Assembly: GCF_000235565.1 (NCBI RefSeq)
Contig: NC_017527.1
Location: 124,001-188,000 of the forward strand
Source: Methanothrix harundinacea 6Ac
GTDB lineage: Archaea > Halobacteriota > Methanosarcinia > Methanotrichales > Methanotrichaceae
DNA: 64,000 nt
Direction: 5' to 3'
Position 1 is the stretch's first letter, and each line of letters starts with the position of its first letter. The translations under genes and the position numbers were made by a program. The notes beneath the pieces were generated by a model. That model saw nothing but the letters and a program-made list of their open reading frames with translations. It ran no database searches and had not been told where the DNA came from. Of this stretch, positions 1-64,000 are shown piece after piece.

Positions 1-161
1 GTTCAGCTGACTATCTCAACTCCGGGATGGTGGGGAGGGCGGATATATAAGGACTTACCTCTCCGCCGGGATTGCTGTCCTCTTTAGGAATATAAACCTC
101 AATTTCATGGACAATGAGGGTAAATGCGGCGGGATCGGCACCCCACGGGGTGGCGGGGGGG

Positions 162-1265
162 CTACTTCCCCCGGACGACTATGGTGAGGACGTCCTCGTC
201 GGTGAGGACGTGGTCGAGGCCCACCGACTGGCCCGGGAACTTGGCGCTCCTCCCCCAGACCTTGGCGTACCGGAAGAGGCGGACGAAATCCCGGTGGAGG
301 TGCTCGCAGACGGTCCTCACCGTCGACCCGTCCAGGATCACCAGCGGATCCTTCATGTCCGCCTTTCCCCGCTGGGGCTTCAGGTATATCCTGATGAACC
401 CGAGGGTATCGTATATCAGCTCCTTCAGCTCCTCTACCCCGACCCCCTTCTCGACGGAGAGGGGTATGAACTCTCTGGCTATCGTACTCTTGATATCCTC
501 CCGGACGTCGTCGTACTCGAGGTCGATCTTGTTGATGACGGCGAGCTGAGGGACGTATATCCTGTTTCCGGCAAGGAAGTCGACGAGGGTCTCGGTATCC
601 ACGTCCTCCCGGATGGTGATGATCCCGTTGACGATCCCATAGGCCCGGAGGATCTCGGCGATCTCGACCTCGGTCATCTGGGTGAGGGGGATGGTGTTTC
701 GGACGATGATCCCCCCCTTATCTGAGGGGCTGAGGGTGATGTCGGGGGGGACCTTATCGAGCCTGATCCCCGCCTCGTAGAGCTCCCGCTCCAGGACGTC
801 GAGGCGATAGTTGTAGACGTCCCCCATCAGGAGGATTATGTCCGCTGCCCTCGCCGCGGTGATCACCTCCCGGCCCCTCCCCTTCCCCTTGGAGGCACCC
901 TTTATGATCCCCGGCATATCCAGGATCTGGATCTTGGCGCCCTTGTACTCCATCACCCCGGGGATCACCTCCAGGGTCGTGAAATGGTATGCGCCCACCT
1001 CGGCGTAAGACCCCGTCAGAAGGTTGAGGAGGCTCGACTTGCCGACGGAGGGGTAGCCGACGAGGGCGACGGTGGCGTCCCCCGACTTCTTGACGTAGTA
1101 GCCCTTACCGCCGCCGGCACCTTTGATCCTCTGGAGCTCCTGCTGCGCCTTCAGCTTCGCTATCTTGGCCTTCAGCTTTCCGATGTGGTGCTCTGTGGCC
1201 TTGTTCTTCTGGGTGCTGAAGATCTCCTCTTCTATCGCCTGGATCTGCTCGTCGATCGTAGCCAT
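162..1265 (-). CDS. DRG-family GTP-binding protein
   Basis: A cytoplasmic GTPase of the DRG branch of the Obg superfamily, 367 residues; family members associate with ribosomes, and the archaeal role is not settled. Visible in order are a basic helical N-terminus (about 1-60), G1 GYPSVGKS (70-77), G3 DMPG (116-119), G4 NKID (245-248), and a C-terminal TGS domain (about 290-367). The frame stays open 36 codons further upstream to 1373, but that Gly/Pro-rich extension looks unrelated to the family, and the ATG at 1265 follows an SD-like GGCAGGTTA, so I chose it. It is divergent from rps8e. Confidence 0.93.
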   Translation of the reverse strand: MATIDEQIQAIEEEIFSTQKNKATEHHIGKLKAKIAKLKAQQELQRIKGAGGGKGYYVKKSGDATVALVGYPSVGKSSLLNLLTGSYAEVGAYHFTTLEVIPGVMEYKGAKIQILDMPGIIKGASKGKGRGREVITAARAADIILLMGDVYNYRLDVLERELYEAGIRLDKVPPDITLSPSDKGGIIVRNTIPLTQMTEVEIAEILRAYGIVNGIITIREDVDTETLVDFLAGNRIYVPQLAVINKIDLEYDDVREDIKSTIAREFIPLSVEKGVGVEELKELIYDTLGFIRIYLKPQRGKADMKDPLVILDGSTVRTVCEHLHRDFVRLFRYAKVWGRSAKFPGQSVGLDHVLTDEDVLTIVVRGK

Positions 1266-1573
1266 CGGTAACCTGCCTATAAAGGGCCCCGGACCGCCTT
1301 TTCCGCCATTCGCCGCCGGGATGACGCATCTCTCAGCCCCCTGGAGCCCCTCAGATATTAATGGTTTGGTCACCCCACAGGGGTTCGGCGGCAGAAGGAT
1401 GGGAGCCCCTCGCCCGGGCTATGGGACCGGGGCTGGGACGCCGGGCAGGAGGCGACCTCATATCGGCGGTGGCCGCCGAGGGCCGCCCGTCGGGGTCGGG
1501 CGGACCCCGCGGGAGGAGGAGCCAAAGGTATAAATATCGCCCCCCCATGACTATCCCCGATCCGGGGTATAGT
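1266..1573. other. Divergent intergenic region between DRG GTPase and rps8e
   Basis: GC-rich spacer of about 300 bases. It holds the rps8e TATA element (1528-1538, plus strand) and a possible minus-strand AT box (TTAATAT near 1352-1360) for the GTPase. Open frames crossing it have compositions typical of shadows. I see no RNA gene. Confidence 0.6.
1528..1538 (+). promoter_or_regulatory. TATA box of rps8e
   Basis: The sequence ggtataaatat lies about 37 bases before the rps8e ATG, preceded by purine-rich gccaaa. This is the only AT-rich block in a GC-rich spacer and matches the archaeal TATA/BRE layout. Confidence 0.7.
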
Positions 1574-1954
1574 ATGAAGTGGCAAGGAAGTTCAAAGAGG
1601 AAGTTCACCGGCGGAAGGCTGATCTCAAACCGGGGAAAGCAGAAGCATGAGCTGGGGAGAGAGGCTGGAGAGCCGAACGTCGACACCACCAGAAAGAAGC
1701 AGATCAGGACCCGAGGCGGCAATATCAAGATGAGGCTCCTCCGATGCGACGTGGCCAGCGTCGCCGATCCCGTCACCGGGAAGTCGAAGATCGCGAAGAT
1801 CGAACGGGTCAAGGACAACAGCGCGAACCTCAACTACATAAGAAGGAACATAATCTCCAAGGGCGCCATCATCAAGACCGATCTCGGAGACGCAAGAGTC
1901 ACCAGCAGGCCCGGCCAGGATGGGGTGGTCAACGCCATCCTAGTCGCCAAGTGA
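1574..1954 (+). CDS. rps8e: 30S ribosomal protein S8e
   Basis: Small-subunit ribosomal protein shared by archaea and eukaryotes, 126 residues, very basic. It starts MKWQGSSKRKFTGG, the typical N-terminus of the archaeal protein, and ends in the characteristic KGAIIKTDLG...VTSRPGQDG...VNA segment. The frame is open upstream to 1361, but the ATG at 1574 fits both the family N-terminus and the TATA box about 37 bases upstream. A small DUF1922 zinc protein follows after 22 bases and may share the transcript. Confidence 0.97.
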   Translation: MKWQGSSKRKFTGGRLISNRGKQKHELGREAGEPNVDTTRKKQIRTRGGNIKMRLLRCDVASVADPVTGKSKIAKIERVKDNSANLNYIRRNIISKGAIIKTDLGDARVTSRPGQDGVVNAILVAK

Positions 1955-1976
1955 TGCCAATAACGAAGCAATTTTG

Positions 1977-2186
1977 ATGTACCTGATCTTCAGGTGTTCC
2001 GGGTGCGGGCGCCACCTCTACGCCGAGGAGGGGTCCGCCACCAGGACCTGCCCCTGCGGGAAGAGGATCAAGCTGGGCCAGGTGAAGGTCCTCTCCCGGG
2101 CCAGGGATGAACGAGAGGCAGGAGACCTGGTGAGGGCCCTCCAGGTGGAGGGGCGCGGGATGACGGGCTTTTCTCCGGCGGGATGA
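1977..2186 (+). CDS. DUF1922 zinc-ribbon protein (MTH1184-like)
   Basis: A 69-residue protein beginning MYLIFRCSGCGRHLYA with a second knuckle CPCGK, so two pairs of cysteines (CxxC and CxC) that can bind one zinc. This matches the small archaeal DUF1922 family, whose structure is known but whose function is not. A TTG codon precedes the ATG at 1977 in frame; the family begins MYLIF, so the ATG is preferred. It follows rps8e closely in the same direction, suggesting cotranscription. Confidence 0.85.
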   Translation: MYLIFRCSGCGRHLYAEEGSATRTCPCGKRIKLGQVKVLSRARDEREAGDLVRALQVEGRGMTGFSPAG

Positions 2187-2294
2187 TCTAGCCGAGGCTT
2201 CTCATCCAGCTCTTGCGGCCGGGGGGGGCGGGAGCCGAAGGTCCTCTTTTCGTGACGGGCATCCCACGGGTCCAGTGCGGGGACCCTTCAATAA

Positions 2295-2304
2295 GTATAT
2301 AAAC
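2295..2304 (+). promoter_or_regulatory. TATA box for the gene at 2337
   Basis: The sequence gtatataaac lies about 33 bases before the TTG start at 2337. A strong SD match, ggtgatc (2328-2334), sits between them, which supports both the promoter and the TTG start. Confidence 0.7.
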
Positions 2305-2336
2305 CTCGGGAGATACGCCCGGACTGGGGTGATCAA

Positions 2337-2735
2337 TTGTCGGAAGGGCATTTAAAAGCGTCATTGGTGGTGGCTGCAGCCTTGGTCCTGGCCTTATCGG
2401 GACCTCTCGCCTCGGCCACCCTCTGGAGTTCGGGGATTTACGGCCTTGGATACGGATCCTTCTCTTCGGCTTCTATGAGCGTCAGGTCGGAGGACGGGGT
2501 CGTTAAGCTCGGAAGCTACGGCATCCCGACGACCCCCCAGGTCTCAAAGGTGCCAGCGGTGCAGCTTGGAAGCTACGGCATCCAGGACGTCAAGGCGGCG
2601 GAGACCCCGGGGGCCCTCCAGCTCAGCGGCTACTTCCAGAACATGGGAAGCTATACGAACATGTACTTCACGCCGATCCTCGGCGGCACCTTCGGCGGTG
2701 GCGGCGGTAGCGGCGGCTGCAGCAGCTGCGGCTGA
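2337..2735 (+). CDS. Small exported protein with GSYGI repeats and Gly-rich CSSCG tail
   Basis: I do not recognise a family. The 132-residue protein has a clear Sec-type signal peptide (hydrophobic about 8-24, ending LASA), a Tyr/Gly/Ser-rich middle with two copies of LGSYGI and further GSY and SGY variants, and a tail of eight or more glycines ending CSSCG at the very C-terminus. The TTG start is set by a near-perfect SD (ggtgatc) and a TATA box 33 bases upstream. A strong hairpin-T7 terminator follows at once, so it is a monocistronic and probably well-expressed transcript. It faces a radical SAM gene tail to tail. It could be a surface or structural protein, or the substrate of a maturation enzyme; the latter is speculation. 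Confidence 0.75.
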   Translation: MSEGHLKASLVVAAALVLALSGPLASATLWSSGIYGLGYGSFSSASMSVRSEDGVVKLGSYGIPTTPQVSKVPAVQLGSYGIQDVKAAETPGALQLSGYFQNMGSYTNMYFTPILGGTFGGGGGSGGCSSCG

Positions 2736-2752
2736 TCTATCGAGAAGCCCGG

Positions 2753-2776
2753 GGGTGGGGAACCACCCATTTTTTT
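2753..2776 (+). terminator. Hairpin-oligo(T) terminator
   Basis: A perfect 6-bp stem (gggtgg / ccaccc) with a GGAA loop is followed by one A and seven Ts, 17 bases after the stop of the exported protein gene. Confidence 0.8.
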
Positions 2777-2843
2777 AACCATTTGGGATCCAGGACCAGG
2801 GCCTCCGGCCGAAGGATCCGGATTTATCCAAATCCAAGCCGCC

Positions 2844-3821
2844 TCAGATCCACCGGTAGTGGATGAGGACCTCGGGGACGAAGTCGTAGAGGAGGCTGTT
2901 CTCGACGTAACCGAAGAAGAGGCAGCCTCCACACTCCCGGACGATCTCCTCTCTCCTCCTCTTCGAGGCGGCCCAGACGGAGGCGAGCCCCTGAGATGCG
3001 TTCCCCAGGGGCTCCTTCTGGACCCTGCAGGCGTGGACCGTACCGTCGGAGGCGACGGAGAGGACGATCCCCGGAGCGTGGCACCGAAAATCCCGCCTCT
3101 GGTCCCGGACCATCTTGAGGTAGGTGATGGAGTTGATGATGGGGCCGCCCGTCCTCTTGATGTCGATCAGGCCGTCGATGGACCGCCGGTACTCGGGAAG
3201 GTCGGCTTTGCCGATGGTGTAATCGTCCCAGACCTCGCCCACGACCCCGGGGGCCCGGTGGACCGGCTCAAAGGAGATGAGGACGCCTAGCTCCTCCGCC
3301 AGGCGGACGAGCTCCGCCAGCTCCCCGAGGTTCTTTCTGCTGATGACGCAGTTGATCAGGACCCGGTGACCTGCCCTCCGGGCCGCCCTGATCCCCTCGA
3401 GGACCGGCTCCAGGGGAGCCCCCCGGATCTCCGGGTAGGAGCCGATCCCGTCGACGGAGACGGATAGAAGGTCGAGGCATGATAGGTCGCCGACCCGCTC
3501 GGATAAGAGGGCCCCGTTGGTGATGAGGGAGGTGACCATCCCCAGGGCCTTGGCGTGGCGGAGGATGGCGGGGAGCTCCGGCCGGAGGAGGGGCTCGGCG
3601 GTCCAGGCGTTGTAGACCCCTATCCCGAAGGATCGAGCGTCGTCCAGCATCGCGAATATTTCGTCCGAGGTCATCTCCGGGCCAGGGGTCCGCCAGTACT
3701 CGCAGAAGGGGCAGCGGAGGTTGCACCGGGCGTTGATCCCGTGGGATAGGACAAAGGGCCTCCTCCTCACCCTCATCTGGACGAGGGCCTGGAGGGCGAC
3801 CTTGGGGTTGAAGGAGGCCAT
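2844..3821 (-). CDS. Radical SAM protein with SPASM-like C-terminal cysteines
   Basis: A 325-residue radical SAM enzyme. The CxxxCxxC cluster motif is CNLRCPFC near residue 33, followed by EYWRTPG and a TIM-barrel-like core with SVSVDG. The C-terminal part carries additional cysteines (one before HAPG, one in VHACRV, and CGGC) that could hold an auxiliary Fe-S cluster, as in SPASM-type enzymes. The substrate cannot be read from the sequence. It lies 16 bases downstream of lysA on the same strand, so it is probably cotranscribed, and it converges on the gene for the small Cys-tailed exported protein. It could be a peptide-modifying enzyme or act in lipid or cofactor metabolism. Confidence 0.85.
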   Translation of the reverse strand: MASFNPKVALQALVQMRVRRRPFVLSHGINARCNLRCPFCEYWRTPGPEMTSDEIFAMLDDARSFGIGVYNAWTAEPLLRPELPAILRHAKALGMVTSLITNGALLSERVGDLSCLDLLSVSVDGIGSYPEIRGAPLEPVLEGIRAARRAGHRVLINCVISRKNLGELAELVRLAEELGVLISFEPVHRAPGVVGEVWDDYTIGKADLPEYRRSIDGLIDIKRTGGPIINSITYLKMVRDQRRDFRCHAPGIVLSVASDGTVHACRVQKEPLGNASQGLASVWAASKRRREEIVRECGGCLFFGYVENSLLYDFVPEVLIHYRWI

Positions 3822-3837
3822 CTTCGCCTTCTCCCCC

Positions 3838-5121
3838 TCACTTCAGGAGCCGGGCCGGGACGACCTGCCCCGAGAGGAGGACGCTCTGGTCCTCGCCCCG
3901 GCGGATCAGCTCCGCCCGGCCGCCGCCCACCAGGACCTCGGGGCACCGGGGCTGGCCGTTGTAGACCGAGGCCATGGAGAAGCCGTAGGCTCCGGCGTCG
4001 AGCATCGCGATGAGGTCTCCACGCTCGATCCGGGGGAGGTTCCGATCCTTTGCCAGGACGTCCCCGCTCTCGCAGATGGGGCCGACGACGGTGTACCTCT
4101 CCTCCGCCCTCCCATCGGCCTTGTTTGCGACGACGACGTGGTGGTAGGCGTCGTAGAGCATCGGCCTTGCCAGGAGGTTGAAGCCGGCGTCGACGCCGAC
4201 GAAGTTTACGTGGGCCCTCTTGACGACGTTCACCCTGGTGAGGAATATGGTGGAATCGGCGACGATGCTCCGCCCCGGCTCCAGGATCATCCTCGGGCTT
4301 ATCCCGAGCCTCCGGCACCCCTCCTCGAAGACCGGCTTGATGCCGGATGCCAGCTGTGACGGCGTCGGGGCGGCCGTCTCGGGGGTGTATGGTATGCCGA
4401 GGCCGCCGCCGAAGTCCATCATCTCGATTTTGCCCCCGACCTCGACGATCCGGCCCGCCAGCTCCATCATCCTCGCCGCCGCCTCGACGAACGGGGCGGT
4501 ATCGAGGATCTGGGAGCCGATGTGGCAGTGGAGGCCGACGGGTTTCACCCCTTCCAGGCCCATCGCCCTCTCGTATACCTCGACGAGATCCTGCCAGGGG
4601 ATCCCGAACTTGGAGGTCTTCAGGCCGGTGGCGATCTTGGGGTGGGTCTTTGCGGAGACGTCGGGGTTGACCCGGAAGGCCACCTCCGCCTCCTCGCCCA
4701 TCTCCTTCGCGACCTCGGCCAGGGCCAGAAGCTCATCTAGCGAGTCGGCGGAGATCCGGACCCCGGCCTCCAGGGCCATCTTTAGCTCCTCGGTCCTCTT
4801 GGAGTTGCCGTTGAAGAGGACCTTCTCACCGGGGATCCCCGCCATCCGCACAAGAGACAGCTCCCCGGCGGAGAAGACGTCCGCCCCCAGCCCCTCCTCC
4901 GCCAGAATCCGGAGGAGGGCCAGGTTCCCGTTCGCCTTGACGGCGAAGTAGATCAGAGCTTCAGGGAAGGCCTCCCGGTAGGCCCGGGCGTTCGCCCGCA
5001 GCCGCGCCTCGCTCGTCACGTAAAGGGGCGTTCCGAACTCCTCGGCGAGGTCGACGACGTCGACCCCGTCGATGGTGAGGTGCCCCCCTTCCGCCCTCAG
5101 GTGATCCTTCGTCCCGAACAT
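3838..5121 (-). CDS. lysA: Diaminopimelate decarboxylase
   Basis: PLP-dependent decarboxylase converting meso-diaminopimelate to lysine, the last step of the DAP route; 427 residues, the usual length. Visible are the Schiff-base lysine in YFAVKAN (K62), HIGSQ, the glycine-rich FGGGLGIPY, the phosphate-binding EPGRS, and the substrate/dimer-interface motif CESGD. The start at 5121 (MFGTKDHLR) fits family N-termini. It is the first gene of a short unit with the downstream radical SAM gene. Confidence 0.96.
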   Translation of the reverse strand: MFGTKDHLRAEGGHLTIDGVDVVDLAEEFGTPLYVTSEARLRANARAYREAFPEALIYFAVKANGNLALLRILAEEGLGADVFSAGELSLVRMAGIPGEKVLFNGNSKRTEELKMALEAGVRISADSLDELLALAEVAKEMGEEAEVAFRVNPDVSAKTHPKIATGLKTSKFGIPWQDLVEVYERAMGLEGVKPVGLHCHIGSQILDTAPFVEAAARMMELAGRIVEVGGKIEMMDFGGGLGIPYTPETAAPTPSQLASGIKPVFEEGCRRLGISPRMILEPGRSIVADSTIFLTRVNVVKRAHVNFVGVDAGFNLLARPMLYDAYHHVVVANKADGRAEERYTVVGPICESGDVLAKDRNLPRIERGDLIAMLDAGAYGFSMASVYNGQPRCPEVLVGGGRAELIRRGEDQSVLLSGQVVPARLLK

Positions 5122-5182
5122 ACCTCTGGATGAAGGGGTCGGAGGCGTAAAATCTTTTTCCTGCCTTTCCGGTGCGAAGATC

Positions 5183-5647
5183 TCAGCCCGGCTCTTCGGA
5201 GGGCGGAGGAGAGGGGATCATCGCCACCTCCACCCCCGCCAGCTCTAAAAACCGGAGCGCCTCGTCGTCGGGGTAGGGGTTTCCGTAGACGACCCTCTGG
5301 ATCTGAGAGTTGATGATGATCTTGGCGCAGAGGATGCAGGGCTGGTGGGTGCAGTAGAGGGTGGCGCCGCTGGTGCTGACGCCGTGGATCGCCGCCTGGA
5401 TGATGGCGTTCTGCTCGGCGTGGACGGCGCGGCAAAGCTCGTGGCGGTATCCGCTCTCGACGTTCTCGCGGCGGCATCCGACCTCGAGGCAGTGGGGGAG
5501 GCCCATCGGGGCGCCGTTGTACCCGGTGGAGAGGATCCTCTTCTCCCTCACCAGGACGGCTCCGACTTGGTGGCGGAGGCATGTAGACCGGGTCGCGACG
5601 ACGCTCGCGATCTCCATGAAGTACTCGTCGAGGGAGGGGCGGTCCAT
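5183..5647 (-). CDS. Deoxycytidylate (dCMP) deaminase family protein
   Basis: Zinc-dependent deaminase of the ComEB/dCMP deaminase type, converting dCMP to dUMP for thymidylate synthesis; 154 residues. Motifs are the zinc-site HAEQNAI and PCILCAK, plus GYNGAPMGLPHC, which is typical of dCMP deaminases. The frame is open upstream to 5902, but that part is a GC-rich shadow of the LysRS leader; the ATG at 5647 (MDRPSLDEYFM) fits the family. It is divergent from lysK. Confidence 0.92.
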   Translation of the reverse strand: MDRPSLDEYFMEIASVVATRSTCLRHQVGAVLVREKRILSTGYNGAPMGLPHCLEVGCRRENVESGYRHELCRAVHAEQNAIIQAAIHGVSTSGATLYCTHQPCILCAKIIINSQIQRVVYGNPYPDDEALRFLELAGVEVAMIPSPPPSEEPG

Positions 5648-5845
5648 GGCCCCGGCTTTGATCCGATCCGATATCTCTCTTTCCGTTCCAGCCTCAAAAC
5701 TTCTTCCGCCAAGACAAAACCGGCCCACCTCCGCCCTGCCGCCCCTCGGCCATCCTGGATCCTCGCCGTCCCCACCGCGGGGCAGCCTGGCGGGGACGGC
5801 CGAGGGCGGAAAGTTAATATCACCATCTCGATCGATGGTGAGGCC

Positions 5846-7339
5846 ATGACGATTCACTGGGCCGATGTGGCGGCCGAGAAGCTCGCCGACCGGAGCCCCC
5901 ATACGGTGGCGACGGGGATCACCCCCTCAGGCCAGATCCACCTCGGCAATATGCGGGAGGTCATGACCGCCGACGCCGTCTTTCGGGCGATCCTCAGCCG
6001 GGGCGGCGAGGCCCGGCTGATATACATAGCCGACACCTACGACCCCCTCCGGAGGCTCTATCCCTTCCTGCCGAAGAGCTTCGAGGAGCACGTGGGTAAG
6101 CCCCTCTCCGAGATCCCCTGCCCCGAGGGGTGCTGTGAGAGCTACGCCGACCACTTCCTCCTCCCCTTCTTCGACTCCCTGGAGAGGCTGGGGATCAGGC
6201 CCGAGGTCTACCGGGCAGACCGGATGTACAAGGACGGCCTCTACGTCGACGCCATCAAGACCGCCCTCCTGAAGAGGGACGATATAGCGAGGATCCTGAA
6301 GGAGGTCTCAGGGAGGGACCTTCCCGCCGACTGGTCCCCCCTCGACGCCATCTGCGAGAGCTGCGGGAGGCTGAACAGCACGAAGGTGACGGGATTCGAC
6401 CTCGAAGGCGAAACGGCCGAGTACGTCTGCCGGTGCGGCCAATCGGGGACGGCGAGCTTCCGGGGCGGGGGGAAGCTCGCCTGGAGGGTCGACTGGCCCG
6501 CCCGGTGGTCGATCCTCGAGGTCACCGTCGAGCCCTTCGGAAAAGACCACGCCACCGCCGGGGGATCTTACGACACCGGGAAGAGGATCTCCGAGGAGGT
6601 CTACGGGTACCCCGCCCCCTACCCCGTCGTCTACGAGTGGATCCACCTGAAGGGGAAGGGGGCGATGCACTCCTCCACCGGGATCGTCGTGACGATCCGG
6701 GATATGCTGGACGTCGTCCCGCCGGAGGTCCTCCGCTACCTGATCATCAGGACGAAGCCCGAGAAGCACATCGAGTTCGACCCCGGCCTCCCCCTCCTCA
6801 CCCTCATCGAGGAGTACGACCGCAGGGCCGGTGAGGAGAGGGCCATCGAGCTATCGAAGGTCGGGGCGGAGCAGGCTACCGCCATACCCTACCGGCACAT
6901 GGTGACGGCGGTCCAGATCGCCGGAGACGATCCCGAGAAGCTGATGGTGGTCCTGGAGAGGAGCGGCTACGACACCTCGGAGGGGGACCGGATCCTCTCC
7001 CGGGCCGCCAACGTCAGGGCCTGGCTCGACAGGTACGCGCCCCCCTTCGTAAAGTTCCACCTCCAGGAGGCCCTGCCGGCGAAGATCAAGAACGTCGAAC
7101 CCGAGCTCCGGGAGGCCCTCGGCGCCCTGGCGGGGAGGATCGAGGGGAAGGGCGCCGAGGAGATCCACAACGAGGTCTACGCCGTCGCCGAGGAGAGGGG
7201 GATCGAGGCAAAGGAGCTCTTCAGCGCGATATACGTCGCCTTCCTGGGGCAGAAGCAGGGGCCGAAGGCCGGGTGGTTTTTGGCGAGCCTCGACGGCGAG
7301 TTCGTGCGGGAGAGGCTCCTCGCAGCCGCCGCCGATTAG
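5846..7339 (+). CDS. lysK: Lysyl-tRNA synthetase, class I
   Basis: Class I LysRS, found in many archaea and unrelated to the bacterial class II enzyme; 497 residues. It shows the HIGH-type PSGQIHLGN, the KMSKS-type loop KGAMHSSTG, and cysteine clusters CPEGCC and CESCG...CRCG that may bind zinc. The frame is open from 5345, but the upstream part is antisense to the deaminase gene; the ATG at 5846 gives the usual N-terminus MTIHWADVAAEK. An AT-rich box (gttaatatc, about 5813-5821) lies about 28 bases upstream. Confidence 0.95.
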   Translation: MTIHWADVAAEKLADRSPHTVATGITPSGQIHLGNMREVMTADAVFRAILSRGGEARLIYIADTYDPLRRLYPFLPKSFEEHVGKPLSEIPCPEGCCESYADHFLLPFFDSLERLGIRPEVYRADRMYKDGLYVDAIKTALLKRDDIARILKEVSGRDLPADWSPLDAICESCGRLNSTKVTGFDLEGETAEYVCRCGQSGTASFRGGGKLAWRVDWPARWSILEVTVEPFGKDHATAGGSYDTGKRISEEVYGYPAPYPVVYEWIHLKGKGAMHSSTGIVVTIRDMLDVVPPEVLRYLIIRTKPEKHIEFDPGLPLLTLIEEYDRRAGEERAIELSKVGAEQATAIPYRHMVTAVQIAGDDPEKLMVVLERSGYDTSEGDRILSRAANVRAWLDRYAPPFVKFHLQEALPAKIKNVEPELREALGALAGRIEGKGAEEIHNEVYAVAEERGIEAKELFSAIYVAFLGQKQGPKAGWFLASLDGEFVRERLLAAAAD

Positions 7340-7438
7340 GTCAGGCGGGATGGAGGAGGTCGCAGAATTGACAGCGGGTCCAGAGGGGACCGAGGGGCAA
7401 AGGCCATGCCCCGGGGCGGCAGAGAAGGAGGCGGCATC

Positions 7439-7930
7439 ATGAGGAAGAAAACGGAGGATAAGGTCGCCGTCTACCTGGCCGGCCCCCTCTTCAGCCGCGC
7501 CGAGGTGGAGTGGGCCGGATCTCTCAAGAGGGAGATGGAGGCGGCCCTGGGGGAGAGGATCGAGGTGATCTGGCCCTTCGAGGTCGCCTCCGGATCGAAG
7601 GGGGAGATCTTCCAGGCGAACCTGGCGGCCCTCATCAGGTCTCCCCTGATGGTGGCGGTCCTGGACGGCCCCGCCGTCGACGACGGGACCGCCTGGGAGG
7701 TGGGCTGCCACTTCGCCCTCTTCGGCCGGCGGGCGATCGGGATCAGGACCGACGTCAGGAAGGCTGGGGAGGCCCCCGACTCCAGGGTGAACCTGATGAT
7801 CGAGGAGGCGTGCAGGGCGGTGGTGGGGGAGGTCGGGGTCCTCCTCCGGGAGCTTGCGGCCGCCCTGGAGGAGGTCTCCCCGCCAGAGTTGAACGCCATC
7901 GGTCCGAAGGCCCCAGAGCCTGCAGAATGA
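7439..7930 (+). CDS. Nucleoside 2-deoxyribosyltransferase family protein
   Basis: A 163-residue protein of the nucleoside 2-deoxyribosyltransferase fold, with N-terminal VYLAGPLF and the signature DGPAVDDGTAWEVG followed by FALFGRR. Family members transfer or hydrolyse deoxyribosyl groups of nucleosides or nucleotides; the exact substrate is open. The start is set by a strong SD, aaggagg (7425-7431), seven bases before ATG 7439, rather than the earlier in-frame codon at 7406. Its stop overlaps the next gene's ATG (ATGA), so translation is coupled. Confidence 0.9.
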   Translation: MRKKTEDKVAVYLAGPLFSRAEVEWAGSLKREMEAALGERIEVIWPFEVASGSKGEIFQANLAALIRSPLMVAVLDGPAVDDGTAWEVGCHFALFGRRAIGIRTDVRKAGEAPDSRVNLMIEEACRAVVGEVGVLLRELAAALEEVSPPELNAIGPKAPEPAE

Positions 7931-8709
7931 CGACGGCAAGGCCGATCCTCAACGAGCCCCTCCTCCTGGTGGAGGGGAGGAGAAAGGTGCTGGTGGCCGC
8001 AGACCTCCACATGGGGATCGAGCACCAGCTCTGGCTCGGCGGCGCCAGCGTCCCCAGCCAGACCGGAAAGATGCTGGCGGGGCTCAAGCTCCGGGTAGGC
8101 GAGGTGGAGCCCGATCGGGTGATCCTCCTCGGGGACGTCAAGCACAACCTCCCCTGGACCTCCTTTCAGGAGAGGAGCGAGGTCCCCTCCTTCCTCCAGG
8201 CGCTATCCGACATGGTCGAGGTGGAGATCGTCGCCGGAAACCATGACTTGGGGATAGCTGAGCTCGCCCCGCCGGAGGTGTCCGTCCATCCCCCCGGGGG
8301 GGTGGTCATCGACTCCGTCGGCTACTTCCACGGCCACACCTGGCCCGACCCGGAGGTCTTCAGGGCGGAGATCCTGGTGGCCTCCCACCTCCATCCGGCG
8401 GTGAGGCTCGCCGACCGGATCGGCTCCGGCCCCCCCGAGAGGGCTTGGGTGAGGACGCCCCTCTCCCGGGAGGGGCTGAGGGAGGAGTACGGCAGGGATC
8501 TCGAGGGACCCGAGATGACGATCGTCCCCGCCTATAACCCCCTCTGCGGGGGCTATCCCCTCGACGCCGCCACCCGGGAGGACCGGGGTCCGATTCCTAG
8601 GATGGCCCGCCTCGACCTCTCCAGGGTCTACCTACTGGACGGGACGGACCTGGGGAGGCTCGACAGGATACGGCTCGTCCAGGCGAAGAGGACCGGGAAG
8701 CTCCGCTGA
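7927..8709 (+). CDS. Metallophosphoesterase (archaeal MJ0037 type)
   Basis: Calcineurin-fold phosphoesterase of 260 residues with all metal-binding blocks: AADLHMG (D, H), LLGDVKHN (GD), AGNHD, and ASHLHP. This matches the small archaeal COG1407-like family of predicted phosphoesterases, whose substrates are unknown. ATG 7927 overlaps the stop of the deoxyribosyltransferase (ATGA). The longer same-frame ORF from 7510 is a shadow of the upstream gene. pyrE follows after 31 bases, so three nucleotide-related genes may form one unit. Confidence 0.9.
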   Translation: MTTARPILNEPLLLVEGRRKVLVAADLHMGIEHQLWLGGASVPSQTGKMLAGLKLRVGEVEPDRVILLGDVKHNLPWTSFQERSEVPSFLQALSDMVEVEIVAGNHDLGIAELAPPEVSVHPPGGVVIDSVGYFHGHTWPDPEVFRAEILVASHLHPAVRLADRIGSGPPERAWVRTPLSREGLREEYGRDLEGPEMTIVPAYNPLCGGYPLDAATREDRGPIPRMARLDLSRVYLLDGTDLGRLDRIRLVQAKRTGKLR

Positions 8710-8740
8710 AGTTATATCTCCGGTATGCTTCAACGAAGGC

Positions 8741-9283
8741 ATGGAAGAGAGAGAGAGGCTTCTGGAGCTTTTGAGGACGAGGGCGCTCCGGGTGGGGAGG
8801 ATCACCCTCTCCTCGGGGAGGGTGAGCGACTACTACGTCGACGCCCGGGAGGTCGTCCTCCACCCCGAGGGGGCGTACCTGACGGGGAGGCTCCTCCTGG
8901 AGAGGATCGACCCCGAGGCGGTCGCCGTTGCCGGGATGACCCTGGGGGCGGACCCGATAGTAGCGGCGATAGCCGTCGTCGGCCACCTCCAGGGGCGAGA
9001 CCTCTCGGCCCTGATCATAAGAAAGGAGCCGAAGGGCCACGGGACGGGGAAGTACGTCGAAGGTCCGACCCTCCCCGAGGGGTCTAAGGTGGCGGTCGTC
9101 GACGACGTCGTCACCACGGGGTCGTCTTTGATAAAGTCGATCGAGCGGCTGAGGGGCGAGGGATACCGGCCGGTCCAGGTCCTCGCCATCCTCGACCGGG
9201 AGGAGGGCGGAAGGGAGAGGCTGGAGGCCTCCGGCTACAGCTTGAACTGCCTATTCACCAGGGGTGACCTCCTCGCCAGATAG
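8741..9283 (+). CDS. pyrE: Orotate phosphoribosyltransferase
   Basis: Transfers phosphoribose from PRPP to orotate in pyrimidine synthesis; 180 residues. The PRPP-binding loop VVDDVVTTGSS and the N-terminal GRITLSSGRVSDYYVDAR are diagnostic. A TATA-like gttatatctc (8711-8720) lies just upstream, so it can be expressed alone with a very short leader. The stop is five bases from that of the convergent exported-protein gene. Confidence 0.94.
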   Translation: MEERERLLELLRTRALRVGRITLSSGRVSDYYVDAREVVLHPEGAYLTGRLLLERIDPEAVAVAGMTLGADPIVAAIAVVGHLQGRDLSALIIRKEPKGHGTGKYVEGPTLPEGSKVAVVDDVVTTGSSLIKSIERLRGEGYRPVQVLAILDREEGGRERLEASGYSLNCLFTRGDLLAR

Positions 9284-9288
9284 GGGCG

Positions 9289-9663
9289 TTAGCTGACGTT
9301 CAGCTGCCTATTGCTCCGATCGCCGCAGACGATGTGGCGAGACCTCCCCTCGGGATCGGTGTAGGTCACCTGGGATCTGACGTGGTAGAGGCCCGGAGCC
9401 TCCCCCCTCACCAGATAGGCGAACTGCGCCGAGCCACCGGGCGATATGTTCACCGACGAGGGCCCCGCACTCTGGGCCGAGAGGCCGGGGGGGACCGCCG
9501 GGACGACGGAGACGTCCAGGGCGGATTCGCCGGTGTTGCCGAGGCGGAGCATCACAGAGACTTCCTCCCCTAAACCAGCATGGTAGCGGTCCAATTGCTG
9601 CTCTACGTGGATCCCCACCACCATGAGGGACAGCAGGACCGGAACCATGAGAGCCGTCTTCAT
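9289..9663 (-). CDS. Small exported protein with CARDB-like beta-sandwich
   Basis: A 124-residue protein with a short hydrophobic N-terminus (residues 3-17) that can act as signal peptide or anchor. The rest alternates beta-strand-like segments (GEEVSVMLRLGNTG, NISPGGSAQFAYLV, GLYHVRSQVTYTDPEG) in the manner of CARDB/NEW3 Ig-like domains of archaeal surface proteins. No catalytic motif. A minus-strand TATA-like ctttaaat lies about 30 bases upstream. Family assignment is tentative. Confidence 0.7.
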   Translation of the reverse strand: MKTALMVPVLLSLMVVGIHVEQQLDRYHAGLGEEVSVMLRLGNTGESALDVSVVPAVPPGLSAQSAGPSSVNISPGGSAQFAYLVRGEAPGLYHVRSQVTYTDPEGRSRHIVCGDRSNRQLNVS

Positions 9664-9696
9664 TGAACCCCGATTTTGTGACGGCGAGATTTAAAG

Positions 9697-9718
9697 GTAG
9701 CTTTCATATAAGAGCTAC
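9697..9718. repeat. Inverted repeat in divergent promoter region
   Basis: Arms gtagct and agctac (6 bp, perfect) surround a 10-base AT-rich centre, between the promoters of the 9289-9663 gene and the gene starting near 9796. It could be an operator, but a 6-bp arm can occur by chance. Confidence 0.35.
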
Positions 9719-9795
9719 GTGAGACCTCCGCGTGACCTTTCCGTCCCGGAAGGGACACAAAAATACTTATCGTGGCGGAGCTAGGGATAAGGTCG

Positions 9796-10935
9796 ATGGA
9801 CGTTTCGTACTCGGTCTGGCGCGATGCCGCAGCGGATAGGCTGGAGCTGGAGGGCGAAAGCTTCTCCTTCCTCTTCGACCGGCGCTATTCCAACCGGCTC
9901 AACAGGATGAGCCGGGTATTCTTTGAGGCTTACGCGAAGGCCACCCTGGAGGTCTCGGCGGAGGAGGACCGGTTCCCCAGCCTCAGCGAGATCGAGTCGA
10001 GGATGGAGAGCGGCGCCATCTACGCCTACAAGGACCGGCTGATGAGGTCCACCGGCTTCTTCGAGGAGGTGAAGATCTCCGGGATATCCTATCTGATCCC
10101 CAGGGCGAAGCGGTTCGTCGACGAGACGGGGACCTATACAGACCTGATCCTCCACCTGGAGAGGGGAGAGGTGATCCTCCCCAGGAGGGATAAGCCCTCC
10201 GCCGCCCCGAGGCCCGAGGAGGAGGAGGAGGAGGCCGAGGAGGATCTGGCGGAGGATGAGGAGCCCCTGGGGGAGGAGACCTCCCCGGATGGGGAGGCGA
10301 AGGCCCCGATGGAAGCCGGAGACCTCCGGGGCGAAGGTCCCGCCACCAGAGGGCCGGAGGAGGCAGGATCGGGGCTGGCGGCGTCTGGGGCCGAGGAGCC
10401 CGCCCCGGAGGCGAGCCCTTCGAGAGGGGAAGCGCCGAAGACCGAAGAGCCTCCGGCGACGCCTCCCGATACCTCCGCCGGCGAGGGAGGGGTCGATGAG
10501 GCCGAGGCGGTCTTCGGACGCGAAGAGAAAGAAGAAACGGAGGCTCCGCCCCCCTTGGGGGACTTTGCAGAAGCCGCCGCCCCGGGGGGGGCTTTGGCCC
10601 CCGAGCCGGCGGCGAAGCCCCCCGCCCCCGATAGGGCGACTCCTCCACCGCCTCATCCCCCCGGGCCGAAGGGAGGAGGGGGGCTTTCCGGGTGGGTAAG
10701 AGGCGATAGGGCCCCGATCCTGGCCCTGGGGGGGGGTCGCCCTGGTGATCCTGATGGCGGCGGCATTCTTCTTCTGGCCCACCGGCCCGGAGGCTCCGAT
10801 CCCGCCGTCGGATTTCGTCGGCTTTGCCGCTTATCTATCCAACAACTCTGGAAGCACCTACCTCAACCTGGACGTCACAAACCCCAAGGGGCTGGAGAGC
10901 AGGGTAGAGCTGATCCTCCCTCCGGACGTGGATAA
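9796..10935 (+). CDS. Uncharacterised protein, cytoplasmic N-terminal part of a frameshifted membrane protein
   Basis: No recognised family. About 130 structured residues (Arg/Tyr/Phe-rich, with PSLSEIESRMESG and LILHLERGEVILP) are followed by a long low-complexity acidic and Pro/Ala-rich linker. In this frame the last ~65 codons after the G9 run (10728-10736) are not protein-like. Shifting one base at that run continues into a transmembrane helix and the exported domain of the next ORF, so the true gene probably spans 9796-11302. I chose ATG 9796, about 30 bases after an aaaaatactta TATA box, over the earlier GTG at 9772. Confidence 0.6.
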   Translation: MDVSYSVWRDAAADRLELEGESFSFLFDRRYSNRLNRMSRVFFEAYAKATLEVSAEEDRFPSLSEIESRMESGAIYAYKDRLMRSTGFFEEVKISGISYLIPRAKRFVDETGTYTDLILHLERGEVILPRRDKPSAAPRPEEEEEEAEEDLAEDEEPLGEETSPDGEAKAPMEAGDLRGEGPATRGPEEAGSGLAASGAEEPAPEASPSRGEAPKTEEPPATPPDTSAGEGGVDEAEAVFGREEKEETEAPPPLGDFAEAAAPGGALAPEPAAKPPAPDRATPPPPHPPGPKGGGGLSGWVRGDRAPILALGGGRPGDPDGGGILLLAHRPGGSDPAVGFRRLCRLSIQQLWKHLPQPGRHKPQGAGEQGRADPPSGRG

Positions 10936-11302
10936 GAGCATCAGCGCCACAGGCGGGATCGTCACCATATCCTACACCAACAACACAGTGATCCAGCTAG
11001 CCTCCCGGAACAACGCCACCGTCTCGGTCGCCCTCACCGAGGAGTACATCCTCGTCCCCGTCACCTTCAACCTGGCGATACCGGCGGATTACGAGTCTAG
11101 CGTCCTCGTCTACGACAAGGACTACCAGGTCAGCCGGACGAACAGCACCATCAGCCTCCTCTGCAACTGCACTGGGGAACGGCTGGAGTTCGATCAGATC
11201 TACAATGCGAGAAAAGTCGCTGGCGGTCCTGGTCCCCAGGAGCGAGGCCCAGAGAACGCTACATCGAGCCCGCCGGCTGGGGCTCCTGGACCTCAGCCGT
11301 AA
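10745..11302 (+). CDS. Membrane-anchored extracellular domain (C-terminal part of the frameshifted gene)
   Basis: It begins inside a transmembrane helix (LVILMAAAFFFWP when read across the G9 run) and continues as an Asn/Thr/Ser-rich beta-type domain with many N-glycosylation sequons (NNS, NNT, NAT, NST), so the domain faces outward. With one base removed from the G9 run it fuses to the ORF starting at 9796: cytoplasmic domain, Pro-rich linker, one membrane pass, outer domain. Its 3' end overlaps taw2 by 98 bases; the last ~30 residues look low-complexity. Confidence 0.6.
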   Translation: MILMAAAFFFWPTGPEAPIPPSDFVGFAAYLSNNSGSTYLNLDVTNPKGLESRVELILPPDVDKSISATGGIVTISYTNNTVIQLASRNNATVSVALTEEYILVPVTFNLAIPADYESSVLVYDKDYQVSRTNSTISLLCNCTGERLEFDQIYNARKVAGGPGPQERGPENATSSPPAGAPGPQP

Positions 11303-12227
11303 GACCGTCTCCAGGGAAGGGTATGTAGAGGTCCCGGTGACGGGGCCCCTCCCGGGGCTGGAGGTGCACCACCAGGAGGCCCCCGATTTTTACGACAGAA
11401 ACCCGGAGCTCGCCGACCTTCTCGCCGATTCCATATCCCCGGGAGAGAGGGAGCTCCTACCCAAAGGCTGGTCGATCCTGGGGAAGGTGATCATCGTCAA
11501 GATAGACCCCCAGATCGAGTCCCTGAAGGCGAGGATCGGCGAGGCGCTCCTGGAGATCTACCCCCGCTGCTCCTCCGTCCTCCTGGACAGAGGCGTCGCC
11601 GGCCCCTTCCGGGAGCCGGACCGGGAGGTGATCGCCGGGTCGGCAAAGACGGAGACGGTCCACCGGGAGGACGGGGTCGTCTTCAAGCTCGACCCTGCGA
11701 AGGTGATGTTCTCGGCCGGAAACCTCCAGGAGAGGATGAGGATGGGCCGCCTCGGTGGAGGGGAGACCGTCGTCGACATGTTCGCCGGGATCGGCTACTT
11801 CACCCTCCCCATGGCGGTCCACTCCCGGCCCAAAAAAATCATCGCCATCGAGATCAATCCGGTCGCCTACGGCTACCTCGCAGAGAACGTCCGGCTCAAC
11901 GGCGTCGATGGGATCGTCGTCCCCGTTCACGGCGACTGCGATCTGGTGACCCCCAGAGCCGTCGCCGACCGGGTCGTGATGGGGTACGTCGGGACCACAG
12001 ACCAGTACCTGGACGCCGCCATCGCCGCTCTCCGGGCCGGCGGGGCCCTCCACTACCACCAGACTGTCCCCGAGAAGCTCTACCCACGAAAGCTGGAAGA
12101 GGACCTGGCCGGGGCGGGGGAGCGGGCGGGTCGATCGGTGAAGATCGAGAGGTCTGCCCGGGTGAAGAAGTACTCGCCGGGGATCCTCCACGCCGTCGTC
12201 GACGCCAGAGTCGACGGAGCCGAATGA
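11205..12227 (+). CDS. taw2: tRNA wybutosine-pathway aminocarboxypropyltransferase (Taw2/Trm5 family)
   Basis: SAM-dependent tRNA position-37 enzyme, 340 residues, with an N-terminal D1-like domain (SLAVLVPRSEAQ...GLLD) and a Rossmann domain with VVDMFAGIGYFTLPMA and IAIEINPVAYGYL. The NPPY motif of Trm5 methyltransferases is replaced by VMGYVG, which points to the Taw2 branch (3-amino-3-carboxypropyl transfer to the imG precursor in tRNA-Phe). The start at 11205 is supported by the conserved N-terminus even though it overlaps the preceding ORF by 98 bases. Confidence 0.88.
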   Translation: MREKSLAVLVPRSEAQRTLHRARRLGLLDLSRKTVSREGYVEVPVTGPLPGLEVHHQEAPDFYDRNPELADLLADSISPGERELLPKGWSILGKVIIVKIDPQIESLKARIGEALLEIYPRCSSVLLDRGVAGPFREPDREVIAGSAKTETVHREDGVVFKLDPAKVMFSAGNLQERMRMGRLGGGETVVDMFAGIGYFTLPMAVHSRPKKIIAIEINPVAYGYLAENVRLNGVDGIVVPVHGDCDLVTPRAVADRVVMGYVGTTDQYLDAAIAALRAGGALHYHQTVPEKLYPRKLEEDLAGAGERAGRSVKIERSARVKKYSPGILHAVVDARVDGAE

Positions 12228-12268
12228 TTATTATCCTTTGAGGCCGATAATTGGTATAGGTGGTATGA

Positions 12269-12929
12269 TTGAAGATATCCTGGCTAGGCCACTCCTGTTT
12301 CAAGATCGAGTCTGACGGCGGAAAGATCATTGTCACCGACCCCTTCGACGAGGCCGTCGGCTACCCCCTCCCGAAGGCGAAGGCGGACGTCGTCACCGTC
12401 AGCCACGACCACCACGACCACAACCACGTCGCTGCGATCGGAGGAAACCCGGCGGTGGTCCGGGGTCCAGGAAAAAAAGGCCGCCGCGGGGATAGAGTTT
12501 CTGGGAATCGCATCGTACCACGACGACCGGGGCGGAAAGCGAAGGGGCAAGAACACCATCTTCTCCTTCGAGATGGACGGGATCCGGGTCTGCCACCTCG
12601 GCGACCTCGGCCACCTCCTCAGCGAGAGAGATGCCGCCGCCCTCGGCGATGTGGACGTTTTGATGATACCCGTCGGCGGGGTATACACCCTCGACGCCGG
12701 GGGCGCCAAGAAGGTCGTCGGCCAGATAAGGCCGAAGGTCGTCATCCCCATGCACTTCATGACCCCGGCCCTCACCTTCGAGGTCGATCCCCCCGACCGG
12801 TTCCTCTCGGGCCAGAAGGTCGAGCGGCCTGGCACCACCTTCGCCGTCTCGAAGGAGAGGCTGCCGAAAGGTGGCGAGGGGGAGGGAGAGGGGGAGGGGC
12901 CGCTGATCGTCCTTCTCGACTACAAATGA
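12269..12929 (+). pseudogene. Metallo-beta-lactamase-fold hydrolase, frameshifted
   Basis: UPF0173-like Zn hydrolase. The first half, from TTG 12269 (MKISWLGHSCFKIES) with the metal motif HDHHDHNH, is in one frame. The second half (GIEFLGIASYHDD, CHLGDLGH, VDVLMIPVGGVYTLD, VVIPMHF) is in another. The frames meet at an A7 run (12472-12478); removing one A restores a continuous reading through GPGKKAAAGIEFLG. An aggtgg SD (12258-12263) supports the TTG start. It is either a real slippage mutation or a sequencing error. If intact it would be about 219 residues, normal for the family. Confidence 0.8.
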
Positions 12930-12957
12930 GGGGCCGGGGGCGGCGGCCGGATCGACA

Positions 12958-12969
12958 GATTAATACATG
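12958..12969 (+). promoter_or_regulatory. TATA-like box of the tRNA gene
   Basis: The sequence gattaatacatg lies about 28 bases upstream of the mature tRNA 5' end, standing out from GC-rich surroundings. Confidence 0.5.
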
Positions 12970-12992
12970 AAAAGCGAAATCTCGCCTGCTGA

Positions 12993-13065
12993 AGCCCGGT
13001 GATGTAGCGGTCAATCATACGAGGCTCTGGACCTCGTCACCAAGGTTCGAATCCTTGCCGGGCTA
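12993..13065 (+). tRNA. tRNA-Gln (CTG)
   Basis: The 7-bp acceptor (AGCCCGG / CCGGGCT, discriminator A) begins with A1-U72, the pair recognised by archaeal GatDE on tRNA-Gln. Anticodon stem CGAGG/CCTCG carries loop CTCTGGA, giving anticodon CTG. The T arm is CAAGG TTCGAAT CCTTG. CCA is not encoded and no intron is seen. In archaea this tRNA is first charged with glutamate and then amidated. It marks the left edge of an AT-rich island, a common position for integrated DNA. Confidence 0.95.
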
Positions 13066-13376
13066 CTACGGTATATTTTGTTGGGGTTCTTGATATCGAT
13101 TTTGTGAAGAGATCATACCCCCTTTACTCTTATTAAGTTTTGGATATCCAGATACCCAGGTATAAAGTTATGTGGCATTTTATGCCGCGCCTTGTCTCCC
13201 AAGAATGCATTTAGCCTATTAATACACACTGCTGCGATTATAATTAATTAATAAAATGGCTCTTGCTAACGATTTTAGATTTTATGCAGTATTTATGCTG
13301 AAGTCAACATATAAGTACTATCAAAGAAGTCATAGTTTAATATCACTATCGGTTATAAATGGTCCGTGCATAATCG
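13066..13376. other. AT-rich non-coding stretch after tRNA-Gln
   Basis: Base composition drops sharply at the tRNA 3' end. A T-rich tract (tatattttgtt, near 13072) may end the tRNA transcript. I found no coding frame and no second copy of the tRNA 3' end within the window, so an integration site is not demonstrated. Confidence 0.5.
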
Positions 13377-13712
13377 CTATGCAATATTGATTACACATTT
13401 TTGATTATCTATGGTCCCGCTGCCGTTTCCTGTTCCAGAATCTCCAAGATTGATAATACGATAATTCATAAAGTACCCAGAACCTTCAGCAGCCTCACTG
13501 AAATTGAAATTAACAAAATAATATCCCTCGCCGACAACTTCTTCATTTGGAGTTTCAGGTATTTCTATGACCATCATAGCATCATGTATCTTCCCATCTC
13601 CCCCCATGCCCATAACTTTAATTCTATATAATCCTGGTAATGGATTTTCTTGGAATTTGATGATCAAATCAGAACTTTGACCGACCTCAATTATTGGTTG
13701 AGTAAAACCCAC
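13377..13712 (-). CDS. Hypothetical beta-sandwich-like protein in AT-rich island
   Basis: Unrecognised 111-residue ORF starting at a GTG. The segment IIEVGQSSDLIIKFQ...LPGLYRIKVMGM resembles an Ig-like extracellular domain. The frame is open upstream of the GTG to a stop near 13750. Adding one base to the T5 run at 13748-13752 would join it to the membrane ORF upstream (13745-14302), so it may be the outer domain of one membrane protein. The low GC content is unlike the core genes. Confidence 0.45.
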   Translation of the reverse strand: MGFTQPIIEVGQSSDLIIKFQENPLPGLYRIKVMGMGGDGKIHDAMMVIEIPETPNEEVVGEGYYFVNFNFSEAAEGSGYFMNYRIINLGDSGTGNGSGTIDNQKCVINIA

Positions 13713-13744
13713 GATTATCCCGTCAGCAATATAATTATCTAAAA

Positions 13745-14302
13745 TTATTTTTCATTATATTTTACGAACGGGTTCATATTTATAGCAGTAATTCTATTAT
13801 AAAATGTATTATTATCGGAGAATTGTGCTTTAGCACCGTTATAATACTGATCGAAGCCGGCGGTAGTTTTTGCCATACTCAAATTATTCGAAGCATAATT
13901 ACATGATGTATTAATATATTCATTATCAAATTTTAGTCTGTAGTCGCTTGCATCTTGACCGAAAATTATCGGATATGTGGAGGCTACTAGTGGACCAAAT
14001 AATTGTGATAGAGCTATTAATATTGCACCTACAAATACAATATCCAAGTATTTCAAATCAATATCACTGAATAGAACATCTGAGAATTTCCTTGATAGCT
14101 TAAATATGCTTATGCCTATAAATAATAATATGAGTACTGTGAAAAAGAGCGTTACTATGGCCCAAATCACATGATGATACCACATTAGTTTTCCCCGTTT
14201 CTTAAATATAACGTATTGATGGGATTTATACTTATGGCGCAATCTACGTTTCCAGTAATGAGTTAGAGGCTGGATACGTCCTCCCAAAGAACCTGTTTGC
14301 AT
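13745..14302 (-). CDS. Hypothetical membrane protein in AT-rich island
   Basis: Unrecognised 185-residue ORF with two strong transmembrane segments (IWAIVTLFFTVLILLFIGI and DIVFVGAILIALSQLFG) separated by a short charged loop, then a polar Asn-rich tail with one cysteine. A shorter start at the Met of MWYHHVIW is possible. It ends in NEK at a short A run; a one-base change would continue it into the 13377-13712 ORF. AT-rich composition and codon choice suggest acquisition. Confidence 0.5.
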   Translation of the reverse strand: MQTGSLGGRIQPLTHYWKRRLRHKYKSHQYVIFKKRGKLMWYHHVIWAIVTLFFTVLILLFIGISIFKLSRKFSDVLFSDIDLKYLDIVFVGAILIALSQLFGPLVASTYPIIFGQDASDYRLKFDNEYINTSCNYASNNLSMAKTTAGFDQYYNGAKAQFSDNNTFYNRITAINMNPFVKYNEK

Positions 14303-14516
14303 CGAATGATAACGGCAGTTAGAATATAAATATAAAGATAAAAAATAAAAACATGGAACTCTGTAGGATCACTTATAGGCAGCTAATGGAGATCCGCTAT
14401 CGAATACAAGTTTACCAAAAATCCACGAAGATCTACCCTCTGTAATTTGCCGATCATCACCGACGCCCCCTCGCCTCGTTGGCGACGGAGCCGATCCGGT
14501 CCGGGTCGGTCTGGTC

Positions 14517-14620
14517 GATGACCGAGGCCAGGCCTTCCCGGGACGCGCGCCCCCGAGGCGGGATGCTCCCCCTCGAAAGCGGGGGGGCTACCCCCCTCCT
14601 TCGCCGCCAGGAAGCCCGCC
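14517..14620 (+). repeat. Dispersed 104-bp GC-rich repeat, copy A
   Basis: It runs from gatgaccgaggcc to gaagcccgcc and matches copy B (17027-17130) over the same 104-base length, with about one mismatch in eight bases. Shared blocks include ggccttcc-gggacgcg, ggcgggatg, ccctcgaa-gcggg and ccttcgccgcc-ggaagcccg. ORFs through it are shadows. Together with copy B it brackets the CNNM gene. Confidence 0.75.
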
Positions 14621-14670
14621 GGGGCGATATTGAGGCGACGGAGCCAGCGACGGAGCCTAACAACGGTCAT

Positions 14671-14898
14671 CTCTCCGTCTTGAGGATCGGCCCGCCCGGC
14701 GCGGGTCCCCTGGATGATAAGGACGGACGCCTCCTTTGAAGCTTTTGCGAACTATCTCGTCGAATCGCCTTTTTTTCCATGCAGCCGGAGATCCCCGGTG
14801 TAGGCGACGGCGACGTCTTCCCGGAGGATGTAGGCGGTCGCCCCGAAGATGGAATTGTCCACTGGATAGGCCGAGATCTCAAAGGGGAGGTCCTCTCT
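14671..14898 (-). pseudogene. Fragment of an RNase J-like metallo-beta-lactamase protein
   Basis: Read on the minus strand from 14898, the frame gives LPFEISAYPVDNSIFGATAY, then VAVAYTGDLRLHGKKGDSTR, a TAG stop (14754-14752), and FAKASKEASVLIIQGTRAG. This matches the conserved middle of archaeal beta-CASP/RNase J-type proteins (DHSIPGAxAY, YTGDxRxHG, LIxEGTR), with a stop where homologs have Glu. A second stop lies just upstream (14901-14899), and the 3' side runs into repeat copy A. Both ends of the gene are missing, so this is a remnant. Confidence 0.75.
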
Positions 14899-15311
14899 CT
14901 AGATGGCCTATGGCCCATATAAGTATCCTAGATGCTATAAAATATATACTATAATTTTAAGGCAGGATATCTTATAATGTCTGAATGAAAGCACGCCTCT
15001 CAAATTCCATATAAGAAGAGAGGGGTTCACAGTAGGAGAGTTAAAAGCTATTTAAGGCCAGCAGAATCTAAAAATCATTAAATTTAATATAATTTAGAAA
15101 ATATAGGCTAGGATACAGATAGAATATGAACAGATAGAATATGAAGTCAATCAATGTATTTTAATCAGATCGAATTAAGGCAAACACTAAATGGAAATCC
15201 TCGATTGTGCTTTTCGAAATCCTCCCGAGATTGACCATGGGAATAGCCATTCATACGGAAAGGCTTAAGTGATAATAGACGATAGGATAATGTGCATTAT
15301 GGTTAAGCGTC
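14899..15311. other. AT-rich non-coding stretch with a 15-bp tandem duplication
   Basis: Low GC and no credible coding frame. It contains a perfect tandem duplication of acagatagaatatga (15115-15129 and 15130-15144). The promoter of the CNNM gene should lie in its last part, but no single TATA box stands out. Confidence 0.5.
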
Positions 15312-16631
15312 TTGAATCTCCGGTGTTTTCTGGCAAGCAATGAGGAATTGGTTTTGGATCTAAGTACGACTATACTTTTAGCTTTATTCTGCCTTCTACT
15401 GTGCCTATCTGCATTCTTCTCTGCATCTGAGACGGCGTTGATGTCACTCAGCAAAATTCGACTTATTCATATGTTGGAGGAGAAGGTAAGGGGTGCCAGC
15501 GTTATAAATCTGCTGAGGGAAGACCCCAACAAACTCCTGGGCACCATCCTTGTAGGCAATAACCTGGTGAACATCAGCGCGTCATCCATCGCTACCGTCT
15601 TAGCGATCAAGTACTTCGGCGATGCCGGCGTGGGCATCGCTACTGGGATAACCACCGCTCTAGTCCTCGTATTCGCAGAGATCACTCCTAAATCATTAGC
15701 TGCGCAAAAATCTGAAAAAATCGCGCTTGTGGTGGCAAAGCCAATTTTTATTTTAACAACGATTCTGGCTCCGATAGTATTTGTCTTCACGCAGATTGCC
15801 CGTCTTTTCTTGCGGCTGCTGGGCTGCAAATACAATGATAACTTGCCCACTATCACTGAAGAGGAACTTAAGTCTCTGGTTAATCTGGGGGAGGAAGAAG
15901 GAGTCATTGAAGATCAAGAAAAGACAATGATCTGCAATGTATTCGACTTTAAAGATCATTTGATCAAGGATGTCATGATACAGAGGATGGACGTAGTTGC
16001 CATCAATATAAACGCCTCCTATGACGAAATCATCAATAAAATAAGAACGGAGCAGTACTCACGTTTTCCCATCTATAGCAATAAGATCGACAACATCATA
16101 GGAATACTCAATGTCAAAGAGCTGGTCTACCGAGATTTGAATGAAGTTTTTGATATAAAAAAGTTTATGAAGAAGCCCTATTATACATTCGAGTATATGA
16201 ATACCTCCGAACTTTTCAACGAAATGAAGAAGGGACGGACGCACATGGCGATAGTATTGGACGAATATGGGGGCACAGCCGGAATCGTCACCTTCGAAGA
16301 TCTAGTTGAGGAAATCGTAGGAGAGATCTCAGACGAGTATGATATGCATACCAAAGAGATCGAGATAATCCAGGAAGGAGAATATATCGTCAACGGAAGT
16401 ACCAGGATCGAGGAACTTAACGAGCTAATCGGGACCAGGATCGAATCAGAGCACTACGAATCCGTAGGCGGATTCATAATTGAGTTAATGGGCAGACTGC
16501 CCAAGCAAGGAGAATCTGTCGAGCACATGAACACGAAGTTCATCATCGAAAACATGGAAAGAAACCGGATTAAAAAGATCAAAGTGCTAATGACCGAAAC
16601 TATGTACGAAGATAAACTCAATATAGATTAA
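15312..16631 (+). CDS. CNNM/CorC (HlyC)-family membrane protein with CBS pair
   Basis: A 439-residue membrane protein with an N-terminal CNNM (DUF21) domain (about 15-190; hydrophobic segments, SASETALMSLSK), a CBS pair (about 205-330; DVMIQRMDVVAI, LDEYGGTAGIVTFEDLVEEIVGEI), and a C-terminal CorC/HlyC-associated domain (about 345-430; YIVNGSTRIEELN, ESVGGFIIELMGRLP). Family members act in divalent cation (Mg/Co) transport. The start is uncertain: TTG 15312 gives a slightly long N-terminus and later TTG codons are possible. GC is clearly lower than in neighbours, and GC-rich repeats flank it, which suggests transfer, perhaps from bacteria. Confidence 0.9.
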   Translation: MNLRCFLASNEELVLDLSTTILLALFCLLLCLSAFFSASETALMSLSKIRLIHMLEEKVRGASVINLLREDPNKLLGTILVGNNLVNISASSIATVLAIKYFGDAGVGIATGITTALVLVFAEITPKSLAAQKSEKIALVVAKPIFILTTILAPIVFVFTQIARLFLRLLGCKYNDNLPTITEEELKSLVNLGEEEGVIEDQEKTMICNVFDFKDHLIKDVMIQRMDVVAININASYDEIINKIRTEQYSRFPIYSNKIDNIIGILNVKELVYRDLNEVFDIKKFMKKPYYTFEYMNTSELFNEMKKGRTHMAIVLDEYGGTAGIVTFEDLVEEIVGEISDEYDMHTKEIEIIQEGEYIVNGSTRIEELNELIGTRIESEHYESVGGFIIELMGRLPKQGESVEHMNTKFIIENMERNRIKKIKVLMTETMYEDKLNID

Positions 16632-17201
16632 AAGCTTTGTAAATAACCATATCAATCCACCTAAATCAGCTAGTTGCAGGAGGTTGCGACTCGCTTCGCT
16701 TTTTATAAATCGTACGTCTTTAGCTCCCCTGAATCGACTGCATGATGTTGGCTCTGGTCAACGAATGCAAGCCGACGAATAACTTTGGGCAAGACGAAAT
16801 AACAACATCTTTAGCCGCAGTTAATCGAAGTTAGCTAACTGGAACTGGCTAGGCGAGATATCAAGAAATGACTTTGATGATGCTGATTGAGATGAGTTAA
16901 ACACATACCATCAATCAAATTGCATTGATCTGAGACGCTGAATTAGGAGATTCTTCGGTAGACTTAAATTTCTCCAGCTTAGCCAGATGCACTGACGCCA
17001 ATAACCGTTCTTCGGACGATCCGATCGATGAACGAGGCCGGGCCTTCCGGGGACGCGCTCCCCCGGGGCGGGATGTCCCCCCTCGAAGGCGGGAGCGACC
17101 CGCCCCCCCTTCGCCACCGGGAAGCCCGACCCCGCCACAGCTCGACTCGATCCCCATAACAGAAAGAGAGATATCGACGTAATCGCCACTTTGAGTGAGC
17201 G
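16632..17201. other. Long intergenic region containing repeat copy B
   Basis: The first ~390 bases are moderately AT-rich with no convincing ORF; a ctttttataaatcg box (about 16698-16711) could be a promoter with no gene attached. The last part holds the 104-bp repeat copy B and then the short leader of the antiporter gene. Confidence 0.5.
17027..17130 (+). repeat. Dispersed 104-bp GC-rich repeat, copy B
   Basis: Same length and orientation as copy A (14517-14620), from gatgaacgaggcc to gaagcccgac. It lies about 70 bases before the antiporter start. The direct orientation around the CNNM gene would allow deletion or exchange of that segment by recombination. Confidence 0.75.
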
Positions 17202-18677
17202 ATGATACCCTTCGAGTACCTCCTCCTGGGAGTGGCGGTGCTGCTCCTTCTGAGCGTCGTCTCCAGCAAGGCGTCGACCCAGCTGGGGGTGCCGGCCCTC
17301 CTCCTCTTCCTGGTGATAGGGATGCTCGCCGGAGCCGACGGGCCTGGAGGCGTCGACTTCGACAACCCCTGGCTCGCCCAAGCCCTGGGGACGGTGGCCC
17401 TTATCTTCATCCTCTTCTCGGGAGGGCTGGACACCCGGTGGAGCGAGGTGAGGCCGGTCCTCTGGAGGGGCGTCCTCCTCTCTACGGTGGGGGTCCTCAT
17501 CACCACCGTCATCGTGGGGTATGCGGCTTACTACGTCCTCGACTTCTCCCTCCTGGAGGCCCTCCTCCTCGCCGCCATCATCTCCTCGACGGACGCGGCA
17601 GCGGTCTTCTCCATTCTTCGATCAAGACAGATCCGCCTCAAAGGAGAGCTGAGGCCGCTTTTGGAGCTGGAGTCCGGGAGCAACGATCCCATGGCCATCT
17701 TCCTCACCATCAGCCTCATCGGCCTCATCGCCGCTCCGGCCACCTCCCCCACGGCGCTCCTCCCCATCTTCGCCCAGCAGATGGCCCTGGGGGCCGTCTG
17801 CGGCCACATGATGGGGAGAGCCATGGCCATCGCCGTCAACCGGATCCGGCTGGACTATCGGGGGCTCTACCCCGTCCTGACGATATCCCTCGTCCTCTTC
17901 ACCTACGGACTGGCGGCGATCCTCGGAGGGAACGGCTTTCTCGCGGTATATCTGGCCGGGCTGACCCTCGGGAACTACTCCTTCATCCACAAGCGAAGCC
18001 TGATGCACGATCACGACAGCCTCGCCTGGATGATGCAGATCGTCATGTTCCTGACCCTGGGGCTCCTGGTCTATCCATCCCAGCTCATCCCCGTGGCAGC
18101 TACCGGCCTCTTCGTCTGTTTTATATTGATATTCGTGGCCAGGCCCGTCAGCGTTCTATTATGCCTCCTCCCCTTCAGGAAGATGCGCTTTGCGGAGAGG
18201 ATCATGATCTCCTGGGTGGGCCTCAAGGGATCGGTGCCTATCATCCTGGCCACCTTCCCCCTCACATACGGGATAGAGAAGGCAGATCTGATCTTCAACA
18301 TCGTCTTCTTCGTAGTCCTCACCTCCGTCCTGGTTCAGGGGTCTTCCATCCCATTTCTGGCCCGATGGCTGGAGGTGGATGCGCCAGCGAAACCGTCCAC
18401 GGCGCTCTCGGAGATGGCAGCGGGAGGAGGGATACGGGAGCCTCTGGTGGAGTTTGAGGTGATGCCCGGCAGCGCCGCGGTAGGAAAGCAGATCGCCGAC
18501 CTCAACCTCCCCGACGATACGTGGATAGCGATCTTGAGGAGGGACGGCCGCCCCCTCCGGCCGGGGGGGAGCACCGTCCTCCAGGCGGGAGACGGTCTAT
18601 CGGTCCAATCGAGCGGCCCTTCCCTGGAGCTGCTCAGGTCCCAGGTGGAGAAGAGGGCCGCCGAGGATCATCCGTGA
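17202..18677 (+). CDS. Cation/proton antiporter (NhaP/CvrA type) with TrkA-C domain
   Basis: A 491-residue CPA1-family antiporter. The membrane part (about 1-390, around 12 hydrophobic segments) has FILFSGGLDTRW, AIISSTDAAAVFSIL and LELESGSNDPMAIFLT, the conserved ion-binding Asp region. The C-terminal 70 residues (FEVMPGSAAVGKQIADLNLP...LRPGGSTVLQAGD) form a TrkA-C domain. This architecture is that of K+/H+ or Na+/H+ antiporters regulated by ligand binding to TrkA-C; the ion cannot be decided here. GC-rich like the core. Confidence 0.92.
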   Translation: MIPFEYLLLGVAVLLLLSVVSSKASTQLGVPALLLFLVIGMLAGADGPGGVDFDNPWLAQALGTVALIFILFSGGLDTRWSEVRPVLWRGVLLSTVGVLITTVIVGYAAYYVLDFSLLEALLLAAIISSTDAAAVFSILRSRQIRLKGELRPLLELESGSNDPMAIFLTISLIGLIAAPATSPTALLPIFAQQMALGAVCGHMMGRAMAIAVNRIRLDYRGLYPVLTISLVLFTYGLAAILGGNGFLAVYLAGLTLGNYSFIHKRSLMHDHDSLAWMMQIVMFLTLGLLVYPSQLIPVAATGLFVCFILIFVARPVSVLLCLLPFRKMRFAERIMISWVGLKGSVPIILATFPLTYGIEKADLIFNIVFFVVLTSVLVQGSSIPFLARWLEVDAPAKPSTALSEMAAGGGIREPLVEFEVMPGSAAVGKQIADLNLPDDTWIAILRRDGRPLRPGGSTVLQAGDGLSVQSSGPSLELLRSQVEKRAAEDHP

Positions 18678-18750
18678 AGAGGATGCTCCAGCCCGTTGAG
18701 CAAAAAAGCCGTCTGAAGCCGTCTGACTGACGGGGCGGTGGCGCATCCTC

Positions 18751-18820
18751 GGATGATGCCCCCCCTCGAAATCGGGGCTTTGCTTTCCGCCTCCCCTCCT
18801 TCGCCGCCGGGAAGCCCGCC
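18751..18820 (+). repeat. Dispersed GC-rich repeat, partial copy C
   Basis: It shares ggatg-tgccccccctcgaa and the end block cctccttcgccgccgggaagcccgcc with copies A and B, but lacks their first ~45 bases and has a different centre. It sits in the 350-base region between the antiporter and the convergent secreted-protein gene, which otherwise holds only a terminator. Confidence 0.6.
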
Positions 18821-18945
18821 GAAATTATCTTGAACCTATTGAGCCGGTGCCAGTGCCCAAGAAAGTCGATCTCCATCCCGACTGATGGATGGGGTCGATT
18901 ATAAATTTGGAGGGCCCACAAAAAAATCGTTTCTACGCCCCAGCG

Positions 18946-18994
18946 AAAAAAATCCGGATGTGAGCGCCGAGGCGGAGGGGCGGGCGGACCCGCC
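18946..18994 (-). terminator. Hairpin and T7 tract downstream of the 19030-19464 gene
   Basis: On the minus strand, a ggcggg/cccgcc stem (18979-18994, 4-base loop) is followed 26 bases later by seven Ts (complement of A7 at 18946-18952). Confidence 0.5.
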
Positions 18995-19029
18995 TCCCGG
19001 ACCCCTGGCGCCGCCCAAAGATCGTTTCT

Positions 19030-19464
19030 TCACTCCACCACCCGGCGGAGGGTGTCGATGAAGACCCCGCCCCCTTCGCCGTCCTGGAGGTAGAGGAGCT
19101 CGACCTCATCCTCGGAGACGATCGTCCCCACATCGTACCCGGAGCCGAACTCGGCGATGTAGAAGGTCGTATTATCCAGGGCGATCACCCCGGCAAACTC
19201 CTCTGTCATCTCGACCCCATCCTCCGTGTAGGTCACCACCCCGTTGAAGATCCGCCCCCGCTGCTCGGTGACGTTCATGGTGAGGATGTCGGAATCCTCG
19301 TCGCTGACGTACCCTCCTTCGTCCCCATACCCGTTCCCGACTCCGGACCAGAGCCCCACCAGGTTCGGGATCTCCGAAGCCGTCGCCGACGCCGAGACCG
19401 AAGCCGTCGCCATCGCCGCCAGGGCGATGGCCAATATTCCAAATAGCCTCCACTTCATGGCCAT
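19030..19464 (-). CDS. Small secreted protein, tandem paralog 1
   Basis: A 144-residue exported protein of unknown function. A signal peptide (LFGILAIALAAMATASVSASA) leads into a domain shared with the next gene: VTEQRGRIFNGV, FAGVIALDNTTFYIAEFGSG, YDVGTIVSEDEVELLYLQDG, then a final LRRVVE. The pattern looks like a small beta-barrel, but I cannot name a family. The start is ATG 19464 (MAMKWRLFG), with gggaga about ten bases upstream; the longer frame to 19563 is a shadow. The gene at 19700-20113 is a paralog about 235 bases away on the same strand. Confidence 0.75.
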   Translation of the reverse strand: MAMKWRLFGILAIALAAMATASVSASATASEIPNLVGLWSGVGNGYGDEGGYVSDEDSDILTMNVTEQRGRIFNGVVTYTEDGVEMTEEFAGVIALDNTTFYIAEFGSGYDVGTIVSEDEVELLYLQDGEGGGVFIDTLRRVVE

Positions 19465-19664
19465 CAATATTCTCCCGTCTCCCAGATGAACTTTTCCACA
19501 TCGGTGGCGATGAACCTGGCCTTTCTCGGAGAGAAGACGCCGTTTTGGCGATCGACCCAGCAAGATATAGAAATCAATATTATTATCCGGACGCCCCGAG
19601 AGCCAGCCTGTTGAAAGAAGGCCTAAAAGAGGAGGGGCTATGGTGGGAGATGCCTAGAAGGAAA

Positions 19665-19686
19665 GGCGGACGGAAAGCCGTCCGCC
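19665..19686 (-). terminator. Strong hairpin terminator of the 19700-20113 gene
   Basis: A perfect 9-bp stem (ggcggacgg / ccgtccgcc) with a 4-base loop starts 13 bases past the stop codon and is followed on the minus strand by TTTCCTTCT. Confidence 0.75.
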
Positions 19687-19699
19687 CCCGTCCCCGGGC

Positions 19700-20113
19700 T
19701 CACTCCGGAACGCGGCGGAGGATGTCCAGGGATACCCCGCCCATCTCGCCGTCCCGGATGTAAAGGAGCTCGATCTCGTCCTCGGAGATGACCGTCCCCA
19801 CGTCGTACCCGGCGATGAACTCGGCTATGTAGAAGGTCGTATTATCCAGGGCGATCACCCCGGCGAGCCCCTCCACGACCTCGGTATCGTTGATGTCCAG
19901 GTAGGAGATGGTGCCGTTGAACAACCGGCCCCGCTGCTCGGTGATGGTGAGGGTGACGGTGTAGTTCTCTCCTTCTCCGTAGTACCCCTCCAGGGGGTCG
20001 TAGCCCATGTCAGGGCCCTCCCAGGTCCCGACCAGGTCGGGGAGGTCCGCCCCGGAGACGGCCGGGGCCGCGAGGAAGAAGGCCAATATTCCAAAGATCC
20101 AGATATTCTTCAT
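19700..20113 (-). CDS. Small secreted protein, tandem paralog 2
   Basis: A 137-residue exported protein with a signal peptide (IFGILAFFLAAPAVSGA). The mature domain is PDLVGTWEG...ITEQRGRLFNGT...LAGVIALDNTTFYIAEF...YDVGTVISEDEIELLYIRDG, clearly homologous to its downstream neighbour at 19030-19464, so the pair arose by tandem duplication. Function unknown; the ordered hydrophobic/acidic strands suggest a lipocalin-like barrel, which is only a guess. A 9-bp hairpin lies 39 bases upstream and a strong terminator downstream, so it is probably its own transcript. Confidence 0.78.
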   Translation of the reverse strand: MKNIWIFGILAFFLAAPAVSGADLPDLVGTWEGPDMGYDPLEGYYGEGENYTVTLTITEQRGRLFNGTISYLDINDTEVVEGLAGVIALDNTTFYIAEFIAGYDVGTVISEDEIELLYIRDGEMGGVSLDILRRVPE

Positions 20114-20151
20114 GGTGGGCTATGGGGTCGGATCTCTCTTGAATTTTTCCC

Positions 20152-20172
20152 TCTCGCCCCGGAGGGGCGAGA
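20152..20172 (-). terminator. Hairpin between katG and the secreted-protein gene
   Basis: A perfect 9-bp stem (tctcgcccc / ggggcgaga) with loop gga. On the minus strand it follows the katG stop by ~130 bases and precedes GGGAAAAATTC. It may end katG mRNA or structure the leader of the next gene. Confidence 0.5.
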
Positions 20173-20299
20173 AAGGACGAACCCCTCTTTCTGGAGTGCC
20201 GGCAAAAAAGGAACTCTGAGGCCGGGAGGGGGCTGAGGGAGACGCCCCTCCCATCCCCCCCCCGCCAGGCCACCTCAGCCCAAGGAGACTATGCACAAA

Positions 20300-22861
<2,562 letters not shown>

Positions 22862-23038
22862 ATGCCCGACCGATCGACTCAGGGATCAGGAAAAGGGAAG
22901 GGAAATAAGCGGAATCGAGACCAGAACTCCAGCGCCTGCGTATGCCCCCGGTGCGGCTTCGAGATCGAAAGGGCCCCCGGCGTGAACTGCCGTTCGATCA
23001 AATGTCCAGAGTGCCGAGTCCCCCTCATGGGCAAGTGA
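22862..23038 (+). CDS. Small zinc-ribbon protein
   Basis: A 58-residue protein with a basic Gly/Lys/Asn-rich N-terminus and two CxxC knuckles (CPRCG near 29 and CPEC near 49), with CRSIKC between. Small archaeal proteins of this CPRCG...CRSxxCPxC pattern are known but uncharacterised. ATG 22862 has the strong SD gaggagga (22846-22853). The gene lies next to katG, divergent, which hints at but does not prove a redox or metal role. Confidence 0.7.
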   Translation: MPDRSTQGSGKGKGNKRNRDQNSSACVCPRCGFEIERAPGVNCRSIKCPECRVPLMGK

Positions 23039-23191
23039 TCCCCCATCCTTCCAGCCGCGGCCACCCCGCCCGGGCCGCGTCATCATTGAGGCCCGCCGGG
23101 GGTTCCTGATCTCTCAGGCTCACCTCCATTGCTCCTTTTCTGGGGTGTTCCGTCTTGGGACGGCAAAGCTCTTGCGGCCGAGCCCACGGGA

Positions 23192-23800
23192 TCAGAACCT
23201 GAGGGCTCCCTTCGGGCAGGCCTCGACACACCGGCCGCACTTTATGCAGTCGGGATCTCCGCCGACCGCCCTCACATCAAGCTGCATGGGGCAGACCTTC
23301 TGACATCTGGAGCAGTCGATGCAGAGATTTTGGTCCAGCTTCAGAGGATACTTCCCCCGGCCGAGGAACCTCTGAAGCGTCCCCATGGGGCAGAGGGTGC
23401 ACCAGGCCCGGGGGCTGTAGGCGGCTCCGAAGAGGATCGAGAAGGAGGCGGTGAGGATGGACATGGTGACGAAGACCATCCCCAGCTTATCCACCGACCC
23501 CTCCGTCGAGATGATCCTCGATATGTTCATGCCCATCATGGCGATAAATATCGGGACCCTCACCGCCATGCTGCTGAAGGATCGGGGTATCTGGATGTGA
23601 CGGCTGATCTTCCCGACCCAGAAGTCGTTGAAGCTCCCCCAGAGGCAGAGGTTTCCGCAGAACCACCGCCCCCGGAAGGGGCTGATGGCGAGGATCGATA
23701 GAAATACCAGGGCGACGACGTAGCCGAGCTTGGGGTACCAGAGGCCGCCTATCGAGACGAGGAGGACGATGATCCCTAAATAAGGGGTTATCTTGAGCAT
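23192..23800 (-). CDS. NapH/CcoG-like membrane 4Fe-4S protein
   Basis: A 202-residue membrane protein with about four hydrophobic segments and two membrane-edge cysteine pairs (WFCGNLCLWGSF and WCTLCPMGTLQ), then a C-terminal di-cluster ferredoxin domain with CIDCSRCQKVCP and CIKCGRCVEACP. This is the NapH/RdxA-type polyferredoxin arrangement used to pass electrons across or along the membrane. Its partner is not evident here. The gene starts at a promoter-sized gap from the DUF457-like gene on the same strand. Confidence 0.85.
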   Translation of the reverse strand: MLKITPYLGIIVLLVSIGGLWYPKLGYVVALVFLSILAISPFRGRWFCGNLCLWGSFNDFWVGKISRHIQIPRSFSSMAVRVPIFIAMMGMNISRIISTEGSVDKLGMVFVTMSILTASFSILFGAAYSPRAWCTLCPMGTLQRFLGRGKYPLKLDQNLCIDCSRCQKVCPMQLDVRAVGGDPDCIKCGRCVEACPKGALRF

Positions 23801-23911
23801 ATATCTCCGGAGAGGGAATCGGCGACGATATCATATCTACCCTTCCAGCCCTCGACCCCGGCGGGTCCGCGCCTGCGGCCCTCCCCGGATCGGGGGGTCG
23901 AGACGGGCCGA

Positions 23912-24448
23912 TCACCTCAGGAAGTCGGATCCCCGGTCGAGGAGGAGGTGGAGGTTGTAGCCCAAAAAGGAGGCGAGGGCGATGAAGAGCGCCTCGCCGG
24001 GGGCCGCCACAAAGCCGAACCGGACGATGGTGAAGGCGATGATGGCGTAGACGGCGGCGAAGATCGGGGAGTGGACGACCCCCCGGTGGTCGGGCATCAG
24101 GAAGCGGAAGAGGTTCCAGCCGACGACGGCGGCGAGGGCCGCAAAAAACCAGGCGATGGCGAGGTTGATGATAGGGTACGGGGTCAAGAGGACGGCGGCC
24201 CCCAGGTTCTTGAAGGCGGAGATCCCCACGGCGACGGCGACGAAGGGCTTTGCGATCCTGTGGACGAGGGCCTCGGGGTGGTCCATGTCCGGGAGGTCCG
24301 AGCCGATGACGTAGAAGACGTAGCCGAGGGCCATCGCCACGAAGGTCGTCTCGATGGGGAAGCCCAGGTGGACGTCCAGGACCGCCAGAAAGAAGATCGC
24401 TATCGGATACGTTAAAATGCCCGCCAGGACGTGCTCGTCGTAGTTCAA
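23912..24448 (-). CDS. YdjM/DUF457-like membrane-bound metal-dependent hydrolase
   Basis: A 178-residue membrane protein with four to five hydrophobic segments and the conserved polar motifs of the family: N-terminal DEHVLAG, GSDLPDMDHPEA, PDHRGVVHSP, and YNLHLLLD near the end. These His/Asp residues are thought to bind metal; the substrate is unknown. I chose TTG 24448 (reading MNYDEH), which follows GGGGAGAGG, over the earlier TTG at 24463. Confidence 0.8.
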   Translation of the reverse strand: MNYDEHVLAGILTYPIAIFFLAVLDVHLGFPIETTFVAMALGYVFYVIGSDLPDMDHPEALVHRIAKPFVAVAVGISAFKNLGAAVLLTPYPIINLAIAWFFAALAAVVGWNLFRFLMPDHRGVVHSPIFAAVYAIIAFTIVRFGFVAAPGEALFIALASFLGYNLHLLLDRGSDFLR

Positions 24449-24563
24449 TGCCTCTCCCCTCAACCGGTCCCTGCAGCGAAATACCGCCGCCGTATATCCC
24501 CTTCAGATTCGAATCGACGACGGAAGAGGATTTTATCTTTTCCCTCCGCCGGAGCCGCCGGCT

Positions 24564-26093
24564 TCACTCCAGGGGCCACTCGCCGACTGCAGAATCGACC
24601 TCCTCCATCAGCCGGATCGTCTCCTTGAGGGCGACGACCACCTTCTGGTAGACGGTTAGGTCGTCGTAGGAGAGCTGCCTTCCCCGCCGGTCTTTCAGCC
24701 ACTTGTCGCAGACCTGGTAGCCGCCGACCTGGAACTCCCAGACCTGGGGAGGGACGCCCTCGAAGTACTGGCTTCTGTTGATGTAGACCCGCCCGACCTC
24801 CAGGACCGCGCCGTCGCCAGCTTTCGATCCCGGCTCGCCCTCCCCCGGCGCGAAATATTTGGGGTACCCCTTCTCCACCCGGTTGTCCCCGACGACGGGA
24901 TAGCGGGTGGCCGGCCGGGCCAGGAGGGGCGACTCCAGGAGGTGGAGGGCCACCAGCTCGCCGCCGAGCTCCACGAGCCGGCGGAACTTCTTCCGATCCG
25001 ACGTCAGGGGCACCCTTGGAAAGTCGATCTTCAGAAACTCGGCGTACCTCTCCCGGTAGCTCGGCGAGTGAAAGACGGCGTAGATGTAGTCGAAGACGTC
25101 TTCCGGCCCGAAGGTCGCCTCGCTGTCTCCCCTCCCGTCCGGCACAAAGGAGAGGCCGAGCTTCTCGGCGAAGTCGGCGACGAACTCGGGGGAGAGGTTC
25201 GGGACGCGGCCGTCCTTTCCCGGCGGCCAGTCGGCGCTGGAGAAGGATTTTTGGCGGGAGGAATCTTCGGTGGGGGTGGGGTAGAGGTAGAGGGGGAAGA
25301 GATAATTATACTCCCTTGTTTGAAGAGAGATCGTGTTTCCATCTATGGCGTTTTGCGTTACCCACGCATGTTGAAATGTGGAAAGTGAGAGCTGCCTTGT
25401 CAGAATAAGACCTAAGTTATTATTTTTCATATGACGCATGACATCAAACCGGGGATATGCTACAAATCCCTTTGAGCGATCATCAATAACAGTCCACCTA
25501 TTGTCAAAAGGTCTATAAAGAATCGGAGATAAGCCCTTTTCGTCATTAACTATTGCTAAAGCGTGTTCAGATGCCCATTTAATTTTCCAATCACGCCCAT
25601 CTTTCGGCAAATCGAATTTAGACCTGACCACCTCGGGTTCCATTGACGCAAAATCTCTAAGGATGGCTCTTAACTCAGATATACCTTGAGCGATGGCGAT
25701 TTTGTCTCTTTTAGTCTGGATCCCACTTGAATATAATCCAAATAGGGAGGTCGTCTGAGGATATTTTAAATATTCATTTTCACTCAAATATTTTGGAACA
25801 AAAAAGAACTGATCTTTTTCTGGTTCCAATTCGGTCCACTTAGTGCTTAAAACATCCATCTCTTTAAGCCAGGAGTACTTATTTTCACGAAATCCCCAAA
25901 GTTCCGAATGATAAACTCTAGACTTGTCGTTCTTATTTGGATCTCTGACAAAAATTCCGATGGCTACGCCTTGCTGAATATCAAAGACGTTCTCATCCTT
26001 GGAACCGTCGGGGGAGCACTCCTTCTTTTTGGCGCTTCCGTGCAGATCCAAAATATAGATCTCCGAGAAGGTCTCCATCAGCGACTGGCGCAT
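24564..26093 (-). CDS. Type IIG restriction-modification protein, C-terminal half (after a nonsense codon)
   Basis: A 509-residue stretch starting RMRQSLMETFSEIYILDLHG, the conserved segment just after the NPPY motif of single-chain N6-adenine R-M enzymes, followed by the target-recognition region and the typical family C-terminus (VWEFQVGGYQVCDKWLKDR...LSYDDL). It is in the same frame as the upstream half; only TGA at 26099-26097 and one Arg codon separate them. It was one protein of about 1105 residues. Alone it lacks the SAM-binding and nuclease motifs and is unlikely to work. The first ~700 bases of this half are AT-richer than the rest. Confidence 0.8.
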   Translation of the reverse strand: MRQSLMETFSEIYILDLHGSAKKKECSPDGSKDENVFDIQQGVAIGIFVRDPNKNDKSRVYHSELWGFRENKYSWLKEMDVLSTKWTELEPEKDQFFFVPKYLSENEYLKYPQTTSLFGLYSSGIQTKRDKIAIAQGISELRAILRDFASMEPEVVRSKFDLPKDGRDWKIKWASEHALAIVNDEKGLSPILYRPFDNRWTVIDDRSKGFVAYPRFDVMRHMKNNNLGLILTRQLSLSTFQHAWVTQNAIDGNTISLQTREYNYLFPLYLYPTPTEDSSRQKSFSSADWPPGKDGRVPNLSPEFVADFAEKLGLSFVPDGRGDSEATFGPEDVFDYIYAVFHSPSYRERYAEFLKIDFPRVPLTSDRKKFRRLVELGGELVALHLLESPLLARPATRYPVVGDNRVEKGYPKYFAPGEGEPGSKAGDGAVLEVGRVYINRSQYFEGVPPQVWEFQVGGYQVCDKWLKDRRGRQLSYDDLTVYQKVVVALKETIRLMEEVDSAVGEWPLE

Positions 26094-26096
26094 TCT

Positions 26097-27878
26097 TCAG
26101 TGAGTTATTCCGTCGATGTAGGTGTTGTTGGTGATGAAGGCCAGAACCCCATAGCCCGTTTGCTCGATCCGCCACTGCCCCCAGCGGATGAACTTGATGA
26201 AATCGTCATCTAAATTGAGCTTCTTCTCGTTCAGGTCCTTTTTGTAGTCCTTGAGCTGATCGAGAATCCATTCTCCCCGATTCATCCTCCCGAAGTTGGA
26301 GTAAGGCGGATTTCCGATCACCACCATAATCGGCCTATCCCGCTTCATCACTGAGGCCGACTGGGCTTCCCGGCCGATCGCCTCGTACCCCCAGAGGTTC
26401 TTCCAGGGGTTCTCGGCCTCCTCCAGGGTGTTGGTGAGGTAGACCCCCAGCCTCTCGTCGCTTTTGAAGTCGTAGATCCAGTCCCCTCTTTCGGCCTCGG
26501 GGAGGTCCTGGCCCGCCAGCATCATCCCGAGCTTGAAATGGGCGACGGCGTAGGGGGCCATCAGAAGCTCAAAGCCGAAGATCCGGGGGAGGAGGTGGTC
26601 TCTTACGTAGGCCGACCAGTACCCGGCGTTCCCGTGGGCCATGAAGTCCTGGCGGATGTGGTCGATGACGGCGTAGAGGAAGGTCCCCGTCCCGCAGGCG
26701 GGGTCGAGGATCAGAACCTTGGGGGAGGTCTTCGTCACCCTCTCGGGGAGCTTTGACGGGTCCGGCTTCCCGTAACGGTCCATGACCGGCGCCTCCTCCT
26801 CGTAATCGACCGTCGAGGAGTCCATCAGCCCACCCCCCAGGCCGAAGTGGCTCTTGAGGATCGAGTCGACGGACCGGACGATGTAAGAGACGACGGGCTC
26901 GGGGGTGTAGTAGACCCCCCGCCTCTCCCGAAGTTTTGGGTCGTAGGCGGCAAGGAACGTCTCGTAGAAGTGGACGACCGGGTCCTCCTGCTTCGTCCTC
27001 TTCCCGAAGTCGGCGAGGACCGAATCGAGGTCGGTGTGGTCGAGGATGGTGACGACGTCCTCGACGTAGTCGACGTACGGCTCGTCGTCGAGGGCCGTCC
27101 CCGTGATCGTCTCGAAGAGCTGGCGGAGGAAGGGGTTGGTCCTGGGGATCGACCTTGCCGCCCCGAGGCGGCGGAAGGGCTCGGGGCCCGCGTGGTTGCA
27201 CCGGGCGGCGAAAAGGCCGTAGACGATCGTCTGGGAGTACATGTCCGCGAACTCGGCGGTCTTCTCCGGCAGGTCCAGGTCGGGGATCAGGACCTCGGCG
27301 AAGGCCCGCCGCAGGTTACGAAGCTCTGTCGAGGCGAGGTCCTGCTCGAAGGCCTTGACGACCGCCCTCTGGATCTCTCGGGCGAGCCGTGCCAGCCTCT
27401 CGGATAGTTCCTTCGAGGAGGTGATGGGCACGGGGCTCTGGTCGAGGAAGCTCTCGAATAGGCGGACGAGATCGGCCTCCCCCTTCTTTTCGGAGACGAT
27501 CTTGCCGTCTCTTGTGAGCCTCGCCAGGCGGGCGCGCTCCCGAAGCTCGCCCCGATGGTACCAGCGAAACTCCAGGTAGTCGGTGAGGACGAGGTTCTCC
27601 AGGGATCGGAGGTAGCGGTCCAGCTGCTCGGACCTCTCCGCCTCGTCCAGGGACCTTCCGATGTCCTTCGCCTCGATGTACCCGATGGAGAGGCCGCCCC
27701 TCTTGACGACGTAGTCCGGCGCTCCACACTCGACCCTTTTGGGCTCGTTGATGGCGACGATGTCGGGGGAGAAGGACTCCACGAGGGCCTTCAGCGCCCC
27801 TCGGTGGGTATGCTCCGTCGAAACGCCGGTCCCAAACTCCCGCTTAACCTCTGCCAGGTAGGATTTTAAGTCGCCCAT
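26097..27878 (-). CDS. Type IIG restriction-modification protein, N-terminal half (nuclease and methyltransferase)
   Basis: A 593-residue protein with an N-terminal PD-(D/E)xK-like nuclease (APDYVVKRGG...IGYIEAKD, about 52-73), a helical connector, and an N6-adenine methyltransferase core with the SAM motif LDPACGTGTFLY and catalytic NPPYSN. It ends at an in-frame TGA directly after AFITNNTYIDGITH, where homologs continue with Arg; CGA to TGA is a single C-to-T change. The target-recognition half lies downstream in the same frame. A functional unit is doubtful unless the stop is read through or is an error. Confidence 0.85.
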   Translation of the reverse strand: MGDLKSYLAEVKREFGTGVSTEHTHRGALKALVESFSPDIVAINEPKRVECGAPDYVVKRGGLSIGYIEAKDIGRSLDEAERSEQLDRYLRSLENLVLTDYLEFRWYHRGELRERARLARLTRDGKIVSEKKGEADLVRLFESFLDQSPVPITSSKELSERLARLAREIQRAVVKAFEQDLASTELRNLRRAFAEVLIPDLDLPEKTAEFADMYSQTIVYGLFAARCNHAGPEPFRRLGAARSIPRTNPFLRQLFETITGTALDDEPYVDYVEDVVTILDHTDLDSVLADFGKRTKQEDPVVHFYETFLAAYDPKLRERRGVYYTPEPVVSYIVRSVDSILKSHFGLGGGLMDSSTVDYEEEAPVMDRYGKPDPSKLPERVTKTSPKVLILDPACGTGTFLYAVIDHIRQDFMAHGNAGYWSAYVRDHLLPRIFGFELLMAPYAVAHFKLGMMLAGQDLPEAERGDWIYDFKSDERLGVYLTNTLEEAENPWKNLWGYEAIGREAQSASVMKRDRPIMVVIGNPPYSNFGRMNRGEWILDQLKDYKKDLNEKKLNLDDDFIKFIRWGQWRIEQTGYGVLAFITNNTYIDGITH

Positions 27879-28013
27879 CTCTTCATCGCCGCCGGATCGT
27901 CCCTGATCTCAAAAATCATAAAATCTGATTAGATATAAGTGGCCTTTGCTTACTGAGCCGAAGGGCCACATTCCAGGATAATTATATACCTCTTCAGAGC
28001 CAAAGTTGAGTTG

Positions 28014-28220
28014 ATGGAGAGCATAGAAGAGCTGATGGCCCAGCTCCCACCAGACCTCCAGCAAGAGGTCAAGGATTTCGCCCGGCACCTGGTGGAGAAG
28101 AAGGCGAAGCCGAGACGAAAGAAGCTCCGTCTGACCTGGGCAGGGGGCCTCCGAGAATTTCGCGACCAATACACATCGCTAGAGCTTCAAAAGAAATCCC
28201 TCGAATGGTGGGGCGATTGA
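28014..28220 (+). CDS. DUF2281-type antitoxin
   Basis: A 68-residue protein (MESIEELMAQLPPDLQQEV...DFARHLVEKK) of the short DUF2281 family, commonly paired with PIN toxins. The second half is basic and ends LEWWGD. I chose ATG 28014 over the adjacent TTG. The stop overlaps the toxin start (TGATG), so the two are translationally coupled. Divergent from the broken type IIG gene with a ~135-base promoter region. Confidence 0.8.
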   Translation: MESIEELMAQLPPDLQQEVKDFARHLVEKKAKPRRKKLRLTWAGGLREFRDQYTSLELQKKSLEWWGD

Positions 28221-28621
28221 TGTACCTGGTCGACTCCAACGTATGGCTCGAACTTCTCTTGGAGCAGGAACGAGCAGAGGAAGTTGCCCAGTTCCTCCAG
28301 ATCGTCGGAACGGATGAACTTTGGATTACCGAATTCACTATCTATTCAATTGGGATCATAATGACCCGACTGAATAAAGACGAGATCTTCGAGGACTTTT
28401 TATCTGACGTTTTGGAGGATTCAGGTGTTAAAAGGGTCTGCCTCTCAATCGGTGACTTGAAGCAGGTCATCCAGGTGGCGCGAAAATTCCGTCTCGACTT
28501 CGACGATGCATACCAGTACGTCGCAGCGGAGAAAAATGACCTATGTTTGGTGAGCTTCGACGCCGATTTTGACAGGGCCGAGATGGGACGACGAACCCCT
28601 TCAGAAATACTGGCCTTATAG
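28220..28621 (+). CDS. PIN-domain toxin (VapC-like)
   Basis: A 133-residue PIN ribonuclease with N-terminal VDSNVWLE (first catalytic Asp, D5), a mid-protein acidic region, DFDDAYQY and the terminal SFDADFD acidic cluster. Family members cleave specific RNAs unless bound by their antitoxin. ATG 28220 overlaps the antitoxin stop; an earlier in-frame ATG at 28205 lies within the antitoxin gene. Confidence 0.85.
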   Translation: MYLVDSNVWLELLLEQERAEEVAQFLQIVGTDELWITEFTIYSIGIIMTRLNKDEIFEDFLSDVLEDSGVKRVCLSIGDLKQVIQVARKFRLDFDDAYQYVAAEKNDLCLVSFDADFDRAEMGRRTPSEILAL

Positions 28622-28636
28622 CATACGAGTAGTGAC

Positions 28637-29536
28637 TCAAATCCCAATCCCTCGATCCAGCCCCGCAACTCGTGCGAGGTTGACGGCCTCAGCGTACTCC
28701 CGGAGGGTGATCGGCCGGGAGAGCTCCGGGAACTGATGGGCCCGATAGCAGGGGTGGTACTGGGCCATGACGTTCAGGTAGGTCTCGGGGGAGACCTCCT
28801 CGGCCAGGAACCTCACCACCTCGGCCGTCCCGGCCAGGTTCTCAGGCAGGACCAGGTGGCGGACGAGGAGCCCCCGGACGGCGACCCCGTCGTCGCCGAC
28901 CTCCAGGGGGCCCACCTGCCGGTGCATCTCCAGGATCGCCGCCTTCATCACCCCCGTATAATCAGCGGCGTCGGAGTACTTTTTGGCGGCGGCGTCGGTC
29001 CCGTATTTTGCGTCGGGCATGTAGATGTCGAAGATCCCGTCCAGGAGCCGCAGGGTCTCGACGGAGTCGTACCCCCCGGAGTTGTAGACCAGCGGGACCG
29101 AGAGGCCCATCTCCGTCGCCTCGACGAGGGCCTCCAAAATTTGGGGTACGAAGTGGGTGGGGGTGACGAAGTTGACGTTGTGGCATCCGCCGTCCGCAAG
29201 GCAGACCATCATCTCGGCGAGCTTCGTCGCTGAGACCTCACGCCCCTCCCCCAGATGGCTTATATCGTAGTTCTGGCAGAAGACGCAATCAAGGTTACAG
29301 CCGGTCATGAATATCGTCCCCGAGCCGTGAGAGCCGACGAGGGGCCGCTCCTCGCCGAAGTGGGGGGTGAAGCTCGATACCCGGGCGTACCGGCCGCTGC
29401 GGCAGTAACCGAGCTCCCCATCCAATCGATTTACGCCGCAGGACCGGGGGCATATCTCGCAGCTTTCGAGGCTGGCGAGAGCAGCCTCGGCCCGCTGCCG
29501 CATCTCCTCAGGAGGCATCTGGTTGTAGCTCGCCAA
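28637..29536 (-). CDS. Radical SAM protein, PflX/COG1313 (PflA-like)
   Basis: A 299-residue radical SAM protein with an N-terminal cysteine knuckle CEICPRSCGVNR...GYC, the cluster motif CNLDCVFCQNYDIS, VNFVTPTHFVPQI and LPENLAGT. This is the uncharacterised COG1313 group related to pyruvate-formate-lyase-activating enzymes. No glycyl-radical partner lies beside it, although NrdD is 14 kb away. Convergent with the PIN toxin gene. Confidence 0.88.
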   Translation of the reverse strand: MASYNQMPPEEMRQRAEAALASLESCEICPRSCGVNRLDGELGYCRSGRYARVSSFTPHFGEERPLVGSHGSGTIFMTGCNLDCVFCQNYDISHLGEGREVSATKLAEMMVCLADGGCHNVNFVTPTHFVPQILEALVEATEMGLSVPLVYNSGGYDSVETLRLLDGIFDIYMPDAKYGTDAAAKKYSDAADYTGVMKAAILEMHRQVGPLEVGDDGVAVRGLLVRHLVLPENLAGTAEVVRFLAEEVSPETYLNVMAQYHPCYRAHQFPELSRPITLREYAEAVNLARVAGLDRGIGI

Positions 29537-29771
29537 TGGGCATCACCTCAAAAACAGAGTCTTGGAATTACTTCATCTCTGATGGTAGATACTTTTGACG
29601 GTGGCCCTTTGTCGGCTCCAGACAACAAGATCCGTGATGTTGAATCCGGGAGAGATGGGCACCACCATCCGACCGAAACCTGAGATCAAAAGGGGGACGA
29701 GTTAAGGGGAATTTCGCTCGCTATTACCAAAAATTCCGATCGCTCGAAGTAAGATAAGAGTTCCTGCAAAT

Positions 29772-29813
29772 CCCTCATTGGCTTATCCAGTAATCGGGAT
29801 AATCTAATGAGGG
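29772..29813 (-). terminator. Two-step hairpin after the TPR gene
   Basis: Outer stem ccctcatt/aatgaggg (8 bp) and inner stem ttatcc/ggataa (6 bp) are separated by a 3/3 internal loop, starting 4 bases past the TPR gene stop. There is no U-tract, so it may act mainly to stabilise the mRNA end. Confidence 0.55.
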
Positions 29814-29817
29814 AAAC

Positions 29818-31767
29818 TCACCTCGAACCTGGTGATATTCGTCTTCCTGTCGAGTATCCTAGTTCTTCAGCCTTGGCGTAAGCTTCGTTAGCCTCGGCCA
29901 CCTTGCCAAGATATTCGAGAACAACGCCTTTGCTAAACCAAGGATAGGCAAATTCAGGATCGAGCCGGATGGCTTCGTCGTAGGCCTGTATCGCCTCATC
30001 GTACTTGCCCTGCATCACGAGAGCATTGCCTTTGTTATTCCATGCTTCTTTATAATCAGGATTGAGCCGAATGGCTTCGTCGTACGCCTGGATCGCCTCA
30101 TCATACTTGTCCTGTTCGTATAGAGCATTACCTTTGTTATACCATGCCCCAGCAAATTCAGGATCGAGCCGTATGGCTTCGTCGTAAGCCTGGATCGCTT
30201 CGTCGTATTTGCCCTGCATCCTGAAAGAATTGCCTTTGCTAACCCACACATCGGCTTCTTCAGGATCGAGCCGTATGGCTTCGTCGTACGCCTGGATCGC
30301 TTCGTCGTATTTGCCCTGCATCCTGAAAGAATTGCCTTTGCTAACCCACACATCGGCTTCTTCAGGATCGAGCCGTATGGCTTCGTCGTAAGCCTGGATC
30401 GCTTCGTCGTATTTGCCCTGCATCCTGAAAGAATTGCCTTTGCTAACCCACACATCGGCTTCTTCAGGATCGAGCCGTATGGCTTCGTCGTAGGCCAGGA
30501 TACCTTCGGTGTAGTTTCCTAGCTCAGATAGAGCATTGCCTTTATTATACCAGGTCATTGCATTATCGGGATCGAGCCTGATGGCTTCGTCGTACGCTTG
30601 GATGGCCTCGGGGTAATTCCCCTGTTCATAGAGAGCACTGCCTTTGTTAATCCAGGCATCCACATAATTGGGATGCAGTCGAATGGCCTCATCATAAGCC
30701 TGGATTGCCTCATCGTACTTGCCCTGGTCCGCGAGAACCGTGCCTTTGTTAGACCAGGCAACTGCAAGCTCAGGATCAAGCCTGATAGCCTCGTCAAACG
30801 CTTGGATTGCCTCGGTGTAATTGCCCTTCATCCAGAGAGGTTTACCTTTATTATTCCAAGGCGCAGCATCTTCAGGATCTAGCTCGATAGCTTTGTCTAA
30901 AGCATGGATGGCCTCGTCATACTTGCCAAGTTCATTGAGAGCATTGCCTCTGTTATTCCAGGCATCCGCGTCCTCGGGATCTAGCCTGATAGCTTCGTCG
31001 TAAGCTGGTATAGCCTCGGCGTAATTGCCCTGCATCCCAAGAGCGACCCCTTTGTTATACCAGGTCGTTGCATCTTCAGGATCGAGTCGGATGGCCTCGT
31101 CAAAGGCTTGGATAGCTTCGGTGTAGTTTCCCCGCTCAAATAGAGCATCGCCTTTTTTATGCCAGGCAGCGGCTAACTCAGGATCGAGCCTGATGGCCTC
31201 ATCATAAGCCAGAATAGCTCCGGTGTAGTTTCCCCGCTCAGATAGAGCTTTGCCTTTGTTGTACCAGGCACCCGCATACTCGGGATCAAGTCGGATGGCC
31301 TCATCAAAACAACGGGTTGCCTCGGTATAGTTGCCCTGATTCCCGAGAGCAATACCCTTATTATTCCAGGCAGCGGCAAACTCAGGATCGAGCCTGATAG
31401 CTTCGTCGTAAGCTTTGATCGATTCGTCGTAATTTCCCTGGTAATCGAGAGCTAAGCCTTTGTTGTTCCATGCCGAAGCGTATTCGGGATCCAGTCTTAT
31501 TGCCTCGTCGTAAGCCTGAACGGCTTCGGTGTAATTACCTCGGTAATAGAGTGTTAAGCCTTTGCTGTACCAGGCATCCGCATACTCGGGATCGAGTCTG
31601 ATGGCCTCATCAAAAGCTTCTATAGCCATGGTGTAGTTGCCCTGCATTCCGAGAGCGATGCCTTCGTTGAGCCATTCTTCAGCAGTCTGCTGACCACATA
31701 TAGGCAAAGCTAGCGCCGTTGTGATCAGCAGGCCTAAAATAAGCTTAAGGCTCGTCTTCGTCATCAT
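29818..31767 (-). CDS. Exported TPR protein with 18 tetratricopeptide repeats
   Basis: A 649-residue protein made of a signal peptide (LILGLLITTALALPICGQQ) and 18 consecutive 34-residue TPR units with no other domain, then a 10-residue basic tail. The consensus is AW-NKG-AL--QGNY-EAI-AYDEAIRLDPE. Units 13-15 are identical in protein and almost identical in DNA. TPR arrays bind partner proteins; export places this one outside or on the surface. Two ATG codons in tandem at the start leave one residue of uncertainty. Confidence 0.93.
   Translation of the reverse strand: MMTKTSLKLILGLLITTALALPICGQQTAEEWLNEGIALGMQGNYTMAIEAFDEAIRLDPEYADAWYSKGLTLYYRGNYTEAVQAYDEAIRLDPEYASAWNNKGLALDYQGNYDESIKAYDEAIRLDPEFAAAWNNKGIALGNQGNYTEATRCFDEAIRLDPEYAGAWYNKGKALSERGNYTGAILAYDEAIRLDPELAAAWHKKGDALFERGNYTEAIQAFDEAIRLDPEDATTWYNKGVALGMQGNYAEAIPAYDEAIRLDPEDADAWNNRGNALNELGKYDEAIHALDKAIELDPEDAAPWNNKGKPLWMKGNYTEAIQAFDEAIRLDPELAVAWSNKGTVLADQGKYDEAIQAYDEAIRLHPNYVDAWINKGSALYEQGNYPEAIQAYDEAIRLDPDNAMTWYNKGNALSELGNYTEGILAYDEAIRLDPEEADVWVSKGNSFRMQGKYDEAIQAYDEAIRLDPEEADVWVSKGNSFRMQGKYDEAIQAYDEAIRLDPEEADVWVSKGNSFRMQGKYDEAIQAYDEAIRLDPEFAGAWYNKGNALYEQDKYDEAIQAYDEAIRLNPDYKEAWNNKGNALVMQGKYDEAIQAYDEAIRLDPEFAYPWFSKGVVLEYLGKVAEANEAYAKAEELGYSTGRRISPGSR
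30181..30486 (-). repeat. Three near-identical 102-bp tandem units inside the TPR gene
   Basis: Period 102 bases (34 codons). The units differ only at single positions near the end of each (gtaagcc versus gtacgcc). The other TPR units have diverged at the DNA level, so this block is a recent expansion or gene conversion. Confidence 0.85.
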
Positions 31768-32221
31768 CTTGAAGAAAGATAGAAGTCTTACTAACTAAAA
31801 TATTTTTCGGTATTTTCAGGCCTAAAGTGAATCCCACCACTCTAGCGTACCTATCCCTCATCTCCGCCTTCTATCCTTCCATCTCGATATGCGCGGTATG
31901 ACACCTGGCCGCCCAGGTACAGGAACACCGAATATGGAGGATTGTAGTCTTCAGTTTTTTATTGTTCAAATCCTTTGTATCTCTTCCGTTTGTAGTTGAT
32001 GTCAGCCTACAGATATACCAATTTCGGAACAAGTTCGGTTCAGGTCGGAGATGAACGAACTGAGCCTTGAGATCGTCAAATAGGATGGATATCATCGATC
32101 TCTTGGAGAAATGCGGCCTCAAAGTGAGGGCAGAAAGATCTACCTATGTATTCATAAATGATGCGGGGGCCTATATCTAAAAATCAGCATGTTTCAGAGG
32201 TAATTCTACAGAGATGGGACT
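31768..32221. other. Intergenic region upstream of the TPR gene
   Basis: It holds the TPR promoter on the minus strand. A 31-codon plus-strand frame (32085-32180, MDIIDLLEKCGLKVRAERS...) reads protein-like but is too short and isolated to call. Nothing else stands out. Confidence 0.4.
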
Positions 32222-33481
32222 TTATAGCCCCATCACCTCCTTCATCAGATAAAATATCTCCGTGTTGTCGATCCGTCCTCTGGAAAACCTCTCGGCTCCG
32301 GGGCCGCTGGCCATGAGGGGGACGTCGACGGCGGTATGAGTCGACATTCCCGTCGGGGTGAGGTTGTATCCCTCTCCAGGAATGAAGGCGAGGCCGCTGG
32401 CGAAGACGGGAACTCCCGCAGAATAGTCGTCGAAATCCACCGCCCCGAGGACGAGCCCCCCAGCTTCGTGATCCGAGGTCACCACCACCAGGGTGTCGCC
32501 GGAACGTTCGCCGTAATCGAGGGCAGCCTTCACAGCCTCATCGAAGGCCAGGGTCTCTGCGGCGGTGTTCTCGTAGGACCTTATGTGGCAGGCATGGTCG
32601 ATGGTCCCGCCCTCCACCATGAGGAAGAAGCCGTCTTCGTCGTGAGAGAGGATCTCGATGGCCTTCTCGGTCATCTCCGAGAGGCTGGGCTCTCGATCGG
32701 TCTCGTTCCTCCTCCTAAGCTCGAAGACGAGATGGGAGCTGCCGAATAGCCCCAAAAGCTTCTCCGTCTCTTCCGGGTCGATCTTCAGAAGCTCCGTCCG
32801 GTTGTATACGAAGACGTATCCGAGATCCTGGGCCTGCGCCAGAAGGTCTTGGTCGTCATCTCGAGAGCTCGCCCCGCCGAGGGGGTCCGTCTCGTTAATG
32901 CCGACGAAATAGCAGAGGCCTCCGCCCAGAGCCACATCGACGCCGCTCGCCAGAAACTGCTCTGCGATGCGGTTCTCTTTGTCCCTGTCGTTTACGTGAG
33001 CGTAGAAGGAGGCGGGGGTGGCGTGGGTTATCCTCATGTTGGTGACGACTCCCGTAGCCTTCCCCTCGGCCTCGGCGAGCTCCAGGATGGTGGTGAGGTT
33101 CTCGCCATCCTGCACCCCAAAGATGGAGGTTTCATCCTGGCCGATTATCCCAAGTTTCGTCTTGTGGCCGGTGGCAAGGGTGGTTCCAGCGGCAGCAGAG
33201 TCGGTTACAAAGCTGTCGGCGGAGGAGGTTGAGGAGTACCCCGCATACTCCATCCCGTCCATGAAAAGCTCCGCGTCCGTGTAATTGGAGAGGTTCTCGT
33301 CAGCCTTCGCCCACCGGGCGGCGGTCATCTGCGCGAAGCCCATCCCGTCCCCGATCAGAAAGATCACGCTTCTGGCCTCTTTCGGCTCAGCCCCATCGTC
33401 GGTCTCCAGGGCGATCCCGTACAGAGAGAACGAAACCAAGAGAAGGATCAAGACCCCGGCGGCTGCATGTAGCCTATTCAT
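32222..33481 (-). CDS. Exported alkaline phosphatase
   Basis: A 419-residue PhoA-family phosphomonoesterase with signal peptide (VLILLLVSFSLYGIA), the metal-site FLIGDGMG (D45), nucleophile S95 in VTDSAAAGT, MVEGGTIDHACH, TSDHEAGG and the final metal histidine in STHTAVDVP. It releases phosphate from esters outside the cell. SD aggtgg and a minus-strand TATA (cttaaataag, about 33498-33507) lie upstream of ATG 33481. Divergent from a small acidic protein gene. Confidence 0.94.
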   Translation of the reverse strand: MNRLHAAAGVLILLLVSFSLYGIALETDDGAEPKEARSVIFLIGDGMGFAQMTAARWAKADENLSNYTDAELFMDGMEYAGYSSTSSADSFVTDSAAAGTTLATGHKTKLGIIGQDETSIFGVQDGENLTTILELAEAEGKATGVVTNMRITHATPASFYAHVNDRDKENRIAEQFLASGVDVALGGGLCYFVGINETDPLGGASSRDDDQDLLAQAQDLGYVFVYNRTELLKIDPEETEKLLGLFGSSHLVFELRRRNETDREPSLSEMTEKAIEILSHDEDGFFLMVEGGTIDHACHIRSYENTAAETLAFDEAVKAALDYGERSGDTLVVVTSDHEAGGLVLGAVDFDDYSAGVPVFASGLAFIPGEGYNLTPTGMSTHTAVDVPLMASGPGAERFSRGRIDNTEIFYLMKEVMGL

Positions 33482-33588
33482 ATTTCCACCTATACTTATT
33501 TAAGAGATAGTTGTTCCGTCCTGGGTTAAAAGACTTTGGATCGGTGTCTGGAAATTGCGTGAGATGGTCACCAAGCCATGATACTACA

Positions 33589-33861
33589 ATGAGGCGGATG
33601 ATCATGCTCTTCGAGAAGCCGGAATCCCTGAAGCTCTTAAAAGACCTCTTCGTCAAGCTCTACCGCATCTACTACGACTTTGGGGGCGTTGAGTTTCTGG
33701 AGGACGAGATGTACTTGATCCTGGAGACGATGGCGCCCGAGCTGGAGGAGATGGACGGGGGGACCCGGGATGGACTGATGAGAGACATCCGGGCGATTTA
33801 TGAGGAGGACGACTCGGTCCTGAAGAGCTTCATCTACGAGCCGGTGGAGGAGTATCTGTAG
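33589..33861 (+). CDS. Small acidic protein of unknown function
   Basis: About 90 residues (MRRMIMLFEKPESLKLLKDLF...), helical and rich in Glu/Asp, with FGGVEFLEDEMY and a C-terminus ending EPVEEYL. No cysteine or membrane segment. I do not recognise the family. Codon use is core-like and the frame has no competing start pattern, so it is probably real. ATG 33589, 33598 or 33604 are all possible; the extension to 33511 crosses the divergent promoter region and is unlikely. Confidence 0.6.
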   Translation: MRRMIMLFEKPESLKLLKDLFVKLYRIYYDFGGVEFLEDEMYLILETMAPELEEMDGGTRDGLMRDIRAIYEEDDSVLKSFIYEPVEEYL

Positions 33862-34015
33862 CTGAAGTGAAATAAAAGTGTCTGGTCAATTCGATGCCCT
33901 GACGATTCATCCACTCCTGAATCATCCCTGCACCCCTTATGCATGGTTATATCCCAAATTTTTATGCAATTGTGGCGTTGAAACCGACGGTAAGAAGTAT
34001 AATAAAATTGGAGTT

Positions 34016-34035
34016 GGGCATCCCCCAGGATGCCC
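34016..34035 (-). terminator. Hairpin between convergent genes
   Basis: A perfect 8-bp stem (gggcatcc / ggatgccc) with loop ccca lies 19 bases past the stop of the minus-strand secreted-protein gene and is followed on that strand by AACTCCAATTTTATT. It may serve both convergent genes. Confidence 0.6.
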
Positions 34036-34053
34036 TCTTGTCCTGGTATCCCC

Positions 34054-35529
34054 CTACTCGAACTTTATGGCCCTATCATACACGATCTCCGAGTAAGATG
34101 GCCCTGTCTTTGTAGCCTCTTCCAGATACATCCTCCAGGCGATGAAGAGCGGTTGGTCCAGATCTATGCCGTAGCCACCCCTGCCATAGGGAAGCTCATA
34201 GCAGTGTGGATCGCCTTCACAATTCCTGGCGATCTTATAGACGTAGAGGTATTTCGCATCGGGATTATCAGGGAGGTACTCCTCAGCAGTTCCATTGAAA
34301 TCCTGGTCAGTGATCATCCCAACGCCGTTCCATATATCTGCACCGTATGGGACGAAGTTCTGGTACGTCGCCTTTCCTGTGGCTACGTGGTTGACCCCAT
34401 AGACGATGATGAACTCATTGGTGTCATTGGCCAGAGTAATGGGTGAATCTTGCAGGTAACTGTAGTACTGTGAAAGATCAGGGAAAGGAGGTGTCTGCGA
34501 AGCTATCGTTTGGGTTGCTGTCCATAGATAGAGGGCATCGTTGGTAGGGCCATAGCCGTCGAATCCTGTTTGAATATAATCGGTGCCTGCATTCAGCCCA
34601 ATACTGGTGGGAAGCTCTGTGGCATTCAGATCAGCATACCTGTCAAGAATCGCAATCCTCAGCTCTTCGAGGTCGTCCATGAGGTCAAACTCTGTCGTTC
34701 CCGTCCCCTGGACCCTTATCTCCGGCATATCATACGGATCCGGTTCTGCGGATTCATTGGGAGTTATGCGGAAGACAGCTGCGGGTTTATTATCGATGTA
34801 GTCGTTGCCGGCTTGCTCATCTGCGAATAGAGATCCACGGATGAATACGGCAAATGTATCGGAGTCGTTCTCCACACCCAGGTTCAACATGGCCGAGGGG
34901 AGCACGAGGGTGTTAATTATGCCCTCGGAGTATCCCGCGTTTTGGGCAGCCGCGCGGATCCTTTGATCGATCCCTTTATCGGCTGTGCTGACTACTATGG
35001 TGGTTTGATCGTAGGGATTTCCAGGAGACCCATCAGGAGTCCCTTCGGTGTTTATGACCATGTTGTTCACCGTATCGCCGAAAGGTGCGAAGATCCATCG
35101 GGTCTCATCTCCATATGTCCTCTCCATCAAGAATTGGTCGAGACTGAAGTATCTGCACTCCGGTGGTGTCCTTCCGACGAATACAACGGCTTCATCTGGG
35201 CGAAGACTCCAGAAAGGAGTTACCTTTGAGTTCACTCCAAGAAATTGAATTATCTCAGAGATCGTTCCAGTGACCTCGTGACCTGATGCTGGTGGAACTA
35301 GATACAACAAATACTTCGTGGCGGGATTGTTTCCGTATACAGAAGGCAACACCCCACTATCATATAGCTTCATAAAATCAAAAAAACCCAGTCCACCTTG
35401 CTGTACGGTGAATCCATCCACTTCCAGGGCCTGCTTAAAAGCCTCCACGTCTCCAATATCTACATCCTCTCCAAGGCCGGTTCCTATCAACACGGCGAAT
35501 CCGACTGCGAGCAGCATATAACGTCGCAT
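34054..35529 (-). CDS. Large secreted protein of unknown function
   Basis: A 491-residue exported protein with signal peptide MLLAVGFAVLIGTGLGE. The mature part has recurring short motifs (GFFDFMKLYDSGVLP, YLLYLVPP, VVFVGRTPPECRYFS, RWIFAPFGDTVNN) and four cysteines, and ends IVYDRAIKFE. I do not recognise a named domain. Low charge and many aromatic residues fit an extracellular enzyme or adhesin. Composition is somewhat AT-richer than the core. The promoter is probably a minus-strand TTTTTAATAG near 35567-35577. Confidence 0.75.
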   Translation of the reverse strand: MRRYMLLAVGFAVLIGTGLGEDVDIGDVEAFKQALEVDGFTVQQGGLGFFDFMKLYDSGVLPSVYGNNPATKYLLYLVPPASGHEVTGTISEIIQFLGVNSKVTPFWSLRPDEAVVFVGRTPPECRYFSLDQFLMERTYGDETRWIFAPFGDTVNNMVINTEGTPDGSPGNPYDQTTIVVSTADKGIDQRIRAAAQNAGYSEGIINTLVLPSAMLNLGVENDSDTFAVFIRGSLFADEQAGNDYIDNKPAAVFRITPNESAEPDPYDMPEIRVQGTGTTEFDLMDDLEELRIAILDRYADLNATELPTSIGLNAGTDYIQTGFDGYGPTNDALYLWTATQTIASQTPPFPDLSQYYSYLQDSPITLANDTNEFIIVYGVNHVATGKATYQNFVPYGADIWNGVGMITDQDFNGTAEEYLPDNPDAKYLYVYKIARNCEGDPHCYELPYGRGGYGIDLDQPLFIAWRMYLEEATKTGPSYSEIVYDRAIKFE

Positions 35530-35933
35530 ATGCCAAATCCCTCCGGCCTATATATTTCGACCCAATCTATTAAAAACTTTCTCCACATTGAGGAACCTGC
35601 ACTGGAGAATCAAGATCTTATGGGCCATTTATGTCTCTTAGAGATGATTTTAAATCTCTGAGATAGTTATTATAAATACAAACTTTGATTGAATCGGGCC
35701 AGAGTTTTACAAGATGGCTCATTTGGCGTCCCGCAACAAATATCTTCAAACTCAATTGGCGTGATGCCAAGGTACGAGTTCCAGAAAGCTAACTCGAAGT
35801 CACTTCAACAGCGGAAGTCTTTTGATGGTTCAGTTAGGTCCGTTGGCCGCCATGATTCTAGTGCAAAAATCGGCTTACTGAGGGGCCATTCATTACCGCG
35901 GATGGACCACTAAAAAAAAGCCGCTGAAGGGGA
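35530..35933. other. Intergenic region between the secreted-protein gene and serS
   Basis: AT-rich. It holds the promoter of the secreted-protein gene and the serS 3' end. A plus-strand frame at 35689-35913 has no protein-like features. No RNA gene was recognised. Confidence 0.45.
35912..35919 (-). terminator. Oligo(T) terminator of the S15-SerRS operon
   Basis: Eight Ts on the minus strand directly after TTCAGCGGC, about 15 bases past the serS stop. There is only weak pairing upstream, as is usual for archaeal T-tract terminators. Confidence 0.6.
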
Positions 35934-37421
35934 TCAGAGGAACCTGATCCCCTTCGGCATCTCCCCGAACCGCTCCCGGAAGGCCTCGGGCCAGTTCTCC
36001 TGGTCCAGCCCCTTCTGGGCGAGGAAGGCGCTCGCCCACCGCTCCAGGCCCACGCCGGAGCAGCCGCTCCATAGCGGGTCGCCGGACTGGGCCTTGACGT
36101 TGAACCCCCTGGGGTACTTGTCGCCGTTTATGGAGAGGTTCTGAAACTCGATCCAGGAGCCGTTGTAGGGTAGGAGCGCCTCGTAGTCGACGGTCCCGGC
36201 CCCAGTCATCTCCGATAAGCCCGTCTTCCCCTCCTGGGCCATGAACCAGGGGGTCACCCAGGCCATCCGCCACCGCAGCTCCAGGATCTCCTCGAAGATC
36301 CTCCTGTAGCAGTCCTTGAGCTTCTCCGCCTCCTCCTTCACCTGCTCCTGGGTCCCCATCCAGACGATCTCGATCCGGTGGAACTCGTCCACCCTCTCGA
36401 TCCCGTGGATCCCGCCGCTCTCATACCTGTGGCTCGTCCCCGACCGGTCGAAGATCCTGATGGGGAGGTCGTCGCTGGGGAGGGTCCTCCCCTGGAAGAA
36501 GACCCAGGAGGGGGGACACTGGGCGTAGCACATCCCGCCGATGGGATCGTCTATCTTCTCCCTGATCAGCTTCACCGGGACCTCTCTTGTCACCTTGTAG
36601 TGGTCCATCACCTCTTCCCAGAACTTGGGGTCCCGGGTCTTGGGGGGAGAGACGTAGTAGATCTCCGGGTACACCCCCAGGGCGTGGCCGGACCTCTTCC
36701 ATACCTCCCAGGGGACGAGCTTCGGAAAGATCATCTCTCGGTAGCCGAGGGGGCCTATCATCTCCTCGAGGACGATCCTCTCGAAGGCCCGGAAGAGGTG
36801 GGTCCCCTCGGGGCCGTAGATCCACTGGCCCCGGCTCGCCCCGTGCTTGATCCAACCCCGGCCGACCATCTCCTCGGTGGGGTCGCCCTCGAACTTCGCC
36901 GGCCGTTCTGGACTTTGCCAGAGGAGCTCCCAGTGCTCCGCCTTCCCGCCGTACCCCTCCGCCTGGATCTTCTCGTCGAGGAGGCTCACTATCCTGTCGG
37001 GGACCTGGTTACGCAGGTCCGCCTCGTCTACGTCCAGGGAGAGGGTCAAGGTCCCGTCCCGGTGGACCATCTCCCGGACGTGAGGTATCTTGTGATCGAT
37101 GGAGATCTTCGATTCAACCTCGATCTCGTACTTAGCGACCTCGATCCCCCTCACCCCGACCCTGTACTTCTTGCCGAGGAGATCAGCGAGGGGCCGTCGG
37201 AGCCGGAGGAGGGCGTCGTGGGCCCTGACGTACCGGTCGCTCTCGATGACGACGGATATCTCGGCCTCGCCGAGGTTCCAGCTCAACACCTCAGCCCCCT
37301 TCCCGCCGGCAGCCCCCTTCTTCAGAAGGTCGGCCGCACCATTGAAGAACTCCCTGAGTTCCGTTTCGGCGGCGCCGGCGTCGGCGCTCAGCCTGAAGCT
37401 CGCCTCCAGATGAAACTTCAA
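35934..37421 (-). CDS. serS: Seryl-tRNA synthetase, methanogen type (SerRS2)
   Basis: Class II synthetase of the rare type confined largely to methanogens, 495 residues, with an unusual N-terminal domain instead of the standard coiled coil. Visible are [17 protein letters not shown] and [26 protein letters not shown] (motif 2 region), cysteine zinc ligands in CYAQCP and SGCSG, and motif 3 [11 protein letters not shown]. The ATG overlaps the stop of pcc1. Last gene of the S15-RecJ-Pcc1-SerRS operon. Confidence 0.96.
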
Positions 37422-37645
37422 CTCCCCACCTCTTCAACTTTATCCAGTAGATCCCTTGCGATCTTCACGTTCATGATAAGGTCGTCGGCGGTGGCGAGGA
37501 TCGTCCCCGCCCTCTCGGCGGAGAACTCCACCAGAAACTCCCCGTCCCCGACGACGACCTTCATCCCCGGGAGGTTGTCGGGATGGAGGGACGATGCCGC
37601 CGCCTCCGCCCCCTCCCCCTCAAACTTCAGCCTCGACCGGATCAT
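37418..37645 (-). CDS. pcc1: KEOPS complex subunit Pcc1
   Basis: A 75-residue dimerisation subunit of KEOPS, which makes t6A37 in ANN-decoding tRNAs. It has the small alpha/beta fold pattern ending [21 protein letters not shown], typical of archaeal Pcc1. Overlaps serS downstream and recJ upstream by four bases each, so expression is tightly coupled to translation genes. Confidence 0.88.
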
Positions 37646-38934
37646 CTCCTCCTCCCCTCCGAGAGCTGCCGGCCCACCGCCCCATCGACGGCGGCTATGA
37701 ACTCCTCCTCCGATCCGAGGGGGATCGAGGCGCCGCTGGCGACGCTGTGCCCCCCGCCGTTCCCGCCCACCGCCTCTGCCGCCCCCTTCAGGGCGGAAGA
37801 GAGGTCCAGGCCGCAGAATACGAGGAGGCGGTTCCCCCGGGCCGAGACCTTGACGATCCCCTCGGACCTGTTAAGGATGAGCATAGGCCTATCGGCGTAG
37901 AGGTACCTGACAGAGAGGCCGCAGACGACCCCCGCGGCGTCCATCTCGTTGAGGACGGCGTACCGGAGGTTCTCCGTCTCCCGAAGCCGCTCCTGGACGA
38001 GGCGGACCTCCTCTAAGATCTGGGCCCTGTAATCCCGGTCGATCTTCCTGCACTCCCCGAGGAAGGCCTTATCCCTCATGCAGAGGGTGAGGGCCATCCC
38101 CGTCTCCTTCATCTTGCCGCAGGAGTTGAGGATCCACATCAGCTCGAAGGCGTTCTCTACGACCTCCCTCTTCAGCCTGATCGTCTCACCGACGACGGAG
38201 TCGGCGGCAGTGCTCCCCTGCAGGAGGAGCTTGAGAACCAGGGCGGTCGAGAGGCGGGAGAGCTCCTTTCTGCCAATCCTTGGAAGCTCGCCGGATACTC
38301 CGACCTCCTCGAGGAAGGCCTTCGCCCTCCCGGGATCGCCGGTGATCTCCAGGAGGGGGTCGAGGGACCCCGCCAGGACCTCCACCAGGGGGCCGTCGTC
38401 CATCTTGAGGCCGGGGGCCACATACACCACCCCCGAGGCCGCCGCCTCCTCCAGGATCGTCCTGTTCGCCCCCACCATCATCTGCCGGTCGCCGAGGGCC
38501 CCCACCAGGGCGAGGCCCGCGAGGTCTACGTTATCCCCCATCTCCCGGACGACGGTGTAGACCGTCCCCGAGCCGCTCATCTCGAAGGCGCCGTCGACCC
38601 CCACCAGGTGGGGGTTGACGTGGACGCAGTCGATATCCCCGACGGGGGTATGATGGTCGAAGACGAAGACCTCCCCCTCTATCTTGGATATAAGATGGGG
38701 CTTTCCGCTCCCCATGTCGCAGAAGACCACCGGCGGCTCGACGGAGTCGATGACCTGCTGGTCGAGCCTGCTGACCAGGGTGGCATGAAAGGGTATATTC
38801 GCCCGCCTGAGGGCGGTGCAGATCAGGCCCGCGGAGGTTATCCCATCGGCATCGTTGTGGGATATGACCCTGACGTTCTCGCACTCCAAGAGGGAGCTGG
38901 CGGCGGGCTTCGCCAGCTTCTCCAGCCGCTTCAT
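37642..38934 (-). CDS. Archaeal RecJ-like DHH exonuclease
   Basis: A 430-residue DHH-superfamily phosphoesterase with the metal motifs ISHNDADGITSAG and VFDHHTPVG and the DHHA1 motif GGNGGGHSVASG at the C-terminus. Archaeal RecJ homologs act as single-strand nucleases; some associate with the replisome (GAN), and the S15-linked copy is a standard archaeal arrangement. Four-base overlaps with rps15 and pcc1. Confidence 0.93.
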   Translation of the reverse strand: MKRLEKLAKPAASSLLECENVRVISHNDADGITSAGLICTALRRANIPFHATLVSRLDQQVIDSVEPPVVFCDMGSGKPHLISKIEGEVFVFDHHTPVGDIDCVHVNPHLVGVDGAFEMSGSGTVYTVVREMGDNVDLAGLALVGALGDRQMMVGANRTILEEAAASGVVYVAPGLKMDDGPLVEVLAGSLDPLLEITGDPGRAKAFLEEVGVSGELPRIGRKELSRLSTALVLKLLLQGSTAADSVVGETIRLKREVVENAFELMWILNSCGKMKETGMALTLCMRDKAFLGECRKIDRDYRAQILEEVRLVQERLRETENLRYAVLNEMDAAGVVCGLSVRYLYADRPMLILNRSEGIVKVSARGNRLLVFCGLDLSSALKGAAEAVGGNGGGHSVASGASIPLGSEEEFIAAVDGAVGRQLSEGRRR

Positions 38935-39386
38935 GTGATGAGCATCTCAGCGGTCTCGGGCCTGTACTGCCAGTTCTCCGGCAGCCTCCCAGTCCGGCGG
39001 TAGTACTTGGCGAGCCGGCGGATCTTGTTCTCAGTAAGCTGGAGCCACCTTCTGTTGTGAAGGTCCTTCTTGTTGCTCTCCAGGTGCTTTCTCATCCCGA
39101 TCGCCTTCCGCATCAGGTTTGCGAGGTCCTCAGGGATCTCCTGCACCTCGGCGTTCTCCCTCAGATAGCGGGTGAGCTTCGTCCCCAGGATCGGCTTTGA
39201 GCTGGGGACCCCATACTGGTCCCGGAGGGTGAGCCCGATCATGGTGGGGGCGACGCCGCTTCCGTGGAGCCTCAGGACGTGCTTTCCCAGCTCCTCCTTG
39301 TTCATATCGCACCACTCGGGCGGAGTTGATCGAAAAGGCGGCCTCGACCTCGAGGAACCCTTTCTTCTGGTGTGCATTCTGGCCAT
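38931..39386 (-). CDS. rps15: 30S ribosomal protein S15
   Basis: A 151-residue S15 with the archaeal N-terminal extension (MARMHTRRKGSSRSRPPF) and core LRDQYGVPSSKPILG...RKHLESNKKDLHNRRWLQLTE-like helices, ending YYRRTGRLPENWQY. First gene of the operon; the TATA candidate is a minus-strand gctatttatcg (about 39448-39458). Confidence 0.97.
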   Translation of the reverse strand: MARMHTRRKGSSRSRPPFRSTPPEWCDMNKEELGKHVLRLHGSGVAPTMIGLTLRDQYGVPSSKPILGTKLTRYLRENAEVQEIPEDLANLMRKAIGMRKHLESNKKDLHNRRWLQLTENKIRRLAKYYRRTGRLPENWQYRPETAEMLIT

Positions 39387-39562
39387 ATCGAATCCTCATT
39401 ATAATCCTAAGTCAGATGAAGGCGAAGGTAACCACTCCACCCTACCATGCGATAAATAGCTTGCGGCCTTGGCCGCCGCCCGTCCTCCGGGGTCAGATCC
39501 GATCGCTGCCGGGGGATCTGAACCCCGTCTTCGGAGGCTCCTGCCAGGGTGGACCGGCTCCC

Positions 39563-39573
39563 CTTATATATAC
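39563..39573 (+). promoter_or_regulatory. TATA box of the DUF116 gene
   Basis: The sequence cttatatatac lies 21-31 bases upstream of ATG 39594, which rules out the earlier in-frame start at 39549 and predicts a nearly leaderless mRNA. Confidence 0.7.
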
Positions 39574-39593
39574 ATGCCGTCCATCTCTCCTTC

Positions 39594-40301
39594 ATGCTCC
39601 CCCCCATCATGGACCCGTTCTTCTACCTCCTGGGAAAGGCGGTCTTCGTAGTCGCCGCAGGCGTCCTCGCCGCCGCCCTCGTCGGAGCCGCCCTGATAGC
39701 CTACTCCTTCAAGACCGGCCACTTCTTCATGGCCAGGATCATGCTCATCTCCGTCTCTCTCCTGGAGAGCCTTATCAAGAGCATCTTCAGAACCTTCCGG
39801 GCCGACGACGCAATCGTCGACGATGTGGGGGTGAAGCTCCGAAACTACATCAACGCCGAGAAGTTCGAGGCGGTTCCCATGGACGAGAGGGCGATCTTCA
39901 TCCCCCAGTGCCTCCGATCCGTCGACTGCCCCGCCAAGCTCACCCCTGAGGGCCTCCGATGCGTCAACTGCGGGAGGTGCGAGGTCGGCCCCGCCAAGAT
40001 CTTCGCCGAAGACCTGGGCTACAGGTTCTTCCTCGCCCCCGGCTCCAGCGTCATTAAGAGGATGATCAAGAAGTATCGGCCCAGGGCCATCGTCGGCGTC
40101 GGCTGCCCCATGGAGATCAAGGAGGGGCTCGAGCTCTGCCAGGGGCACGACATCCCGGCGATCGGCGTCCCCCTCCTGACGAACGGCTGCGTCTCGACGA
40201 CCCTCGACTGGGGCCGCTTCTACGAGGTCATCTCCGACCGGCGGGCCGCTGCCCCACCCCGGGAGGAGGAAGCGGAGATCGGGATCTTCAGCCGGATGTG
40301 A
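39594..40301 (+). CDS. DUF116 membrane-anchored cysteine-rich protein
   Basis: A 235-residue DUF116 protein with two N-terminal hydrophobic segments (FFYLLGKAVFVVAAGVL and IAYSF...MLISVSLL) and a cytoplasmic cysteine-rich domain with IPQCLRSVDCPAK, CVNCGRCEVGPAK, GVGCPMEI and NGCVSTTLDW. The cysteines look suited to an Fe-S cluster or zinc; the function is unknown. Convergent with UPF0182. Confidence 0.9.
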   Translation: MLPPIMDPFFYLLGKAVFVVAAGVLAAALVGAALIAYSFKTGHFFMARIMLISVSLLESLIKSIFRTFRADDAIVDDVGVKLRNYINAEKFEAVPMDERAIFIPQCLRSVDCPAKLTPEGLRCVNCGRCEVGPAKIFAEDLGYRFFLAPGSSVIKRMIKKYRPRAIVGVGCPMEIKEGLELCQGHDIPAIGVPLLTNGCVSTTLDWGRFYEVISDRRAAAPPREEEAEIGIFSRM

Positions 40302-40449
40302 CCCTCCGGTGGCGGATGCCGTCCCCGCCGTAGCGGAGGACGCAAGCCTTGGGCGCCCTTCTCCTCCGACGGCCTTGAGGCCCGAGCCCCTGCCCAAGAT
40401 TTCGCCATCAGACCTTCCAGCCCCCTCCTCCGGAAACCCCCTGGAAACT

Positions 40450-43119
40450 TCAAGCGCCAGGAGGCGGAGATCCCCTCAGGGCGGGCTCCGCCCCCGCCCT
40501 CTCCTCCAGGGCCCTCAAGACCTCCCCGAGCCGGTCGATCTCCTGGCCGTAGCCGGACCAGTTTCCGGCCCGGAGCTCCGCCTGGGCTGACCGGTAGAGG
40601 GACCCCGCCTCCCCGATCAGCTCCTCGGCGGTGAGGGCGCCCGCCCCCATCCCCGGTCCAGCCCTGGGGGCCGCCGGCGCCAGGTCGAAGATCTTGCCGA
40701 GGGCGAGCTCCAGGGTCTCCTCCATCACCAGCCTGTTGCCGTAGGCTACGACCACCCTCCGCAGCTCCGGCAGCTCCCCCACATCCGCCCGGAGGTAGAT
40801 CGGCTCGACGTAGAGGAGGCTGCTATCTATCGGGATCACCAGGAGGTTCCCCCTGATGACGGTGGACCCCATCTGGTCCCAGAGGGTCAGCTGCTCGGAG
40901 ATCTCAGTGGACTGGTCTATCCTCGCCTCGATCTGCATCGGCCCGTAGACGAGCTGGTCCTTCGGGAACCGGTATACCAGGATCTGGCCGTAGTTCGGCT
41001 GGTCGCACTTTGCAGACATCCAGGCGATCATGTTGTTCCTGGTCCGGGGGGTGAAGGGCTGGATCAGCATGAACTCCTCGGCGACCTCGCTCTCGGGGAT
41101 CTTCATGATGACGTAGTAGGGCTCCATCGGCTGGCTCCGCCCCTGGTATATCTCCATCGGCGTCTCCCAGGCGTCCTCCTTGTTGTAGAAGATCTGGGGG
41201 TCGGTCATGTGGTAGTTCTGGTATATCCCGGCCTGGATCCGAAAGAGGTCGACGGGATACCTCATGTGGGCCAAAAGCCCCTCCGGCATCGAGCCGATCG
41301 GCTGGAATAGGTCGGGGAAGATCGCCTCGTAGGCCCTGATGAGGGGGTCGTCCTCGATGACATAGTAACTGACCGTCCCGTTGTAGGCGTCTATGACCAC
41401 CTTTACCGGGTTTCTGATATAGTTGAACCGCCCCGACGGCTCCGAGTACGGGTAGCGGCCGGATAGGGTGTAGGCGTCGATGATCCAGAAGAGGCGGCCG
41501 TCGGCCAGGACTACGTAGGGGTCCCTGTCGTAGGCGAGGAAGGGGGCGACGGTCTGCGCCCTTTCTAGGATGTCCCTGTGGATCATGATCCTGCTCTCCC
41601 CCGTCAGCTCTTTGCTGAGGAGGATCTTGGGGCTCATATGCCGGTAGGCCATCAGGAGCTTCATCACCGGATCGAGGACGACGCCGCCGGTCCCGGCGTA
41701 GGTGGTGTAGACGTTCTGGTCCCCCATGGGGTAGTCGAACTCCAGAACTTGGGTCTTGACGATGGCGTAATCCTTCCGCCCCTCTCCGTAGTAGATCTCG
41801 GGCCTATGGATATCGCCTACCTCCGACTCGGGGGGGATGTTCTTGATGAAGTACTCCGGGAGCCCCTCCTCGGTGGCGGCATTCACCGGGCTCATCGCCA
41901 CCCCGTAGCCGTGGGTGTAGAAGAGGTGGACGTTCTGCCAGGTCTTCGCCTGCTCGGGAAGCCGATCGGTGGAGATCTCCCTCGCCGAGAGCATCACCTG
42001 CCTCTTCCTCCCGTCTACGACGTACCTGTCGACGTCGGCGTCCAGGAACTCGTAGTAGAGCCGTATCTCCTGGAGCTGCTTGTAGGTGGTGAGCAGCGGC
42101 CTCCAGTCCCAGATCCGGATGTTGTCCACCGTCTCGGCGTTCCTCCTGACGTCGGCGCCGGTGAGGTTGTAGTCCACCGGAAAGTCCTTCACCACGACGT
42201 CGTCGAGGCCGTAGGCTAGGCGGGTGTAGTTTATGTTGTGGGCTATGAAGGGCCTCTCCAATGTGAGCTCGTTGGGGGCGACGCTGTACTGCTGGATCAC
42301 CACGGGGTATATCGTCCCGGCGGCCCCCGCCCCCACCACCAGAACTGCTATCGCCAGAGGGATCTTCGGGGATCTCCTCCCTGCCGCGTAGGCGAAGAGG
42401 AGGAGGGCCGAGATGGCGGCGACGGCGGCGAAGACGTAAAGGAAGGGGAGGCGGGCGTAGACGTCGGCGTAGCCTGCGCCGTAGACGACGCCTCCGCCGG
42501 TGAAGAGGAGCTCGTACCGATCCAGAAGGTACCGGGCGGAGAAGAGGAGGGCCAGGACCCCCAGGAGGGCCCCGATGTGGCCTATGGCCCTTTTTGGGAT
42601 CGACCGGGCGATCTCGAGGTAATCCCCGCCCTCCGGGCCGAAGATCAGCCGGTCGGCGTGGAGGTAGAGGTAGGCTCCGGCGGCGAGGGCCAGGTTGACC
42701 ATCACCGCCGCGAAGACCGCATACCATAGGGACCAGAGGAGGGGGAGGGTGAAGACGAAGAATCCCACGTCGTTTCCGAATAGGGGGTCGGTCGCCCCGA
42801 AGGGCTGGGCGTTCAGGGCCAGAAGGACCCTCTCCCAGCCGGCCTGGGCAGCTAATCCGAATAGAACCGATATCAAGACCACGATCCACGCCAGTTGCCT
42901 CGGCCTCTCCCCGACGAGCCTCAGGTTGGCGAGGGTCACCGCCCCGAAGGCCATCGTCGCCAGCAGAAAGAGGGCCGATCTTGCGGCGAGGATCGTCCAA
43001 AAGACGCTGGAGTAGCCGAGGGATGAGAACCATCGCCATTCCGTGATCAGATACGCCATCTGGCCTGAAGAGATCAGAAGAAGTATCAGACCTCCCAAAA
43101 ACCACCGTTCAAGCCTCAT
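40450..43119 (-). CDS. UPF0182 family membrane protein
   Basis: An 889-residue protein with seven N-terminal transmembrane segments (about 1-300), then a large extracellular domain containing ERPFIAHNINYTRLAYGLDDV, NIRIWDWRPL, YTHGYGVAMSPVN, YYGEG and EFDYPMGDQNVYT, all hallmarks of UPF0182 (COG1615). The function is unknown; the family occurs in methanogens, actinobacteria and clostridia. ATG 43119 has SD GGAGTG seven bases upstream, so I prefer it to 43143. The minus-strand TATA is aagatatatatcg near 43187. Confidence 0.94.
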   Translation of the reverse strand: MRLERWFLGGLILLLISSGQMAYLITEWRWFSSLGYSSVFWTILAARSALFLLATMAFGAVTLANLRLVGERPRQLAWIVVLISVLFGLAAQAGWERVLLALNAQPFGATDPLFGNDVGFFVFTLPLLWSLWYAVFAAVMVNLALAAGAYLYLHADRLIFGPEGGDYLEIARSIPKRAIGHIGALLGVLALLFSARYLLDRYELLFTGGGVVYGAGYADVYARLPFLYVFAAVAAISALLLFAYAAGRRSPKIPLAIAVLVVGAGAAGTIYPVVIQQYSVAPNELTLERPFIAHNINYTRLAYGLDDVVVKDFPVDYNLTGADVRRNAETVDNIRIWDWRPLLTTYKQLQEIRLYYEFLDADVDRYVVDGRKRQVMLSAREISTDRLPEQAKTWQNVHLFYTHGYGVAMSPVNAATEEGLPEYFIKNIPPESEVGDIHRPEIYYGEGRKDYAIVKTQVLEFDYPMGDQNVYTTYAGTGGVVLDPVMKLLMAYRHMSPKILLSKELTGESRIMIHRDILERAQTVAPFLAYDRDPYVVLADGRLFWIIDAYTLSGRYPYSEPSGRFNYIRNPVKVVIDAYNGTVSYYVIEDDPLIRAYEAIFPDLFQPIGSMPEGLLAHMRYPVDLFRIQAGIYQNYHMTDPQIFYNKEDAWETPMEIYQGRSQPMEPYYVIMKIPESEVAEEFMLIQPFTPRTRNNMIAWMSAKCDQPNYGQILVYRFPKDQLVYGPMQIEARIDQSTEISEQLTLWDQMGSTVIRGNLLVIPIDSSLLYVEPIYLRADVGELPELRRVVVAYGNRLVMEETLELALGKIFDLAPAAPRAGPGMGAGALTAEELIGEAGSLYRSAQAELRAGNWSGYGQEIDRLGEVLRALEERAGAEPALRGSPPPGA

Positions 43120-43343
43120 AAAAACACTCCAAAATTTAGGCAATGCTCCGCCGCCGGCATCGACATATTTGGAGACCAGCTGGCCCCGATATATATCTTT
43201 CGTCGGGGGGTCCGCCGCCGTGAATGAGAACCGCGATATGGCCAGGGATCCTCCCCTTCCATCGGTGGGCTGAAGCGGCCAGGGGACCGGGGAGGGTTAG
43301 AGGGCGCGGCACTTTTTATAGAAAAATTTTAAAAGAGGGGCGA

Positions 43344-43520
43344 TCACTCGATGGAGATGGCCTCAGAGGGGCAGGCCTCGACACAGCTGCCGCACTCGGT
43401 GCACTTGTCGACGTTCACCACTGCTATTTCTTCGTCGTCCATGGTGATGGCGTTCTCTGGACACTCCTCGACACAGGTTCCGCAACTTACACACTCTTCT
43501 CTGTTGACTACTGCCGGCAT
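43344..43520 (-). CDS. 2[4Fe-4S] ferredoxin
   Basis: A 58-residue low-potential electron carrier, [21 protein letters not shown] followed by a second [12 protein letters not shown]. Both clusters have complete CxxCxxCxxxCP ligand sets. A textbook SD, aggagga, lies eight bases before the ATG, and a minus-strand TATA (43574-43583) precedes it. It lies downstream of nrdD but has its own promoter after the nrdD terminator, so it is probably a general ferredoxin. Confidence 0.93.
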
Positions 43521-43573
43521 TACGAATTCCTCCTAAGTTGCCAAAGATGGCAAATTTAGAGTCCGGGATATAC

Positions 43574-43583
43574 GATATATAAC
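43574..43583 (-). promoter_or_regulatory. TATA box of the ferredoxin gene
   Basis: Minus-strand gttatatatc, about 54 bases before the ferredoxin ATG, in otherwise mixed sequence. Confidence 0.6.
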
Positions 43584-43604
43584 TTTCGTTAGGGAAGGGG
43601 AGGA

Positions 43605-43645
43605 TAAAAAGGGAGGGATATCTCCTCCCCGCCGGGGGGGGGAGG
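43605..43645 (-). terminator. Terminator of nrdD
   Basis: On the minus strand, an approximately 7-bp stem (CCTCCCC / GGGGAGG, 43645-43624) and a five-T tract (complement of 43605-43609) lie 23-63 bases past the nrdD stop. Confidence 0.6.
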
Positions 43646-43667
43646 CTTCGAGGCCGAGACCCTTGGG

Positions 43668-46600
43668 TCAGCTCAGGTCCGAGTACTTGTTTCTGTCCCT
43701 CAGCTCCTGCTTCTTCGCCTCGTTCCATCCGCTCACCGACTGGAGGTAGCCGGTGACCCGGGATAGGTACTCCAGATGGTCGGAGCCGCACCTCGGACAC
43801 TCCTCTTTGAGCCCCGGCGAGACGCAGAAGCAGCTGAGACAGACGGTCATGTCCCTGGTGAAGGCGAAGTATCCTATCTGGGTGCTCCTCGCCAGGTTCA
43901 TGGCGAAGTCCATCAGCCCCTGGGGATCGGGGGCCGACTCCCCCAGGAAGATGTGGAATATGTTCCCCCCGTCGACGATCGGGAAGAAGATGTGCTCCAG
44001 CTTCGCCCTCTCGAAGATCGAGACGTCCAGGGAGGGCGGGATGTGGGTCCCGTTGGTGTAGTAGACGGGGAGGTCCCGGGTCTGGTGGATCCTCTTCATG
44101 GCGGTATCGAGGTCGCCCTTGACGACCCGGGCGGCGCAGTCCCGGAACTTCTCGGAGAGGAGGTCGGAGACCGCAAACCTCTGGACTACCGTCTCCGCCG
44201 GGGTCCTCGCCAACGCGATCGTCATTCCGTGGCGGCGGGATAGCTCCTTGGCGTAGATCTCCATCTCCGTCATCGCCCTCACCGCCAGCTTCCAGGCCTC
44301 CTTCGACTCATGCATCTGAGAGCCGGTATGGAACTGGACCATCTCGTTCACCCCCACGACCCCGATGGTGTAGACGAGGCTCTCCAGGTCGACGGCCAGC
44401 GTCCCCTTCTTTCCCGTCCTGGGATCCTTAGGCCTCTGGGTCGCAAAGGGCATCCTCCGGTTCTTTATCACCTGGTTCATCCACTCCCGCTTCACCTTGA
44501 AGATCTCGACGGCGGTATCCATCAGCCCCCGGAGGTACTCGAAGAGGAGGTCGTCGTCCCCCCGGGCGAGGTAGGCGGCCCGGGGGCAGTTGAGGGAGAC
44601 GACCTGCCAGGACCCCATGGAGAAGTGCATCCCTTCCTTGAAGAGGAGCTTATCCTCGAAGGCGGCGTCGCTCTCGAAGGTGGCGGCGAACTGATAGGCG
44701 CAGCAGTTTCCTGTTACGATGCCCATGGCGTTGCTGAAGTTGTGGGTCTCGGATACGTCCACAAGGTCGTAAACGTACCCGCCATATTCCTCCACCTCGA
44801 TCTCCCTTATCTCCAGGACGTGGACATCACCGCCGATCAACCGCTCGATTATGGGCGAGCCTGAAGAATCGATGTGGCGCTGATTCACGCACTTGTGACC
44901 CTGTGATCGGTATTGAGAGGGATATTTCAGATCGGCGTGCTCAAGACCGGCATTCTCTATGGGAATCCTGGTGAAAACCCCTCCTACTTCTTTCCGGTCG
45001 TCAGAAACCGCGCATCCACCGTAGCCTGTCCGGCTGTAGAAGTTCTCTATCTGATCTTGGGATGTGACGTAGCAACTATAACTGGTAAGTCGATAAGGAT
45101 TTCCGGTCTGGGGGTGTCTGACGGTCTCATCGCGAACCATGTAGTTCATCTGTACGCCGATCCTCTGAGCGAGCCAGATCAACCTCTGTACCGCATCTCT
45201 CGAGACCAGCCCAATACGGATGACATGAGCAGTGTGAGGGCGCCCGTTCAGCTCTCCTTTCTGAACATTGACGTTTCCGTCTCCCCTGAATGCGCAACAT
45301 ATGTACTCCCCCACCAGGGACGGGTCTACATTGAAGAGAAGATCTGGCACAGACTTGGTGTGGGCATCGTGGCCACACCCCAGGGCATCTATCAGGAGAT
45401 AAAGCAGCTTGCTGTTGACTACAACGTTCGTCGCGGTCTTCTCCTCTGAGACCTTAGGCTCAAGTCCGAGACTCTTGATGCATGCCATCGCATCATCGAT
45501 CAGCCCGGACTCATGTTTGCCGAAAGAGAGACGAACGGAATACCTTCTGCCACTTTGATCGCTGCAGCCCTCTGCTAGGTAATATCCCAAGAACCGGACC
45601 AATTCGGAGGTTATGGATATATTTTTGGGCAGGCCGGGCTTCTTGGCATTTTTGACGTTCACAGATTCATTATGTACGACGATCTCGTCGGCGTAACCTG
45701 CCTTCAACAGAGTCGTCTCGACATCTATCGAGGCCAGCGGAGCTAACCCGAAATCGACGTCCGTTAGAAGCGGTAGGAAGTCTCCGACGTTGAGGTCACA
45801 AGCCTGCTTTTTGACGAAATTGCCCTTATCGAGAACGTATACGGGATGGTTGGGTGTCACCCTTATACGCCGTCCTGACTTGAGGACGATTTTAAGCAGT
45901 TCCCCCTCGCATCTCTGGCGCATAACACCCTTGAACTCCCTCAGGGAGGCCTCAAGGGTATCGAAGTTGACGCTGGGAGTCCTGCCCTGGAATCGGACGA
46001 ATTCGACGCCGAATGGGTCCGTCTCTTTGCCATATTCCTCTGCTTCGGAGAAAATTTCGCTGATCTGCTTTACATGGATCTGTCCCTCGGGATCCGCCAA
46101 AGAGACCAATTCATCTTCAGCAAGACATTGATAGCAGCTTATCCCCTTCCCCGCCCCCCGGTAGGCGGGAAGCTGGTTGTCGTAGTAGGGGGTGCCGAAC
46201 TTGGAGGCGAGCTGGAAGGAGAGGAGGTAGAGGTCCCGGTAGGTCGGGACCTCGGGGTGAGCGGCGTTGAATCCATCGTCCTCGGCCATGAAGTCCGGCT
46301 CGATGGAGATCTCGGGCTTGGGGAAGTTGAAGGGCTTCCCCCAGTAGTCCCCCTCCAGCATCACCTCCATCAGGGCCTTGAAGCCGAGGCGGACCTCCTT
46401 CTCGAACTCGCCGTAGGTCCGGAGGGGAGCCCCCTCGCCATCCCAGACCTTCCCCTGGTAGACTACGGGCTTGTCCCGCCAGAGCTTCGGGACGCCGGGG
46501 CTGAGCTGGACGGAGGAGAAGACGACCTGGCCGCCCCGGGCGACCATCATCTGGGTCATCTCGTAGACGAACATCTGCATCAGCTGGCAGATCTCGGAGT

Positions 46601-47309
46601 AGTCGAGCCCCTCGAGGTACGGGGCGAGGAAGGTGAGGAAGTTGTAGAACCCCTGCCCTCCGGCGAAGTTCGTCTGGGCTGAGGCGAGGGCCTTGACGGC
46701 ATGGAGCATCGCCACCTCCGGCTTCTTCGCGGGGCCCGCGACGGAGGCCTTCGTCCCCGAGCCGTCGGGCATGAGGCCGTAGTAGAAGAAGTAGCGGAGG
46801 TCCCAGTCCTGGCAGAAGGGGCGGGTCCCGAAGTACTCCAGGTCGTGGATGTGGAGGTCGCCGGCGAGGTGGTGGTCCGATAGGTAGGGGGGGATGAGGA
46901 GGAGGTACTGCTCCTTCGATATCTTGTCCGCCTTCTTCTTGTGGCTCGTCTCGGCGTTCTCCTGGAGGTTCGCGTTCTCGTGGGCCTCGAAGCCGGAGCC
47001 GACGTCGATGAGGTGGGCGTCGTAGACGGGGGTCCCCACCCGGGTGCAGATGTTCCTCCACTCCAGGTGGTGCCTTTCGAGGAGGATGACGTTGACGATC
47101 TCCCTCACCAGCGGCCCGGAGAGGAACTTGACGTCCATCCACCGGATCCGCCGCTCCACCTCCCGGGCGATCTCCGCCGCCTCCTCCTCGGAGATGCCCG
47201 GGATCCGGTAGAACTGCTCGGAGAGCTTCGTCTCCCGGAGGAGCTGCTTCACCACCGCATCCCTGTTCCACCTCATCAGGTGGCCGTCGGTGGTTCTGAC
47301 CATCGGCAT
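43668..47309 (-). CDS. nrdD: Anaerobic ribonucleoside-triphosphate reductase with intein
   Basis: Class III ribonucleotide reductase, a glycyl-radical enzyme making deoxynucleotides without oxygen. The precursor is 1213 residues: N-extein 1-394 (with an ATP-cone-like start, VRTTDGHLMRWNRDAV), intein 395-868, C-extein 869-1213. The C-terminus has the zinc site CLSCFC...CPRCG and the glycyl-radical motif RVTGYL (G1187). The intein interrupts the conserved GISCYQ-CCAYQF. Start: the frame is open to TTG 47375, but a minus-strand TATA at 47345-47357 falls inside that extension, so ATG 47309 (MPMVRTTDG) is preferred. No activase gene nrdG is nearby. Confidence 0.95.
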   Translation of the reverse strand: MPMVRTTDGHLMRWNRDAVVKQLLRETKLSEQFYRIPGISEEEAAEIAREVERRIRWMDVKFLSGPLVREIVNVILLERHHLEWRNICTRVGTPVYDAHLIDVGSGFEAHENANLQENAETSHKKKADKISKEQYLLLIPPYLSDHHLAGDLHIHDLEYFGTRPFCQDWDLRYFFYYGLMPDGSGTKASVAGPAKKPEVAMLHAVKALASAQTNFAGGQGFYNFLTFLAPYLEGLDYSEICQLMQMFVYEMTQMMVARGGQVVFSSVQLSPGVPKLWRDKPVVYQGKVWDGEGAPLRTYGEFEKEVRLGFKALMEVMLEGDYWGKPFNFPKPEISIEPDFMAEDDGFNAAHPEVPTYRDLYLLSFQLASKFGTPYYDNQLPAYRGAGKGISCYQCLAEDELVSLADPEGQIHVKQISEIFSEAEEYGKETDPFGVEFVRFQGRTPSVNFDTLEASLREFKGVMRQRCEGELLKIVLKSGRRIRVTPNHPVYVLDKGNFVKKQACDLNVGDFLPLLTDVDFGLAPLASIDVETTLLKAGYADEIVVHNESVNVKNAKKPGLPKNISITSELVRFLGYYLAEGCSDQSGRRYSVRLSFGKHESGLIDDAMACIKSLGLEPKVSEEKTATNVVVNSKLLYLLIDALGCGHDAHTKSVPDLLFNVDPSLVGEYICCAFRGDGNVNVQKGELNGRPHTAHVIRIGLVSRDAVQRLIWLAQRIGVQMNYMVRDETVRHPQTGNPYRLTSYSCYVTSQDQIENFYSRTGYGGCAVSDDRKEVGGVFTRIPIENAGLEHADLKYPSQYRSQGHKCVNQRHIDSSGSPIIERLIGGDVHVLEIREIEVEEYGGYVYDLVDVSETHNFSNAMGIVTGNCCAYQFAATFESDAAFEDKLLFKEGMHFSMGSWQVVSLNCPRAAYLARGDDDLLFEYLRGLMDTAVEIFKVKREWMNQVIKNRRMPFATQRPKDPRTGKKGTLAVDLESLVYTIGVVGVNEMVQFHTGSQMHESKEAWKLAVRAMTEMEIYAKELSRRHGMTIALARTPAETVVQRFAVSDLLSEKFRDCAARVVKGDLDTAMKRIHQTRDLPVYYTNGTHIPPSLDVSIFERAKLEHIFFPIVDGGNIFHIFLGESAPDPQGLMDFAMNLARSTQIGYFAFTRDMTVCLSCFCVSPGLKEECPRCGSDHLEYLSRVTGYLQSVSGWNEAKKQELRDRNKYSDLS
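44706..46127 (-). other. Intein with LAGLIDADG homing endonuclease domain in NrdD
   Basis: 474 residues. Block A is CLAEDELVS at the N-splice site (Cys1); block B is RVTPNHPVYV (TxxH); a dodecapeptide-type endonuclease occupies the centre with FLGYYLAEGC and YICCAFRGDG; block F is YVYDLVDVSETHNF; it ends GIVTGN followed by Cys+1. All splice nucleophiles are present, but the usual penultimate His is Gly. GC content is visibly lower than in the exteins, consistent with independent spread. After splicing the host is 739 residues. Confidence 0.93.
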
Positions 47310-47754
47310 CTCCGATAGGGAGACGCCCTCCAGCGTGATCTGCTGACTTTTATATCCGTTAACCCTCCGGCTCAATGACAGATACCCCCGATGAGATGCG
47401 ACAGAAGGAGCGAAGAATATCTACCCCCCTGATGGCGCAATCTTCAACCATCCCTGTAAGGCCCCTAAATTTATAACCCCTTCGGCCGATATGAGGTAAA
47501 ATTATAATTAAAGTTGGTCAAAAATCCGATCCCCTCGCCGGGGAGGCATTCGTAACTCTCCATTGATATTTAAAGCCCCGGAGAAGGGCCGAATATTTGA
47601 GGTACCGACGAATAAAAACCGATTAATTCGGCCGGATGCCCCCCGCGAATTAGGTTCCGGGGGCAGTTTTCGGTTATCCGACCTCTCCGCCGATCGCGAA
47701 TGCTGAAATGCCCATCTTCCTATATTTTTGATCGAAATTCGCCCCTGGCCCCCA
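47310..47754. other. nrdD upstream region with TATA box and long inverted repeat
   Basis: It holds the nrdD TATA (minus strand, ggatataaaagtc, 47345-47357) and farther upstream an 8-bp inverted repeat, ggccgaat (47587-47594) and attcggcc (47626-47633). No coding frame is convincing. The fmn-reductase gene ends at 47755 on the same strand. Confidence 0.5.
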
Positions 47755-48297
47755 TCATCGTCCGTCACCGCCGCCTCCGAGCCGCTCGGCGTAATCGGCG
47801 AGGACGGCGTAGAACTTCTCCGCCCTCCGGTGGTAGGCCTCCTTCTTGATCGCCCCGGAGTCGTCGAAGAGATCCTGGACCTTTGGGAAGTAGAGGACCT
47901 CCCCCGTGGGTAGCATGTGGAACCGGACGCAGGTGGCGACGAGGTGCTCGATCATCCTGGCGCCGCCGAAGACCCCAGAGGAGACGCCGCAGATCCCCAC
48001 GGGCTTTCCGAAGTACTCCACGTAGAGGAGGTCGAGCATCATCTTCAGCTCCCCGGGGTAGCCGTGGTTGTACTCCGGGGAGACGATGACGATCCCGTCG
48101 GCCCGGAGGACCCGCTCCTTGAGTCGCTTCGCCGCCTCGGAGGTCTTGGAGTCGTCCGTCGCAGGGAGGCGGTAATCGCGGACGTCGATGATCTCGCTCT
48201 CGAGGCCGAACTCGGCGGCCTTCGCCAGCATGAACCTCGCGACCTTCTCGGACTCGCGCCCTGCCCGGGCGGTCCCGAGGATGATGGGGATGTACAT
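47755..48297 (-). CDS. NADPH-dependent FMN reductase family protein
   Basis: A 180-residue flavodoxin-fold protein: MYIPIILGTARAGRESEKVA (FMN phosphate loop), VIVSPEYNHGYPGELKMMLD and GVSSGVFGGARM, the classic YwqN/chromate-reductase-like set. It reduces FMN or quinone-like acceptors with NAD(P)H. ATG 48297 gives the family N-terminus; the frame to 48345 adds 16 unlikely residues. Confidence 0.92.
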   Translation of the reverse strand: MYIPIILGTARAGRESEKVARFMLAKAAEFGLESEIIDVRDYRLPATDDSKTSEAAKRLKERVLRADGIVIVSPEYNHGYPGELKMMLDLLYVEYFGKPVGICGVSSGVFGGARMIEHLVATCVRFHMLPTGEVLYFPKVQDLFDDSGAIKKEAYHRRAEKFYAVLADYAERLGGGGDGR

Positions 48298-48466
48298 AAG
48301 GTTCTTTTTCTTATTCAAGATATGAATAGCCTTTTCTCGACCCAACCGGCCGCCGTTGATCGATCCCAGCCGGCTCCGCTCCTGCTCGCGGAGTGGATAT
48401 GCCCCCGGATGGCGATCAAAAAGCGTTAATCGCTGGAACTCAAAAATAAGACCAGGTGGTGAACCT

Positions 48467-48988
48467 GTGGAGACGATCAGAACGTGTATAGGCTTCCATG
48501 GAGAGGCCGAGGAGGCGGCGAACCTCTACGTCGATGCCTTCTCTAGGGCCTTCGGAGACTCGAAGATCCTGAAGATCACATACTATGGAGATGAAGAGCT
48601 GGAGGCGCTAAGAGAAGTCCCCGATGTGACAGAGGAATTCATGCCGGGGCCTCCCGGGAGCGTGAAGGACGTCCGTTTCCTGCTGAACGGAGATGAGCTG
48701 ATGGCGTTCAACGGCGGGGGCTACTTCGGCAACTTCACCGAGAGCGTCTCCCTCTATGTCAGCTGCAAGACCCAAGACCAGATAGACGGACTCTGGGAGA
48801 AGCTCTCCGAAGGCGGGATCGAGCAGCAGTGCGGCTGGCTGAAGGACCGGTTCGGCGTAAGCTGGCAGATCGCCCCTGAGATCATCCAGGAGATCATGGA
48901 GGGGCCTGACCAGGAGAGGGCCCAGCGGGTGATGAAGGTCCTCTACGGGATGAAGAAGATCGAGATCGAAGAAATTTTGAAGGCATGA
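48467..48988 (+). CDS. PhnB-like glyoxalase-fold protein
   Basis: A 173-residue protein of the PhnB / 3-demethylubiquinone-methyltransferase-like VOC family: IRTCIGFHGEAEEAANLYVDAF, FLLNGDELMAFNGG, LSEGGIEQQCGWLKDRFGVSWQIAP. The catalytic role in archaea is unknown. GTG 48467 follows aggtggtga; ATG of the next gene overlaps its stop (ATGA), so it forms an operon with ridA. Confidence 0.85.
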   Translation: METIRTCIGFHGEAEEAANLYVDAFSRAFGDSKILKITYYGDEELEALREVPDVTEEFMPGPPGSVKDVRFLLNGDELMAFNGGGYFGNFTESVSLYVSCKTQDQIDGLWEKLSEGGIEQQCGWLKDRFGVSWQIAPEIIQEIMEGPDQERAQRVMKVLYGMKKIEIEEILKA

Positions 48989-49440
48989 GATGGGAGAAGA
49001 TGGGAGATGAGCAAGATATGGGAAGAGGATTGGTCCAGCACATAAACCCCGAGGGGCTATCAAAAAATCCGGCCTTCTCCCAGGCGGTCGTGGTAACCGG
49101 CCCGGCGAAGACGATATACGTCGGGGGGCAGGACGCCGTCGACGGATCGGGGAATATAGTCGGTGAGGGCGACGTCGGACTCCAGACGGAGCAGGTCCTG
49201 AAAAACATCCAGACGGCGCTCGCGGCCGCAGGCGCGGACCTTGCGGACGTCGTCAAGTGGAACGTTTACGTCGTCGCCGGCCAGCCCCTCCAGCCGGGCT
49301 TCGAGGCGTTCATGAGGGGGTGGGGCCGCCGACCCAACCCGCCGGCGATCACCATGGCCTTCGTCAGCGGGCTCGCGCGCCCGGAGTATCTGGTGGAGAT
49401 CGATGCTGTAGCCGTGGTGGAGGAACAAGGAGGAAGGTAG
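48985..49440 (+). CDS. ridA: RidA/YjgF enamine deaminase family protein
   Basis: A 151-residue RidA protein that hydrolyses reactive enamine/imine intermediates: SQAVVVTGPAKTIYVGGQ, QTEQVLKNIQTALAAAGADLADVVKWNVYV, RPEYLVEIDAVAVV. The first ~17 residues extend beyond the usual start. It ends VVEEQGGR; the truncated homologous copy at 51550-51810 ends VVEE. The 3' half is nearly identical in the two copies. Confidence 0.92.
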   Translation: MRWEKMGDEQDMGRGLVQHINPEGLSKNPAFSQAVVVTGPAKTIYVGGQDAVDGSGNIVGEGDVGLQTEQVLKNIQTALAAAGADLADVVKWNVYVVAGQPLQPGFEAFMRGWGRRPNPPAITMAFVSGLARPEYLVEIDAVAVVEEQGGR

Positions 49441-49600
49441 CAAAATAGCGCAACTTTAAACGGGTGCTTTAGGCAGAGCTGCTCTGACATGGACCGTGCC
49501 ACCTTCCCACCCCCAGACTCCGATCAAACAGCTCACCGGGATGCCTGCTTGCCCTTGTACCTCCCAGCCCTAATGATCGATCTCTGATACCATTATTCCC

Positions 49601-49669
49601 TATCACTAAAAACTGATATAGGATATCACTGATAACCTTAAATACATATCAGTAAATGGTGATATCACT
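49601..49669. promoter_or_regulatory. Operator array around the abiEi-like promoter
   Basis: Six half-sites of the form TATCA(C/G)T or its complement A(C/G)TGATA occur in 69 bases (49601, 49612, 49624, 49628, 49647, 49663), forming interleaved inverted repeats around the TATA-like ccttaaatac (49636-49645) and across the ATG at 49656. The layout fits autoregulation by the winged-helix antitoxin encoded immediately downstream. Confidence 0.8.
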
Positions 49670-50687
49670 CATGAAGACCATATCACCCTCCAGCTCTGAG
49701 ATTATCGCGTTCCTTCGCCAAGAGCTAGAAATCAGCGAGAACGTATCTATAAAGCAGGAGGGTATGCTCAACGATAATTACCCTATTCGGTTTGACCTGA
49801 TCATCGAAGACGACGGTAAAACGTACGTCGTGGAAATCAAGCGGATCGTGCGCCTTGAGGCCCTCTCACGGCTCGGGCTGCTAAAACTGCTCCTAAATGC
49901 CGATAACATCAGCAATTACGACATCGAATTCGTCATGGTAGGTAAACGGATAACACCGGAAGCTGCTGAAGCCGCTGAGAAGACAGGGATGCGATTCATC
50001 AAGCTGCCAGCTGATGTGAACTTAGAAGAAGCCCGCCCCAAGTCCAGCGCCTTGTCGGTGAAGCTCACATCCCCCAAGTCCTGGCAAGCCATCTCATATC
50101 TTCTCAAGATAAAGGAGGCTTCCATCAGGCAGCTCGCGATCGCATCTGGCGTCTCCTACGGCTGGACCCATGCGACGGTGAAGGCTCTCGCCTCAAAGGG
50201 AATAGCATCAGCCGATAGGGGCCTCGTAGAGATCGCTGACAAAAACAAGCTTCTCAACGGCATAGCGTGGGAGCGGCCGTTCGAGAAGCTCTTTGCCCAG
50301 GAGATTCGGATAGCTGCCGAGAGCCCCATGGCGCTCGCCCAGGAAATTTGCCTCGTCTGCGATGAGCAGCAGATTCCAAGCGCTTTTTCCAGCTACACTG
50401 CAGCAGAGATTTACACCGGCTACAGCGCGAGGCACGATTCGATATACCTTTATATTGAGAGGAAAAATATAGATGAAGTTGTAGGGATGTTTGAAGTGCA
50501 GAACGAAGGCGGAACAGCTGTACGAATCTATGCTCCAGACCGCGATGTTTTCAAGGATCGCAGAATTTCCACCGTGGAGGGCGTTTGGCTCGTCTCGCCC
50601 GCCCAGGCCCTCCTCGACTGTGCGGGCCTGGGATATGCAGGCCGCGACCTCACATTAAGGCTGGTGGAGATCTATGACCGCCTATAG
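49656..50687 (+). CDS. AbiEi-like antitoxin/regulator with PD-(D/E)xK-like N-terminus
   Basis: A 343-residue protein. The N-terminal ~125 residues have a restriction-endonuclease-like pattern (FDLIIEDDG...YVVEIKR, D47 and E60-x-K62). A winged helix follows (about 140-195; SIRQLAIASGVSYGWTHATVKALASKG), then a C-terminal domain like that of AbiEi antitoxins (AAEIYTGYSARHDSIYLY, WLVSPAQALLDCAGLGYAGRDL). The stop overlaps the start of the nucleotidyltransferase gene by 14 bases. A start at ATG 49671 is also possible. GC is lower than in neighbours. Confidence 0.78.
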   Translation: MVISLMKTISPSSSEIIAFLRQELEISENVSIKQEGMLNDNYPIRFDLIIEDDGKTYVVEIKRIVRLEALSRLGLLKLLLNADNISNYDIEFVMVGKRITPEAAEAAEKTGMRFIKLPADVNLEEARPKSSALSVKLTSPKSWQAISYLLKIKEASIRQLAIASGVSYGWTHATVKALASKGIASADRGLVEIADKNKLLNGIAWERPFEKLFAQEIRIAAESPMALAQEICLVCDEQQIPSAFSSYTAAEIYTGYSARHDSIYLYIERKNIDEVVGMFEVQNEGGTAVRIYAPDRDVFKDRRISTVEGVWLVSPAQALLDCAGLGYAGRDLTLRLVEIYDRL

Positions 50688-51441
50688 AGCCCCACGAACG
50701 ATTGTGGACGCGTCCCTGGAGGAGCTGATCGACATATTCCGCTGGGTGCATGCCCGAGAGAAGGATGAGAGAAATCCCGTCACCGTTTTGATCGGCGGCT
50801 GGGCGGTGTACAGCTACAATAAGTGGTACGGCTCGGTGGATATCGATCTTGTCACCAATAACAAGACAAAGCATCAACTGATGAAGCGCCTGAGGGACGA
50901 ACGGGGATTTGTTCACCAGAGGGACCCGATGGTTCCCACCACAGTTGTGAAAAATGTCCAGGAAGAGAAGATCCTTCTCGACTTTGGGTCGCGGGAGGAT
51001 ATCTCCAGGTTTGAGGGGAGAGATGAACAACTTCCGTTTTCGCTTCTTGATGGGCGTACTGAGGCAAGAGAGATCAGCCCAAGTTCTTCTGTTTCTGTGA
51101 TTGTGCCCGAAAGAACGCTGCTCATGATCTTCAAGCTCAAGGCTGCATGGGACCGCTCGTTCCGGATACAGAATGAAACCGCCGAAGATGAGGAATGGGA
51201 GAAGAGCAAGCTATGCAAGGATCGGGCCGATATTATAGCTCTCATCGACCCTGACGCCGGGGGCACTGAGATCGATATTCAATATCTTGGTGAGAGGCTT
51301 CGCATGAACCCGTTCCTGGTGGAGGTGCTTTGGGAGATCCCGAGCGACATCGATGCAGTCGATATGTACGGCAGGATGGAACAGAAGGAAGTTCAGGATT
51401 CCATCGAGAAGCTGCTCCTCCTTGCGGGAGAAAGAAAATGA
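50674..51441 (+). CDS. AbiEii-like nucleotidyltransferase toxin
   Basis: A 255-residue nucleotidyltransferase-fold protein with the signature VLIGGWAVYSY (GG at 41-42) and SVDIDL (D56, D58), and a third acidic residue likely in KILLDFGSRED. The pairing with an AbiEi-type regulator makes this a type IV abortive-infection toxin, whose relatives transfer nucleotides to tRNA or other targets. Overlap with the antitoxin gene gives coupled translation. AT-richer than the surrounding core genes. Confidence 0.78.
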   Translation: MTAYRAPRTIVDASLEELIDIFRWVHAREKDERNPVTVLIGGWAVYSYNKWYGSVDIDLVTNNKTKHQLMKRLRDERGFVHQRDPMVPTTVVKNVQEEKILLDFGSREDISRFEGRDEQLPFSLLDGRTEAREISPSSSVSVIVPERTLLMIFKLKAAWDRSFRIQNETAEDEEWEKSKLCKDRADIIALIDPDAGGTEIDIQYLGERLRMNPFLVEVLWEIPSDIDAVDMYGRMEQKEVQDSIEKLLLLAGERK

Positions 51442-51549
51442 GCTTCGCCTGAACGAATTCCAGTCATCACACAGCTCCATTGCCAGTCCCTTGCCCAATC
51501 CACTCCAGCTCTTCGGCCTGACGCAAGCTGGCTGCCCAGGAGGCAAAAA

Positions 51550-51810
51550 GGCGACATCCGGCAGCAGACGGTTCAGATCCTGATAAACATCCAGACGGCG
51601 CTCGCGGCCGCAGGCGCAGACCTTGCGGACGTCGTCAAGTGGAACGTTTACGTGGTCGCCGGCCAGCCCCTCCAGCCGGGCTTCGAGGCGTTCATGAGGG
51701 CGTGGGGCCGCAGGCCCAACCCGCCGGCGATCACCATGGCCTTCGTCAGCGGGCTCGCGCGCCCGGAGTATCTGGTGGAGATCGACGCGGTAGCCGTGGT
51801 GGAGGAGTAG
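51550..51810 (+). pseudogene. 3' fragment of a second ridA copy
   Basis: Reading from 51550, GDIRQQTVQILINIQTALAA continues as LADVVKWNVYVVAGQPLQ and ends IDAVAVVEE-stop at 51810. It aligns with the ridA gene 49166-49428 with only a handful of base differences in the last ~220 bases and more in the first 40. The N-terminal third is absent: sequence upstream of 51547 is unrelated. It is a truncated paralog left at the right edge of the AbiE cassette. Confidence 0.85.
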
Positions 51811-51842
51811 AGGCTAAAAAGCAGATCGCCTAAAAACTGATC

Positions 51843-52523
51843 CTACTCTCGACCGCCCACGTGGCGATTCAGCTGAGATAAAAACAGATCTGCAGAGAGG
51901 TCGTCTGCCGGTTCGATGTAGCTCTCAAATGAGTTCGATTTTTCGCGATCTGCAATGATGAAACATGCTGCATTGTACTGACGCTCTCGGACCAGCTTCC
52001 GGCAGAATAGCTCGTACCTCTTGGCGTATGAAGCGCCCCGAAACTCCTCGAAGACCGGAAAGTGGGTCTCCTGAGTTCTCACCGGGCTTCTTGATTCTGG
52101 GCAGTCCTCCAGCAAGAACAGATACCCAAGCCAGGGCGCAGGGGATGTGCAAAAGGCACCTTCCCTGTAAGCGGTCCAGATATCCAGGGCCGTGCCCATC
52201 GCCTCCTCTGTGCGGTTGTTGAAGTTGTTTCCAAACGAGAGGCCGACCTGTGACTTGAGCTCGATGGCAGCCATAAGCACTCCATCGACTACCACCACGA
52301 TATCCCAACCCTTGACGGGGCGGAAGAATCCGGGCAGGTGAGTCTTTTTCGTGTAGATGTTCCCCTCATCGACGCCGCTTGCCGTCATCAGCTCGATGAT
52401 CTTTCGGACGAATCCGTCCATCTGCTTTCCGCCGGTGACAGCGCTCCGCGCCCCCTGATCAGACCCGCCGCGCCTCTCCTGGTCCTTGATCTGCCGATCT
52501 CTGATCTGCCAGAAAGTTTTCAC
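51843..52523 (-). CDS. PaeR7I/XhoI-family type II restriction endonuclease
   Basis: A 226-residue enzyme matching the PaeR7I/XhoI family (CTCGAG in characterised members): QGARSAVTGGKQMDGFVRK, LPGFFRPVKGWDIVVVVDG, AAIELKSQVG (catalytic ExK), SFGNNFNNRTEEAMG. The only canonical start in frame is GTG 52523, yet homology-like residues continue about 12 codons upstream (FAGDLVFSDA) to just after the methyltransferase stop, so the N-terminus may use a rare ATT/ATC start or be slightly damaged. Paired with the upstream methyltransferase. Confidence 0.88.
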   Translation of the reverse strand: MKTFWQIRDRQIKDQERRGGSDQGARSAVTGGKQMDGFVRKIIELMTASGVDEGNIYTKKTHLPGFFRPVKGWDIVVVVDGVLMAAIELKSQVGLSFGNNFNNRTEEAMGTALDIWTAYREGAFCTSPAPWLGYLFLLEDCPESRSPVRTQETHFPVFEEFRGASYAKRYELFCRKLVRERQYNAACFIIADREKSNSFESYIEPADDLSADLFLSQLNRHVGGRE

Positions 52524-52573
52524 AGCGTCAGAGAAAACGAGGTCTCCAGCGAAATCTGTGATAATCCCACCCC

Positions 52574-53584
52574 CTAGAAGCCGTCGAAATCCAGCGTAAG
52601 CTGCTTATTTCTGATCTTGTTGAGACGATTCGAGGCCATCTCAAAATACGTCGGCTCGATCTCGAATCCCACGCTGCTCCGCCCCCACTGGCCAGCGGCC
52701 AGGTTTGTGGTTCCCGTGCCCATGAAGGGGTCGAGGACCGTATCTCCAACGAAGGAGAACATCCTTATGAGCCTCTCAGCAAGGGCCAGAGGAAAGGGGG
52801 CAGGATGTTTTCTCGTCGATGCCCCCGTGATCGTCCAGATCTGCTGGAACCACTCCTTGTGGAGATCCTCGGGGATCACCGAGAGGAGACGAGCCGCATT
52901 TGAGGGCTTTCGATACCCTCCCGGCTTTCTCTGAAATAGTATGTACTCGATGTCGTTCTTGACGATGGCATTCGGCTCATAAGGCTTTCCCAAGAACTTC
53001 GACCCGTTATTCGACTCGAATCTGGCGTTCGCGATCTTGTACCAGATGATCGGCGCGAGGTTGTCAAAGCCGATCTTCCGGCACCGCTCCTGGATGCTGG
53101 CATGCAGAGGAAAAACGACGTGCCTGCCGAAGCAGCGCCTCGGAAGGCAGACGTCCCCCACCACGACCACCAGGCGGCCGCCGGGGACGAGGACCCGGAA
53201 GACGTTCCGCCAGACCCTGTCCAGCTCGTCGAGGAACTGCTCGTAGTCTTCGACGGAGCCGAGCTGCCCCTCGTTGGCTGGGTACTCCTTGAGGGTCCAG
53301 TAGGGAGGAGAGGTGACCGCCAGATGGACGCTCTCGTCCGGGATCTCCTCCATAAAACGGCTGTCACCGAGGAAGAGCTGATGGCGGGTGGGGACCCGCT
53401 TTGCAGCCATCTCGATCTCCAGGAGAAGATCCGGGTTTTTGGCGATGGCTGGAATCGCCCTCTGCCCTTCGCTTCGGGCAAAATTTAGAGCATTTATCGG
53501 AACCAGATCCTCCAGCTCTCGCCCAAAATCGGAGGGCTCGATTATCACCACATCCTCGCACATCTTCGAACCCAGACTCCTCAC
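52574..53584 (-). CDS. Beta-class DNA methyltransferase (Cfr9I/XcyI-like)
   Basis: A 336-residue DNA methyltransferase with circularly ordered beta-class motifs: [12 protein letters not shown] (motif IV, about 92-103) before the target domain, then [13 protein letters not shown] (SAM motif I) at the C-terminus. SPPY and the segments [16 protein letters not shown] and [14 protein letters not shown] resemble N4-cytosine enzymes of the Cfr9I group. It should protect DNA from the adjacent PaeR7I-like nuclease. The GTG start overlaps the hemB stop (GTGA); ATG 53563 is an alternative. Confidence 0.88.
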
Positions 53585-54543
53585 CCGTGCGCCTTCCTCG
53601 CAAACTTCTTCGCATAGTACGTCAATATCATATCCGCCCCGGCCCGCTTGATGGAGGTGAGCGCCTCGCCCATCGCCTTCTCTCCATCGATCCAGCCCCG
53701 CTCCGCCGCGGCCATGATCATCGAGTACTCACCGCTCACCTGATAGGCGGCCGTCGGCATCCCGAACTCGTCTTTGACCATCCTCACGATGTCGAGGTAG
53801 GGCATCGCCGGCTTCACCATGATCATATCCGCCCCCTCCTCGATGTCGAGGCGGACTTCCCATAGCGCCTCTAAAGCGTTGGCGGGGTCCATCTGGTAGC
53901 CGGACCGGTCGCCGAAGGAGTACCCCGACTCCGCCGCCTCCCGGAAGGGTCCGTAGAAGCTGGAGGCGTACTTGGCGGCGTAGGAGAGGATGGGGGTATC
54001 GGTGAATCCCTCGTCGTCCAGGGCTCCGCGGATCGCGGCCACCATGTGGTCCATCATCCCGCTGGGGGCGACGACGTCCGCTCCCGCCCTCGCCTGGGAG
54101 ACGGCTGCTTTGCCCAGGAGGGGGAGGGTCTCGTCGTTGGCCACCTCCTGGTTTTTGATCAGGCCGCAGTGGCCGTGGCTGGTGTACTCGCAGAGGCAGA
54201 GGTCGGCGATGACGATGACCTTCGAGGTCGTCTCCTTGATCCGCTCGGCCGCCCTCTGGACGACGCCCTGGGGATCGTAAGCGCCGGAGCCGACCTCGTC
54301 CTTCTTTTCAGGAAGGCCGAATAGGATGACGGCGGGGACCCCCAGCTCCTCCAGCTCCTCGACCTCCTTCGCGAGGCTCTCGAGGGAGTGCCTATTCTGC
54401 CCCGGCATCGACTCGATCTTGATGGGCCTCTTTAACCGCTCATCCACGAAGAGGGGCATGATCAGGTCGTCCGCCGAGACCCTCGTCTCGGCGACGATCC
54501 TTCTCAGCCCCGGCTTACGAAGTCTACGCATCCTTCTCATCAT
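53581..54543 (-). CDS. hemB: Porphobilinogen synthase
   Basis: Condenses two 5-aminolevulinate molecules to porphobilinogen; 320 residues. The zinc site is [12 protein letters not shown], and the two active-site lysines are in [14 protein letters not shown] and [10 protein letters not shown]. Several clustered ATGs (54543, 54540, 54531) leave the exact start open; all overlap the hemA 3' end, indicating coupling. Confidence 0.96.
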
Positions 54544-55786
54544 CCGCCTCCAGCCCGAAGAGCTCCTCGATGAAATTCAGACATCCGTCGTCGCCCCGCT
54601 CCGCCGCCCTCCTCAGGGCCTTCGTCGGCTCGGCGAAGATCTTGTTGACGATGGAGTGGCTCATGTCCATCAGAACCCTCTCCTCGATCTCCCCTAACGT
54701 GTGGCGGGCGCCGAGCTTGTTCATCGCCCTCATGCACTCCTGGGCCTTGATCTCCTCGGCCTGGAGGTAGATCCTCCCGAGGAGATCCTCCGCCCTCCTC
54801 CTCTTGTACTTGGCCTTGAGGAGGGCGAGCTCCTCGTCGATGATCGCCTCGGCCCGAGCCATCTCGGCCATCCGCAGCCTCATATTCTCGGCGCTGATCT
54901 CCCGGAGGGCGTCGATGTTCCGCAGCTCCACGCCGGGGATCTCGCCGACGTCCTCGGCGATGTCCCGGGGGTTTGCGATGTCTATCATCAGGAGGGTCCC
55001 CTTCGTCCTCCTCGCCATCACCTCCTCCAGGTCGTCCCGCCTCAGGATGTAATGGGGGGCGGAGGTGGCGCTGATGACGAGGTCGGAGGTCCTGATCATC
55101 TCCTTCATCCGATCGAAGGGGACGGCCTCGGCGCCGAGGCCGGCGGCGAGGGCGAGGGCCCTCCCGAAGGTTCTGTTGGTGACCAACAGCTCGCCGATAT
55201 TCTTCGATAAGAGGGCCTTCGAGATGAGCTCCCCGGTATCCCCCGCCCCGATCACCAGGACCCTCCGCCCCTCAAGGCTCCCCAGGATCTCCTCGGCGAG
55301 GTCGACGGCCGCGGAGCCCACCGAGATCGACCTCTCGTTGATCCGCGTCTCCCGGCGGACCCGTTTTCCGACGGAGATCGCCTTCTTGAAGGCGACGTCC
55401 AGGGTCCAGCCGGTGGTCTCCGCCGCCTTGGCCATGTTGTAGAGCTCCTTCATCTGGCCGAGGATCTGGTCTTCGCCGATGATCATCGACTCGAGGCCCG
55501 AGGCGAGGCGGAGGAGGTGGTTGAGCGACTCGTCGTGGTCGTGAAAATCTATGATCCGCGATGATATCCGGGCCTTCTTCGCGAGCTCGAAGAGGACCTT
55601 CTCCCCCCGGGGCGAGACGACGTAGATCTCGACCCGGTTGCAGGTCTTGAGGACGGCGGACTCCTCCACCAGGTCGGAGGAGGAGATCCACTTGAGGAGG
55701 GCCTCCAGGTCGCCGTGCCAGGCCCTCTCAATCTCGTCGATATTGGCCTTCCGGTGGGTCACCAGCATCGAGGCTATCTCGCTCAT
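54524..55786 (-). CDS. hemA: Glutamyl-tRNA reductase
   Basis: Reduces glutamyl-tRNA to glutamate-1-semialdehyde, the entry to tetrapyrroles; 420 residues. Catalytic cysteine is in [29 protein letters not shown] and the NADPH motif [11 protein letters not shown] are diagnostic. ATG 55786 ([14 protein letters not shown]) matches family N-termini; the frame to 55861 is an extension over the previous gene, which itself overlaps by 59 bases. Confidence 0.95.
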
Positions 55787-56416
55787 CTGAAGGGAGATGT
55801 TCTCCGGCCCTCTTATAGCCCTTTTCGTAGGACTCCGATAGGAGCCTCCAGACCTCGCCATCGGAGATGATCTCCCAGAGGATCCGCCTCCTCTCCTCCT
55901 GGTCGGCGACCCTCTCCTTCATGACCCCCCTCATCTCCCCCAGGAGCCGGGCCATATCGCCGTACCCTTCGTCCAGGATCTCTTCGATCCTCATCCGCAG
56001 GCTCTTGGATAGAGCCGGGCTCTCCCCGAAGGTGGATATGGCGACGACGACGGGGCCCCTCCTGACGATGGAGGGGACGACGACCTCTCCGAAGCCGTCG
56101 ACCCGGTTCACCAGGACCCCCATAGAGGATGCCGTCTCCTCCAGCCTGGCATTGAGGAAGGAGTCGCTGGTGGCGGGGATCGCGATGAAGGCGCCCCGGA
56201 GGAGGTCCGGCCCCGCCCCCCAAGGTCCGCCTCCACCAGCTCCACCTCCCCCGCCGCCGCCATCTCCCAGATCCCGGGGGTGAACTCCAGGCTCGCCACC
56301 GTCACCCTGGCATGCTCTGAGAAGAGCCGGGCCTTCCTTTCGCCGACGGCACCGCCGCCGAAGATGACGACCTTTCGGCCCGAGAGGTCCAGGAGGAGGG
56401 GGAGGTGGCCCTTCAG
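55728..56416 (-). pseudogene. Precorrin-2 dehydrogenase (siroheme synthase), frameshifted
   Basis: NAD-dependent oxidation of precorrin-2 to sirohydrochlorin, then siroheme. N-terminal half in one frame: LPLLLDLSGRKVVIFGGGAVGERKA...VELVEADLGG. C-terminal half in another: GAFIAIPATSDSFLNARLEE...GFGEVVVPSIVRRGPVVVAIST. The frames meet at a C6 run (56216-56221); one extra base restores them. No ATG/GTG/TTG fits the N-terminus; CTG 56416 overlaps the previous stop (CTGA) and is my best guess. If the shift is an error, this is a normal 229-residue enzyme needed for the heme route. Confidence 0.8.
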
Positions 56417-56904
56417 ATCCGCGCCCCCGTCTTCTTGAACTCCCTCTCGCTGAAGAGGACCTGATACTCGGTGATCCCGACCTTCCTGGATATCTCGGCG
56501 GCGACCTTCCGGCACTCCTCCCGGGAGGGAGAGTGGACGACGGTGTAGAGGTTGTAGGGCCACTCGGGCCTTTCGGCCCGCTCGTAGCAGTGGGTGACCT
56601 CGTCGAAGGAGGCCATGATCCCCCCGACCCGCTCGGCATCCTCCGGCGGGACCCGCCAGACGATCATGGCGTTGGCCACGATCCCCAGGGCCCGATGGCC
56701 TATCGTCGCCGAGAACCTCCTGATCACCTCCAGCTCCAGGAGGCGGCTCAGCCTCTCCAGCACCTCCCCCTCGCCGATGGCGAGCTCCTTTGCCAGGGCC
56801 TCGTAGGGGCGGGAGGAGAGGGCTATCCCCCCCTGAGCCGCCCTGATGAGGGCGAGGTCCAGATCGTCGACCTCATCCGGCGTCCCGTCATCTCCTTCTT
56901 TCAT
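56413..56904 (-). CDS. Siroheme decarboxylase subunit (AhbA/AhbB, Lrp-like)
   Basis: A 163-residue protein with an N-terminal winged helix like Lrp/AsnC (DLDLALIRAAQGG...RLSRLLELEVIRRFSA) and the AhbA/B segment HRALGIVANAMIVWRVP...CYERAERPEWPYNLYTVVH. These subunits remove acetate side chains from siroheme in the archaeal Ahb heme pathway. Only one of the two subunits is present here. ATG 56904 is preferred; a GTG at 56928 overlaps the previous stop (GTGA) and remains possible. Confidence 0.85.
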   Translation of the reverse strand: MKEGDDGTPDEVDDLDLALIRAAQGGIALSSRPYEALAKELAIGEGEVLERLSRLLELEVIRRFSATIGHRALGIVANAMIVWRVPPEDAERVGGIMASFDEVTHCYERAERPEWPYNLYTVVHSPSREECRKVAAEISRKVGITEYQVLFSEREFKKTGARI

Positions 56905-56924
56905 CCGAGGACCTTCGTATGATT

Positions 56925-59135
56925 TCACTTCTTCCTCCAGCCGTCGGGGTCCTGGAAGGGGTACCGGTCCACCCCCCTCGTGGGGACAGCCTTGGGACCG
57001 GACCCCGGATTTCCGGTTACCTGATGGTCGCTCCAGAAATTTCCTCCCACCTCGGCCCCCCCATCCCAGGAGTTGTCGCCGTTGTCGACGGCGTTCTGGG
57101 GGCTCATTGGGTTGCCGTTATCGATGAAGTTGTTGTGGCGGATGATACAACCCGTGCAGTCGACCAGCCCCGTCCCCCCGAGGCCGTTCTTGACGAAGGT
57201 GTTCCCATAGACCTTCCCTTCCCGGGAGTAGCTCATCCTCAGGCCGTAGCGGCGGTTATTGCTGAGGTTGTTCCCCTCGATCTTAGCGCCGACGACCGCC
57301 TGGAGGAAGACCCCGTCCCCGTTATCGAAGGCTGATGATCCCGCCACCGTCGCCGCGGAGAGCTGGAGGAGGGCCAGGCCCGCATCCCGATTCTCCGAGA
57401 GGTGGCTTCGGACCACCATCGTCCCGTCGGAGCCGGAGGCTCTGATCCCCCAGCGGTTTCCCGAGGCGATGTTGTTGTTCAGGACGGACCTTGGAGATCT
57501 CGAGATTTTGATCCCCTCCTCGGTGTTCCCCATCGCCCTGGCCTGGAGGATCGTGGTGGAGGTGGAGTTGACGACGGAGATCCCCACCAGCCCCTCCGAG
57601 GCCTCCACCCCCCTGAGGGCCGAAGCCTCCGACCCCTGGACCAGAAATCCGGCCTCCGAGGACCTCAGGGCCGAAGACCCTTCGATCGAGGCGCCCTTCC
57701 CCCCCTGGACCAGGAACCCGATGGTGCAGTTATCGGCTCTGCTCGCCTCAACCCCGCAGCCGGCCGTCCAGAGCATCCGGACCCCGGCATCGTTCCCCAG
57801 GAGGGTGAGGTTTCGGGCTGTGCAGCTGCTCGAGTTGACGATGAGGGCTCCAGCACTGTTGTTGGAGAGGGCCAGGCTCTCGACGGTGACGTTGGTGCAG
57901 CCCACCAGGGCCAGGAGGCCGTAGTCTCCGGAGATGGACCGGTCATGCTCCCCCACCAGATAGCAGAAGGCCTTTCCGTCGATGGTGTTGGAGGAGTCGG
58001 CGTCCTGGCGGAAGGGAGCGTCGTCGGTGGCCGAGGGGTCTTCTCGATCGACCCTGAAGGCCCGGTGGTTATCTTCCATCTGGTTTTTCCGGAGGAGGTT
58101 CGCCCCGGATCCGAGGAGGGTGAGGCCGCGGCCGTTCTTCAGGATCTGGTTCTCCAAGATGGAGTTCCCGGAGGAGCCCGACCTGAAGATCAGCCCTTCG
58201 ACGTTCCCGGATAGGAGGTTTCCGGCGACGACGTTCCCCTTCGAGCCCTCCAGCCAGATCCCGGCGACGGCGCTCTCCTCCATCCGGTTCTTCAAGATCC
58301 TGTTCGCCGTCGAGTCCTTCAGCCTGATCCCTACGTTGCAACCCAGGGCCGAGTTTTCGGCAACTGTGCTGTTGCCGGAGGCGAGGAGGAGGATCGCGAC
58401 ATTGGTCGCCCCCGTCACGACGTTCTCCAGGATCTCGCTCTCCTCCGACCTCTCGACGGCGATCCCCCTCTCCGGCGAGGAGATCTCGTTTCCTCTGACC
58501 CTGGTTCTGGGGGAGTCAGTGATGAGGACTCCGGTCCTGGCGGTAATGAGGGAGTCAGAGACGGCACACCCGCTACAGTTGGCGATCACGACCCCGGTGC
58601 CTCCGGAGATGGTGCAGTTGGAGATGGCAGGCCCGAGGGCCTCGACCCCCGAGACTGAGCTCTCCTGCAAGTCCCGGACGGTGCCGCCCGAGAGGAGGAC
58701 CCCTACGGAGCAGCCCTCGATCGCCGAGCCGACGACGGCGTTATCGGAGTCGGACGAAAGGATGCCGGTAGAGAAGTTCCGGATTATGCAGCCCCGGATG
58801 GTGGCCTCTTTGGATCTCAGCTCCACCCCGACGCCGGTCCCAGTGCCCCTCATCTCGAAGCCCGAGATGTTGGTGCCCGGAGCCTCCACCCTGAAACCCC
58901 CCTCCAGGGTCGTCTCGCCGGCGGAGCCGTTGAGGGCCAGGGGCCGGAGGAGGGGGATCACCCCCTCCCGATAGTACCCGGGGCGGACGAGGATCTCGTC
59001 GCCGTCTTCAGCGGCGTTGACGGCCTTGCTTATCGTCGAAAACCCTCCGCCTCCGCTCGGATCGACGACTAGAGTTGCAGCCTGGGCCCCGGGCTGCCAT
59101 GGGCTGAATATAAGGAGAAGGACTATGAGCCATAA
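56925..59135 (-). CDS. Secreted right-handed beta-helix (NosD-like) protein
   Basis: Surface protein made of parallel beta-helix coils: dozens of ~22-residue units such as NSTVAENSALGCNVGIRL and NRILKNRMEESAVAGIWLEG, ending near RYPFQDPDGWRKK. The first ATG/GTG in frame is GTG 58961, but the frame continues upstream through a clear signal peptide (LWLIVLLLIFSPWQPGAQA) and TLVVDPSGGGG...GDEILVRPGYY, the family N-terminus. No canonical start codon fits it: an ATG at 59133 is out of frame by one. Start position is therefore approximate. It may bind or cut polysaccharide. Confidence 0.85.
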   Translation of the reverse strand, partial: LWLIVLLLIFSPWQPGAQAATLVVDPSGGGGFSTISKAVNAAEDGDEILVRPGYYREGVIPLLRPLALNGSAGETTLEGGFRVEAPGTNISGFEMRGTGTGVGVELRSKEATIRGCIIRNFSTGILSSDSDNAVVGSAIEGCSVGVLLSGGTVRDLQESSVSGVEALGPAISNCTISGGTGVVIANCSGCAVSDSLITARTGVLITDSPRTRVRGNEISSPERGIAVERSEESEILENVVTGATNVAILLLASGNSTVAENSALGCNVGIRLKDSTANRILKNRMEESAVAGIWLEGSKGNVVAGNLLSGNVEGLIFRSGSSGNSILENQILKNGRGLTLLGSGANLLRKNQMEDNHRAFRVDREDPSATDDAPFRQDADSSNTIDGKAFCYLVGEHDRSISGDYGLLALVGCTNVTVESLALSNNSAGALIVNSSSCTARNLTLLGNDAGVRMLWTAGCGVEASRADNCTIGFLVQGGKGASIEGSSALRSSEAGFLVQGSEASALRGVEASEGLVGISVVNSTSTTILQARAMGNTEEGIKISRSPRSVLNNNIASGNRWGIRASGSDGTMVVRSHLSENRDAGLALLQLSAATVAGSSAFDNGDGVFLQAVVGAKIEGNNLSNNRRYGLRMSYSREGKVYGNTFVKNGLGGTGLVDCTGCIIRHNNFIDNGNPMSPQNAVDNGDNSWDGGAEVGGNFWSDHQVTGNPGSGPKAVPTRGVDRYPFQDPDGWRKK

Positions 59136-59364
59136 CCTATCCGTGACGACACCCCCAATCCGGTACGATAGTCCAGTGGTGGCGGTGATAGATAACTCTA
59201 TCCCCAGGCCACGAAAGGCGGAAAAATCCTTCCGGGATCGATAAGTACCTGCCTCCTGAGGAGGAGAGGACCCCCGCGGCGGAGCTCAAATCCGGCCGCC
59301 AACGGGAAGATTCTAATCGGATGAAATTGAATATTTGCGGGATGATCCTGGAAGGCGGGCCGGC

Positions 59365-60699
59365 ATGACCAGCCCTTATCGGATCCTCATCATCGAGGAC
59401 AACCCCGACGACGTCGAGCTGATCCTCCTCGGCTTCTCGAAGCACGACGAGTTCTTCGTAGACGTCGCCACCACCGGGGAGGAGGGGCTCGATAGGGTCG
59501 CTACGAGCCGATACGACCTCGTCTCCGTCGACTTCGCCCTCCCCGGCATAAGCGGCCTGGACGTCCTGGAGGAGATCCGAACGTCCGACCAGGACGTCCC
59601 CGTCGTCATGGTGACGGGCCGGGGGACCGAGGAGCTCCAGGTCGTCGCCTTCGAGAAGTTCGCCACGAGCTACGTCATGAAGAGCGTCGACAGCTTCAGG
59701 AGCCTTCCCACCGTCTTCGAGGCGCTGATCATCGAGGCGAGGTTCCGGTCCCAGGAGCGGCGGATGAAAAGGGAGATCGAGAGGTCCGAGACGGTGAGCA
59801 GGTACATCCTCGAGAACTCGCCGACGGGGATATACGTCCTCCAGAACGGCTGCTTCAAGATGGTCAACTCCAGGTTCGCTGAGATCTTCGGCTGCGATAA
59901 GGAGGATCTTATAGGAGAGCACTTCTGGAGCCTGGCAGACCCGGAGAGCTTCGAGTGCGAAGAGGCCGCCGAGGAGCCCTGCCTGGAGGTCGGGGCCGAT
60001 CTCCCAAGGACGAAGGTCCACGAGTTCGGCGTCACCAGGAGGGACGGGTCGAAGCGGTGGGTCGAGGCGAGGATCGCCTCCCTCGACGACCAGGAGGAGA
60101 GGTGGGTCCTCGGAAATGTGGTGGACGCCACCGATCGGAAGAGGGGGGAGAGGGACCTCCTCCTGGCGAACCGGAGGCTCTCCATCCTCCACAACCTCCT
60201 CCTCAGGGCGATCGACTTTCCCGGTGACTCCGACGACCTGATGAGGTATGCCCTGGCAGAGGTGATGGCCGGCCCGGACGGATTCGAGGTGGGGGGAGCC
60301 TTCCTCCAGGAAGGTGGACGGCTCGTCCTCCGGGCGATGGCCGGACCCCTGGAGGCCCTCATGGAGCTCTCCGAGAAGGTAGACGCCGAGGGGCTCCTGG
60401 AGGAGGGCAAGATGAGGACGGTGGCGGGGGACGGCCCCACCATATCCTGGGCCATAGCCCCCTTCTCCTGCGGCGAAGGCCGGAGGGGTCTCTTGGTTCT
60501 GGGAAGGGGGGTGGAGATGGGGGACGACCTTCAGAAGTTCGTCGCCGACCTTGCCTCCCACTTCGGGAAGATGGTGGGAGGGGAGCCTCCGACCGGCCGA
60601 GAGGGGCTACAGCCGCCTCCAGATGAGGGCTATCCTCTGGAGGGCGGTGATGTGGCTTGCCAGGGTGATCACCACCACAGCCCACCCCAGGATAGATAG
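59365..60699 (+). CDS. Response regulator with PAS domain, no kinase
   Basis: A 444-residue protein: receiver domain (about 1-125; ILIIEDNPDDVE, phospho-acceptor Asp in SVDFALPG, MVTGRGTEE), PAS domain (about 155-275; ILENSPTGIYVLQNGCFKMVN, RRDGSKRWVEARI), then a GAF-like part with no histidine kinase or DNA-binding domain. Such orphan proteins are common in methanogen signalling. The last ~30 codons overlap the convergent phosphatidyltransferase gene by 93 bases and look low-complexity. ATG 59365 follows ggaaggcggg. Confidence 0.85.
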   Translation: MTSPYRILIIEDNPDDVELILLGFSKHDEFFVDVATTGEEGLDRVATSRYDLVSVDFALPGISGLDVLEEIRTSDQDVPVVMVTGRGTEELQVVAFEKFATSYVMKSVDSFRSLPTVFEALIIEARFRSQERRMKREIERSETVSRYILENSPTGIYVLQNGCFKMVNSRFAEIFGCDKEDLIGEHFWSLADPESFECEEAAEEPCLEVGADLPRTKVHEFGVTRRDGSKRWVEARIASLDDQEERWVLGNVVDATDRKRGERDLLLANRRLSILHNLLLRAIDFPGDSDDLMRYALAEVMAGPDGFEVGGAFLQEGGRLVLRAMAGPLEALMELSEKVDAEGLLEEGKMRTVAGDGPTISWAIAPFSCGEGRRGLLVLGRGVEMGDDLQKFVADLASHFGKMVGGEPPTGREGLQPPPDEGYPLEGGDVACQGDHHHSPPQDR

Positions 60700-61215
60700 A
60701 CCCATGATATCCCCGGGGAAGAGGGCGGTGGCGAAGGTGGCTCCGAGGATGATGACGAGCCGGTCGGCCCTGCCCATGATCCCGCCGTAGAGGCGGCCGA
60801 GGCTCAGGGCCTGGGCCTGGGTCCCGAGGTAGCTCGTCAGGAGGACCCCCATCACGGCGAAGATCCCCACCGCCTCGGAGACGTAGCCCGCGAAGACGAT
60901 TCCCGTGAGGATCGCCATGTCGGCGTACCTGTCGATGACGTGGTCGAGGAAGTCTCCCCTCGCCTCCGCCCGGCCGGCCTTCCGGGCGACGGCGCCGTCG
61001 ACGGCGTCGAAGACGGCGTTGAGGAGGAGGAAGAGGGCTGCAGGATAAAGGAAAGCGGGACCTTCGGCCGAGAGGTAGTAGAACCCCCCCGCCGCCAGGG
61101 CGAAGATCAGGGATAGGAGGGATATCAGGTCGGGGGACGCCCCCGCCCCCATCGCCAGGTCCGCCAGGGGCTCCGTCGCGGCCTGGGACCTGGACCTCAG
61201 GTCATCGAGGGTCAA
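60607..61215 (-). CDS. CDP-alcohol phosphatidyltransferase (archaetidylinositol-phosphate synthase-like)
   Basis: A 202-residue membrane enzyme with six hydrophobic segments and the full signature DAVDGAVARKAGRAEARGDF followed by LDHVID (D-x2-D-G-x2-A-R-x8-G-x3-D-x3-D). In methanogens this group joins inositol phosphate to CDP-archaeol for polar lipid synthesis. Overlaps AK6 by 14 bases upstream and the response-regulator gene 3' end by 93 bases. Confidence 0.88.
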   Translation of the reverse strand: MTLDDLRSRSQAATEPLADLAMGAGASPDLISLLSLIFALAAGGFYYLSAEGPAFLYPAALFLLLNAVFDAVDGAVARKAGRAEARGDFLDHVIDRYADMAILTGIVFAGYVSEAVGIFAVMGVLLTSYLGTQAQALSLGRLYGGIMGRADRLVIILGATFATALFPGDIMGLSILGWAVVVITLASHITALQRIALIWRRL

Positions 61216-61726
61216 ACTCCACCTCTCCAGTCCAATCTATACCCCCGGGCGGAAGAGAGATCTCGCGGCGAAGGAGCCTCCCCACCAGGTCCGCCACCTC
61301 CTCCGGCGATAGCCGGGTCGCGTCGATCTCGCTCACCCGGTGGCACCCCTCCACCGCCTCCACCAGGACGACGTCCAGGGCTTCAGCCTCCAGGTTCTCC
61401 CGGATCTTCCTCTCGGGGTAACCCCTTCGGGCGAGCCGCTCCCTCAGGACCGCGGGGCGGGTCCGGAGGACTATCGCCTCGGGGGCGAAGCGGTGGGAGA
61501 AGTGCCCCTCCAGGACGACGATCTCCTCCGCCCCCTCCGGGGCCAGCTCCTCGATCCTCGCCTCCAGGGCTTCGACGTCGGCGATCAGACACCCCCGGCC
61601 CTCGTCGATGCCGACGGATAGCCCCTCCTCCCTCACCAGGGCGTTTATCTCGATCACCCTGAAGGGGAGGAGGGCGGCGACGGTCGTCTTCCCCGTCCCA
61701 GGGGTGCCGGTCAGGGCGGCCCGCAT
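61202..61726 (-). CDS. Archaeal adenylate kinase (AK6/Fap7-like)
   Basis: A 174-residue P-loop kinase: MRAALTGTPGTGKTTVAALL, INALVREEGL, VVLEGHFSHRFAP, VLRTRPAVLRERLARRGYPERKIRENLEAEALD. This is the Fap7/AK6 type that converts AMP plus ATP to ADP and takes part in small-subunit ribosome maturation. Overlaps hisC by 16 bases and the phosphatidyltransferase gene by 14. Confidence 0.92.
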   Translation of the reverse strand: MRAALTGTPGTGKTTVAALLPFRVIEINALVREEGLSVGIDEGRGCLIADVEALEARIEELAPEGAEEIVVLEGHFSHRFAPEAIVLRTRPAVLRERLARRGYPERKIRENLEAEALDVVLVEAVEGCHRVSEIDATRLSPEEVADLVGRLLRREISLPPGGIDWTGEVEFDPR

Positions 61727-62775
61727 ACCTCTCCGAAGGCCTCGAGGAAGCGGCCGTTCTCCTCGGGGGTTCCGACCGTCACCCGAAGGGCGCGGTCGCC
61801 CGCCCCCCGGAAGGAGTAGCAGTCCCGGACGATGACGCCCCTGCCGAGGAGCCGCTCCGCCACCTCCCCCGAGGGCTCCGCCGTCTCCATATAGAGGAAG
61901 TTCCCCCCCGAGGGGCGAAACTCCGGGATCGCCGCCATCAACCGGTCCCTCTCATGCCTTATAGCCTCAACGGACCGCCTCATGTGCTCGAGATCCTCCA
62001 GGGCCGCGATCCCCGCCGCCACCGACGGAGTGGTGACGCCGAAGAAGGGAGGGGCCGCCCTCCTGTACTCTCTCGCAATCCAATCGGGGGCGACGGCGTA
62101 GCCCAGCCTCATCCCGGCGAGGCCGAAGGCCTTGGAGGTCGTCCTCCCCACCACCAGGTTATCGTAATCCTCCACCAGGGGGAGGAAGTTCTGGTCGCTG
62201 AACTCGGCGTAGGCCTCGTCGAGGAAGACTATCCCCTCGGCGGCCTCGACGATCCCCCGGAGGTCCTCTTCGGGGATCGTATCGCCGGTGGGGTTGTTCG
62301 GAGAGCAGATGAAGATCATCTTAATCCCGGAGGGCACCTCCGACGGCACCTCGAACTCGGGACCCCGGGGGAGGAAGAGCGGATCGGCCCCGGCAGTCAC
62401 CGTCAGGATCTCGTAGTAGCTGAAGGTGGGGGGATAGATCACCGCTCTATCGCCGGGGTCGAGGAAGAGCCTCGTCAGGGTGTCCATCACCCCATCCATG
62501 CCGGCGCCGATGACGACGTCCTCGGGAGGTGCTCCGGCGTAACCGGCCAGGGCCTCGACGAGCCGTCCGGGCTCGGGGTACCTCTCGGGCCTCGCGGAGG
62601 CGATCGCCTCATAGACCTTCGGGCTGGGGCCGTAGGGGTTTTCGTTGGAGCCGAGCTTGACGATCCCGTCGGGCGGCAGGCCGTACTTCGCCGCGATCTC
62701 CTGGATGCCCCGGCCGGCGACGTAGGGCTTCAGCCTCGCCAGGCAGGACCTAAGGTTCTCTTTGTATCTCGCCAA
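61711..62775 (-). CDS. hisC: Histidinol-phosphate aminotransferase
   Basis: A PLP enzyme of histidine synthesis, 354 residues: KLGSNENPYGPSPK, ICSPNNPTGDTIP, FLDEAYAEF, and the Schiff-base lysine in RTTSKAFGLAGMRLGY, with RVTVGT near the end. Overlaps argD by 26 bases. Second gene of the operon. Confidence 0.95.
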   Translation of the reverse strand: MARYKENLRSCLARLKPYVAGRGIQEIAAKYGLPPDGIVKLGSNENPYGPSPKVYEAIASARPERYPEPGRLVEALAGYAGAPPEDVVIGAGMDGVMDTLTRLFLDPGDRAVIYPPTFSYYEILTVTAGADPLFLPRGPEFEVPSEVPSGIKMIFICSPNNPTGDTIPEEDLRGIVEAAEGIVFLDEAYAEFSDQNFLPLVEDYDNLVVGRTTSKAFGLAGMRLGYAVAPDWIAREYRRAAPPFFGVTTPSVAAGIAALEDLEHMRRSVEAIRHERDRLMAAIPEFRPSGGNFLYMETAEPSGEVAERLLGRGVIVRDCYSFRGAGDRALRVTVGTPEENGRFLEAFGEVCGPP

Positions 62776-63985
62776 GGACCTTCACCACGCGGTCGATCTC
62801 CCCCCTTCCGACGACCAGGGGCGGGACCATCCTGAGGACGTGATCGCTGGTGGCGTTGAGGAGGACGCCCCGCTCCCGGGCCCGGTTGACGATCTCGGGG
62901 CAGTTCGCCGCAAGCTCCACGCCCACCATCAGGCCGAGGCCTCTTACGTCGATGGCGTCGATCTCCTCGGAAAGCCTCGACCGGAGGTATCTGCCCATCT
63001 CCTCAGACCGCTCCACCAGCCTTTCTTCCCTGATCGCCCCGATGGAGGCGAGGGCCGCCGCCGAGACCAGCGGGCCGCCGCCGAAGGTGGAGGCGTGGTC
63101 GCCTCTCTTGAAGACGTCGGAGACGGACTCTGCCGCCAGCATCGCCCCCATGGGGAGGCCGCCGGCGATCCCCTTGGCGAGGGTCATGGCGTCCGGCATA
63201 ACCCCGCTGTGCTCCTTTCCAAACCACTTGCCCGTACGGCCGAAGCCGGTCTGGACCTCGTCGAGGATGAAAAGCGCCCCGCAGTCGTCGCAGATCTCTC
63301 GGGCCGCCCTCAGGTAACGGGGCTTGGGGACGTGGACCCCCCCCTCCCCCTGGACCGGCTCCAGGATCACCGCCGAGGTCTCCGTTGATACCGCCGCGGC
63401 CAGGGCCTCGGGGTCGTCGAAGGGGACAAAGTCCGCCTCTTGGAGGGGGCGGAAGGGCTCCCTGTACATCGGCTTATAGGTCGCTCCCAGAGACCCCAAG
63501 GTCCTCCCGTGGAAGGAGTGGATGGCGGCGACTATCTTCGACCTGCCCGTCGCCTTCCGGGCGAGCTTCAGGGCCGCCTCGACGCTCTCGGCCCCGGAGT
63601 TGCAGAAGAAGGCTCTATCCATCCCCGTCAGGGCCTTCAGCTCCTCGGCCAAAAGGACCTGGTTCTCGGTGTAGTAGAGGTTCGAGGTGTGGATCAGCTC
63701 TTTCGCCTGCTGCCGGATCGCCTCGACGACCGAAGCGTGGCAGTGGCCGACGTTGTTGACGGCGACCCCGGCGACGAAGTCGATGTACTCGCGCCCCGAG
63801 GCGTCCCAGACCCGCGCCCCCGACCCCCGGACGAGGAGGATCGGCTGGCGGGTGTAGGTCTGGACCACCGACTTCCTCTCCACCTCTGCGATCCGGGCGG
63901 TCCTCTCGGCGCCCGAAGATTCCGCGTTCAAGTTCACCGTCGCCTTCTCCTCTCCCTTCTTCATACCCTCATCGGTGTTCATCAT
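62750..63985 (-). CDS. argD: Acetylornithine aminotransferase
   Basis: PLP class III aminotransferase of arginine synthesis, 411 residues from ATG 63985: YIDFVAGVAVNNVGHCH, CNSGAESVEAALKLAR, FILDEVQTGFGRTG, PLP lysine in TLAKGIAGGLPMGAM, and STFGGGPLVSAAAL. The N-terminal ~33 residues before VVQTYTRQP are longer and more polar than is usual, so the true start may lie downstream (for example the Met near 63964). First gene of the four-gene operon; the promoter may lie beyond the window. Confidence 0.94.
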   Translation of the reverse strand: MMNTDEGMKKGEEKATVNLNAESSGAERTARIAEVERKSVVQTYTRQPILLVRGSGARVWDASGREYIDFVAGVAVNNVGHCHASVVEAIRQQAKELIHTSNLYYTENQVLLAEELKALTGMDRAFFCNSGAESVEAALKLARKATGRSKIVAAIHSFHGRTLGSLGATYKPMYREPFRPLQEADFVPFDDPEALAAAVSTETSAVILEPVQGEGGVHVPKPRYLRAAREICDDCGALFILDEVQTGFGRTGKWFGKEHSGVMPDAMTLAKGIAGGLPMGAMLAAESVSDVFKRGDHASTFGGGPLVSAAALASIGAIREERLVERSEEMGRYLRSRLSEEIDAIDVRGLGLMVGVELAANCPEIVNRARERGVLLNATSDHVLRMVPPLVVGRGEIDRVVKVLGEIQREP

Positions 63986-64000
63986 CCTCAAATCGCCCTC

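Follow-up and report, generated by a model that had tools for sequence, protein, structure and literature searches.

A class 1 intein in Methanothrix harundinacea nrdD whose unusual penultimate glycine is fixed throughout its family

Why does an intein lodged in the catalytic region of an anaerobic ribonucleotide reductase carry glycine where histidine usually precedes the terminal asparagine, and does this residue make splicing slow or conditional? The nrdD gene of Methanothrix harundinacea 6Ac raises this question. The gene lies on the minus strand of the window, the whole 64,000-nucleotide stretch of contig NC_017527.1 that was analysed. An NrdD search of the genome (2,571,034 bases, two contigs) returned it as the single match, and in an Intein_splicing search of the same genome the NrdD intein was the only match. 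The open reading frame (47375..43668) runs through the intein in frame, which starts with CLAEDELVSL, ends with GIVTGN and is followed by CCAYQF. The features are, in window coordinates:

43668..47375, minus strand: nrdD, class III anaerobic ribonucleoside-triphosphate reductase precursor, 1235 aa including the intein
46128..47375, minus strand: N-extein, 416 codons, ending GISCYQ (from the empty-site comparison)
44706..46127, minus strand: intein, 474 aa, class 1, C1 to Asn474, with predicted LAGLIDADG endonuclease (from families, empty sites and model)
43668..44705, minus strand: C-extein, starting CCAYQF, stop codon included (from the empty-site comparison)
46134..46136, minus strand: extein Cys -3 (Cys414 in the numbering of intein-less NrdD), candidate disulfide partner of Cys1
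46125..46127, minus strand: intein Cys1, first nucleophile, invariant
45846..45857, minus strand: block B TxxH, Thr91-Pro-Asn-His94, with T91 and H94 invariant
45567..45593, minus strand: first LAGLIDADG motif, FLGYYLAEG, residues 179-187
45273..45290, minus strand: second LAGLIDADG motif, FRGDGN, residues 280-285
44736..44774, minus strand: block F, VYDLVDVSETHNF, with F:4 Asp454 and block F His462, both invariant
44709..44711, minus strand: penultimate Gly473, codon GGA, where His is usual
44706..44708, minus strand: terminal Asn474, codon AAC
44700..44705, minus strand: Cys+1 (Cys417) and Cys+2 (Cys418, aligned with the radical Cys motif), both TGC

The first-pass annotation had described a 474-residue intein with LAGLIDADG motifs at 44706-46127, splitting GISCYQ from CCAYQF and ending in TGN+C with Gly in place of the penultimate His, and this description holds throughout; coincidence can be set aside. 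The coordinates are exact by ORF translation and empty-site comparison, the junctions and the glycine can be read directly, and FLGYYLAEG and FRGDGN are both present, intact and with their acidic residues. On the open reading frame, Pfam matches NRDD (508.8 bits), Intein_splicing (63.1 bits) and LAGLIDADG_3, the last at 23.2 bits and just above its cut-off of 22.5; the NrdD equivalog TIGR02487 scores 535 bits against a cut-off of 326, and intein_Nterm TIGR01445 is matched as well. With C1, N474, C+1, T91 and H94 of block B and D454 and H462 of block F in place, the element is by its residues a class 1 intein, unusual in a penultimate Gly that its whole family shares; the His absent here is usual in class 1 but not obligatory, and natural exceptions have been published (PMC5050341). 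A class 2 (KlbA-type) intein is excluded by Cys at residue 1, and a class 3 intein by the presence of C1 and by Asp454, rather than the Cys of the WCT triplet, at F:4. Moving the junction by one residue would leave the ligated product the same but would provide no residue-1 nucleophile, and was rejected on chemistry.

The predicted fold is that of a Hint domain plus a LAGLIDADG domain, as modelled with AlphaFold2 (mean pLDDT 80.0, with low confidence at residues 1-5). The model aligns with the TliVMA intein (7qsu; Z 34.5, 346 residues, rmsd 2.8) and with PI-PkoII (2cw7; Z 33.9, 397 residues, rmsd 3.3), and this match and the two intact motifs mark the putative endonuclease as LAGLIDADG. Both known inteins resemble the NrdD intein in fold, in blocks A, B, F and G and in having two LAGLIDADG motifs, whereas the NrdD intein differs from them by its penultimate Gly and its NrdD site, with ~17-23% identity in the structural alignments.

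The boundaries of the intein are fixed because natural intein-less alleles give the empty site, GISCYQCCAYQF. All 50 genomes of the family that were searched have an NrdD match, and most of the loci read show the sequence uninterrupted. Within the genus the intein is polymorphic: the site is uninterrupted in seven other members (L006-L012), and in one (G013, L034) the end of this intein can be read. In an alignment of archaeal with three phage NrdDs, the insertion separates Gln416 from Cys417 and lies one residue ahead of Cys418, which shares its column with the Cys of MGCR and with the second of the two Cys in MCCR; C188, C418, C705, C719 and C722 (L007 numbering) are invariant against the three phage enzymes. 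The host has the family score, the catalytic Cys pair and the C-terminal Cys motif of class III NrdD. Given this position, the partner Cys becomes Cys+1 and the radical Cys becomes Cys+2. Another common insertion site for NrdD inteins lies before Cys188, the residue that matches T4 Cys79, the Cys of the reductive half-reaction (PMC4493059).

What an insertion at this place would do to the enzyme can be judged from characterised NrdDs. According to the available text of PMC4493059, 288MGCR291 of T4 and 328SCCR331 of T. maritima align at the tip of the finger loop, and the T. maritima variants C329A and C330A are each inactive, both SCCR cysteines being essential. The exact role of the pair varies, since the T. 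maritima crystal has the motif away from the active site (PMC4493059). Because the insertion adjoins the radical Cys and both SCCR cysteines are essential, the unspliced precursor should be inactive. The alignment thus bears out the earlier statement that the catalytic cysteine segment is interrupted, and the companion statement, that the enzyme is inactive until splicing, gains from the site and from the T. maritima mutants while keeping the status of an expectation (PMC4493059). An intein in a comparable position is known from the R2 protein of Aquifex aeolicus, where it lies between active-site residues of a ribonucleotide reductase and splices in E. coli; however, R2 is a class I small subunit, and both protein and site are other than those of the NrdD intein (PMC8772380, available text).

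The penultimate glycine is not an oddity of one gene. Inteins at site 416 were gathered by a whole-family NrdD search (50 genomes) and with an intein profile (237 genomes of the class), the profile serving for split NrdD genes in the class because the class-wide NrdD search covers the best matches listed. A junction pattern that is independent of the intein C-terminal end was run on 392 genomes of the phylum, where 12 of its 13 matches are NrdD; G175 matched this pattern, but its locus has no NrdD and was discarded as a chance match. Further site-416 inteins came from a scan of genome contigs with patterns in the endonuclease part. G018, G020, G035 and others, in which NrdD is broken by contig ends, are unscored at site 416. 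After removal of duplicates, 34 distinct inteins remain, from methanogens and ANME archaea (among them Methanothrix, a Methanosarcinaceae MAG, Methanocellales, Methanoculleus and relatives, Ca. Ethanoperedens, an ANME-2 archaeon and Methanophagales). Every one with a readable C-terminal end finishes in GN (31/31), the remaining three being truncated at contig ends (L036, L105) or broken (L035). In contrast, at five other NrdD sites each of the 28 inteins that were read ends in HN (from 30 rows, two of which were dropped as intein-less sites that the pattern had missed), and so do all 17 distant outgroup inteins of other proteins that reach the junction (20 tails retrieved, 3 short of it, near-identical rows kept). 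Even the mini-inteins of 169 and 210 residues, from which the endonuclease has been lost, still end in GN. Relatives that all carry Gly and splice with normal kinetics had been named as evidence that would count against slow splicing; Gly throughout, the first half of this, is what the 31 readable inteins present.

Since the site-416 inteins share descent, these 31 ends are not 31 independent tests, and they are best read as one His-to-Gly change in the ancestor of the family, with Gly kept since. Among 30 aligned inteins, whose identity to the 6Ac intein goes down to 36%, 23 of 151 gap-free splicing-domain columns are invariant, Gly473 among them and likewise C1, T91, H94, D454, H462 and N474. 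The Gly473 codon differs silently (GGA 17, GGG 12 and GGC 2 in 31 inteins), which fits purifying selection. A reversion from Gly to His takes two base changes, so inertia may contribute to the conservation.

We consider it probable that the intein belongs to a mobile class 1 family dedicated to a single site of archaeal NrdD, just ahead of radical Cys418, with an ancestral Gly, compensation by block F and ordinary, probably efficient splicing. Splicing would take the ordinary route, in which Cys1 attacks first, the N-extein is transferred to Cys+1 and Asn474 cyclises, and the ligated GISCYQ-CCAYQF would restore the NrdD active site. The penultimate His would have changed to Gly once, in the family ancestor, and the invariant block F His462, with F:4 Asp454, would have taken over its role, so that splicing is probably efficient and not crippled. 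In the open-licence literature we found neither published splicing data nor a paper on this NrdD intein, and a precedent is the RDF (gp51) intein of mycobacteriophage Bethlehem. Like the NrdD intein, it belongs to class 1 and has a natural penultimate Gly, and the available text of PMC5050341 describes it as fully spliced at time zero, whereas its G316H variant takes >5 h to reach ~50%, and an upstream block F His is described as able to replace the penultimate His. The RDF intein differs in its unrelated host protein and in that its Gly is one of several phage variants (PMC5050341), whereas for the NrdD intein several archaeal groups share a fixed Gly at a single site.

It is possible, as a tentative alternative or addition, that a residue outside the intein places splicing under redox control: upon oxidation, a disulfide between host Cys414 and Cys1 would block the first step, and the oxygen-labile NrdD would be held as an inert precursor until reduction. 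Cys -3 and Cys1 occur together in all 33 site-416 inteins whose N-junction was read (34 distinct, the other being masked there), while Cys -3 is found in none of the 17 outgroup inteins and at none of the five other NrdD sites. In the intein of Pyrococcus abyssi MoaA, a native Cys-3/Cys1 disulfide is able to control activity (PMC3922620) and is described as protecting an oxygen-labile enzyme (PMC10663303). The MoaA and NrdD inteins are alike in this pair of cysteines and in an oxygen-labile host; however, in the available text of these two sources disulfide control is demonstrated for MoaA, whereas in NrdD it is suggested by positions, and host and site differ. In favour of the trap, Cys414 does not vary among the intein-less archaeal NrdDs compared (12 of 12); yet, as a host residue that is present even where the intein is not, it may stand at -3 by coincidence. 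The disulfide is moreover predicted from positions, in a part of the model (residues 1-5) where confidence is low. The trap is also made less likely by the hosts being anaerobes, whose cytosol rarely oxidises.

Such a trap can hold together with the preferred account of an ordinary, probably efficient splicing family. It also moves the earlier suggestion of redox dependence away from Gly473, since any redox link would possibly run through the extein Cys at -3, which we regard as a better founded lead than Gly. A fuller version is conceivable but rather doubtful: Cys414 would trap Cys1 under oxidation as an oxygen guard in NrdD of methanogens and ANME archaea, keeping as inert precursor a glycyl radical enzyme that oxygen would otherwise destroy, and the unvarying Gly would adjust the final step so that splicing starts again quickly after reduction. 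If true, the MoaA arrangement would have another natural example, its second, in an enzyme of DNA-precursor synthesis. Through Cys -3, redox gating of a glycyl radical enzyme can be tested specifically and cheaply.

Less probable is the explanation given in the first-pass annotation, that an intein without the penultimate His splices slowly or conditionally (with temperature or redox state) and so regulates deoxynucleotide supply. NrdD activity does hinge on splicing if the insertion lies in the catalytic site, and when His was put into natural non-His inteins some improved (from archaea and a chloroplast), but others worsened and some were unchanged (PMC5050341, available text). Given this mixed record, slow splicing does not follow from the lack of His, and the RDF intein, complete with Gly and slowed by His, speaks against the step from Gly to slow or conditional splicing (PMC5050341). 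A Gly kept in every readable member of the family is also unlike a decayed residue. The tie to deoxynucleotide supply is weakened further because the 6Ac genome encodes a second, intein-less ribonucleotide reductase, the class II cobalamin-dependent NrdJ, so that dNTP supply need not depend on NrdD splicing. The idea that carriage of the intein depends on NrdJ was considered and dropped: an NrdJ match is present in 10 of 13 carriers and in 150 of the remaining 224 genomes in the class, with no clear enrichment.

That the intein is decaying and has lost splicing, with dNTPs coming from NrdJ, is highly improbable: although NrdJ is encoded, the endonuclease is gone in some carriers and one carrier (G031) has a broken end, in 6Ac the frame is open through 1235 codons, every splicing residue is intact, the extein halves are strongly conserved (95 and 90% to the intein-less L007), an NrdG2-type activase gene is present (elsewhere in the genome than nrdD), and 3 of the 13 class carriers have no NrdJ match, two of these genomes being only 87 and 61% complete.

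In the preferred account of a mobile family, the predicted endonuclease would explain the spread between hosts, the 6Ac copy having arrived from outside its lineage. At third codon positions the exteins have a GC fraction of 0.92-0.94, but the intein one of 0.62. In the intein tree, the 6Ac copy falls with two Methanosarcinaceae-type inteins (support 0.969), whereas in the extein tree the 6Ac NrdD groups with Methanothrix (support 0.999); the L100 extein row, which holds part of another intein, was left out of the extein comparison. Judged by this tree conflict and by third-position GC, the 6Ac intein is a horizontal acquisition. A viral origin was rejected only as a demonstrated source: a scan of viral contigs gave 67 pattern matches and no relative, and tblastn of the intein against phages gave three weak records (26.7-27.5% identity over 31-52% of the query). 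The first-motif pattern was not found in L163-L166, L168 and L169 (genus g41, Methanoculleus-like; 457-468 residues), and the first endonuclease motif may have decayed in these six copies.

By itself, the 6Ac intein is an ordinary mobile element that carries an unusual but fixed residue. Its value lies in the comparison of site 416 with the five other NrdD sites, which provides a clean natural set for asking why some inteins dispense with the penultimate His, as Gly and His contrast within one enzyme and sometimes within one polypeptide. Methanophagales L100 (JAFNKG010000007.1) is such a case, with one NrdD frame of 2692 aa and four inteins, at reference 142, 187, 416 and 587. L061, L067, L105, L066 and L080 have NrdD inteins at additional sites (reference 273, 237 and 142), all of them ending in HN. 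Two genomes (G043 and G044; L031 and L032) have two NrdD genes each, one of them intein-less; their diverged NrdD (~62-63% to 6Ac NrdD) carries the 169-residue mini-intein at site 416. In G031 (L035) the frame of an endonuclease-less intein is broken just ahead of the C-terminal splice junction, and NrdD resumes in another frame at reference residue 438, through a deletion or an assembly error. In the window, nrdD is flanked by genes for a UPF0182 protein (40450-43143, minus strand), an FMN reductase (47755-48345, minus strand) and a 3-dmu-9_3-mt family protein (48356-48988, plus strand).

Follow-up and report, generated by a model that had tools for sequence, protein, structure and literature searches.

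An AbiE/MenAT-like toxin-antitoxin cassette with a conserved archaeal operator between an intact and a truncated ridA gene in Methanothrix harundinacea 6Ac

The window analysed here, a stretch of 64,000 nucleotides of the Methanothrix harundinacea 6Ac genome (contig NC_017527.1, positions 124,001 to 188,000), contains a two-gene toxin-antitoxin (TA) operon flanked by an intact and a truncated copy of ridA, in the interval between FMN_red and hemB; all positions given below are those of the window. The left copy of ridA is a full RidA/L-PSP open reading frame on the forward strand (PF01042, E=1.9e-20), encoding a protein like the enamine/imine deaminases of the RidA/Rid family; it ends at 49440 and starts at 48985, where it overlaps the stop codon of a phnB-like gene, or alternatively at 49030. 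This gene is orthologous to the single ridA of the congener G006 (91% identity over 383 nt). The phnB-like gene (48356-48988; PF06983) is found in the same order in Methanosarcina (L040), and is missing at this site in G006, G002 and G005. Beyond the right copy of ridA, and outside the cassette, are the genes of a restriction-modification (R-M) system, i.e., an XhoI-type restriction endonuclease (51843-52523, reverse strand; PF04555, E=5.5e-105) and an N6/N4 methyltransferase (52574-53584, reverse strand; PF01555, E=1e-38). The system is apparently intact, and its presumed site CTCGAG is present 23 times in the window versus 48 expected. A preliminary sequence-only reading had described an AbiE-like unit, AT-richer and with its own operator, between an intact and a truncated ridA. 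This arrangement was confirmed, and the operator has a GC content of 31% and each cassette gene one of 53%, compared with 63% and 68% for the ridA copies. Besides the cassette, the interval holds the phnB-like gene and the XhoI-type R-M system. Elsewhere in the window, nrdD (43668-47375, reverse strand) carries an intein-like insertion (44706-46125) that is absent from the congeners aligned, whose sequence is contiguous across the site.

The two copies of ridA form a direct repeat (49168-49424 and 51550-51806) with 94% identity over 257 nt. Aligned base by base, they show 9 differences in the first 35 bases (49168-49202) and only 7 in the following 222 (49203-49424), and the change point at 49202|49203 is abrupt (Fisher p=3.4e-5, permutation p=0.0002). 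The right copy consists of a diverged 5' remnant (51550-51584, forward strand), with 26 of 35 positions identical to each of the left copy, G006 and G002, and a near-identical 3' part (51585-51810, forward strand), which agrees with the left copy at 97% of 222 nt and is proposed to be a gene-conversion tract. The near-identity reported by the sequence-only reading therefore holds for 49203-49424, whereas position 49166, where that reading set the limit of the repeat, is approximately the start of homology and corresponds to no gene end; the segment 49168-49202 is diverged ridA. Its estimate that the right copy had lost its first third was about right: approximately 60 codons are missing and the homology begins at codon 61 of the 151 of the left copy. 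The frame is open back to the toxin stop codon but contains no ATG, GTG or TTG start before 51652; on account of this lack of a usable start, the right copy is most likely a pseudogene. An assembly duplication was ruled out, given that the copies differ at 16 sites and their flanks are different.

The first gene of the cassette (49671-50687, forward strand, with an alternative start at 49656) encodes a candidate antitoxin and autoregulator of 338 residues, with an N-terminal NucS/EndoMS-like PD-(D/E)XK fold, a winged helix-turn-helix (wHTH) and a C-terminal domain; the second (50674-51441, forward strand) overlaps it by 14 nt and encodes a nucleotidyltransferase of 255 residues, which is a candidate toxin of the AbiEii/MenT type. 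Against the Pfam AbiEii profile the toxin scores only 14.0 bits (E=0.049), under the gathering cut-off of 22.5; 14 of 30 toxin homologues match this profile at E<0.1 (best 2.8e-5), and PADLOC detected nothing in the cassette. The AbiE-like identity that had been assigned to it is nevertheless borne out by the four DUF1814 motifs and a MenT-like fold. The motifs, as defined by Dy et al. 2014 (PMC3985639), are highly conserved: G41, G42 and D56-I57-D58 of motifs I and II (general form hG[G/S]...DhD), with a spacing of 13 residues (GG-x13-DID), occur in all 30 homologues; in motif III (KLKAxWDR, compared with KLxAaxxR in the COG4849 branch) the K, A and R are present in 30/30, and the W, located one position after the published aromatic residue, in 29/30; motif IV (K182-D183-x-A185-D186, i.e., KDxAD, a form of +DxxD) is also found in 30/30. 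The arginine usual in motif II, which Dy et al. described for AbiEii/DUF1814, is absent from the sequence GSVDID of this toxin, and S54 is present in all 30 homologues. Dy et al. also described a COG4861-COG4849 regulator-nucleotidyltransferase pair beside the classical COG5340-COG2253 pair (PMC3985639), and the operon resembles the former.

The AlphaFold model of the toxin (mean pLDDT 91.9) gave as its 14 best PDB matches only MenT3/TglT (6j7p) or MenT1 (8an4), with moderate TM scores (0.4-0.57). These MenAT proteins of Mycobacterium tuberculosis are therefore its closest solved folds (Foldseek E 5e-5, prob 1.00); however, the identity is 11-19% at TM scores of 0.4-0.5, the antitoxin is a different one, and an activity of the cassette toxin on tRNA is only putative. 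Roughly the first third of the antitoxin shares its fold with the C-terminal domain of the mismatch endonuclease NucS/EndoMS (Foldseek E 2e-5; Pfam NucS_C weak); the pTM of 0.62 leaves the packing of the domains uncertain, and for the C-terminal domain no specific fold was found among the matches listed. The nuclease signature is partly decayed, with D42 in 30/31, E55 in 27/31 and K57 in 21/31 sequences; since E55 and K57 are not universal, a DNA-binding or structural role for this domain seems at least as likely as cleavage. With the type IV AbiE systems (AbiEi-AbiEii) the cassette shares the gene order, a regulator followed by an overlapping nucleotidyltransferase gene; the four DUF1814 motifs, including nearly the COG4849 form KLxA..R and +DxxD; and a bicistronic operon, seen at all the loci read, with a wHTH regulator as its first gene and inverted repeats over the promoter. 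It differs from them in the sub-threshold AbiEii score, in the lack of an arginine before DID and in the NucS/EndoMS-like domain of the antitoxin. The cassette can be placed among the AbiE/MenAT-like TA systems as a distinct, transferable, type-IV-like form, and its archaeal operator is strongly conserved.

This operator and promoter region (49583-49670, forward strand) shows TATCA-N1-TGATA and TATCA-N8-TGATA units that alternate around a TATA-like box, TTAAATAC, at 49638-49645. A degenerate first unit (approx. 49583-49593) is followed by an N8 unit (49601-49618), an N1 unit (49624-49634) and, on the other side of the box, a second N8 unit (49647-49664); the transcript is probably leaderless. 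The site TATCANTGATA (one mismatch or less) occurs only once in the window. Upstream of all 23 antitoxin genes examined, operator units were found at a similar register, usually as two alternating pairs, and the proximal N1 and N8 units mostly start 23 nt apart, one on each side of the TATA box. These 23 upstream regions contain 80 units with one mismatch or less, versus 0.6 in shuffled sequences (maximum 4), and the operator is kept down to about 37% protein identity. Among 393 genomes of the phylum, the proximal pair of units was found in 46, while a reversed control pattern gave three matches in all. Most of the exact or one-mismatch sites examined lie upstream of an antitoxin gene; several are solitary, with no antitoxin gene behind them, e.g., L123 (in G040), L105 (in G288), L114-L117 and other loci. 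Solitary operators are possibly scars of cassette loss, or they belong to genes under the same regulator. Among the papers seen in a literature search for the operator string or for archaeal AbiEi operators, none was on point.

The cassette recurs as a unit of operator, wHTH antitoxin and nucleotidyltransferase toxin, with the antitoxin gene upstream at 31/31 loci read. The toxin is present in 35 of the 393 genomes, representing 20 genera; the 8 congeners all lack it. Its closest relatives belong to another genus of the family (71% identity; G024 and G031), and a relative in a different family still shows 67% (G103), whereas approx. 40-48% is the level of most relatives that belong to the class but not to the family; near relatives in other genera and in another family indicate that the cassette moved horizontally. 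In an alignment of five cassettes the common sequence extends from the first operator unit to the end of the toxin gene or just after it. The segment between the toxin and the truncated ridA (51442-51549) is partly similar to G024 up to about 51489; outside the genome of the window itself, it matched none of the related loci. No terminal repeats were found in the cassette, nor an integrase, a recombinase or a tRNA near the locus; scans of the area for Rfam families and tRNA genes gave no hits, and no relatives of the toxin were found in viral contigs or plasmids.

The site has a complex history in the genus. In the hemB-hemA tree the window's genome (G000) is near G006, apart from the groups G003, G004, G007, G008 and G002, G001, G005; the FMN_red tree conflicts with this and places G000 with G007, and therefore recombination between lineages probably occurred. 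The comparison with relatives that had been suggested for the locus did reveal an empty site: the close relative G006 has FMN_red, a single ridA and hemB, with no cassette. In G004 the order is FMN_red, a 5'-truncated ridA, the XhoI-type R-M system and hemB, and G007 and G008 have the same 5' deletion of ridA, joined to the end of FMN_red, so that a single ancestral event is probable. G002 and G008 carry, near hemB, a second ridA 3' fragment, separate from the ridA on the FMN_red side; in G008 the pieces are on two contigs and in G002 they are parted by a large chromosomal rearrangement. Two intact tandem ridA genes were found in no genome. The 22 kb between the pieces in G002 were considered as a mobile insertion, and this was rejected: they are ordinary chromosomal genes, located elsewhere in G000 (594-608 kb and 190-192 kb), and reflect a rearrangement or a binning or assembly effect. 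The methyltransferase gene adjoins hemB also in G003, G004 and the deep-branching G005, the latter without the R gene and with two other genes in its place; its presence beside hemB in G003 and G005 makes the R-M system probably an old resident that has suffered losses. In G007 a segment of approx. 255 bp that starts with CTTCCTCCCCGCCCTTAAGAGCGG lies between the decayed ridA and hemB (L031, 9618-9873) and resembles IS200/IS605-type non-autonomous elements. In G008 (L030, 503-1126) inverted fragments, from the 3' end of FMN_red and from the region that follows it, are found between a ridA fragment and hemB, a sign of repeated local rearrangement. Within the genus, the FMN_red-hemB interval is a hotspot of rearrangement.

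We regard as established the TA operon and its operator, the sporadic distribution of the operon, the presence of one intact and one truncated ridA, and the abrupt change in divergence between these two copies. As for how they came together, the sequences lead us to favour, with somewhat more belief than doubt, a history in which an older pair of ridA genes received the TA cassette in the 3' flank of its left copy and was later subject to conversion. In the ancestor, FMN_red and hemB would have enclosed two copies, with the XhoI-type R-M system beside the right one; the cassette would have inserted downstream of the left copy, in its 3' flank, the right copy would have lost its 5' part, and the 3' 222 bp of both would later have been homogenised. 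Sister lineages could have undergone recombination between their two copies, a collapse that leaves only one ridA, followed by the right-hand flank; the order that would result, FMN_red, ridA, right flank, is the one seen in G006. A ridA pair as background, which had already been proposed, gains support from the separate 3' fragments near hemB in G002 and G008 and from the two different 3' flanks. The flank of the left copy ("alpha", 49441 to about 49582-49588) has a homologue in the DNA that follows ridA in G007 (75.6% over 90 nt, E=6e-10, in a contiguous alignment) and does not match that of the right copy ("beta", 51811-51842), which is continuous with the R-M system; the latter junction occurs also in G004 (score 55, 0 of 1000 shuffles), and its similarity to G006 and G008 is marginal (p about 0.05). 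The occurrence of both flank types in the window is what would be expected if there was an ancestral pair and each of the other genomes retained only one of its members. The homology with G007 ends in the operator-like GATCACTGAT, near an operator unit, exactly at the start of the cassette, perhaps as a scar of loss or as a microhomology used at insertion.

Gene conversion, also part of the sequence-only reading, was upheld by the abrupt change point, since near-identity of the aligned copies begins after 49202, and by the tree of the 3' part, in which the two copies of the window are sisters and G006 is next; this position supports homogenisation after the species split. The short diverged segment of the right copy (35 nt) matches each of the left copy, G006 and G002 at 26/35 positions, while over the same 35 nt G006 and G002 are alike with the left copy at 30-31; this pattern is best explained by replacement of the 3' part through conversion, a very close donor being the main alternative. 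A separate "B-type" ridA lineage (G005, G002 and G008) was also considered: its support is 0.97, but this relies on approx. 134 nt for two of the three, and the grouping of the right copy's 35 nt with it is not clear, so that we do not rely on this lineage. A recent and simple ridA duplication at cassette insertion, with no older pair and with the 35-nt divergence due to pseudogene decay, would account for 3' parts that are 97% identical and sisters in the tree. We judge it unlikely: uniform decay would not concentrate 9 differences in the first 35 nt and leave only 7 for the other 222, most of these 7, compared with relatives and outgroups, are changes on the intact left copy instead of the truncated one, and the 3' flanks of the two copies differ.

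A stronger competitor, which we still doubt, is a composite import, where a relative's cassette, ridA 3' part, R-M system and hemB entered a recipient with a single ridA through homology at hemB to the right and, to the left, an illegitimate junction near 49585, the right copy being the tail of the donor's ridA. The match of the right flank and R-M junction to G004, that of the left flank to G007, whose ridA has no adjoining R-M system, and the grouping of G000 with G007 in the FMN_red tree against the hemBA tree would all agree with such an import. However, the identity of the right 3' part is 97% with the left copy but only 84% with G004, so that conversion or a very close donor would still be needed, and an R-M system that lies beside hemB also in G003 and the deep-branching G005 need not have been imported. 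The suggestion of a target duplication, or of an element that carries the gene end with it, was not supported: there is no integrase, terminal repeat or tRNA, and related cassettes have no ridA at their edges. A site-specific integrating element that restores its target, as at tRNA genes, would be expected to leave just such a geometry, with the gene intact on one side of it and a 3' end displaced to the other; nevertheless, we consider this very improbable here. Integrative elements of that kind have a recombinase, a short att core and the same ends in several hosts, whereas this locus has no recombinase or tRNA nearby, its identical segment of 222 bp is far above the usual att cores, the cassettes of G024, G031, G015 and G103 have neither ridA nor any common sequence outside the stretch from operator to toxin, and the alpha flank of the left copy is common to G007, which has no cassette.

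In the favoured explanation, the antitoxin is predicted to repress its own operon by binding to the TATCA/TGATA units around the TATA box; the toxin, by analogy with MenT, would transfer nucleotides to RNA, probably to the 3' ends of tRNA, unless it is neutralised. Clean excision would be possible because the cassette is flanked by a 222-bp direct repeat with 97% identity: one homologous exchange would remove it and leave a full-length ridA, and the TA module would counter-select such a loss. A broader proposal, offered tentatively and with a good deal of reserve, is that the autoregulator of this broadly spread archaeal TA family reads one operator grammar across several archaeal families, in a fixed register on the TATA box, that resident and incoming cassettes and the solitary operators that remain when a cassette is lost would thereby be under common control, and that the ridA repeat is the excision route against which the TA module guards.

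The shared operator is the testable part of this work, and the history of the site is partly inferred. It would be unusual for a TA system to keep its operator constant while its proteins diverge to about 37% identity; such constancy predicts that cassettes of different archaea engage in cross-talk, and it provides a simple DNA signature for a TA family that is missed by PADLOC and by the Pfam thresholds. The history proposed for ridA would, in turn, be a small and dateable example of a TA cassette that lodged beside a duplicate of a housekeeping gene, and of gene conversion overwriting gene copies in a methanogen.
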